Shown in pieces: positions 1 through 36,380 of a stretch of 36,380 nucleotides of DNA. The position numbers and the translations under genes are program-made. The stretch is from assembly GCA_019694855.1 (NCBI GenBank), contig JAIBBD010000019.1, positions 1 through 36,380 on the forward strand, written 5' to 3'. Source of the stretch: Dehalococcoidia bacterium. GTDB lineage: Bacteria; Chloroflexota; Dehalococcoidia; UBA2979. Under the pieces are notes generated by a model. The model worked only from the letters and a program-made list of their open reading frames with translations. It was not told the origin of the DNA and searched no databases. The first letter of the stretch is position 1. The number at the start of each line of letters is the position of its first letter.

Positions 1-525
1 AAATAGCGGCGTGTAGAGCCCGAGCCGGATCGGCGGGCGCTCCGGATCCCCGGTGACCCGAAATACGCCTCCGGAGGCGTACGCGAGGAAGTCGTCCGCC
101 TCGAAGTCGCGGTACGGCCCGGTCTGCCCGTAGTTCGAGAGCTGCACGAGGGCCGCCTGCGGGTTCACCTCGGCGAGGGTCGCCTCATCGAGGCCGAGTC
201 GCGCTATCGTGCCGGGCCGGAAGCTCTCGAACACGATGTCGGCCTGCGCCGCCAGCTGACGCAGGATGCGTTGCCCGCTCGCGGTTTCGAGGTTGAGTGA
301 GACGCTGCGCTTGCCGGTGTTGAGATGCAGGAACATCCCGCTGCGCTCGAGGTGCGGCTCGTCACCCGGAAACGGGCCCAGACGCCGCGCAGGATCGCCC
401 TCGCCGGGCCGCTCCACCTTGATCACCTCGGCGCCGTAGTCGGAGAAGTACTTCGTCGCGTACGGCCCGGCGACCCCCTGCGTCAGGTCGAGCACGACGA
501 TGCCCTCGAGTGCTCCCCCGGCCAT
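1..525 (-). CDS. CaiB/BaiF family CoA-transferase, N-terminal 175 residues (cut by window edge)
   Basis: Read leftward from ATG at 525 the frame stays open to base 1 and gives a typical family III CoA-transferase N-terminus: opening MAGGALEGIVVLDLTQGVAGP, then GAEVIKVERPGEGDPAR, LNTGKRSVSLNL, FESFRPGTIARLGL and QLSNYGQTGPYRDFEADD. A GGAGG ribosome site lies just upstream on the minus strand. The family moves CoA between acyl-CoA thioesters and free organic acids in the cytoplasm. Whole proteins are about 400 residues, so more than half is outside the window, including the region where the aspartate nucleophile normally sits. The gene is divergent from the 683 gene. Family call secure, substrate unknown. 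Confidence 0.93.
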   Translation of the reverse strand, partial: MAGGALEGIVVLDLTQGVAGPYATKYFSDYGAEVIKVERPGEGDPARRLGPFPGDEPHLERSGMFLHLNTGKRSVSLNLETASGQRILRQLAAQADIVFESFRPGTIARLGLDEATLAEVNPQAALVQLSNYGQTGPYRDFEADDFLAYASGGVFRVTGDPERPPIRLGLYTPLF

Positions 526-560
526 GCCGCCTCCACATCGCGTCCCGCAGTGTGCGCGAC

Positions 561-642
561 ATCATAACGGCTGTAGTCCCGCCTCGCAGCGCCGCCGCGG
601 CCGCGCGACGAAGACCGCGCCGGGGCGGCGAGGTGATATAAC
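561..642. promoter_or_regulatory. Divergent promoter region between the CoA-transferase and the 683 operon
   Basis: The 157-base gap between divergent starts holds a minus-strand TATGAT (566-561), placed to serve the gene starting at 525, and a plus-strand TATAAC (637-642), placed to serve the gene at 683. No good -35 hexamer is visible for either, so these are candidate -10 elements only. Confidence 0.35.
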
Positions 643-682
643 TGGGCCGCCACCACCCCGAAGCACGCCCGAGGAGCCTCGT

Positions 683-1081
683 ATGCCCCTGACCCCCGAC
701 GTCGCCCAGCGGATGATCCGCGCGAGCCAGGACAGAGCGCGGGAGCTCGGCGTCGCCGTCTCCACGGCCATCGTCGACGCCGACGGCCGCCTGTTCGCCT
801 TCGGGCGTATGGAAGGCGCGCACTGGATCTCCGTCGAGGTGTCGCAGGCGAAGGCGTTCACCGGGGCGCTGCTGCGTCGGGATGGTCCCGACCTGCAGCA
901 GATGCAGCCGGCGGTGCTCTCGGCGCTCTCGAACCTGCAGGGCCGCGCGGTCATGGCGATGGGCAGTGTTACGACCCTGCGCGAGAACGATGTCGTGATC
1001 GCCGGCATCGGCTGCAGTGGCGCCACCGACGAACAGGATGGCGAGTGCGCCCACGCGGCGCGTGACGCCTACGCGGGTTAG
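683..1081 (+). CDS. GlcG/HbpS-type (DUF336) heme-binding-like protein
   Basis: A 132-residue protein of typical length for the GlcG/HbpS family. It shows the conserved opening helix (ARELGVAVSTAIVDADGRL), the central AKAFTGALL segment and the glycine-rich end IAGIGCSGATDEQDGECAHAA. HbpS binds heme in Streptomyces; GlcG-type members sit in organic-acid catabolic operons with no proven reaction. ATG at 683 was chosen because GAGGAG lies 6 bases upstream; the frame is open further up but has no better start. It is followed after 27 bases by the LLM oxidoreductase, so it probably belongs to that operon as an accessory protein. Confidence 0.85.
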   Translation: MPLTPDVAQRMIRASQDRARELGVAVSTAIVDADGRLFAFGRMEGAHWISVEVSQAKAFTGALLRRDGPDLQQMQPAVLSALSNLQGRAVMAMGSVTTLRENDVVIAGIGCSGATDEQDGECAHAARDAYAG

Positions 1082-1108
1082 CACCGGACGAGGAGACAGG
1101 ACGACAGC

Positions 1109-2053
1109 ATGGCCGGACGAGTCGGCATCCTCATCAATGCGTTCAACGCCGCCGAGGCGGTGCAGCGCATCCGCGCCGCGGAAGACCTCGGCATCCCCAA
1201 CGCCTGGATGACGACGGGCGGCACCGCGCCGGACGCGCTCACGGTGTTCGCCGGCGCCGCGACCGTCACCGATCGCATCGTCATGGGGTCCTGCATCGTG
1301 CCGACGTGGCTGCGCCACCCCGTCGTGCTGGCGCAGCAGACGATCACGATCGAATCGCTGGCGCCGGGCCGCTTCCGCCTCGGCATCGGCCCGAGTCACG
1401 AGCCCGCGATGCGTGCCTTCGGCGTCGAGTGGCGCAAGCCGCTCACCGAGCTGAAGGAGTACCTGATCACGCTGCGCGCCCTCCTCCACGAGGGCTCCGT
1501 GAGCTTCAAAGGTGAGCACGTGACCATCGAGGCGCGCCTGGCACAGCCGGTGCAGACCCCGCTCCTCGCCTCAGCGCTCCGCCCCGGATCGTTCGAGGCG
1601 TGCGGCGAACTGGCCGACGGTGCCATCTCCTGGCAGTGCCCGGCCGGCTACCTCATTGAGCAGGGCCTGCCGGCGCTCCGTCGCGGAGCCGATGCGGCAG
1701 GCCGCCCGGTCCCGCCGCTGATCGCCCACACCCCCATCGCGATCACCGAGGATCGCGAGGCGGTCAAGGCGGCCGCCGCGCGCCAGATCTCGAACTACAG
1801 CAACATCCCCTTCTACCGCGCGATGTATGAGCAGGCCGGTGTCCCCCAGGAGATGGGCGAGGTCGGTGACGACCTGATCGACGCGCTCGTGGTGTGGGGG
1901 AACGAAGACCGCGTGGTCGAGCGCATTAAGCAACTGCTCGCCGATGGCATGGGCGAGGTCCTGGCGATGCCGCTCGTGGTGGGCGGCGACCGCGACGCCT
2001 CCCTCGACCGGTCCTTCCACGCGGTGGCGCGCGCCGCCGCCGAAACAGCCTGA
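1109..2053 (+). CDS. LLM-class (luciferase-like) flavin/F420-dependent oxidoreductase
   Basis: A 314-residue bacterial luciferase-like TIM-barrel oxidoreductase. Visible family marks are AAEDLGIPNAWMTTG near residue 25, VFAGAATVTDRIVMGSCIVPTWLRHPV near 50, the SLAPGRFRLGIGPSHEP loop near residue 90, and the GDDLIDALVVWGNEDRVVERI tail. These resemble F420-dependent dehydrogenases and monooxygenases of actinobacteria and SAR202 Chloroflexota. It acts in the cytosol with F420H2 or FMNH2; cofactor and substrate cannot be fixed by eye. GAGGAGACAGG precedes the ATG. It lies 27 bases after the GlcG-like gene and 13 before the sulfurtransferase, so all three are likely co-transcribed. Confidence 0.88.
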   Translation: MAGRVGILINAFNAAEAVQRIRAAEDLGIPNAWMTTGGTAPDALTVFAGAATVTDRIVMGSCIVPTWLRHPVVLAQQTITIESLAPGRFRLGIGPSHEPAMRAFGVEWRKPLTELKEYLITLRALLHEGSVSFKGEHVTIEARLAQPVQTPLLASALRPGSFEACGELADGAISWQCPAGYLIEQGLPALRRGADAAGRPVPPLIAHTPIAITEDREAVKAAAARQISNYSNIPFYRAMYEQAGVPQEMGEVGDDLIDALVVWGNEDRVVERIKQLLADGMGEVLAMPLVVGGDRDASLDRSFHAVARAAAETA

Positions 2054-2066
2054 CGAGGAGTCCGCG

Positions 2067-2894
2067 ATGGCCGAGAGCTGGGACCTGCTCGTCTCCACCG
2101 ACTGGCTCAGCGAGCACCTCGAGGGCGCCGGGCGCGACTTCGTACTCATCGACGCCGGGGAGGCGGTGGCATACCGGCGGGCGCACATTCCGGGCGCGGT
2201 CGGCGTCCCGCACCCGTATCTCAAAGCGCGCGATGATCGCAACCACGTGATGCCGCCCGCGGAGTTCGAGGAGCTGGCGGCCTCGCTCGGCGTCTCGAAC
2301 GACACCCCGGTCGTCATCTACGACGACAACGCCTCGCTGCATGCCGCTCGCGTCTGGTGGGTATTCGACTACTACGGTCATCGCGACCTCCGTGTCGTCG
2401 ACGGAGGATTCAACGCCTGGCTGGCCGAGGGTCGTCCGCTCACTTCGCAGGTCCCGAGGCCGGCGCACGGCACGTTCGCCGCCAGGCCGCAGGAGGCTGC
2501 CGTATGCCTCGTCGATGACCTCAAGGCGGCCGTAGACGGCCCCGCGGCACCGCAGTTGTGGGACCTGCGCAGCGACGGCGAATGGACCGGCGAGGAGCTG
2601 CGCGGGAACCAGCGCGGCGGCCATGTGCCGGGCGCGAAGCACCTCGAGTGGCGCGGCCTGATGCAGGGCCCGCCCGCACGTCGCTTCCGGCCGCGCGAGG
2701 AGATCGAGGCGCTGCTGCTGGAAGCCGGCATCGACCCGACGGCGCCGACCGTCACCTACTGCGAACTCGGTATCCGCGCGGCCTTCGGCGCCTTCGTGCT
2801 GCGGCTGCTCGGGAATGGCACGGCCCGCAACTACGATGGCTCGATGAACGAGTGGGCGAACCGCCCGGACACACCGCTCACGCTCGAGGTCTGA
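2067..2894 (+). CDS. Sulfurtransferase with two rhodanese domains
   Basis: A 275-residue tandem rhodanese. The N-terminal inactive domain shows LIDAGEAVAYRRAHIPGAVGVPH and VVIYDDNASLHAARVWWVFDYYGH. The C-terminal domain shows LWDLRSDGEWTGE, GHVPGAKHLEW and the catalytic loop YCELGIRAA with its cysteine. The loop differs from the common CRxGx[RT]; Glu follows the cysteine, so the thiosulfate versus 3-mercaptopyruvate preference is open. The family moves sulfane sulfur to cyanide or thiol acceptors. ATG at 2067 has GAGGAG 7 bases upstream; the frame extends further left only inside the LLM gene. It ends the three-gene run. Confidence 0.9.
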   Translation: MAESWDLLVSTDWLSEHLEGAGRDFVLIDAGEAVAYRRAHIPGAVGVPHPYLKARDDRNHVMPPAEFEELAASLGVSNDTPVVIYDDNASLHAARVWWVFDYYGHRDLRVVDGGFNAWLAEGRPLTSQVPRPAHGTFAARPQEAAVCLVDDLKAAVDGPAAPQLWDLRSDGEWTGEELRGNQRGGHVPGAKHLEWRGLMQGPPARRFRPREEIEALLLEAGIDPTAPTVTYCELGIRAAFGAFVLRLLGNGTARNYDGSMNEWANRPDTPLTLEV

Positions 2895-3006
2895 CGGGCC
2901 ACACACACCGTCGCGCGCCTGAGCGCGAGCCGGGTCATAATTCGCGTCGCCCGATCAAACAGCGCACATCAGCCACAGGGGTTCGTACTCCCGGCGAAGG
3001 ACGCAC

Positions 3007-4332
3007 GTGGAAGAACAGACGATCGCCCCGCCCGCACGCACCTCGGACGCCGCCGAGGCGCGTGGCCCGCGGTTCTACTACGGCTACTGGCTGATCTTCG
3101 CGGCCGCCGTCGGCCAGTTCGCGACCGTCGGCTCAATGAACTACGTCCCCGGCGTCTTCCTCAAGCCGATGACCGACGAGTTCGGCTGGAACCGGGCCGA
3201 GTTCACGCTCGCCCTCACCCTCGGGCAGTTCGTCCTCGCGTTCGCCGGCTTCTTCATCGGCGCCTACGTGGACCGACACGGTGGGCGCCGTCCGATGCTG
3301 GTCGGCGCCACGGTGCTGGTCCTGGCCCTGCTGGGACACACGCAAATTCACGCGCTCTGGCAGTGGATCTTGCTCAACGGTCTGCTCGTGACCGCCGGTG
3401 GCGCGATGGCCGGCAACCTCGTCGTCAACGTCACCCTGTCGAAGTGGTTCGTCGAACGGCGCGGGCGCGCCATCGCCATCGCCTCGATGGGCGTGTCCTT
3501 TGCCGGCATCATCTATCCGCCCGCGACCACCGCAGCTGTCAGCGCCTGGGGCTGGCGAGGCGCCTGGGCGGCGCTCGCCGTCGCCTCGGCGGTCCTGCTC
3601 TACCCGGTCGCGATGCTCATGCGCCGGGCCCCCGAGGACTACGGCCTCCACCCGGACGGCCGCAGTTCAGCAGACGTGGCCCGCGGCGCCGGGGCGGTCG
3701 CGCAGACGGAGTTCGCGACGTCGCTGACCCGGCGCCAGGCCATCGCGACGCCGGCGTTCTACCTGACCGTCTTCGCGTTCGGCTTCGGCGGGCTCGCGAT
3801 CATCGTGCCGGTGATCCAGGGCATCCCCTTCATGACCGACGCCGGATACAGCCGTGGCGTCGCCTCCTTCATGATCGTGCTCACCTCGATCCCGTCGATG
3901 CTCACCAAGCCCTTCTGGGGCTACCTCGTCGACAAGGCGCCGGCGAACCGGCTGGCCGCGATCGGGTTCGTACTCAACGCCGTGGCGATCCTCGGCATCG
4001 TGCTGAGCGTGAACGCGCACGCGACGGCGATCGTGTACGCCTCCTGGCTGCTGCTCGGCTTCGGCTGGGGCGGCATGATCCCGCTGCAGGAGGTCGTCTG
4101 GGCGACCTTCTTCGGCCGCCGCTACCTGGGCGCCGTGCGCAGCGCCGGGCTGCCGTTCTCGCTGCTGGTCTCAGCCGGCGGCCCGCTCTTAGTGTCCTTC
4201 TATTTCGACGTCGCCGGCGACTACAACGGCGCGCTGCTCGCCGTCGCCGTCCTCGGCGTCGTGGCGGCGATCCTGGTCAACCTGCCCCGCAATCCGAGGC
4301 GCGACATGGTGGTACAGCCCGCCACGGCCTGA
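3007..4332 (+). CDS. MFS transporter, monocarboxylate/oxalate-formate-like, 12 TM
   Basis: A 441-residue major facilitator. Hydrophobic segments run from residue 25 (YYGYWLIFAAAVGQF) to about 430. The loop 2-3 motif GAYVDRHGGRRPML is the MFS motif A; the opening YYGYW...VPGVFLKPMTDEFGW is typical of the OFA/MCT-like branch that carries organic acids. It ends in a basic tail (RNPRRD). The start is GTG with GAAGGA upstream; no ATG lies nearby. It follows the sulfurtransferase after 112 bases that hold a CATAAT -10-like element (2936-2941) and a short GC hairpin, so it may have its own promoter. Substrate unknown; catabolic neighbours favour carboxylate uptake. Confidence 0.9.
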   Translation: MEEQTIAPPARTSDAAEARGPRFYYGYWLIFAAAVGQFATVGSMNYVPGVFLKPMTDEFGWNRAEFTLALTLGQFVLAFAGFFIGAYVDRHGGRRPMLVGATVLVLALLGHTQIHALWQWILLNGLLVTAGGAMAGNLVVNVTLSKWFVERRGRAIAIASMGVSFAGIIYPPATTAAVSAWGWRGAWAALAVASAVLLYPVAMLMRRAPEDYGLHPDGRSSADVARGAGAVAQTEFATSLTRRQAIATPAFYLTVFAFGFGGLAIIVPVIQGIPFMTDAGYSRGVASFMIVLTSIPSMLTKPFWGYLVDKAPANRLAAIGFVLNAVAILGIVLSVNAHATAIVYASWLLLGFGWGGMIPLQEVVWATFFGRRYLGAVRSAGLPFSLLVSAGGPLLVSFYFDVAGDYNGALLAVAVLGVVAAILVNLPRNPRRDMVVQPATA

Positions 4333-4382
4333 TCTCCATACGACGAATGTGGTCATCGGCGGATCCGATCTGGTCGCCTGCG

Positions 4383-4412
4383 GTATCGTTCAGTTAGGCT
4401 GAAGTATCGTTC
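4383..4412. promoter_or_regulatory. Candidate operator upstream of the DHA2 transporter
   Basis: Two perfect copies of GTATCGTTC start at 4383 and 4404, exactly 21 bases apart (two helical turns). The space between them contains the inverted repeat TTCAG-N5-CTGAA (4389-4403). This lies 54 bases before the transporter start. Such symmetry is usual for TetR or MarR family operators of multidrug carriers, but no regulator gene is adjacent. Confidence 0.45.
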
Positions 4413-4465
4413 GTGCCCGTCGAGGTGCCCCGCATCGCGCCCTCCAGCGCGTGGAAAGCGATGAC

Positions 4466-5938
4466 ATGGCCGCGTCCCGTCAGGCGCATCACCTCAACGA
4501 ACAGCCGCTCCCCGGCCGCCACGTCGTCTTCGCCCTCCTCTCCGCCTCGATGCTGGCCTACATCATGCAGTTCGGCATGGTGTCCGTTTCCATTGGGCGG
4601 CTCACCACCGACCTGAACGCACCCCTGCGCTGGAGCGGCTGGGTGCTGACCATGTTCATGATCGGCCAGGTGATCGCGATGCCGGTCGTGGGCCGCATCT
4701 CAGAGCGCGTGGGCGCCAAGAACGTGTTCGCCATCGGATTCGGGCTCTTCGGGCTCGCGTCGCTCGCCTGCGCGGTCGCCCCCAACGTCTACCTCCTGAT
4801 CGCGGCGAGGGCGTTGCAGGGAGCCGTCGGAGGTGGACTGCAGCCGGCCGGCACCAGCCTCATCGGCCACGTTTACGGCGGCGGCCGCATGCGCGCGATC
4901 GGTTATTACTCGTCATTGATGCCATTCGGCGCCGTGCTCGGCCCGGTCGTCGGTGGCCTCATCGTCGACCATTTCGGCTGGCGTTGGACGTTTGGCTTCA
5001 ACGTCCCGTTGGGCCTCGCCGTCGCGGTCGTTGCATTCCTGATGCTGCCCGATGCCGGTCGCCGGCCGCAGAGTGGGCGTATCGACTCACTCGGGATGGG
5101 CCTGCTCGCTCTGGCCGTGACCTCCCTCATCTTCGCGTTGACCGAACTCGGGCGACGCCAGGGGTCGCCCGACCCGGTCCTCGTGGGCGCCTCTCTCGCG
5201 ATCTCCGTGGCCGCCCTCGCGATCCTGGTCCGCCACGAGCGCCGCACGGCGTCGCCCATCATCGACCTCGACCTGCTATCGAGGCGTGAGTTCGCCTCGT
5301 TGAACATCCTGTCATTCAGCTTCGGCATGAGCTGGATCGGCGTCGCCTCGACGATTCCGCTCTACGCCCAGAACGCCTACGGCTTCTCGGTCGCCTCGAG
5401 CGGCACGCTGCTCTCCCCGCGCGCCGCCGTCATGGTTATTTCTTCGTCGGTCGCCGCCTACTTCCTGCCACGGACCGGATTCCGCAAGCCCATGCTGGTC
5501 GGCATGCTCGGGCTCGTGGTCACCCTCGTGATCCTCGGACGAGGGCTCCACGACCCCACGTTCGCGGGCATCACGATCCCCAATTACACCTGGCTCCTGA
5601 TCGTCGTCGGCAGCGCGGGGGTCTTCTTCGGCATCGCCAACCCGTCGATGAACAACGCGGGCATTGACCTCGCCCCGGAGCGCATCGCGTCCATCGCCGG
5701 ACTGCGCGGCATGTTCATGAACCTCGGCGGCACGATCGGCATCGCCTTCGTGGTCCTGATCGCGTCGCGTGCCGAGAACATCGGCGACGGTCTCGACATC
5801 GCCTACACCGTCCTGGCGGCCGTGCTGCTGCTGAGTCTGTTCGCCCTGCGGGCCATCCCCGAGCTGTCACGCTCGCCTCGGGTCGCCGGGCCACCGGTCG
5901 AGGAACCCGTCGCTGCGCCCGCCGCCGGCGATGCCTGA
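4466..5938 (+). CDS. DHA2-family MFS multidrug-type exporter, 14 TM
   Basis: About 490 residues with the long 14-span layout of EmrB/QacA drug:proton antiporters. Motif A is the GRISERVGAKNVFAIG loop. Motif B is ARALQGAVGGGLQPAGTSL. Motif C is PFGAVLGPVVGGLIVDHFGWRW near residue 160. They export hydrophobic compounds across the inner membrane using the proton gradient. I start it at ATG 4466, which has GGAAAG 8 bases upstream; an in-frame GTG at 4451 adds five residues but lacks a ribosome site. It has a separate leader with a repeat-type operator, so regulation by a small-molecule sensor is likely. Alternative: efflux of a pathway intermediate. Confidence 0.88.
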   Translation: MAASRQAHHLNEQPLPGRHVVFALLSASMLAYIMQFGMVSVSIGRLTTDLNAPLRWSGWVLTMFMIGQVIAMPVVGRISERVGAKNVFAIGFGLFGLASLACAVAPNVYLLIAARALQGAVGGGLQPAGTSLIGHVYGGGRMRAIGYYSSLMPFGAVLGPVVGGLIVDHFGWRWTFGFNVPLGLAVAVVAFLMLPDAGRRPQSGRIDSLGMGLLALAVTSLIFALTELGRRQGSPDPVLVGASLAISVAALAILVRHERRTASPIIDLDLLSRREFASLNILSFSFGMSWIGVASTIPLYAQNAYGFSVASSGTLLSPRAAVMVISSSVAAYFLPRTGFRKPMLVGMLGLVVTLVILGRGLHDPTFAGITIPNYTWLLIVVGSAGVFFGIANPSMNNAGIDLAPERIASIAGLRGMFMNLGGTIGIAFVVLIASRAENIGDGLDIAYTVLAAVLLLSLFALRAIPELSRSPRVAGPPVEEPVAAPAAGDA

Positions 5939-6032
5939 CCCTCGCGCCGCTTGACGCGCTTCCCTCGTGGGTGCTAGCTGAACAGCGCACACAGACGTCA
6001 ACGACGCGACGAGGAACATCGAGGAGGGACGC

Positions 6033-6818
6033 ATGTCACTGGACGGACAGGTAGCGCTGGTCGCCGGCGCGAGCCGCGGCATCGGCGCGGACATCGCGAA
6101 GCACCTCGCGAAGGCGGGCGCCAGGGTCGGCGTAGCCGCGCGGACAGAGGAGGCGAGCGACCCCCGCCTTCCCGGCACGATTCACTCAGTGGTGCAGGAG
6201 ATCCGTGACGCCGGCGGCACGGCGATCCCGGTCGTCCTCAACATGCGCGACCCCGAGAGCATCGAGGCGGCCGTCCAGCGCGTCGTCGATGAGTGGGGCC
6301 GCATCGACATCCTTGTCAACAACGCGGCCATCTTCGTGCCCGGCGACCTCTACGCGGTGCAGCCGAGGCACATCAACCTCGCGTGGGAGGTCAACGTCCG
6401 CGGCTACATCCTCACGATGAAGGCCGCCGTGCCGCACATGAAGGCCGGCGGTGGCGGGCGCATCATCAATCTCTCTTCGCGGGGCGCGATTTTCCCTGGC
6501 CCCGGCCCCTACGAGGACGCGCCGCCGCCCGTCGACATCTTTTACGGACCGGAGAAGTCGTTCATCGAGCACTTCTCGCAGTCGCAGGGCCGGCTGCTGC
6601 AGAAGGACGGCATCTCGGTGAACGTGCTCGCCCCCCAGGGCGGCGTGAAGACACCGGGCCTCATGTTCTTCCAGAACGACCCGCAAAACCCGATTCAGGA
6701 GTTCGAGTCGGCCGACAACATGGGCAAGGCCGCCGTCTGGATCTGCGAGCAACCGCCGACCAAGCTCAACGGCTCGATTCTGTACGACGGCGACGTCGTG
6801 GCGGAGCACAACCTGTAG
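6033..6818 (+). CDS. Short-chain dehydrogenase/reductase (SDR)
   Basis: A 261-residue classical SDR. The NAD(P) loop GASRGIGADIAKHL is at residues 11-24, NNAAI near 92, the structural Asn in WEVNVRGY, catalytic Ser in INLSSRGA, and Tyr/Lys spaced YxxxK in FYGPEKSF. The segment between Ser and Tyr is longer than usual (GPGPYEDAPPPVD), as seen in citronellol/terpenoid-type SDRs. It oxidises or reduces an alcohol/ketone with NAD(P). GAGGAGGG lies just before the ATG. A TTGACG-N18-TAGCTG pair (5951-5980) may be its promoter. Its neighbours suggest it supplies or removes a carbonyl before CoA-linked oxidation. Confidence 0.9.
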   Translation: MSLDGQVALVAGASRGIGADIAKHLAKAGARVGVAARTEEASDPRLPGTIHSVVQEIRDAGGTAIPVVLNMRDPESIEAAVQRVVDEWGRIDILVNNAAIFVPGDLYAVQPRHINLAWEVNVRGYILTMKAAVPHMKAGGGGRIINLSSRGAIFPGPGPYEDAPPPVDIFYGPEKSFIEHFSQSQGRLLQKDGISVNVLAPQGGVKTPGLMFFQNDPQNPIQEFESADNMGKAAVWICEQPPTKLNGSILYDGDVVAEHNL

Positions 6819-6931
6819 CGATCTGCCTCGAAGAGGCGAGCGAGGCGATACTACGTCCGTCGCCGGGCGCTCGCCCGGTCGGCCACGAGGCGCAACGCGC
6901 CGGCCCAGCCGGCGTCGAAGGGAGTGAGTAG

Positions 6932-8155
6932 ATGGACTGGAAAGACTCTCCGGAGCAGGCATCGTTCCGTGAGCGGGTGCGCGCCTACATCCAGGAGCGG
7001 CTGCCCGATTACTACCGTACCGAGGAGCACCGCCTCGCGAAGCTCGAGGCGCCCGAGAACGACTGGCAGTGGGACATGGTCCACGGCAGCGACGAGGCGC
7101 AGGCGGCCGCGAAGGAGTGGGCCGGCGCCCTCGCCGAGCGCGGGTGGGCCGCCCCCGGCTGGCCGAGCGAGTATGGCGGGGGCGGCCTGACCACCCTCGA
7201 GCAGTTCGTCATGAAGCAGGAGTTTGCCGAGGCGGACGCGCCCGAGGTCGGCGGCGGCAACGGCATCCCGATGCTCGGCCCTACGCTCCTCGTCCACGGT
7301 ACCGAGGAGCAGAAAAAGCGCTTCCTTCCGCCGACGCTGTCCGGTGAGTACCTGTGGGCCCAGGGCTACTCGGAGCCCGGCGCGGGCTCGGACCTCGCCT
7401 CGCTCCAGTGCCGCGCCGTCAAGGACGGCGACGAGTACGTCATCAACGGCCAGAAGCTCTGGACGTCGGCCGGCCACAAGTCGAACTGGATCTTCATGCT
7501 CGTGCGCACCGACCCCGATGCGCCGAAGCACCGCGGGATCACATTCCTGATGGTGGACATGAAGACCCCCGGCATCCAGGTGCGCCCGATCATCTCGATG
7601 GGCTGGCAGCACGCCACCAACGAGACGTTCTACGAGGACGTCCGCGTCCCGGTGAACCAGGTCGTGGGCGAGGAAAACCGCGGTTGGTATGTCGGCATGA
7701 CCCTCCTCGACTTCGAGCGCTCCTCCATCGCCGGCGCTATCCACCAGCGCAAGGCGCTCGAGGAGATGATCGACCACGTCCACGACACGAACGGCACCCC
7801 GAACCGCATCGAGCTCCTTCGCCGCGAGGTGGCCGACCGCGCCGTCGAGATCGAGGTGAACAACAACCTGTCGCTCCGCATCGCCTCGATGCAGGCGAAC
7901 GGCCTCGTCCCGAACTACGAGGCTTCGATGGGCAAGATGTATTCCTCGGAGCTCTCACAGCGGCTCTCGCGCACCGGCACCAAGGTCTTCGGCCTGTACG
8001 GCAACCTGTGGTCAGGCACTGAGGACCTGTCGCCGCTGCACGCCCGCCACACTCAGACCTACGTCAGCTCGGTGGTCGGCACCATCGCCGGTGGCTCGAG
8101 CGAGATTCAGCGCAACATCATCGCCACGCGCGGCCTCGGCCTCCCGCGCGGCTAA
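6932..8155 (+). CDS. Acyl-CoA dehydrogenase, copy 1
   Basis: A 407-residue FAD-dependent acyl-CoA dehydrogenase. The substrate/FAD signature is GYSEPGAGSDLASLQ near residue 145. NGQKLWTSAGHKSNWIFMLVRT and ATNETFYEDVRVPVNQVVGEENRGW follow, and the end is AGGSSEIQRNIIATRGLGLPRG. The usual C-terminal YEG catalytic glutamate position reads IAGG, so the base may lie elsewhere or in a partner subunit, as in heteromeric actinobacterial ACADs. It makes the alpha,beta double bond in an acyl-CoA. It is strongly similar over its full length to the 9884 gene. It lies 113 bases after the SDR and ends at a 12-bp hairpin. Confidence 0.93.
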   Translation: MDWKDSPEQASFRERVRAYIQERLPDYYRTEEHRLAKLEAPENDWQWDMVHGSDEAQAAAKEWAGALAERGWAAPGWPSEYGGGGLTTLEQFVMKQEFAEADAPEVGGGNGIPMLGPTLLVHGTEEQKKRFLPPTLSGEYLWAQGYSEPGAGSDLASLQCRAVKDGDEYVINGQKLWTSAGHKSNWIFMLVRTDPDAPKHRGITFLMVDMKTPGIQVRPIISMGWQHATNETFYEDVRVPVNQVVGEENRGWYVGMTLLDFERSSIAGAIHQRKALEEMIDHVHDTNGTPNRIELLRREVADRAVEIEVNNNLSLRIASMQANGLVPNYEASMGKMYSSELSQRLSRTGTKVFGLYGNLWSGTEDLSPLHARHTQTYVSSVVGTIAGGSSEIQRNIIATRGLGLPRG

Positions 8156-8170
8156 CCCTCGACGCACCGT

Positions 8171-8199
8171 GAGCGAGGCGGCTCGCCGCCGCCTCGCTC
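8171..8199. terminator. Hairpin after acyl-CoA dehydrogenase 1
   Basis: GAGCGAGGCGGC (8171-8182), loop of five, and GCCGCCTCGCTC (8188-8199) form a perfect 12-bp stem 15 bases past the stop. No T run follows, so it could be a weak intrinsic terminator or a 3' end stabiliser. Confidence 0.65.
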
Positions 8200-8293
8200 C
8201 TCGGCCCACCGGCACTCCGAGGCCGGTGCGGTCATTTGTTTTAGTAGCTAGACTGCGTGAGAACGCCACGGGTATCGACCTGCGTCGACCCCG

Positions 8294-9823
8294 ATGAGTG
8301 AAACGGAGCCGGCCATCACCACCGAGACCCCTTCTTCAGAAGCCGGCGCCTCAGACTCGCTTCCCCGCAGCTCCCATCCCCTCGACCCGATCTTTCACCC
8401 ACGCGGCGTCGCCGTCGTCGGGGTTTCCTCGCGCGCGGACCCCGAGGGACGCATGGGGGGCATCTTCCTGAACGCCCTCGTCATGCAGGGCTACCCGAAG
8501 GAGTACCTCTACCCGGTCAACCCGAAGATGGAAGAGGTGCTCGGCATCAAGTGCTACCCGAGCGTCCTCGAGTGCCCGGACCCCGTCGACCACGTGATTT
8601 CTCAGATCCCGGCGGCCGGGCTCGCCGAGCTGGTCGACCAGTGCATCGAGAAAGGCGTGCGTTCGATCCACTCGTTCACGGCCGGCCTTGCCGAGACCGG
8701 CGAGCCCGAGCTGATCGAGGCCGAGCGCGAGATCATCGAGAAGGTGAAGGCCGCGGGCGTCCGCTTCATCGGCCCCAACTGCATGGGCCTCTACGTCCCC
8801 GGCGTCGGCCTCTCGTTCATGCCGATGCTGCCGGAGGACCCCGGCAACGTGTTCATGCTGTCGCAGTCCGGCGCCAATGCGAACACCATCCTGCGCAGCC
8901 TCGGCGAACGTGGCCTCCGCTTCTCAAAGGGCGTCTCGTTCGGCAACGGCGCCGACGTGCGAGCGCACGAGTTGCTCGACTACGCCCTCGCCGACCCGCA
9001 GTCGGAATACGTCGTCGGCTACATGGAGGGCGTCCAGGACGCCCGCCGGTTCTTCGAACGGCTCAAGCAGGTGGCTGTCGCGAAGCCGACCATCATCCTC
9101 AAAGGTGGCATCACCTCCGACGGCGCGCGCGCAGCGCACTCGCACACCGGCTCGCTGGCGGGCTCCATCGAGATCTTCGACGCCATGTGCCGGCAAGCCG
9201 GCGCCTGGCGCGCCGAGAGCATGGACGAGCTGCTCGACCTTGCGACGATGGTCACGACCTCAGTGCGCGACGTGAAAGGCCCGAACGTGGCGCTGATCGG
9301 CGCCGGCGGCGGCTTTGCCGTGCTCTCCTCGGATCAGCTCGCGCTGGTTGGCCTCACACTGCCGCCGCTGCCCGAGGAGGTGCAGGCCGAACTGCGCGAG
9401 TTTGTGCCGGTCGCGGGCACGAGCGTCCGCAACCCGGTCGACGTCACCTTCGGCCGCGATCACCCACTCGACTTCGTGAGCGAGCCTGACCTCACGCGCC
9501 GCCTCTTCGAAGTGATTGCGAACTCGCACTCGACTGACGTCATTCTCACGACCGTCGGCGGCCCCTGGCGGCCCGGCAGCGACACCAGCCGCGATGAAGA
9601 GGACCGTCACTTCCGCGCGGCGATCGAGGAGTTCTCGCGCATCCAGGAGCGCACTGGCGTGCCCATCGTCATGGTGCAGGACGAGCGGCGCGTGCGCCGC
9701 GTCACCCAGTTCGCGCACCAGAAGCGCATCGCCATCGTGCCGACCGTGACTCGCGCCGGAAAGGGCATCGCGGACCTCCTCGCGTGGCGCAAGGAGCGCG
9801 AGGGCCTGCCGTCGATCCTGTAA
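8294..9823 (+). CDS. NDP-forming acyl-CoA ligase alpha-type protein (CoA-binding + succinyl-CoA-ligase-like domains)
   Basis: A 509-residue protein matching the alpha part of ADP-forming acetate-CoA ligases. A Rossmann CoA-binding domain (PIFHPRGVAVVGVSSRADPEGR, near 30) leads to YPVNPKMEEVLGIKCYPSV and GVRFIGPNCMGLY. The first ligase domain has SQSGANANTILRSLGERGLRFSKGVS... and the second has LKGGITSDGARAAHSHTGSLAGS, which contains the region of the phosphorylated histidine. Full enzymes of about 700 residues add an ATP-grasp beta part; that part is missing here and is not encoded nearby. It would join an organic acid to CoA only with a separate beta subunit. It sits between the two ACAD genes. 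Confidence 0.85.
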   Translation: MSETEPAITTETPSSEAGASDSLPRSSHPLDPIFHPRGVAVVGVSSRADPEGRMGGIFLNALVMQGYPKEYLYPVNPKMEEVLGIKCYPSVLECPDPVDHVISQIPAAGLAELVDQCIEKGVRSIHSFTAGLAETGEPELIEAEREIIEKVKAAGVRFIGPNCMGLYVPGVGLSFMPMLPEDPGNVFMLSQSGANANTILRSLGERGLRFSKGVSFGNGADVRAHELLDYALADPQSEYVVGYMEGVQDARRFFERLKQVAVAKPTIILKGGITSDGARAAHSHTGSLAGSIEIFDAMCRQAGAWRAESMDELLDLATMVTTSVRDVKGPNVALIGAGGGFAVLSSDQLALVGLTLPPLPEEVQAELREFVPVAGTSVRNPVDVTFGRDHPLDFVSEPDLTRRLFEVIANSHSTDVILTTVGGPWRPGSDTSRDEEDRHFRAAIEEFSRIQERTGVPIVMVQDERRVRRVTQFAHQKRIAIVPTVTRAGKGIADLLAWRKEREGLPSIL

Positions 9824-9845
9824 CTGCACGAGGCCCGACCACGCC

Positions 9846-9851
9846 TATAAT
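9846..9851 (+). promoter_or_regulatory. Perfect -10 hexamer before acyl-CoA dehydrogenase 2
   Basis: TATAAT lies 32 bases upstream of the ATG at 9884, between the ligase stop and the start. The -35 position (about 9823-9828) is poor. It suggests the second ACAD has its own transcript even though the gap is only 60 bases. Confidence 0.5.
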
Positions 9852-9883
9852 CCTCGCGACGACACGGCGAGGAGGAGGCGACG

Positions 9884-11089
9884 ATGGACTGGGAAGACAG
9901 CGCCGAGCAGGCGGCGTTCCGGCAGGACGTGCGTTCGTTCATCCAGCAGCGGCTGCCGGAGTTCTACCGGCGGCCGAAGGAGGACGACGACCCCGAGACC
10001 GACTGGCAGCACGACATGTTCCTCGGGACCGACGATGCGAAGGCGGCCGCGCGCGAGTGGATCGATGCGCTCGCTGAGCGCGGCTGGAGTGCGCCCCATT
10101 GGCCGAAGGAGTACGGCGGCGGCGGGCTCTCCACGATCGAGCAGTTCATCTTCAAGCAGGAGCTCGCCCTCGCCCATGCGCCCGAGGTCGGCGGCGTGAA
10201 TGGCGTCGGCCAGTTCGGCCCCACCCTCCTCGTGCACGGCACCGAGGAACAGAAGAAGAAGTTCCTGCCTCCGACCCTGACCGGGGAGTACCTCTGGGCG
10301 CAGGGCTACTCGGAGCCCGGCGCGGGTTCCGACCTTGCCTCATTGCAGACGCGCGCCGTTCGCGAGGGCGACGAGTGGGTCGTCAACGGCCAGAAGCTCT
10401 GGACCTCGAACGCCCACAAGTCGAACTGGATCTTCATGCTCGTGCGCACCGACCCGGACGCCCCGAAGCATCGAGGCATCTCGTTCCTCTTCACGAGCAT
10501 GGAAGTACCCGGCCTCACCGTGCGCCCGATCATCAGCGCCGGCTGGCGGCACGCGACCAACGAGACCTTCTACGAGGACGTGCGCATCCCCGCGGACCAG
10601 ATCGTCGGGGAGGTGAACCGCGGCTGGTACGTCGGCATGACGCTCCTCGACTTCGAGCGGGCCGGCATCGCGGGGGCCACCGAGCAGCGCCGCACGATGG
10701 GCGAGCTGGCCGAGCGCGCCAAGAGCGACCCGCTCGCCCGCCGCGCCCTCGTCCGCAACGACATCACCGACCGCGTCATCGAGACCGAGGTCGGCTACAA
10801 CCTCTCGCTGCGCATCGCCTCGATGCAGGCGCGAGGCCTCATCCCCAACTACGAGGCCTCAATGGGGAAGATGTACTCCTCGGAACTCAGCCAGCGCATT
10901 GCGCGCACCGGCATGAAGACCTACGGCCTCTACGCCAACATCTGGTCACCGGACGACGAGTACACCCCGCTGCGCGCCCGCCACACCCGCGCCTACATCC
11001 GCACGATCCCCTCGACGATCGCAGGCGGCTCGAGCGAGATCCAGCGCAACATCATCGCCACGCGCGGCCTGGGGCTGCCGCGCGGCTAG
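9884..11089 (+). CDS. Acyl-CoA dehydrogenase, copy 2
   Basis: A 401-residue paralogue of the 6932 gene with the same landmarks in order: MDWEDSAEQAAFRQDVR at the start, EYGGGGLSTIEQFIFKQE, GYSEPGAGSDLASLQ, SAGWRHATNETFYEDVRIP, PNYEASMGKMYSSELSQR and the same 16-residue end from SEIQRNI to GLPRG. Differences cluster at residues 30-45 and 265-290 (loop between helices), where chain-length selectivity may change. GAGGAGGAGG precedes the ATG. It ends the catabolic block at a strong hairpin. The pair could be isozymes or two subunits of a heterotetramer; the sequence does not decide between these. Confidence 0.93.
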   Translation: MDWEDSAEQAAFRQDVRSFIQQRLPEFYRRPKEDDDPETDWQHDMFLGTDDAKAAAREWIDALAERGWSAPHWPKEYGGGGLSTIEQFIFKQELALAHAPEVGGVNGVGQFGPTLLVHGTEEQKKKFLPPTLTGEYLWAQGYSEPGAGSDLASLQTRAVREGDEWVVNGQKLWTSNAHKSNWIFMLVRTDPDAPKHRGISFLFTSMEVPGLTVRPIISAGWRHATNETFYEDVRIPADQIVGEVNRGWYVGMTLLDFERAGIAGATEQRRTMGELAERAKSDPLARRALVRNDITDRVIETEVGYNLSLRIASMQARGLIPNYEASMGKMYSSELSQRIARTGMKTYGLYANIWSPDDEYTPLRARHTRAYIRTIPSTIAGGSSEIQRNIIATRGLGLPRG

Positions 11090-11111
11090 TCTGTTTGGCT
11101 CTCGCCCAGTC

Positions 11112-11147
11112 AACGAAGGAGGCGGCGCGGATCCCGCCTCCTTCGTT
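11112..11147. terminator. Strong terminator closing the catabolic block
   Basis: A 14-bp perfect inverted repeat, AACGAAGGAGGCGG (11112-11125) and CCGCCTCCTTCGTT (11134-11147) with an 8-base loop, followed by GTT. It lies 22 bases past the ACAD stop. Confidence 0.85.
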
Positions 11148-11376
11148 GTTCCCCGAACGGAGCAATCGAGCTGTGCGCAACGCCTTTACCGCCCTCGCGC
11201 GTTGCAAAAGCGTGACAATTGCGCATGTTTGACGCACAATCGTCGCTCATCGCGAATGCCGACTTACGTCCGACGGGGCGCCTTGATTACGAGCGGACCT
11301 TGTAAGCGACAGGAAGAGGAACCAGACCCAGCGTCCCCGTGGGGGGAGACGCGCCAACCTGAGACTGCTCATCCGC
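11148..11376. other. 229-base leader of the PAS-LuxR regulator gene
   Basis: No gene seen. It holds an inverted pair GCAACGC / GCGTTGC (about 11178-11206), a weak TTGACG-N17-GCGAAT promoter candidate (11229-11257), and a small GC hairpin around 11330-11352 (GCGTC...GACGC). Base composition is less GC-rich than the flanking genes, as expected of a regulatory region. Confidence 0.4.
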
Positions 11377-12495
11377 ATGACGCCACCCGTCCGAAAGAGA
11401 GCCGGCGCCCAGGCACTCGACCCGACGACTGTCGACGCCCTTCCCGACCAGATCGCGGTCATCGACCGCGATGGCGTGATCGTGTGGGTAAACGAGGCCT
11501 GGACTGACTTCGCCCGTAGCGCCGGCGCTTCCGACGAGGTCTGCCAGGGTGTGGGGACACACTACCTCGACGAGTGCCGCCGGGTGGCGGCCCAGGGGAG
11601 CGCCGAAGCAGCTCAATCCCTGGCCGCCATCGAGTCCGTACTGAACGGTGAACAAGCGCGGGCCTCTGCTCGCTACTCCTGCCGCACATCCGAGTGGCGC
11701 CGGTCGTTCGAGTTGACCGCTTCCGGCCTCGGCCTCGGAAATGGCGCGATCCTCGTGCATCACGACGTGAGCGCTACCGACGACGCCGAGGAGCACGGCG
11801 GGGTTGCCTCGGACGCGGCAGCCGCATCGACGGGCTGGCCCGTCGGGGGCGCAGCGGAGCTGCCGTCGTTCGGACGCCACGACAACGCGCTGCTCGATGC
11901 GATTCCGGACCTGATGTTCGAAGTCGACAGCGACGCGCGGATCCTCAGCTTCCGGCCCGCGCGCGACTTCGACCCGTACCTGCCTCCGGCGGAGTTCCTC
12001 GGACGTCGAGTGACTGATGTCCTGCCCTCCCCGGTCGGCGACCGGCTGGCCGACGCCATCGCCGTGGCGTTCGACACTGGCGTAATTCAGGTCGTCGCAT
12101 ACCAGCTCGAAGTCGCCGACGAAGCGCGTGACTACGAAGCCCGCGTAATTCGCGCGACCGAGTCCGTCGCCTTTGGCATCGTCCGCGACTACACAACGCA
12201 GCGCCGCGAGCAGCTGGAGACTGATCGCCGCCGCGAGGTCGAGGAGCTCGAAGGCCTCGTGGAGCGCCAGCTCCTGCGCCGCAATCCATACCAGCTGACG
12301 TTTCGCGAGTTGACCGTGCTCAACCTCGTCGCGGCTGGCCTCGCCGATAAAGCAATTGCTGAACGCCTCGTGTTAAGCACGTACACGGTGAACAAGCATG
12401 TGGCGCACATTTTGGCCAAAATGGGCGTTCAATCGCGCACCCAGGCGGCAATGCAGGCGCAGCGAGACGGTCTGCTGGCGGTCGATCCGGACTGA
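11377..12495 (+). CDS. PAS-domain LuxR-family transcriptional regulator
   Basis: A 372-residue cytosolic sensor-regulator. The first PAS-like domain spans about 17-130 (LPDQIAVIDRDGVIVWVNEAW...), the second about 167-275 (LDAIPDLMFEVDSDARILSFRP...FGIVRDYTTQRR). A coiled linker (QLETDRRREVEELEGLVERQ) follows, then a GerE/LuxR helix-turn-helix at about 300-360 (LTFRELTVLNLVAAGLADKAIAERLVLSTYTVNKHVAHILAKMGVQSR). No receiver domain or membrane span is seen. The ATG has only a weak ribosome site. It lies 206 bases before the filament operon on the same strand and is the obvious candidate to control it; the ligand is unknown. Confidence 0.87.
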   Translation: MTPPVRKRAGAQALDPTTVDALPDQIAVIDRDGVIVWVNEAWTDFARSAGASDEVCQGVGTHYLDECRRVAAQGSAEAAQSLAAIESVLNGEQARASARYSCRTSEWRRSFELTASGLGLGNGAILVHHDVSATDDAEEHGGVASDAAAASTGWPVGGAAELPSFGRHDNALLDAIPDLMFEVDSDARILSFRPARDFDPYLPPAEFLGRRVTDVLPSPVGDRLADAIAVAFDTGVIQVVAYQLEVADEARDYEARVIRATESVAFGIVRDYTTQRREQLETDRRREVEELEGLVERQLLRRNPYQLTFRELTVLNLVAAGLADKAIAERLVLSTYTVNKHVAHILAKMGVQSRTQAAMQAQRDGLLAVDPD

Positions 12496-12518
12496 GATCG
12501 CGAGCATCCGAGTAGCTA

Positions 12519-12545
12519 AGAACCGGTAGTTTCCTACCGAGTTCT
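12519..12545. promoter_or_regulatory. Imperfect palindrome between regulator and filament operon
   Basis: AGAAC+CGGTAG, loop TTTC, then CTACCG+A+GTTCT give 11 base pairs with one bulged A. No T run follows. It lies 24 bases after the regulator stop and 24 upstream of a candidate promoter, so it could be a terminator stem or the binding site of the LuxR-type regulator. Confidence 0.45.
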
Positions 12546-12568
12546 AGGCATGGAACCCCCGCCACGCG

Positions 12569-12701
12569 TTGTCTGAGGCCGAGCGCAAACCTCTACTGGT
12601 TCTGAATGTCCAATCCCACGGTCTGCCGTCTCAGCAGACGCGTACGGACGGACGTTCCGTGTCGTTGGTCTTGACCTCAATGCACGCTCGGAGGTGTACA
12701 A
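12569..12701 (+). promoter_or_regulatory. Candidate promoter and structured leader of the filament operon
   Basis: TTGTCT (12569-12574), 17 bases, TCTACT (12592-12597) matches the sigma-70 pattern at 4 of 6 positions in each half. The leader of about 98 bases then has hairpins GTCTGC/GCAGAC (12621-12639) and ACGGA-CGT-TCCGT (12648-12660). GGAGG at 12690-12694 serves the ATG at 12702. Confidence 0.4.
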
Positions 12702-13505
12702 ATGCGGCGACCGTTCCGGCACGTCGGCGTACTGATGATCGTGGGGATCGCCGCCCTCGGTCTCATCGCCGCGGCCTATACACTGTGGTACGAGGATCTG
12801 AGCCTCACCGCGAACGTCTCGACGGCCCAGTTCGACGTCGACTGGTCATGCCAGACCGGCGTCGGCACAGCGCCTGATGGCGCGGGCACGAACACGACCA
12901 ACAACCAGACGTGTACCGCGGCCACCCGCGACACCGTCGCCATCCTCACCACGGCCGCGACGACGACCAACCCAACGCTGGCCTGGGCGGACTTCACGGA
13001 TCAGGGCGACAGCCCGTCCACGGTGCCCGACACCAAGTACAGCCAGACCTGCTCCAATCCCGTCATCGGTAACAACGCTGCCGGTGCCAACGGCAATACA
13101 GGCAACAACAACACCCTGACGCTGACGATGACTGGTCTGTATCCGTTCGCCGGCTGCAAATTCGCTCTGGATATCGATGTGCCCACCGGCAACTACGTCC
13201 CGGCGCATTTCTCCCTCACGGCTGAGTCAAACAACAGCAATGGCGCCGTCAAAGTGCTCGCACCGACGGCGACCGGAGCCTGCGCTCAAATCGCGGCGGC
13301 ACTGAGTCAGACCTCCGCGACCGTGCCGGCCGTCATTACGGATGGGACAAATCCCATTCAGCTGCATCCCGGCGAGCACCTGTTCTGCACGTTCCTGATC
13401 TACCTGCAGGAACTGAACGCATCGAGCGCGACCGTGGCCGAGAACACCTCGTTCACGATCACCGCGACGATCAAGGCGCACCAGTTCAACGAGCCCGCAC
13501 CTTAG
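12702..13505 (+). CDS. Exported TasA/camelysin-like filament subunit candidate 1
   Basis: A 267-residue secreted protein. The basic start MRRPFRHVG leads to a membrane span (VLMIVGIAALGLIAAA), then YTLWYEDLSLTANVSTAQFDVDWSC. This layout (span, aromatic pair, acidic residue, beta strand of alternating hydrophobics) is that of SipW-cognate proteins such as TasA, CalY and archaeal bundling pilins. The mature part is Thr/Asn/Ala-rich with few charges and five later cysteines, and ends TITATIKAHQFNEPAP, a long final strand. It is the first and longest of the three small subunits and is followed by a strong hairpin, so it could be the major subunit. Fold call is inference from pattern. Confidence 0.7.
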   Translation: MRRPFRHVGVLMIVGIAALGLIAAAYTLWYEDLSLTANVSTAQFDVDWSCQTGVGTAPDGAGTNTTNNQTCTAATRDTVAILTTAATTTNPTLAWADFTDQGDSPSTVPDTKYSQTCSNPVIGNNAAGANGNTGNNNTLTLTMTGLYPFAGCKFALDIDVPTGNYVPAHFSLTAESNNSNGAVKVLAPTATGACAQIAAALSQTSATVPAVITDGTNPIQLHPGEHLFCTFLIYLQELNASSATVAENTSFTITATIKAHQFNEPAP

Positions 13506-13522
13506 CTCGCTCCTCCTGACGT

Positions 13523-13560
13523 GGCGGGGCTGCCGGATGCCGCAATCCGGCGGCCCCGCC
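13523..13560 (+). terminator. 16-bp hairpin inside the filament operon
   Basis: GGCGGGGCTGCCGGAT (13523-13538), loop GCCGCA, ATCCGGCGGCCCCGCC (13545-13560): 16 pairs with one T-G wobble, 17 bases past the first subunit stop and 19 before the next start. No T run follows. It may act as a partial terminator or as a 3' shield that raises mRNA of the first gene over the rest. Confidence 0.7.
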
Positions 13561-13579
13561 TCACTCCTCGGAGCAGTCG

Positions 13580-14179
13580 ATGTATGTGAACCGCCGGATG
13601 CTTGGAGCGCTCATGATTGTGGCGCTCCTCGCCACGGCGCTGCTGGGTGCGGCGGGCACCACCTGGTACGAGGGCCTTACGGCGTCTGCCAGCGTCGCAA
13701 CAACCTCGCTCGACGCGAGCGTCTCCTGCTCCTCACTGAGCGAGACAGACCCCAACAACAACGTTGCGCCGACATCAGCGGCCAACGGCACATACGGCTG
13801 GCAGCTCACCCTGCCCGGCGCGTACGCCGGCTACGCGCTGAGCTGCAACTACACCATAACCAACACCGCACCCGTTGCCTGGCATGTCGAGACGCTCACG
13901 GTCGTGGTCACCGCTCCCGGCGGCGGCACCTCGAGCGCCACCTGCACCCTCGGAGCATCCTGCGCGTACACCGGCACCTACTTCGACCTGAGCATCCCTG
14001 ACACGCGCGGATGCCAGGTGCACCAGTCGCCCGCCACCCCATCGACGCTCACGGGAGCATTCACGATCACCTTCACCGACGCACCAGCCGCCTCCCAGAG
14101 CTGGAGCGTGAAGGTCACGTACCGCGTCCAGCAGTGGAACGAAAGCGTCTACGCCTCCTGCGGAGTGCTGCGCCCGTGA
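13580..14179 (+). CDS. Exported TasA/camelysin-like filament subunit candidate 2
   Basis: A 199-residue protein with the same plan as the first subunit: MYVNRRMLG, a span (ALMIVALLATALLGAAG), then TTWYEGLTASASVATTSLDASVSC, aligning W-Y-E and the following strand with gene 12702. Central motifs YAGYALSCNYTITNT and ATCTLGASCAYTGTYFDL carry cysteines. The end, SWSVKVTYRVQQWNESVYASCGV, again resembles a long terminal strand, with a cysteine near the end. GGAG lies 6 bases before the ATG. The stop overlaps the GTG start of the signal peptidase (GTGA), so translation is coupled. Confidence 0.7.
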   Translation: MYVNRRMLGALMIVALLATALLGAAGTTWYEGLTASASVATTSLDASVSCSSLSETDPNNNVAPTSAANGTYGWQLTLPGAYAGYALSCNYTITNTAPVAWHVETLTVVVTAPGGGTSSATCTLGASCAYTGTYFDLSIPDTRGCQVHQSPATPSTLTGAFTITFTDAPAASQSWSVKVTYRVQQWNESVYASCGVLRP

Positions 14180-15423
14180 GCCAGGCGAGCGTCGACCTGA
14201 GGGCCACGGCTTCCCACCAACCCCGGCCATTCCCGGCCCGAGGCGTGCTCGTGGCTCTGCTGGCCGTGGCAGCGCTGGCTGGCGGGAATGCGTTCGCCTT
14301 CGAGGTGATCCCGGGACAGGTCACAGCGCTGTGGGGCCCGTACGGCCTGGCAGGCGCCGGATGGCTCCTGGCCGCGATGATCGCGCTGGTTGCCGCCCGA
14401 CTGGTCCCGCCGCTGGAACTCGGGCAACAGGCGGATCGCACGCAGGTGCTTCAACTCGCCGCGATCGTCGGCGTGTACCTGGTCGTCGTGCAGCTGCTGG
14501 TGGGGGCTTTCGCCGGGTTCGGCCGCTCCCCATTCGACCACTCCCCAGAATGGCTCGCCATCAACTCGTTCTTCGGGTTCGCGCCGCTTCTGGCCGGCGA
14601 GGCCGCGCGCCTCGCGCTCCTCCGTTCACTCGGCAGCGCGAGCCTCACTCTCGCGCTGCTCGTCGCGAGCGTCCTGGTGGTAATCGCGCGGCTGCCCCTC
14701 GAGAGCTTCGGGGTAAACGGGTTCCCCGCTCAGGCGGAGTTCTGGGGCGGTACGTTCATTCCGCTCACAGCCGTCGGTCTGGTAGCGGGGATCTATGCGC
14801 TCTATGGCGGCCTGCGCGCCAGCCTCCTGGTCACTGCCCCCCTGGTCGCCTTCCACTACCTCTCCCCCGCACTCCCCGGTGGGGATTGGCCTCTGCTCGC
14901 GCTCGCGGGTGTCGCCGGACCGGCCACCGCACTCTGGATGAGCGAGAGTGTGTTCACAGCGGACGAGGCGTCAGCGGTGACCGCCACTCGAGGCGGACCG
15001 TTCGCCAGACTCGGGGCTCCGTCCGTGGGTTGGACCGTCACGGCCGTGATCGCGCTCGCGATCTTCTGGTTCACGTTCGGGTTCTATGGCTTCCAGCCAG
15101 CATTCATCCCCAGCAGCTCCATGTCGCCCTTGCTGAACCGAGGCGACGTCGTGCTCGTCGGGCCGGTCAGCGCCGACAACGTCGAGGTCGGCGACATCGT
15201 GCTCTACGAGCTGGGACCGCACGTCAAGATCCTTCACCGCGTGATCGAAATCCGTCAGACGCCCTCCGGGAGTCGCCAGTTCATCACCAAGGGAGACGCC
15301 AACAACACCGACGACCTGCTCCCCGTCGAAGAACAGCAGCTCCGCGGCGAACTGCTCGGCAGCGTCCCAAAGGTCGGATGGCTCCCGCTGAAGCTGTCCG
15401 AATGGCTGAGAGCGCACCGCTGA
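14176..15423 (+). CDS. Signal peptidase I of SipW/ER type with long multi-span N-terminal domain
   Basis: A 415-residue protein from the GTG that overlaps the previous stop. Residues 1-285 are an unusual membrane domain with about eight hydrophobic stretches. One further span (VGWTVTAVIALAIFWFTFGFYG) leads to the S26 peptidase domain. Catalytic Ser315 is in SSSMSPLLNRGD. The lysine of ordinary bacterial enzymes is replaced by His354 in KILHRVIEI, and Asp374/379/380 lie in TKGDANNTDD: the Ser-His-Asp set of SipW, archaeal and ER signal peptidases. It probably removes the leaders of the four exported neighbours. Usual SipW is about 190 residues, so the N-terminal extension is distinctive. Its stop overlaps the next ATG. 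Confidence 0.88.
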   Translation: MSQASVDLRATASHQPRPFPARGVLVALLAVAALAGGNAFAFEVIPGQVTALWGPYGLAGAGWLLAAMIALVAARLVPPLELGQQADRTQVLQLAAIVGVYLVVVQLLVGAFAGFGRSPFDHSPEWLAINSFFGFAPLLAGEAARLALLRSLGSASLTLALLVASVLVVIARLPLESFGVNGFPAQAEFWGGTFIPLTAVGLVAGIYALYGGLRASLLVTAPLVAFHYLSPALPGGDWPLLALAGVAGPATALWMSESVFTADEASAVTATRGGPFARLGAPSVGWTVTAVIALAIFWFTFGFYGFQPAFIPSSSMSPLLNRGDVVLVGPVSADNVEVGDIVLYELGPHVKILHRVIEIRQTPSGSRQFITKGDANNTDDLLPVEEQQLRGELLGSVPKVGWLPLKLSEWLRAHR

Positions 15424-16097
15424 TGCGACCCCGGCGGCGTCTCCTGCGCCGGTTGTATCCAGTCGCCGCCATCGCCGGACTACTCTTGTTCGCCGTCGTC
15501 GCACTGGCGTACCGGCAGGCGATACGGCCCGTGAGCGCGCTCTGGTCGCAGGACCTGACCATCGACGCGTCAATCTCCGTGGCCGCTCAGAACCAGACGT
15601 TGTACTTGCGCTGCAGCACCGGCGCGACCGCATGCACGGTGAACAACACCACCCCGCCCGCCAGTAACGTACTCGTCGGCACGAATCCCTCACCCAACGG
15701 CGGGAGCGCCTCGTTGGGGAACAACGCGTCCGTCACCCTCAAGTCCGCCAGCCTGACCCGGATCAACAGTCGCAAGAGCTGGACCGTCAACCTCCGCATC
15801 ACTGGCACGGCGGTCACGACCGGGCAGGTTCGACTCTGGTACGTCACCCCAGCGTCATCCGCGTGCGGCACCCCGCCCGCGGCGAGTGCGACAAACTACA
15901 TCGCGGGCGCATCGCTTGCCTCACCCGCATTTCCGGTCGGCACGGTCGTGGTCCCCCTCACCGCTGGTACGGCGACGACGGGGGTCCCCGCGAGCACGGT
16001 CGCCCTGTGCCTGCGCGTTGACCGCGCGGGCGGCGGAGGCAACGTCGTGATCTCCACGACAGGGCTGTCCACCGTGGGCGGACCGTTCACGCCCTGA
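15423..16097 (+). CDS. Exported filament-associated protein 3 (short TasA-like plan)
   Basis: A 224-residue protein that starts at an ATG sharing its first A with the peptidase stop. MRPRRRLLRRLYP is strongly basic, followed by the span VAAIAGLLLFAVVALAY and then PVSALWSQDLTIDASISVAAQN. The W-x-(Q/E)-D-L and the ensuing strand align with the first two subunits. The mature part is Ser/Thr/Asn-rich (ASLGNNASVTLKSASLTRIN) with four cysteines and many predicted beta strands. The role is likely minor subunit or tip/base adaptor. It is recognised only by its N-terminal pattern and operon position. Its stop overlaps the start of the next gene. Confidence 0.65.
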   Translation: MRPRRRLLRRLYPVAAIAGLLLFAVVALAYRQAIRPVSALWSQDLTIDASISVAAQNQTLYLRCSTGATACTVNNTTPPASNVLVGTNPSPNGGSASLGNNASVTLKSASLTRINSRKSWTVNLRITGTAVTTGQVRLWYVTPASSACGTPPAASATNYIAGASLASPAFPVGTVVVPLTAGTATTGVPASTVALCLRVDRAGGGGNVVISTTGLSTVGGPFTP

Positions 16098-17023
16098 TGC
16101 CAGCCGACGTTGCTCGGCGGGGGCTCGTTGCGTTCGTACTCACCGCGATCGGCATCCTGGCCGCGCTCCTGGCAGGCTCTCGAGGCTCCTCGGCGCTGGG
16201 CCTGCAGGCGACGTGGAGCATCTCGGGGCGCCTTGACGCGTCCGCGTTCCGAGCGGGCAGTCAGCTCGCTGCCGGCGGCCAGGGTTTCGAGGTCATCTCC
16301 TTCGGCGCCGCCGGCCCGACCGCCGCGCTGAGCACGTACCGCTACGGCGGCCCGGATCTCGCTCCCATACCCCAGCGCCGCTTCGTCACGTGCGCGGCCA
16401 GCGCCTCCGCAGGACGACTCACCCTTAACATAGGCAACGCGTTCCCGTACGCGGGCTGTGTCTTCTTCCCAACCGTCACAAACACGGGCACCAGCGCCAT
16501 CGAGGTCGACCTCGGGTCGCTCCAGCAACCCGCTGGCGTGTTCTGCGGCCGTTCGACGTGCAAAGTGGACATCGTCGCCGGCGGGACCGACGAGGCCGGC
16601 GTCGCCGACCGCTGTATATCTACCGGATCGGTCGCCCGCGCAAGCACGTCCCTGCTGACATATCGTCTCGCATCAGGAGCATCGATGACCTGCCCCGTCT
16701 TCGTGGTGTTGCTGCAGCCCGCCTCGGAGGCGACGACCTACGCCGTCACGGTCGATGCGCCCCGGCCGCAGGCGCCCGCACCGACAACGTACATAGATGT
16801 GGGCCCGGCGCCGCCGCTGGTTCCCGGGGCAGCCGCCACCCCACGACCGCCACGTACGGGCTTTGGCCTCGTCGTCGGCCCCGCCGAGACCCAACCAGGC
16901 GACGGCACCGCGATCCTCGCCGTGGTGAGCTTCCTCGCGCTCCTCGGAGCCGTGCTCATCTTCAGCCTCCCGAAGCGGCGGCGAGACGAAGACCCGGCAG
17001 AGCTGGCGTCGGGCGAAGCGTAG
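16097..17023 (+). CDS. Membrane-anchored exported protein, possible filament base (PPRTG-like tail)
   Basis: A 308-residue protein, ATG overlapping the previous stop. It has an N-terminal span (GLVAFVLTAIGILAALLAG), then LGLQATWSISGRLDASAFRAG, which keeps the Trp and strand of the other subunits. A Thr/Ser/Ala-rich ectodomain with six cysteines follows. Residues 240-308 hold a proline-rich linker, RPPRTGFG, a membrane span (AILAVVSFLALLGAVLIFSL) and the basic stop-transfer PKRRRDED. RTG before a span and basic tail recalls an LPxTG sorting signal, though the leucine is absent and the gap to the span is long. It could anchor the fibre in the membrane. No sortase gene is in the window. Confidence 0.65.
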   Translation: MPADVARRGLVAFVLTAIGILAALLAGSRGSSALGLQATWSISGRLDASAFRAGSQLAAGGQGFEVISFGAAGPTAALSTYRYGGPDLAPIPQRRFVTCAASASAGRLTLNIGNAFPYAGCVFFPTVTNTGTSAIEVDLGSLQQPAGVFCGRSTCKVDIVAGGTDEAGVADRCISTGSVARASTSLLTYRLASGASMTCPVFVVLLQPASEATTYAVTVDAPRPQAPAPTTYIDVGPAPPLVPGAAATPRPPRTGFGLVVGPAETQPGDGTAILAVVSFLALLGAVLIFSLPKRRRDEDPAELASGEA

Positions 17024-17041
17024 GCGAGAAGCAAAGGGCGG

Positions 17042-17117
17042 TGGAGCGGGGGACGGGTCTCGAACCCGCGACATCCTGCTTGGAAGGCAGGTGCTCTACC
17101 AACTGAGCTACCCCCGC
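17042..17117 (-). tRNA. tRNA-Gly (anticodon TCC)
   Basis: On the minus strand a 76-base cloverleaf with encoded CCA. Acceptor GCGGGGG/CCCCCGC; D arm GCTCAGTTGGTAGAGC; anticodon arm CCTGC-CTTCCAA-GCAGG with TCC at the centre (reads GGA); T arm CGGGTTCGAGACCCG; discriminator T. It lies opposite in sense to the flanking genes, just past the filament operon stop. Confidence 0.95.
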
Positions 17118-17270
17118 CCGAGGGGCGTCCCCGGAACCCGGGGCAACTCCATTCAACGCTGAGCGCGACGGCGAGTCAACGCGCATCGGGGGGCGCACAT
17201 CGCGCCGACTCACGTATCATCGTCCGCGGCTCGCGCCTTCGGGCGGCGCCTACGAGTCGAGAAGGTCCGC

Positions 17271-19514
17271 TTGCGGGAGAACATTGCCCTCGAGGCGCCT
17301 CAGTCCGACGCCCCTCCGCTGGAGCGCGCGAGGGTTCAGCTCGGCACGCTGCTCGCCGACCCCGAACGTACCGTCTGCCTCGGGCTCGTCACGTTGGCCG
17401 TGCTGTTCAACCTCGTGTTCCTGCTCCCGGAGCTGACCAGCCGCCCGCCGGACCTCAACGACAACGTCTTTCACTGGCTGAACCTGCAGCGAGCCAACGA
17501 GGCGCTGACGAATCTGCACGATCCGACCGACCCCTGGCTCAACCAGATCGCGCTCGGCTACCCGGTCTTTCACTACTATCAGCACCTGCCCTACCTCGTG
17601 CCGGCCTTCCTCCACGTGGTCACATTCCTTCCCCTCGAAGGACTGTTCCACGCACTGAACTACCTGTTGCTGTGCTCATTCCCCGTTTCGATCTACTGGT
17701 CGATGCGGCGTTTCGAGTTCGACCGCGTCGAGTCAGCACTGGCCGCCGTCGTCTCGTCCGTGATCTCGACCGACGGGCTGTTCGGCTTCGACTTCAACAG
17801 CTACGTCTGGGCAGGCTACGGGCTGTACACCCAGCTCTGGGGCATGCTGCTGCTCCCCCCCGCGCTCGCCCTGTCGTATCGAGTGGTTCGAGGAGGCGGC
17901 AGCTACCTCTGGGCGGTCATCCTCCTGTCGCTGACCGTCCTCAGCCATCTCGCATTCGGCTACGTCGCGTTCGCTTCGCTCGTTGTGTTCGCCGCGCTCT
18001 CCCCCTCGTGGCGTGAACTCCGAGCCCGCGGCCAGCGTGTTCTCGCGCTGGCCGCCCTCACTGTGGGCGTCACGTCGTACTTCCTGGTGCCGCTCGCACT
18101 GGGGAGTGAGTACCTCAACCACAGCGTCTGGGATCCGACGTTCAAGTACGACTCGTTTGGCGCCGAACAGATCCTGAAGTGGCTCCTCCAGGGCGAGCTG
18201 TTCGACCACAACCGGCTGCCCGTGCTCACCCTGCTGCTCGCGCTGGGCCTGGTCGTGTGCATCGTGTCCTGGCGCCGCGAGGAACGCTACCGCGCGGCCG
18301 CTGCGCTCTTCGTCGTCTGGCTCGTGCTCTACTTTGGCCCGAAGACCTGGGGCGGATTGCTCGACGCCACCCCGCTGGGTTCCGACTTCTACTTCCACCG
18401 GCTGATCGCCGGAGTGCACCTCGCCGGCATCTTCCTCGCGGGCATCGGGCTCGCCGCCCCCTGGCGCTGGGTGCAACGGCGAGGGGATCGTCGGTACATG
18501 GCCGGACTTGCCGCCCTGGCCGTGATCGCCTGTGCGCCGGTCTACCTCGAGCGCGCGGACTACCTCCACGACAACCGCACGTTCATGCAGCAGACGAGCG
18601 CGGCGTTCGACTCTGAGCAGCAGGACCTCGATGCGCTGATCGCCGTCCTCAAGTCCGCGCCTCCGGGGCGCGTCTACGCCGGACTCGCCGCCCAGTGGGG
18701 TGGCCAGTACCGCGTGGGGGCGGTGCCGATGCACGCCATCCTGACGGCCCATGGCATCGACAACGTGGGGTTCCTCTGGCACCCGTGGTCATTGAATGGC
18801 GACATCCAGGTGCTCTTCGACGAGCGCCGTCCCGAGCAGTACGACCTGTTCAATGTCCGCTACGTCGTTGCGCCCGAGGGGCGCACCTTCCCCGACTTCG
18901 TCCACCTCATGGGCTCGTTCGGCCGTCATCGCCTCTACCGAGTGGATACGACGGGCTACTTCGATGTCGTTTCGTCCGACCGCGCCTTCTACGCCGACAA
19001 GACGACCTTCTACTACGCCGCCTCGAACTGGTTCGCGAGCGCGGCCGGGAGCCTCCGCCTGCACCCCACACTGGTCTTCCCCCGGCAGCCGGTCCCTGAC
19101 GGAATGGCTGAGACCGCCCCACTGACGGCGGCGCAGTATCCGAGTCGCCAGCAGGGGACGTCTCGGCCGATATTCGGGACGATCGAGGCCGAGACGGTTG
19201 AGGACGGTCGCTACGCGGCGGTAGTCGACGCGCCGAATGGCGGCATCGTCATGCTCAAGGCCACGTACCACCCGGGCTGGCGAGCGTACGTCGATGGCGC
19301 GCCGGTGGCCACGCGGATGGTGATGCCGAGTTATGTCGGTATCGAGGTGGCCCCCGGACGCCATGGCGTCGTCGTCGAATACGGCCCCACGACGCAGCGG
19401 CATCTCCTCCAGTTCGCGGGAATCCTTGTGCTCGCGGGCTTCGCGGTCCGGCGGCCGGCCTGGCGACACCTGCGTGAAGTAATGGTCAGGCTCCTCCAGC
19501 GAGCACGGTTGTAG
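17271..19514 (+). CDS. Large polytopic membrane protein, YfhO / PTPS-related (GT-C-like glycosyltransferase candidate)
   Basis: A 747-residue protein. A first span at about 37-52 is followed by the extracytoplasmic segment PPDLNDNVFHWLNLQRANEALTN; the acidic DLND after span one is the kind of site used by GT-C enzymes. About 12 spans reach residue 420, then a soluble region of 270 residues. Its last part, MLKATYHPGWRAYVDGAP...VEVAPGRH-like, is the beta domain of YfhO/PTPS-related proteins, ending with one span. YfhO-type proteins move sugars from lipid carriers to surface polymers. The start is TTG with GAGAAGG upstream. It lies between the filament operon and a GPT-rich collagen-like protein, so surface protein glycosylation is a reasonable guess. 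Confidence 0.75.
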   Translation: MRENIALEAPQSDAPPLERARVQLGTLLADPERTVCLGLVTLAVLFNLVFLLPELTSRPPDLNDNVFHWLNLQRANEALTNLHDPTDPWLNQIALGYPVFHYYQHLPYLVPAFLHVVTFLPLEGLFHALNYLLLCSFPVSIYWSMRRFEFDRVESALAAVVSSVISTDGLFGFDFNSYVWAGYGLYTQLWGMLLLPPALALSYRVVRGGGSYLWAVILLSLTVLSHLAFGYVAFASLVVFAALSPSWRELRARGQRVLALAALTVGVTSYFLVPLALGSEYLNHSVWDPTFKYDSFGAEQILKWLLQGELFDHNRLPVLTLLLALGLVVCIVSWRREERYRAAAALFVVWLVLYFGPKTWGGLLDATPLGSDFYFHRLIAGVHLAGIFLAGIGLAAPWRWVQRRGDRRYMAGLAALAVIACAPVYLERADYLHDNRTFMQQTSAAFDSEQQDLDALIAVLKSAPPGRVYAGLAAQWGGQYRVGAVPMHAILTAHGIDNVGFLWHPWSLNGDIQVLFDERRPEQYDLFNVRYVVAPEGRTFPDFVHLMGSFGRHRLYRVDTTGYFDVVSSDRAFYADKTTFYYAASNWFASAAGSLRLHPTLVFPRQPVPDGMAETAPLTAAQYPSRQQGTSRPIFGTIEAETVEDGRYAAVVDAPNGGIVMLKATYHPGWRAYVDGAPVATRMVMPSYVGIEVAPGRHGVVVEYGPTTQRHLLQFAGILVLAGFAVRRPAWRHLREVMVRLLQRARL

Positions 19515-19583
19515 GCGGGCCGGTCCTGCCCCCGCGACCTGCCAGCGTGCACGAACCCCGTTCCCGAATAACTGGGTAAATGT

Positions 19584-19612
19584 TTGACAGCCCGGCCGCC
19601 TCTCACGATAAT
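19584..19612 (+). promoter_or_regulatory. Near-consensus sigma-70 promoter of collagen-like gene 1
   Basis: TTGACA (19584-19589), 17 bases, GATAAT (19607-19612): 6/6 and 5/6 to consensus, the best promoter in the window. It predicts a start near 19619 and a leader of about 40 bases with AAGGAGG seven bases before the TTG start codon. Confidence 0.85.
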
Positions 19613-19657
19613 TTCGCCGGGTGCCCGCAGGGTACCGCACGCTAAGGAGGGCGCCTT

Positions 19658-20659
19658 TTGGTCAAACGAATCGAGTACCTGAAACGTAGAGGACTGATAC
19701 CGGTACTCACCGTCGCCGCCATCCTCGCCGTGATCGGCGGGGCGACGATGGTGAGCGCACATGGCGGGGACACCACAAAGGTCCACGTCTGTGTGCCCAC
19801 GACACCGGGTCTACCGATCCTCGCCTCGACGGCGAACGCAACCGGCCCGAACAACGGCTGTTTCCCCGGCTACGTCGCGGCTGACTTCAGCACCGGGCCT
19901 GCCGGTCCGAGTGGAGCAACCGGCCCGACCGGGCCTTCAGGCGCAATCGGTGCAACGGGTGCCATCGGCGCGTCCGGTCCAGCTGGTCCCACCGGACCAA
20001 CGGGTGCGAACGGCGCGACCGGCCCCAGTGGTGCTTCTGGCCCCGCTGGACCGACCGGCCCCACCGGTGTTGATGGCCCCACTGGCCCCAGCGGCGCGAC
20101 CGGACCTTCCGGCCCCGCCGGTCCGACTGGACCCACTGGTATTGATGGCCCCACTGGCCCCAGCGGAGCGACTGGACCTTCCGGCCCCGCCGGTCCGACC
20201 GGACCAACTGGCATCGACGGCCCGACCGGCCCCAGCGGCCCGTCTGGCCCCGCTGGACCGACCGGCCCGACCGGTGTTGACGGGCCCACCGGCCCCAGCG
20301 GAGCGACCGGACCTTCCGGCCCCGCCGGTCCGACTGGACCCACTGGCGCGAATGGCCCCACTGGTCCCTCAGGACCGGCAGGCCCGACCGGCCCGACCGG
20401 CCCCGTCGGCATGATGGGGACGCCGTACATCGTCACGAACGACAGCACGGCGCCCGACGGCACGACGATCGCCTGGTGCGAGCCGGGTGACTACGTCCTC
20501 GGAGGCGGCTTCGAGCGCTTCGCGTTCGGGCCGGGTGGAGCCGGTGGCTTCATCGTCAACAAGCCAATTCAGGGCGAGGGGCGTCAGGGATGGCTGATCG
20601 GCTATGGCTGGCCAGCCACCGCGTACGCCATCTGCGCCAGCATCCAGGTGCCCAACTAA
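19658..20659 (+). CDS. Secreted collagen-like protein 1
   Basis: A 333-residue protein. The leader is [11 protein letters not shown] plus a span ([22 protein letters not shown]), then a short head [11 protein letters not shown]...NNGC with two cysteines. Next come 58 uninterrupted Gly-X-Y triplets (residues 80-253), mostly GPT, GPS, GAT and GPA with no lysine or arginine. A C-terminal globule of 80 residues ([32 protein letters not shown]...[11 protein letters not shown]) could trimerise the helix. Thr/Ser in the Y position is a place for O-glycans in BclA-like collagens. The start is TTG, chosen for the AAGGAGG spacing. Consensus promoter upstream and a terminator downstream suggest an abundant single-gene mRNA. 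Confidence 0.9.
19895..20416 (+). repeat. Collagen-like tandem repeat, 58 Gly-X-Y triplets
   Basis: The 9-base code repeats GGN-CCN-ACN. A higher-order unit of about 24 residues (GPTGPTG[17 protein letters not shown]) recurs about five times between 20040 and 20400 with small changes at the x position (V, I, I, V), showing unit duplication and drift. Confidence 0.9.
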
Positions 20660-20674
20660 GGCCCCATGCTGGTG

Positions 20675-20716
20675 GATACAAGAAGGGGAGCGGTTCGCCG
20701 CTCCCTTTCTCGTATC
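20675..20716. terminator. Bidirectional terminator between convergent genes
   Basis: A 19-base arm (20675-20693) and its partner (20698-20716) pair with two mismatches around a TTCG tetraloop; the inner GGGAGCGG/CCGCTCCC is perfect. Near-symmetric AAG/CTTT sides let it serve both the rightward collagen-like gene and the leftward lipoprotein gene. Confidence 0.85.
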
Positions 20717-20733
20717 CGACCCTCGGACGACTG

Positions 20734-21537
20734 TTAACCCTCGTGCCGCTCTTTCCGCCGCCGGATGTCCCAGCCGATGCCGCCGAGCGCCAGGGCGCCA
20801 ACGACGCCGCCGCCGATAAGCACCCACGGCAGCCCGGATCCTGATCCCGACCCACTCGTTTCCGCCCGCAGCTCTCGGGGCTGCGTCGACTGCAGGTCCA
20901 GCTTCCAGGTCAGTTCATTGCCGTGGACTTCGTCCGCGTTGTGCGCACCCACCTTGCCCGGCAGCCGGACCTTGATCGTGAACGAAGCATCCTTCAGGAA
21001 CTGCTGCGTGAACTCGTCGTCCGCGCTCACGTCCCCCTCGGACGCCAGAGGCGCTGCCACGGCATCGAGGCGCCACCCCTGCTCCGTGCGTGCTATCGCG
21101 AACCGCTCGAAGCCCCCATCCGAGCCGGCAGGCGCCGTCTCGCCGGGCACGGTGGCATCGCTTGTGACGCGCTTCAGCAGGTCCGGCAGTTCCTGCACGT
21201 CGCGGAACGGCATCGTAATGCGAGAGCCGACGAAGCCATCCGCATCGTAGGGCTCGACCTTGGTGCCCTCCGGCAGAGAACCCCGGTCAACATCACTGAA
21301 CACGTCGGCCGGGTCGAAAGGTGCACCCGACCCGCTCTCGTCCAACGAGCTCATCAAATCGAGCAGCGACTTCTTGAAGCCGAACAACACCGAGGCCGTC
21401 CCCGACCCGTCGTCATCGACGTGCACGGCGATCTCGGCGCGGACACAACCCCCGAACAGCAACACCATCGATGCGAGCACACCCGCACGCAGCGCCGGCG
21501 CCTGGATCCGAGCGAACCAACGTCTCTTCACACCCAC
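20734..21537 (-). CDS. LppM-like (DUF3153) lipoprotein with C-terminal membrane span
   Basis: A 267-residue surface lipoprotein. The leader is GVKRRWFARIQAPALRAGVL, with hydrophobic ASMVLLFGGC whose LFGGC is a lipobox. The body starts with VRAEIAVHVDDDGSGTASVLFGF, the hallmark of DUF3153/LppM proteins, and a second beta domain contains MPFRDVQELPDLLKRVT and FTIKVRLPGKVGAHNADEVHGNELTW. A Gly-Ser stretch leads to one span (LPWVLIGGGVVGALALGGIGW) and the tail DIRRRKERHEG. LppM of mycobacteria binds lipids at the envelope. I used GTG at 21537 because GGAG sits 7 bases upstream; GTG 21531 is an alternative. Divergent from the Asp-box gene. Confidence 0.75.
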   Translation of the reverse strand: MGVKRRWFARIQAPALRAGVLASMVLLFGGCVRAEIAVHVDDDGSGTASVLFGFKKSLLDLMSSLDESGSGAPFDPADVFSDVDRGSLPEGTKVEPYDADGFVGSRITMPFRDVQELPDLLKRVTSDATVPGETAPAGSDGGFERFAIARTEQGWRLDAVAAPLASEGDVSADDEFTQQFLKDASFTIKVRLPGKVGAHNADEVHGNELTWKLDLQSTQPRELRAETSGSGSGSGLPWVLIGGGVVGALALGGIGWDIRRRKERHEG

Positions 21538-21673
21538 CCCTGTACTCCCGCCCCGGCATGACGTGTTACGCCGAGAACAATCGAGGAAATATCGCGTGTA
21601 GCGCACTCTCACGCCACTATTCGCGGCATACTGCGGCGGAGGCGTGCGCACTCGCTACGTAAAGGAGTGGGAG

Positions 21674-23200
21674 ATGATGCTGCGACGGGTCGGAATCGGC
21701 AGCGTGACGGTCGCCCTGGCCGTTGCGGTGCTGCTCTTGAAGCCGGCGCCCGGAGGGACGGCGGACAGCCTGCCGGCAATCACGAACGTCCAGGTCAACC
21801 AGACCGCGAACGTTACGTTCCCGCACAACGGCCAGAACCAGCCCACTATCGCGCAGAACCCGACGAACGCATTGAACCTGATCGCAGCCTCGAACGACGA
21901 GCTGGCGCCCAACGGTCAGGGCACGGGCTTCTATGCGTCGCATGACGGGGGCCACACCTGGCCGTGCCAGGGCTACATCGACCTCAGCCCCTTCGGCAAG
22001 GTCACCTTCGGCGATGCATGGCAGACGTTCGACGGCGCCGGCAACGCGTACCTGAGCACCATCGCCCTGCCGCTCATCGGCCCGGGGGAGCGGCTGCGCT
22101 TCGACACCGCGGACATCTTCGTGGCGAAGTCGACGGACGGCGGCTGCACCTACCCGACAGTAAGCAAGGTCGCCAGTAACTCGCAGAACATCTCGGACGA
22201 CAAGCCGGCCATCGCCGCCGACACGAACCCGGGCAGCCCGCATGCCAACAACCTTTACGTCGCCTGGACTCAGTACAAGGATGCCGCTCGAGGCGCAGAC
22301 GAGGACAGCAAGGTACAGGTGGTCGTGGCTCGCTCCTCGGATGGAGGCGCCACGTGGAGCAAGCCGGTCGGGCTGAGCGCCGAGACGCGGGCGGTCTACC
22401 CCGGAATTCCGCCTCGCCAGGGCGCGAACGTGAAGGTCGGCCCGGACGGCACGGTCTACGTTACCTGGGCCGACACCATCGACGGCTTCTTCGTGCAGCG
22501 CATCTCGATGTCGAAGGACGGTGGCAAGAAGTTCAGCGATCCGATCACCGTCGCGCCCATCATGGATGAGTTCTCGTTCGCCGGCGGCGCTACCTTCCGC
22601 CAGTTGGGGCGCGTGTTGCCGTCCTTCAGCGTCTCGCCCGAGGGCTCGCTCTACCTCGCCTGGGCCGAGCGCCAGCTCGGCCACACGTCCGTGGTGCTGA
22701 CAAAGTCGACCGACAAGGGCGCGAGCTGGTCCCACCCGGCCGTGGTCGCTGATGTGCCCGGACGCAGCGCGTTCTTCGTTGCCGTCGCGGCCGCACCGTC
22801 GAACGCCGTCGATGTCGCGTTCCTCGCGATGGACGACCGCTCGGACGAGACCGCACCCGGTGCGGGCGTCGTTTCGTATGACGCTTATGTCACTCAGTCC
22901 TTGAACGGTGGCTCCTCCTTCGGCGCCCCGTTCAAGATCTCCACGGCCAGCTCCGACCCTGATGTGTCCAGCTCGCACAGCCTCGCCGTGCAGTTCCTGG
23001 GCGACTACATCGCTGCCGTCGCCGATGCCTCGCATCTGTACGTCGTGTGGACCGACACGCGGAACGGCGCCACGTGCGCGGCCGTCGACGCCTTCCGGTT
23101 GCAGGTCCTCACGACCGGCACCGGCACGCCGCCGAGCCTGGCAGACTGCCCGTCCGGCTTCGGGAACGCCGACATCTACCTCGGCACCGTCACGCCGTAA
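21674..23200 (+). CDS. Secreted Asp-box (BNR) beta-propeller protein, sialidase-like fold
   Basis: A 508-residue exported protein: MMLRRVGIGSVTVALAVAVLLLKPAPGGTA is a signal peptide. Asp-boxes (S-x-D-x-G-x-x-W/F) recur as SHDGGHTW, STDGGCTYP, SSDGGATW, SKDGGKKF, STDKGASW and SLNGGSSF, a six-blade pattern. Between them are strand motifs such as NLYVAWTQY, GTVYVTWADT and SLYLAWAER. It resembles exo-alpha-sialidase-like and sortilin-like propellers. The sialidase arginine triad is not evident, so catalysis is unproven; binding of glycans or proteins is as likely. AAAGGAG seven bases before ATG 21674 decides the start. A perfect hairpin follows the stop. Confidence 0.85.
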   Translation: MMLRRVGIGSVTVALAVAVLLLKPAPGGTADSLPAITNVQVNQTANVTFPHNGQNQPTIAQNPTNALNLIAASNDELAPNGQGTGFYASHDGGHTWPCQGYIDLSPFGKVTFGDAWQTFDGAGNAYLSTIALPLIGPGERLRFDTADIFVAKSTDGGCTYPTVSKVASNSQNISDDKPAIAADTNPGSPHANNLYVAWTQYKDAARGADEDSKVQVVVARSSDGGATWSKPVGLSAETRAVYPGIPPRQGANVKVGPDGTVYVTWADTIDGFFVQRISMSKDGGKKFSDPITVAPIMDEFSFAGGATFRQLGRVLPSFSVSPEGSLYLAWAERQLGHTSVVLTKSTDKGASWSHPAVVADVPGRSAFFVAVAAAPSNAVDVAFLAMDDRSDETAPGAGVVSYDAYVTQSLNGGSSFGAPFKISTASSDPDVSSSHSLAVQFLGDYIAAVADASHLYVVWTDTRNGATCAAVDAFRLQVLTTGTGTPPSLADCPSGFGNADIYLGTVTP

Positions 23201-23207
23201 CGGTCAT

Positions 23208-23238
23208 CGAGGAGGCGGGAGGAACTCCCGCCTCCTCG
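23208..23238. terminator. Terminator after the Asp-box gene
   Basis: CGAGGAGGCGGGAG, loop GAA, CTCCCGCCTCCTCG: 14 perfect pairs, 7 bases past the stop. No T run follows. The rest of the gap to the MFS gene (23239-23362) shows TTGAAC at 23301 but no clear -10. Confidence 0.8.
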
Positions 23239-23362
23239 CGAACCGCCACGCATCTTTTCCGTGTTCGGCGAGTATGAGATACGTAGTCAGTCCAGCAGTT
23301 TGAACGCGCGCGACCGCGGCGTAACGTGTTCGCCCTCGTGCAGATGAACGCGAAGAGGTCAG

Positions 23363-24679
23363 GTGCTCCGCAAGCTCTTCCCCAACGTCTACGAAGGCTG
23401 GCTGGTCACCGGCTCGTTCGCGTTTATCGTCGTCCTGATCGGGTCCACGTTCTTCTACGGGTTCGGCACGATCTTCAACCCGGTGATCACCGAGTTTGGC
23501 TGGAGCAAGGCCTCCGTCTCCTTTGGGTTCTCATTGCGCTCCGAGGTCCAGGGGCTCGGTGCGCCCGCGATCGGCTTCCTGGTCGACCGCTTCTCCGCGC
23601 GTCGAGTGCTGATCGGCGGCATCGTCGTCACGGCCCTCGGCGTCATCGGCATGTCCTTCATGCAGAACCTGCTGCACTTCTACCTCGCCATGTTCATCAT
23701 CGCGTTCGGGGTGAGCGCGTGCGGCGGGCCGGTTGGCATGGTCGCCACCGCGAGCTGGTTCGAGCGGCGTCGTGCGCGAGCACTGTCGCTCATGACCGTA
23801 GGCGGCGGCATCTCCGGCCTCTTCGTCGTCTTCATCGCATGGCTGGTGGAGGCGGTCGGCTGGCGTGACGGCCTTCGAGTCATGGGCCTGCTGATCGTCA
23901 TCGTGGGCTCGTTCGTGGCGCTGAACGTGCGTTCTCGGCCGGCGAACCACCCTCAGCCCATAGACGGCATCGCCGAGGAAGTGGACGCTGACGGCCGCAC
24001 CGTCGCGCGCGTCGACAACAGCTGGGGCGTCCCCGCGATGCAGGCCTGCCGCACAAAAGCCTTCCTGATGATCGCCCTCGGCCAGGCCGCGCTCTCCTTC
24101 TCCACGACGGCCCTGATGGTGCACACCATCCCCTTCATGGAGGACAACGGCGTCTCGAAGAGCGCCGCCGCTTCGGCCATTACCATCTTCGCGGTGACCA
24201 CCCTCGTCGGGAGGCTGGGCTTCGGCTGGCTTGCCGACCGCTACGACAAGCGTGTGCTGCTCGCCATCGGCGTCGGCATCGTTGCCGTGGGCATGCCGCT
24301 GCTCGCCGTTGTCCACTCGTACTGGACGGGTATTGCCGTCCTGGCCTTCATCGCGCCCGGGTTCGGCGGCGTCATCCCGGTACGCCCGGCGTTGCTCGTC
24401 GACTACTTCGGCACGAGGCACTTCGGGACGATCAATGGCATGAACATGCTGGTCGTGACACTCGGATCGTTCTTCGGCCCCTGGGCGGTCGGCCTCCTCG
24501 TCGACCGCAACGGCGACTACGCGAGCGGCTGGCTGCTCTGCGGCGCGGTCGCCGCTCTCGCCGTCCCGCTGATGTTCGCAGCTACCCCACCCCGAGGCCT
24601 GGTCGAGCGCTACGGCGCCGAGGCGACGCGACGCCGCGCGGCAAGCGCGGCCTCCACCGCAACCGCGGCGCAGCACTAG
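23363..24679 (+). CDS. MFS transporter, monocarboxylate-like, 12 TM
   Basis: A 438-residue major facilitator of the same OFA/MCT-like branch as the 3007 gene. It opens LFPNVYEGWLVTGSFAFIVVLIGSTFFYGFGTIFNPVITEFGW. Motif A is FLVDRFSARRVLIG; mid-protein it has SWFERRRARALSLMTVGGGISG, and in the second half GRLGFGWLADRYDKRVLL. A central cytoplasmic loop (residues 190-225) separates the two six-span halves; the C-terminus is a basic, Ala-rich tail. The start is GTG with GAAGAGG upstream. It likely takes up a carboxylate. It stands alone between surface-protein genes, so its substrate is not indicated by context. Confidence 0.88.
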   Translation: MLRKLFPNVYEGWLVTGSFAFIVVLIGSTFFYGFGTIFNPVITEFGWSKASVSFGFSLRSEVQGLGAPAIGFLVDRFSARRVLIGGIVVTALGVIGMSFMQNLLHFYLAMFIIAFGVSACGGPVGMVATASWFERRRARALSLMTVGGGISGLFVVFIAWLVEAVGWRDGLRVMGLLIVIVGSFVALNVRSRPANHPQPIDGIAEEVDADGRTVARVDNSWGVPAMQACRTKAFLMIALGQAALSFSTTALMVHTIPFMEDNGVSKSAAASAITIFAVTTLVGRLGFGWLADRYDKRVLLAIGVGIVAVGMPLLAVVHSYWTGIAVLAFIAPGFGGVIPVRPALLVDYFGTRHFGTINGMNMLVVTLGSFFGPWAVGLLVDRNGDYASGWLLCGAVAALAVPLMFAATPPRGLVERYGAEATRRRAASAASTATAAQH

Positions 24680-24733
24680 CGTCGTCCGACTGTCTCTCCT
24701 GGTTCACATCGCGAAGACGTAAGGATCGACGCT

Positions 24734-25579
24734 ATGGTCCGACTGCAGTGGTGGAGACAACGACCGGCGTTCATCGCGGCCGTCGCGGCCGTGGCCCTGT
24801 CGCTCGTCGTCATTGGGGGGGCGCGCTACGCCAGCAGTGCGCCGGCGCCGACAAGCACCGCAGCCTGCTGGAACAAGTTCACCGGCCTCGTGCGCGTGTT
24901 GAAGCCGAACCAGGCGTGTCTCTCGCTGTACGAGAATCCGATTGACCTGGGCGCCGGCTCCGGAGCCAGCGGGCCCGTCGGCCCGACCGGTCCCACCGGC
25001 CCGACGGGCGCGACCGGCCCCGCCGGGCAGCTCATCGGCGCGATTGAGTTCACTTCAACCGGGACCTTCTCAGTACCCGCCGGCGTCTCACGCGTGATGG
25101 TCGAAGCGATCGGCGGTGGCGGAGGTGGAGGCGCCAGCAACTCCGTCAACGAGTCCGGAGGCGGCGGGGGCGGAGGCTATGTCCGCGCCGTAGTCACTGT
25201 GCCGCCCGGTGCGACATGCACGGTGACCGTCGGCAACGGTGGCGGCGGTGGACAGACGGGCGTCTGGAACGGCGGCACCGGGGGCAATTCCACACTCGAC
25301 TGCGGCTCCGGCGCCCTCATCACCGCTGTGGGCGGGACCGGCGGCAGCGACAACGCAGGCCCCGGGGGTGCAGGAGGTGGCGGCATCCTTCCCTCGAGCC
25401 CCGCTGGCCAGGGCGTCCTTCGAGCGGGGACAGCGGGGGCCGGCGGCCCCACGCACGCCGGAGGCGTCGCGACGCGCGGTTCGCTGGCCATCGACGCTGG
25501 CGACGGCGGCGCGGGCGGCATTGGCTCGCTTGTGAACGGCACCGCTGGCCTGTCCGGCTGGGTGCTCATTCAGTGGTAG
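24734..25579 (+). CDS. Secreted protein: Cys head, short collagen stretch, glycine-rich domain (paralogue a)
   Basis: A 281-residue exported protein. Leader RLQWWRQRPAFIAAVAAVALSLVVIGG, then a head with STAACWNKFTGLVRVLKPNQACLSLYENPIDLGAG (two cysteines). Seven or eight Gly-X-Y triplets ([19 protein letters not shown]) follow, and then a glycine-rich domain starting IEFTSTGTFSVPAGVSRVMVEAIGGGGGGG and ending AGLSGWVLIQW. That domain is seen in many secreted and phage-tail proteins and is not enzymatic. AAGGA precedes the ATG. It forms a tandem with the next gene, 10 bases away, and the two are alike from head to tail. Confidence 0.8.
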   Translation: MVRLQWWRQRPAFIAAVAAVALSLVVIGGARYASSAPAPTSTAACWNKFTGLVRVLKPNQACLSLYENPIDLGAGSGASGPVGPTGPTGPTGATGPAGQLIGAIEFTSTGTFSVPAGVSRVMVEAIGGGGGGGASNSVNESGGGGGGGYVRAVVTVPPGATCTVTVGNGGGGGQTGVWNGGTGGNSTLDCGSGALITAVGGTGGSDNAGPGGAGGGGILPSSPAGQGVLRAGTAGAGGPTHAGGVATRGSLAIDAGDGGAGGIGSLVNGTAGLSGWVLIQW

Positions 25580-25589
25580 GGGACAGGCC

Positions 25590-26465
25590 GTGAACACTGG
25601 CCACGCGGGTTCCCGAACGCTGGACCGCAGGAGACCGCTGTCCTGGCTCGTCGTGACGACGGCCGCCATCGCGATCGCCGCGCTCTTGCTCAGTCGTGCG
25701 ACCTTCGTGCATGGCGCTCCGGCCTCGAGCACCGCGGCTTGCTGGAACCGGGCGACCGGCCTCGTCCGAGTCCTGAAACCCCACGAATCGTGCCTCCCGC
25801 TGTATGAGAATCCTATCGACCTCGGGGCGGGCGCAGGGCCGTCAGGCCCCGTCGGCGCAACCGGCACCGCCGGTGCGACGGGCACCGCCGGTGCCGCACA
25901 GCTCAATGGGGTGCGTGAGTACACCGCGAGCGACACGTTCACCGTCCCCACAGGCGTCACCCGCATCCTCGTCGAGGCGATCGGGGCCGGGGGTGGCGGG
26001 GCGACGAGGCACACGCTCTATGGCGGTGGCGGCGGAGGTGCGGGCGGGTACGTTCGCGCCGTGATGACCGTGGCTTCTGGTGCGGTCTGCACCATCACAG
26101 TCGGCACGGGCGGCGATCGAGGCACCGATGACATGGACGATCCGAACGGCAAGGCTGGCATGCCTTCCTCCGTCGACTGCGGCGGCGGCGCCATCGTCAC
26201 GGCGCTTGGCGGTGACGGCGGCAATACCGGCGCTGCGGCCTCCGGCGGCAGCGGGGTCCTGCCACCGGCTCCGAGCGCTCAGGGACTCGTCCGCGCGGGC
26301 GGGAGCGGCACAGCACTCATCCCGCACCTGAACGGCGTCGGTGGGGTCGCGACCCGTGGCTCGCTGAGGATCGCGGCCGGAGATGGCGGTGATGGCAGCC
26401 CGAACGACCCCTACAACGTCTTCGGCGAACCTGGCCTCCCGGGCTGGGTGCTGATCCAGTGGTAG
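25590..26465 (+). CDS. Secreted protein: Cys head, short collagen stretch, glycine-rich domain (paralogue b)
   Basis: A 291-residue tandem copy. The leader is SRTLDRRRPLSWLVVTTAAIAIAALLL and the head is STAACWNRATGLVRVLKPHESCLPLYENPIDLGAGAG. The collagen part has shrunk to GPSGPVGATGTAGATGTAGA, and the glycine-rich domain begins VREYTASDTFTVPTGVTRILVEAIGAGGGG and ends GLPGWVLIQW. The GTG start has AGGGGA seven bases before it. Shared head and end with diverged middles argue for duplication followed by loss of collagen triplets. Probably the same transcript as the 24734 gene. No clear terminator follows, only a GCCTGAC/GTCAGGC pair 25 bases apart. Confidence 0.8.
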   Translation: MNTGHAGSRTLDRRRPLSWLVVTTAAIAIAALLLSRATFVHGAPASSTAACWNRATGLVRVLKPHESCLPLYENPIDLGAGAGPSGPVGATGTAGATGTAGAAQLNGVREYTASDTFTVPTGVTRILVEAIGAGGGGATRHTLYGGGGGGAGGYVRAVMTVASGAVCTITVGTGGDRGTDDMDDPNGKAGMPSSVDCGGGAIVTALGGDGGNTGAAASGGSGVLPPAPSAQGLVRAGGSGTALIPHLNGVGGVATRGSLRIAAGDGGDGSPNDPYNVFGEPGLPGWVLIQW

Positions 26466-26568
26466 CCGCCTGACGTCGAAGCCCACCGAGGACGCTCCAG
26501 TCAGGCAGCCTCCTCGTACTCACACGCGGCGTTACGATGACTCCATCCCTTCGAGGAGGCCCGTAGCG

Positions 26569-26979
26569 ATGGTCGACCCTGCCCCCGACGACATGACCCT
26601 CGAGCCGAGGCGCGAGCAGTACGTCGCGCACGATACTCGTACCGGCCTCGAGGTCGCCGTCACCGGCCAGTTCCCCGATGACCCTGACGACCGCGTCCGC
26701 ATCGCCCGCACGACCACCCTCTTCACCCGCCTGATGTCCACCATCCTCGACATGGACTCCATCACCCAGCGCCGCGAAGGCTTCCGCGCAGTCGAGACGC
26801 AGCTCGAGGTAGCCGAGGCACTCATGCGCGGCGACCTCGAGGAGGTCCAGCGCCTCATCCGCGACACGATGAACGCGATGGGCGTTACCGAGGACCAGCT
26901 CGGCGAGATCGAACGGGAGCTGCGCCGCCACCTCGGTGGCCTCGCCGGCCCCGACCCGGATGGCGACCCCGAGCTTTGA
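26569..26979 (+). CDS. Small acidic helical protein, function unknown
   Basis: A 136-residue cytosolic protein I do not recognise. It starts MVDPAPDDMTLEPRREQYVAHDTRTGLEVAVTGQFPDD. From residue 45 on it is almost all helix with heptad-like leucines (FTRLMSTILDMDSITQRREGFRAVETQLEVAEALMRGDLEEVQRLIRDTMNAMGV), ending in an acidic Pro/Gly tail. No signal peptide, cysteine or catalytic motif is present. AGGAGG lies about 10 bases before the ATG and a TACGAT -10-like element is at 26533. Base use matches the host. It may be a dimeric coiled-coil adaptor, but no role is indicated by neighbours. Confidence 0.75.
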   Translation: MVDPAPDDMTLEPRREQYVAHDTRTGLEVAVTGQFPDDPDDRVRIARTTTLFTRLMSTILDMDSITQRREGFRAVETQLEVAEALMRGDLEEVQRLIRDTMNAMGVTEDQLGEIERELRRHLGGLAGPDPDGDPEL

Positions 26980-27108
26980 CCTGCTTCCACGTCGGTCGGT
27001 AATGCCGTAGATTCCTTGCGATTCGCGGCGCCTCGACGAGAAGGGATCTCGATGGCGTCTCGGCCCGCCTCAGGCCAACTCCTCCCACCGCGTACCACCT
27101 ACTGACAG

Positions 27109-27131
27109 TTCCTCGCGCCTCGCGGAGGAAG
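27109..27131 (+). promoter_or_regulatory. Leader hairpin covering the ribosome site of collagen-like gene 2
   Basis: TTCCTCGCG (27109-27117), loop CCT, CGC-G-GAGGAA (27121-27130) pair at nine positions with one bulged G. The right arm is the GGAGGAAGG ribosome site for the ATG at 27142, so folding would hide it. The leader before it (26980-27108) shows no gene. Confidence 0.45.
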
Positions 27132-27141
27132 GTCCTTCAAC

Positions 27142-27966
<825 letters not shown>

Positions 27967-27989
27967 GGCTCCAACTCGGTGTTCGCGTT

Positions 27990-28018
27990 AGGTAGGGGCT
28001 CCGCAGGGGCCCCTACCT
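27990..28018 (+). terminator. Terminator after collagen-like gene 2
   Basis: AGGTAGGGGC (27990-27999), 9-base loop, GCCCCTACCT (28009-28018): 10 perfect pairs, 23 bases past the stop. Only GCGTTC follows, so it is T-poor like the others here. Confidence 0.7.
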
Positions 28019-28145
28019 GCGTTCTCCGTACCCCCACCCTTGAAGCGCACCCGCGAGGTGCGTAACCTCGATCGGACGTTCTACTCCCCTCGCGTCCGCC
28101 GTCCGCACCGTCGTTGACGACAATCGAGAACATCGAGGTACCTCG

Positions 28146-31079
<2,934 letters not shown>

Positions 31080-31087
31080 GTCTGACA

Positions 31088-32152
31088 TCAGCTGGCTCGG
31101 CCACGGTAATCAGCCCAAATCGCGTCGATGCCTTCCGCTTCCACTACCTCGTTCACGCGCCCGATCGCGCGTTGTGAGTAGCGCCAGAACCGGCTACTCC
31201 CGATTGTGATCTCCTTCGCATAATCAAGATCGGCCTTCAGGTCGCTACGCCAGATCACGGCGGTCAGCCTCGGAGCGGTTAGGCCGACGTGGTCAGCGAG
31301 GTCGCTGTGTCCAAGGCTATAGAAGTCCAACTCGGTCACCCGTCGAACAGCGACGACTGAAGCGCCGGGGGTGCCCTCGGGAACCAGGTGGACCGGTACT
31401 CCCTCCTTCTTTGTGACCCGAATCGATATCGTCGGACCGCTACCCTCCGGACGAATGTCGACGGCCGCGACTCCGGGAAACAGTTCCTCCCACGAGACTC
31501 CTGCCTGCAGGCGCTCTCCAAGCTTCAAGAGGTTCGAATCCGTGAGCGCTACGTCCTCGCCAGACAGCGCGCGATCGAGGATTGCCAACGAACGAGTCTT
31601 TGCGATCGCTTCCGTCCGACGCCGCGTGCCAGGGGCCAGGAGCCGGACGATCTCCTCGGCCTCCAGCGCAAAGAGCGTCGCGATGTCGGTGGGAGCCTCT
31701 GTAGAAATCGGGAGAACGCGTACCGGAAGGTAATACTGTAAGTCGTGACCAAACACGAGCGACAACAAGTCTCCGAAGAGAGTCAGGCCGGCTTGCGCCT
31801 GCGTATAGAGCAACCCCTCGGGCATGTCGACAAGGTGATGCTGAGCCGCGTCTCGATACTCGTTGATTGCCTGAAGTAGGAGCGCCTGCTCGTTGGACAA
31901 GAACTGAACGGAACCGTCGCTCAACGCGACACGCACGCACTTGTCGAATCCGATCGTCTCGGTGGCGCGTGGCTCACGTATCCGGCCACCTCGATGAAGG
32001 ATGGCCGCCTTCAGAAGCATCTCAAAGGAATGATCGAGGAGCAGGAGTACGGCATCGACACGGCCGACATCAGTCGGTCGATTGAACAGCTCGATGCTCA
32101 GAGTGAGCGAGTTGACAGCTTTATCGAGGAGGAGTCGCGCTTCTTTTTTCAA
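31088..32152 (-). CDS. DUF3644-like protein
   Basis: A 354-residue protein whose start, LLLDKAVNSLTLSIELFNRPTDVGRVDAVLLLLDHSFEMLLKAAIL, matches the DUF3644 pattern, with AINEYRDAAQHHLVDMPEGLLY following near residue 95. These are HEPN-like helical features, and DUF3644 genes often sit in variable or defence islands. The C-terminal half (from residue 185) has TKKEGVPVHLVPEGTPGASVVAVRRVTELDFYSLGHSDLADHVGLTAPRLTAVIWR, perhaps a winged-helix DNA-binding unit. The TTG start has a weak ribosome site. The coding sequence is less GC-biased than uvrA next door, consistent with acquisition. It sits between uvrA and a transposon. RNase or abortive-infection activity is only a guess. Confidence 0.72.
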   Translation of the reverse strand: MKKEARLLLDKAVNSLTLSIELFNRPTDVGRVDAVLLLLDHSFEMLLKAAILHRGGRIREPRATETIGFDKCVRVALSDGSVQFLSNEQALLLQAINEYRDAAQHHLVDMPEGLLYTQAQAGLTLFGDLLSLVFGHDLQYYLPVRVLPISTEAPTDIATLFALEAEEIVRLLAPGTRRRTEAIAKTRSLAILDRALSGEDVALTDSNLLKLGERLQAGVSWEELFPGVAAVDIRPEGSGPTISIRVTKKEGVPVHLVPEGTPGASVVAVRRVTELDFYSLGHSDLADHVGLTAPRLTAVIWRSDLKADLDYAKEITIGSSRFWRYSQRAIGRVNEVVEAEGIDAIWADYRGRAS

Positions 32153-32187
32153 TGGTGCCCCGCGATTCGTTTCGCGGAAGCCATGGT

Positions 32188-32450
32188 CTACGACGATTGT
32201 TTATAGCGCAAATACCGTCCCACCAGCACCACAATCACCGACACCGTCGTGAGGTTCGCCAGCGACCGCACGACGCGCACGCCGTCCTGGAACTGCGACA
32301 GCGACAGGCGCCCACCACGCCGAGCGGCACCAGCGCCAGCATCGCGCCGGTGACCGCCAGCGCGGCAGGCGCGGCCACCCCCCCGCCTCGGAACCAGCGA
32401 TCCGCGAGCCAGGCGGCTCGGCCTCCCGGGGAACTCGCCTGACGATCAAG
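32188..32450 (-). pseudogene. Frameshifted remnant of a small membrane protein
   Basis: Read leftward, one frame gives a span (VAAPAALAVTGAMLALVPLGVVGA). A second frame then continues as RLSLSQFQDGVRVVRSLANLTTVSVIVVLVGRYLRYKQSS and a stop at 32188. A run of seven G near 32379-32385 is another likely slip site. The two spans joined by frame changes look like a decayed, or mis-sequenced, gene of about 90 residues. Family unknown. The 32450-32524 stretch shows no gene other than the 10-base end of the gene broken by the transposon. Confidence 0.35.
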
Positions 32451-32524
32451 GGGGTCGGAGGCTCCGGAGGCGGACGGAGGGGTGCACTCCGCCCGCCGTT
32501 CGAGGACGCGGCGTTCAGCGGTCC

Positions 32525-32532
32525 TTTCGTTT
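32525..32532. repeat. Target site duplication, left copy
   Basis: TTTCGTTT immediately outside the left terminal repeat; identical to 35942-35949. Eight bases is the usual IS1595 duplication length. Confidence 0.93.
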
Positions 32533-32560
32533 GGTAACAATATACTTGACACACGAACCG
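32533..32560 (+). repeat. Left terminal inverted repeat
   Basis: 28 bases pairing with 35914-35941 at 26 positions (differences at positions 3 and 19 of the repeat). It contains the TTGAC part of the transposase promoter. Confidence 0.93.
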
Positions 32561-32574
32561 CCATCGCCTAATCT
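32546..32574 (+). promoter_or_regulatory. Transposase promoter, -35 inside the terminal repeat, leaderless start
   Basis: TTGACA (32546-32551), 17 bases, TAATCT (32569-32574). The predicted RNA start is about 7 bases on, at or next to the ATG at 32581, and there is no ribosome site in the gap (only TTAGGTC). This points to a leaderless mRNA. Transposase bound to the end would cover the -35 and repress its own gene. Confidence 0.65.
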
Positions 32575-32580
32575 TAGGTC

Positions 32581-33531
32581 ATGGCAGAGAAGCGGTTCCC
32601 GACAAGCCTTCTTGAAGCGGTGCGGTACTTCGAGGACCCGGACGTGTGCCGGGACTTCGTCGTGTCCCTCCGGTGGCCGAATGGTGTCACCTGCCCGCGC
32701 GAGGGTTGCGGTTCTGACCGCGTAGCGTTCGTCGAGTCCCGCAAGATTTGGCGCTGCAACGGCTGTCGGAAGCAGTTCAGCGTGAAGGTTGGGACGATCT
32801 TCGAGGACTCGCCTATCGGCCTCGAGAAGTGGCTTCCCGCGATCTGGATGCTCACTTCCGCGAAGCAGGGCGTGTCGTCCTACCAGTTGTCCCGCGCCCT
32901 CGGCATCACTCAGAAGTCGGCATGGCACATGGAGCACCGCATCCGCGTCGCCATGCGTACCGAGTCCTTCAACAAGCCGCTCGATGGTGAAGTAGAGGCG
33001 GACGAGTCCTTCTTCGGCGGCAAGGCGAAGAACATGCACTACTACAAGAAGCTGGAGCGCACCAAGGGCGGGCGCGGGGCGGCTGGCAAGGCTATCGTGA
33101 TGGGCGTTCTGCAGCGGGGTGGCGACGTTCGCGCCAACACGATCCCCGACACCCGCAGGCGGACGCTCCAGTCCGAGGTCCGGAAGCACGTCGCTCCGGG
33201 CAGCGCCGTCTACACGGACGCGCTGCCGTCATACCGGGGCCTCTCAGATGACTACCTTCACGAGTTCGTGGATCACACCTACGAGTACGTGAACGGGCGG
33301 GTGAGCACGAACAGCCTCGAAGGGTTCTGGTCGCTCGTTAAGCGGTCAGTGGACGGCACCTACCATTCCGTGGAGCCGGTACACTTGGATCGTTACCTCG
33401 ATGAGTTCACGCGGCGGTTCAACACGCGGAAGCTCTCGGACGCCCAGCGGTTCGTTCTGACCGTCTCCTCCGCCATCGGGCGGCGGCTGACCTACAAGGA
33501 GCTGATTGGCCAGGCAAGCACGGCCCCCTGA
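32581..33531 (+). CDS. IS1595-family (ISXO2-like) transposase
   Basis: A 316-residue DDE transposase, apparently intact. It has an N-terminal zinc ribbon C38-x4-C43...C59-x2-C62, then a helix-turn-helix (KQGVSSYQLSRALGITQKSAWHMEHRIR, 95-122). The catalytic core has Asp141 in VEADESFFGGK, Asp213 in VYTDALPSY, and N244/E247 in TNSLEGFWSLVKR. The tail is HLDRYLDEFTRRFNTRK. It cuts and joins the element ends through the 28-base repeats. Its mRNA is probably leaderless. The last 26 bases overlap the next small ORF. The length and the key residues suit activity. Confidence 0.95.
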   Translation: MAEKRFPTSLLEAVRYFEDPDVCRDFVVSLRWPNGVTCPREGCGSDRVAFVESRKIWRCNGCRKQFSVKVGTIFEDSPIGLEKWLPAIWMLTSAKQGVSSYQLSRALGITQKSAWHMEHRIRVAMRTESFNKPLDGEVEADESFFGGKAKNMHYYKKLERTKGGRGAAGKAIVMGVLQRGGDVRANTIPDTRRRTLQSEVRKHVAPGSAVYTDALPSYRGLSDDYLHEFVDHTYEYVNGRVSTNSLEGFWSLVKRSVDGTYHSVEPVHLDRYLDEFTRRFNTRKLSDAQRFVLTVSSAIGRRLTYKELIGQASTAP

Positions 33532-33673
33532 ATCCGACGATCAAGACGAGGGCGGCGGCCTGCAAGGGTTCGTGGACACGGTGCGCCGCCTGCTCCGCGT
33601 GACTAAGGACGAGGTCAAGGAGCAGGAGCAGCGGGAGCGGGAAGCGGGCAACAGTTTGACCCCGCGGCGATAG
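33506..33673 (+). CDS. 55-residue charged ORF overlapping the transposase end
   Basis: In the +1 frame, TTG at 33506 follows AAGGAG by four bases and runs to TAG at 33671. The peptide opens MARQARPPESDDQDEGGG, continues LQGFVDTVRRLLRVTKDEVKEQEQ and ends REREAGNSLTPRR. The FVDTVRRLLRVTKDEV part is an amphipathic helix with a charged tail. I recall similar short ORFs beside related transposases but cannot name a family. It is probably made by coupled translation and might modulate transposition. Too short for certainty. Confidence 0.5.
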   Translation: MARQARPPESDDQDEGGGLQGFVDTVRRLLRVTKDEVKEQEQREREAGNSLTPRR

Positions 33674-33734
33674 CTTCCCGGGCATCCGTTTCAACGGTGT
33701 AGCGCGGCGCTACTCCCAGCACGTTGCATATTGC

Positions 33735-33768
33735 TGCTATCATCACAGCGGATGCGAACGATTCGCAT
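33735..33768 (+). promoter_or_regulatory. Extended -10 and operator-like palindrome before the DUF5678 gene
   Basis: TGcTATCAT (33735-33743) is an extended -10. Just past the expected RNA start lies the perfect palindrome ATGCGAA-CGA-TTCGCAT (33752-33768). Another perfect repeat, GTAGCGC-G-GCGCTAC, is upstream at 33699-33713. Two palindromes around a promoter suggest a repressor, perhaps encoded on the element. Confidence 0.5.
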
Positions 33769-33784
33769 TTAGATGGTGGGCACT

Positions 33785-34063
33785 ATGGCGACTCTAACCA
33801 AAGAACAGGCACTCGCAATGGTCGGCGACGCTCGCGAGGCGCGAAAGCGTCTGGCTGGCTACCGTGAGACTGCGCGCGTCTTCTCGTCGCGAGCCCTGAT
33901 TGACCAGTACCCGAATGAGTGGGTCGCCGCTTTTGACGGCGAGGTGGTTGGTCACTCAAAGAGCCTTTCTGAGCTACTGCACTCGCTCCGGGATCATGGC
34001 ATCTCTCGTCAGGACGCGATGGTTCGGTACATCACCAAGGGTGACCGAGCACTGATCGTCTAA
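33785..34063 (+). CDS. DUF5678-like small protein
   Basis: About 92 residues. After a helical start (LTKEQALAMVGDAREARKRLAGYRETARVFSSRALIDQ) comes YPNEWVAAFDGEVVGHSKSLSELLHSLRDHGISRQDAMVRYITKGDRALIV. The Y-x-x-x-W-V-A-x-x-x-G-E-V-V-x-H pattern and the final VRYI...LIV strand are the DUF5678 signature. I start at ATG 33785, which has GGTGGG just upstream; ATG 33773 adds four residues. The family is often followed by an aspartyl protease-like gene, as here, 36 bases on. The role is unknown; a protease partner or an antitoxin-like protein is possible. Confidence 0.75.
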   Translation: MATLTKEQALAMVGDAREARKRLAGYRETARVFSSRALIDQYPNEWVAAFDGEVVGHSKSLSELLHSLRDHGISRQDAMVRYITKGDRALIV

Positions 34064-34099
34064 GGCCGCCGACACGTTCGCTTCCGCTAGGGTCGCTCA

Positions 34100-34588
34100 T
34101 TGCTGGTTGGACGATTCGGCGGCACAAGCACGGGGCCTCATATCGAGGCTTTGCTCTGCCTCCCGGGGCTTGGCCTCAAAATGGTTCCGGTGTCCTTCCT
34201 AGTCGACACAGGTTCGAGCGGATGCCTGCTTGGCCCCACTGACGTAGAACGGCTCGAAATCGACCGCTCTAGATTGAGTGGCGATGAGATCGTCTGGGGC
34301 GTCAGTGGGCCGGAGCACTGCTTCGTCGAGGAGGGGTACTTGTACCTCGTCGACGCCGATACGGGCGAGCAGTACATGTACCCAGTGCCACGCTTCCTCA
34401 TAAGCCGCCGTTCACCACCCGAGCCACGTGAAGATGGGTCAGTCCGAGAGCTACCATCACTGCTTGGGATGGAGTTGATGCAACACTGGCGGATGCGATT
34501 CTCGGCCTCCGAAGGCATCGTAGAGTTCGATGTACTGCACTGCGACTTCCCGATCCCAGCCGATGTTGAAGTGCCGGGGACAAGGTAG
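34100..34588 (+). CDS. Retropepsin-like aspartyl protease
   Basis: A 162-residue protein of single-lobe retroviral protease size. The active loop FLVDTGSSGCLLGP (residues 34-47) has the DTGS motif. VSGPEHCFVEEGYLYLVDADTGEQYMYPVPRFLI looks like the flap and body strands. LPSLLGMELMQHWRMRFSASEGIVEFD holds the hydrophobic-hydrophobic-Gly and closing helix (LLGMELMQ). Such enzymes work as dimers. The TTG start has AGGG 7 bases upstream, which is weak. Together with DUF5678 it forms a two-gene passenger module on the transposon and ends at a strong terminator. Substrate unknown; the partner protein is an obvious candidate. Confidence 0.82.
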   Translation: MLVGRFGGTSTGPHIEALLCLPGLGLKMVPVSFLVDTGSSGCLLGPTDVERLEIDRSRLSGDEIVWGVSGPEHCFVEEGYLYLVDADTGEQYMYPVPRFLISRRSPPEPREDGSVRELPSLLGMELMQHWRMRFSASEGIVEFDVLHCDFPIPADVEVPGTR

Positions 34589-34590
34589 GC

Positions 34591-34622
34591 GGCAAGAGGC
34601 CCCCTTGCGGGGGCCTCTTGCC
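34591..34622. terminator. Strong terminator after the protease gene
   Basis: GGCAAGAGGCCCCC, loop TTGC, GGGGGCCTCTTGCC: 14 perfect pairs beginning two bases past the stop. Confidence 0.9.
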
Positions 34623-34685
34623 TGCTCGATCATTGAAGAGCAGGCCGCCACGTACCGTGTGCGTACCGCACAGGTCGCTCCCTTC

Positions 34686-34748
34686 GGGGTGGTAGGGACC
34701 GTCCCGGCCCACCTACCACAGCAGCCAGTCGGCTACCCCTACCACCCC
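34686..34748. repeat. Inverted repeat in the 198-base gap between convergent passenger genes
   Basis: GGGGTGGTAGGG (34686-34697) and CCCTACCACCCC (34737-34748) are perfect 12-base inverted copies 39 bases apart; the core ACCTACCAC occurs again at about 34711-34719. No gene is seen here. It may be a terminator for the leftward gene or a relic of an older element end. Confidence 0.5.
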
Positions 34749-34786
34749 ACTTCCGACACGGGCCGTCCGGCCCGATGAACCGGCAT

Positions 34787-35521
34787 TTAAGCGACGCCAT
34801 CCTCGGCGTCGATGTCGTCCTCGTCCTCCTCGACCGCGTACGACTTGAAGTCGTCGATGAGGCCGAACAGCCATTCGCGATCCTCGGGCGTGAGCGTCAG
34901 TAGGTTCGCGTCGATAGTGATCGTCACCGTACCGCCGCCCGCGAGAGTTACGACCTCGGACTGAGTCGCCGCGGCCCCGCCGCCGCCCGGCTTAACCTTC
35001 CTCCCGCCGTTCAGAATCTCCTCAACCGACATCTCGCTCGCCCGACGCCGCTTCGTGGCCGTGAGCGGTACGCGCATCTTCTTCCAGGTGATAGGCACGT
35101 TGATCCCGGCGAAGTCCGCCGCCGCGATGAAGAACCGGATCGCCTTCTGCGTCGTGGAGCCACTGACGCCCAGCTTCTCGATCTCCGTCCGGAACTGCTG
35201 AGGCGTCCCGCTGTCTTCCGCAAGGGCCACCACTGCCGCGTACTTCTCACGGAGGATCGAGGCCATGATCTCGGGGCGTGCGTCCGGCTCGCGTACCCAT
35301 CGGTAAAGGCTCGGCTGTGTATTCCCCTCACCGTCGATGAAGCCAAGGAATTGGAAGGCGCTGAGGAGCCAGCCCTTCATCGAACCCGAGAAGGATGGGA
35401 AGGCGCTCCGGTCGAGTACACGAGGCACACCCGCCGCCGCGAGCGCCGCCGTGGCGGTGTCCACTGTCTTGAACGGCACATACGCCGCGCCCACCTGCTT
35501 CTGCCTGTTGTCGGTGACCAT
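34787..35521 (-). CDS. DUF5343-like protein
   Basis: A 244-residue protein. The start AYVPFKTVDTATAALAAAGVPRVLDRSAFPSFSGSMKGWLLSAFQFLGFIDGEGNTQP is the DUF5343 pattern, then ARPEIMASILREKYAAVVALAEDSGTPQQF and LGVSGSTTQKAIRFFIAAADFAGI, repeated winged-helix-like units. A basic hinge (ATKRRRASEM) leads to a beta stretch (VVTLAGGGTVTITIDANLLTLTPEDREWLFGLID) and an acidic tail (VEEDEDDIDAEDGVA). The family is common on plasmids and integrated elements; DNA binding is plausible. GGAGGG lies 3 bases before the ATG. TTGACG-N18-TAGCGT on the minus strand near 35631-35600 may be its promoter. It runs against the protease gene. Confidence 0.78.
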   Translation of the reverse strand: MVTDNRQKQVGAAYVPFKTVDTATAALAAAGVPRVLDRSAFPSFSGSMKGWLLSAFQFLGFIDGEGNTQPSLYRWVREPDARPEIMASILREKYAAVVALAEDSGTPQQFRTEIEKLGVSGSTTQKAIRFFIAAADFAGINVPITWKKMRVPLTATKRRRASEMSVEEILNGGRKVKPGGGGAAATQSEVVTLAGGGTVTITIDANLLTLTPEDREWLFGLIDDFKSYAVEEDEDDIDAEDGVA

Positions 35522-35704
35522 GCACCCTCCGCTGCTTCCATTCGGGGACTCGGTACGCGCTCCTCGCTTCCGAATCCTCGAACGTTCGTTCTTGCGAATC
35601 CTACGCTACCGCTCGCCGTGCTACCCCGTCAATACCCCAGAGGACATTTTTTGACGGTGCTCCGTGGAATCACGAACCTGAGTGCATGGACGGAGGGCAG
35701 GCCC

Positions 35705-35911
35705 ATGCAGCCGGGAGACAGGGTGGAGTTGATAGCGTACGGTGAGGAGCGCATCACGCGCCGAGTCGTGGCGGTCACGTCGGCGAAGGTAGAGGTGTGC
35801 GCCGAGGGGGACTACGAGGCCGCTCAGAGGGGAGACAAGAGCAGGGTGATCGGGTTCCCTCAGGGGGATGCGGTCAGAGTGATTGCTGCGTTGACATCCG
35901 AGTCAGAATAA
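35705..35911 (+). CDS. 68-residue beta-rich passenger protein
   Basis: From the ATG with GGAGGG seven bases upstream it reads MQPGDRVELIAYGEERITRR, VVAVTSAKVEVCAEGDYEAA, then a loop, VIGFPQGDAVRVIAALTSESE. PGDRVEL and the alternating strands suggest an SH3/KOW-like barrel. There is no known family by eye. The stop is 2 bases from the right terminal repeat, so it is the last gene of the transposon. The frame is open further left to about 35351 but that part overlaps the leftward DUF5343 gene and has no good start. The gap 35522-35704 holds no other gene. Confidence 0.6.
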   Translation: MQPGDRVELIAYGEERITRRVVAVTSAKVEVCAEGDYEAAQRGDKSRVIGFPQGDAVRVIAALTSESE

Positions 35912-36357
35912 CACGGTTCGTGCGTCAAGTATATTGTTGCCTTTCGTTTCAGAGTGAAGGCGCCCTCCTGCCCGGCGACACCGACCCAGTATCCCCGGAT
36001 CAAGTCCCCCGAAGCGGTGCTCCCGGGCGCGTCCAGCACGTGGCCGCAATGTACATGGTGGATCGACGGCCCGACCTGCATGTGGAGCGCGATGACGCGC
36101 ATCCACTGCTCGGTATCGACTCCGGGTGCACTCCACTCGCACATCTGACCGGTCACCGGGCTGAAGTTCTGTTCGCTTCCAGTGTTGCCTTTGAAATGCC
36201 CACCGGCGCCGAGGAATTCGATTTCCCAGTCGTCGTACTTCGCGTTGGTGTCTCCGTTGATGTCGGGCCACCAGTTGATGACCTTGCCGTTCGCGTCCCT
36301 CTCGACCTGGTACCAGGACAACGTCCAGACGCCAGTGAGTGTGAATTTGTCTGTCAC
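35860..36357 (-). CDS. Unknown protein with its last residues replaced by transposon-encoded tail
   Basis: 165 residues as read now. GTG at 36357 has GGAGG six bases upstream. The protein begins VTDKFTLTGVWTLSWYQVERDANGKVINWWPDINGDTN, rich in Trp and beta strands, and continues HFKGNTGSEQNFSPVTGQ and ALHMQVGPSIHHVHCGHVLDAP to GVAGQEGAFTLKRK. The His-rich IHHVHCGH could bind metal. From base 35941 on, the frame is in the transposon end and gives the foreign tail ATIYLTHEPCYSDSD... Joining the two flanks at the duplication restores TLKRKDR-stop (stop at 32515-32517), so the native protein had 141 residues. No family recognised; lipocalin-like is a guess. Confidence 0.7.
   Translation of the reverse strand: MTDKFTLTGVWTLSWYQVERDANGKVINWWPDINGDTNAKYDDWEIEFLGAGGHFKGNTGSEQNFSPVTGQMCEWSAPGVDTEQWMRVIALHMQVGPSIHHVHCGHVLDAPGSTASGDLIRGYWVGVAGQEGAFTLKRKATIYLTHEPCYSDSDVNAAITLTASP
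35914..35941 (-). repeat. Right terminal inverted repeat
   Basis: 28 bases, partner of 32533-32560. In this copy the inward TTGACG has no matching -10, so only the left end carries a working promoter by eye. Confidence 0.93.
35942..35949. repeat. Target site duplication, right copy
   Basis: TTTCGTTT, directly outside the right terminal repeat, identical to 32525-32532. Confidence 0.93.
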
Positions 36358-36380
36358 CGTCGACCTCCGTACGCGGGCTG

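Follow-up and report, generated by a model that had tools for sequence, protein, structure and literature searches.

Among the closest known systems to the one analyzed here are the TasA fibers of Bacillus subtilis, encoded by tapA-sipW-tasA, and the archaeal bundling pilin AbpX (PDB: 9sj2, 9rhp), named as ABPx of Pyrodictium abyssi in PMC11952670. In TasA, the N-terminal strand (residues 28–38) reaches into the next subunit, and its truncation leads to defective fibers (PMC9674648); the proline box (P62) is the most conserved contact between protomers (PMC10151520). The sipW-bsaABCRSD operon of C. perfringens pairs a single SipW with four secreted proteins (PMC7395162), and the sipW-tasA-bc1280-calY operon of B. 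cereus lacks tapA (PMC4292775, PMC13082335). Filaments have been demonstrated experimentally for both of these systems (PMC7395162, PMC4292775, PMC13082335).

The window, that is, the whole analyzed stretch of 36,380 nucleotides from an uncultured Dehalococcoidia bacterium, contains an operon of five genes at positions 12702–17023, all on the (+) strand, as the sequence-only reading had stated. Gene 1 (12702..13505, 267 aa) encodes pilin 1, probably the main subunit class, and gene 2 (13580..14179, 199 aa) encodes pilin 2, a separate subunit class. Gene 3 (14176..15423, 415 aa, GTG start) encodes a fused SipW/SEC11-type peptidase, and gene 4 (15423..16097, 224 aa, with an in-frame ATG at 15402 as an alternative start) an exported protein with a donor-strand N-terminus and a non-pilin core. 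The product of gene 5 (16097..17023, 308 aa), a pilin core followed by a C-terminal surface-anchor signal, is the proposed anchor subunit. A gap of 74 bases separates genes 1 and 2, and the short overlaps claimed among genes 2–5 were confirmed (4 bases between genes 2 and 3, 1 between 3 and 4, and 1 between 4 and 5).

A gene for a PAS and LuxR-type regulator (11377..12495, (+) strand; Pfam PAS_4, 1.7e-13; GerE, 1.9e-16) lies upstream and is a possible regulator of the operon; response regulators also adjoin other clusters. A search for a promoter-like site found none. Downstream are tRNA-Gly (17042–17117) and a gene for an unrelated multi-pass protein. Insertion of the operon as an island at tRNA-Gly is not indicated, because no second copy of the 3′ part of the tRNA was found and the GC content is ordinary. 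Elsewhere, the window encodes an exported protein with collagen-like repeats (27190–27966; PF01391, 2.5e-21), two adjoining exported proteins, each with a Gly_rich_2 domain (24791–25579 and 25653–26465), and an IS1595-type transposase (32620–33531) within a region of lower GC content (about 31–35 kb).

The relationship of the exported proteins to known pilins emerged from profile comparisons. Single-protein Pfam and NCBIfam searches with genes 1, 2, 4 and 5 matched no TasA or SipW-cognate family and returned nothing useful, and gene 1 as a single-sequence query of the PDB gave no match; only profiles were effective. With profiles that contained no window sequences, gene 1 was recovered at E = 6.9e-12 and gene 2 at E = 1.4e-7 (Z = 1000; shuffles of gene 1 scored at most 5.7 bits), and both were still detected after removal of the leader and strand (core alone, 2.7e-6 and 3.7e-5, respectively). 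The core of gene 5 scored 38 bits with a profile of pilins from close relatives, compared with at most 0.8 in 500 shuffles. When the whole genome of the window was scanned with the pilin profile, genes 1, 2 and 5 (the last at E = 8.5e-8) were matched and nothing else. In the tree, gene 1 clusters with its G155 and G347 copies (support 97/93), gene 2 with the G347 copy (99/96), and gene 5 with its orthologues (100/100). By this sequence-based classification, the gene 1, gene 2 and gene 5 types are three subunit classes common to several genomes. The gene 1 class has two copies in G155, and gene 2 is distinguished by a conserved Cys and a C-terminal QWNES motif.

The profile of the 21-member pilin family matches AbpX (9sj2, 1.5e-14; 9rhp, 6.6e-10), and a profile limited to the nine closest relatives still finds AbpX at 2e-9. 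The family shares with AbpX a W-x3-L-x-L donor strand ending in STG and a core with YPG and GTVP motifs. TasA was matched weakly by the family profile (E about 1 (0.9)), which counts against the filament reading. In the profile alignment, LKPG and QWN of TasA lie opposite YPG and QWN of the family, and the nearly invariant P148 of the family corresponds to P62 of the TasA proline box. The single-sequence AF2 model of gene 2, usable for secondary structure only, is β-rich (pLDDT 68, pTM 0.67) and, when compared with the PDB, resembles generic β-sandwich modules (TM ≤0.35) and neither TasA nor AbpX.

The sequence-only reading attributed a shared TasA-like N-terminus to all four exported proteins, and this held for three of them. 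Using a donor-strand PSSM trained on other genomes only, with p values from shuffles, we predicted strands in gene 1 (residues 28–45, LWYEDLSLTANVSTAQFD; 12783..12836, (+); score 28.4, p = 5e-5), gene 2 (residues 28–45; 13661..13714, (+); 17.0, p = 3e-4) and gene 4 (residues 40–57, LWSQDLTIDASISVAAQN; 15540..15593, (+); 16.1, p = 2e-4), whereas strandless genes in 10 stretches scored 10.4 or less. Gene 5 does not share the motif: its best score was −2.0 (p = 0.09), and the score at its Trp was about −9.5. In the profile match, the N-terminal strand of genes 1 and 2 aligns with AbpX WSETLSLSATISTG, and that of gene 1 also with AbpX WSETLSLSATISTGSLD. In 9rhp, the strand WSETLSLSATISTG sits at the C-terminus of the chain, which we read as a self-complemented construct. 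The strand of the pilin family occupies the position that matches the TasA N-terminal strand.

Gene 4 combines this strand with a core that has no homology to the pilin profile (−0.8 bits). Its counterparts in G155 and G347 occupy an equal position and carry the N-terminal motif, with cores that cannot be aligned; the likeness is thus limited to the N-terminus, which counts against the filament reading. The single-sequence model of gene 4 has a pLDDT of 42.5. Neither gene 4 nor gene 5 has a family match to TapA among the Pfam and NCBIfam models. We propose gene 4 as a functional stand-in for TapA, which would serve as an initiator or cap.

The peptidase encoded by gene 3 has the SipW/ER-type identity assigned to it earlier: its catalytic domain (15031..15423, (+)) matches TIGR02228 at 6e-21, above the cut-off, and human SEC11C in the PDB at 5e-10. 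The S26B-type residues Ser315, His354 and Asp374, which replace the Ser/Lys pair, are at exactly the positions originally given and are invariant in 10 of 10 homologues. The match to the Bacillus SipW equivalog NF046067 (40.4 bits) is below its cut-off of 190; judged by these model scores, gene 3 shares a superfamily with Bacillus SipW but is not the Bacillus equivalog. An N-terminal multi-pass membrane domain of about 280 aa (14176..15030, (+)) is fused to the peptidase. No Pfam model matches this domain, in which the homologue alignment reveals conserved P119, E142, R145, P231 and W238. A search with this domain alone detected it in 12 of the 393 class genomes, with identity of up to 47%, and in 8 of 400 genomes across the phylum; at least one phylum genome outside the class (G485) encodes the fused domain with an adjoining pilin. 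A plasmid search yielded relatives of the catalytic domain only, and the search of viral contigs yielded no relatives. We consider it possible, albeit doubtful, that the multi-pass domain is an assembly platform that would hold freshly cut pilins and couple cleavage to donor-strand polymerization, the filament then being fixed by a sortase acting on the acceptor-only pilin. If true, the system would amount to a donor-strand pilus that has an assembly center of its own in the inner membrane and a base anchored by a sortase.

The gene order in relatives was compared as well. It is conserved in G155 and G347, which belong to another family and encode, on one strand, pilin 1 (two copies in G155), pilin 2, the fused peptidase, a gene 4-like protein and gene 5. 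It is partly conserved in G124, where pilin 1, pilin 2 and the fused peptidase are followed by a single protein in which a donor-strand N-terminus precedes Pro/Thr-rich spacers and an LPKTG tail. Clusters that are more distant, such as those of G280, G180, G169, G188, G326 and G218, contain several pilins and the fused peptidase. At six loci among these distant clusters, a large membrane protein follows the peptidase. In the three clusters tested, this protein is DUF5305 (PF17231, down to 4.8e-31), which is absent from the window-type cluster and may serve for anchoring or assembly in the distant ones.

Searched separately, the pilin profile matched 16 of the 393 class genomes. Every genome with the fused peptidase (12) is among them, and in these 12 the two are mostly adjacent; the chance of such an overlap (12 in 16) is ~1e-19 by simple counting over 393 genomes, a figure that ignores relatedness. 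Among the sampled genomes of the window's own family, neither the fused domain nor the pilins occur outside the window's genome, which counts against the filament reading and indicates a patchy distribution of the operon due to transfer or loss. Another genome of this family encodes a different SipW-type peptidase beside a TasA-like protein (FAAWTASDTATGTVTAATVSIDVFG); hence, the family has other SipW systems.

The C-terminus of gene 5 carries a sortase-type signal (16847..16969, (+)) composed of PPRTG (residues 251–255), a 15-aa spacer, a membrane span (271–291) and KRRR, beyond which there is a short tail. The counterpart position is PPITG in G155, PPVTG in G347 and LPKTG in G124. Gene 5 thus conforms to the pattern of sortase substrates ([LP]PxTG, membrane span, basic tail and a sortase in the genome), and its cleavage is predicted. 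The PPxTG motif lies 13–15 aa ahead of the span, a longer spacing than that of textbook LPxTG signals, which counts against this part of the filament reading. The genome of the window encodes four sortases, three of which adjoin proteins with a tail of the gene 5 type. On contigs C56, C29 and C18, sortase genes are located beside proteins ending in an LPNTG or PPKTG motif (LPNTG, PPKTG, PPKTG), then a spacer, then a membrane span and finally a basic tail. This suggests a long-spacer style of sorting signal specific to the window's genome. The clusters of G180 and G280 contain no such anchor, and no sortase was detected in either genome. Six Bacillota SipW-like loci also have sorting-type tails nearby, so that the link between SipW and sortase signals may be wider. 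Among the proposed major, minor and anchor roles, that of gene 5 as the putative anchor is the best founded.

Taken together, homology, catalytic residues, conserved order, the strand motif, subunit classes, the sorting-type signal and the sortases in the genome argue that the operon very probably encodes a surface filament of the TasA/archaeal-bundling-pilin type assembled by donor-strand exchange, with pilins 1 and 2 as its main subunits, gene 4 as a donor-only initiator or cap, and gene 5 as an anchor with a sortase signal. The earlier proposal of a dedicated filament system with differentiated subunits is therefore upheld by the AbpX profile match, the conserved order and the distinct clades. 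What we infer from these features is the cleavage site, strand exchange, the link to sortase and the parts played by genes 4 and 5. In the proposed mechanism, the products of genes 1, 2 and 4 would be exported via Sec and cut by gene 3 just ahead of the W-x3-L strand. Once freed, the strand of each pilin would insert into the groove of the following one, so that the products of genes 1 and 2 would polymerize into a filament; gene 4, in the manner of TapA or a cap, would supply the strand at its start or end. Gene 5 would accept a strand and tie the filament to the envelope through its membrane span or a housekeeping sortase.

The exported proteins might instead be SipW-processed adhesins or binding proteins that have a signal peptide and an Ig-like fold in common and do not polymerize. 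SipW-type signal peptides are indeed a recognized class, matched weakly by TIGR04088 in 5 of the 21 family members, and such folds are frequent among binding modules. We nonetheless regard this explanation as unlikely, given that the AbpX match extends past the leader into the core, that the interface proline is conserved, and that the core-only homology of genes 1, 2 and 5 together with the three conserved subunit classes resembles assembly. Polymerization could also be of the sortase type, with a sortase joining the subunits covalently and SipW only trimming signal peptides, as might be suspected from the PPRTG-span-RRR arrangement of gene 5 and the four sortases. This seems highly improbable: genes 1, 2 and 4 possess no C-terminal sorting signal or span, the cluster contains no sortase gene, G180 and G280 carry clusters in genomes where no sortase was detected, and BsaA polymerizes without the neighboring sortase (PMC7395162). 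That gene 3 is a housekeeping type I signal peptidase with incidental neighbors is hardly credible, because the fused form was found in few genomes (12/393), all of which also encode the pilins. In its favor, the window's genome contains a fragment of one further SipW-type peptidase gene (C47:1–425), which is short and truncated at the contig end, with its neighbors missing on that side.

As a donor-strand filament system, the operon resembles that of B. subtilis in its dedicated SipW-type peptidase and in its TasA-like pilins with an N-terminal donor strand, a proline box and a QWN end. It differs in that family models recognize no TapA, a multi-pass domain is joined to the peptidase, there are two pilins, and the anchor carries a sorting-type signal. 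Compared with archaeal AbpX, which was examined through its PDB chains, the window system is bacterial, and its single operon encodes an anchor protein and a strand-only protein in addition to two classes of pilin. The operons of C. perfringens and B. cereus likewise comprise one SipW and several secreted proteins without tapA, and these precedents overturn the suggestion that such a make-up had not been described. They differ from the window operon in that they belong to Bacillota, a fused multi-pass domain is not mentioned, and polymerization is described as sortase-independent. The Sulfolobus threads (Saci_0406/0405) are a donor-strand filament with a strand-only cap candidate comparable to gene 4 (PMC9715654), but are reported to be an independent lineage, and Saci_0405 has no Sec signal. 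As far as we found, what is new is the fused membrane domain, the split between a strand-only protein and a strandless anchor, and the location in Chloroflexota.

Direct sequence homology ties this Chloroflexota system to archaeal bundling pili. The operon holds the probable answer to how TasA-like filaments are initiated, grow and are retained on the cell. Its five genes supply a peptidase extended by a conserved membrane domain, pilins of two classes, a protein that has the strand only, and a pilin that lacks the strand but can be anchored. The class includes complete genomes of 1.4–1.9 Mb. Among these, reductive-dehalogenase matches number 27 in G047 and 29 in G180, which is indicative of Dehalococcoidia; there are none in the window's genome. 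A related cluster is present in a complete 1.8-Mb genome with many reductive dehalogenase genes, presumably Dehalogenimonas-like, so that a cultivated relative may be testable.
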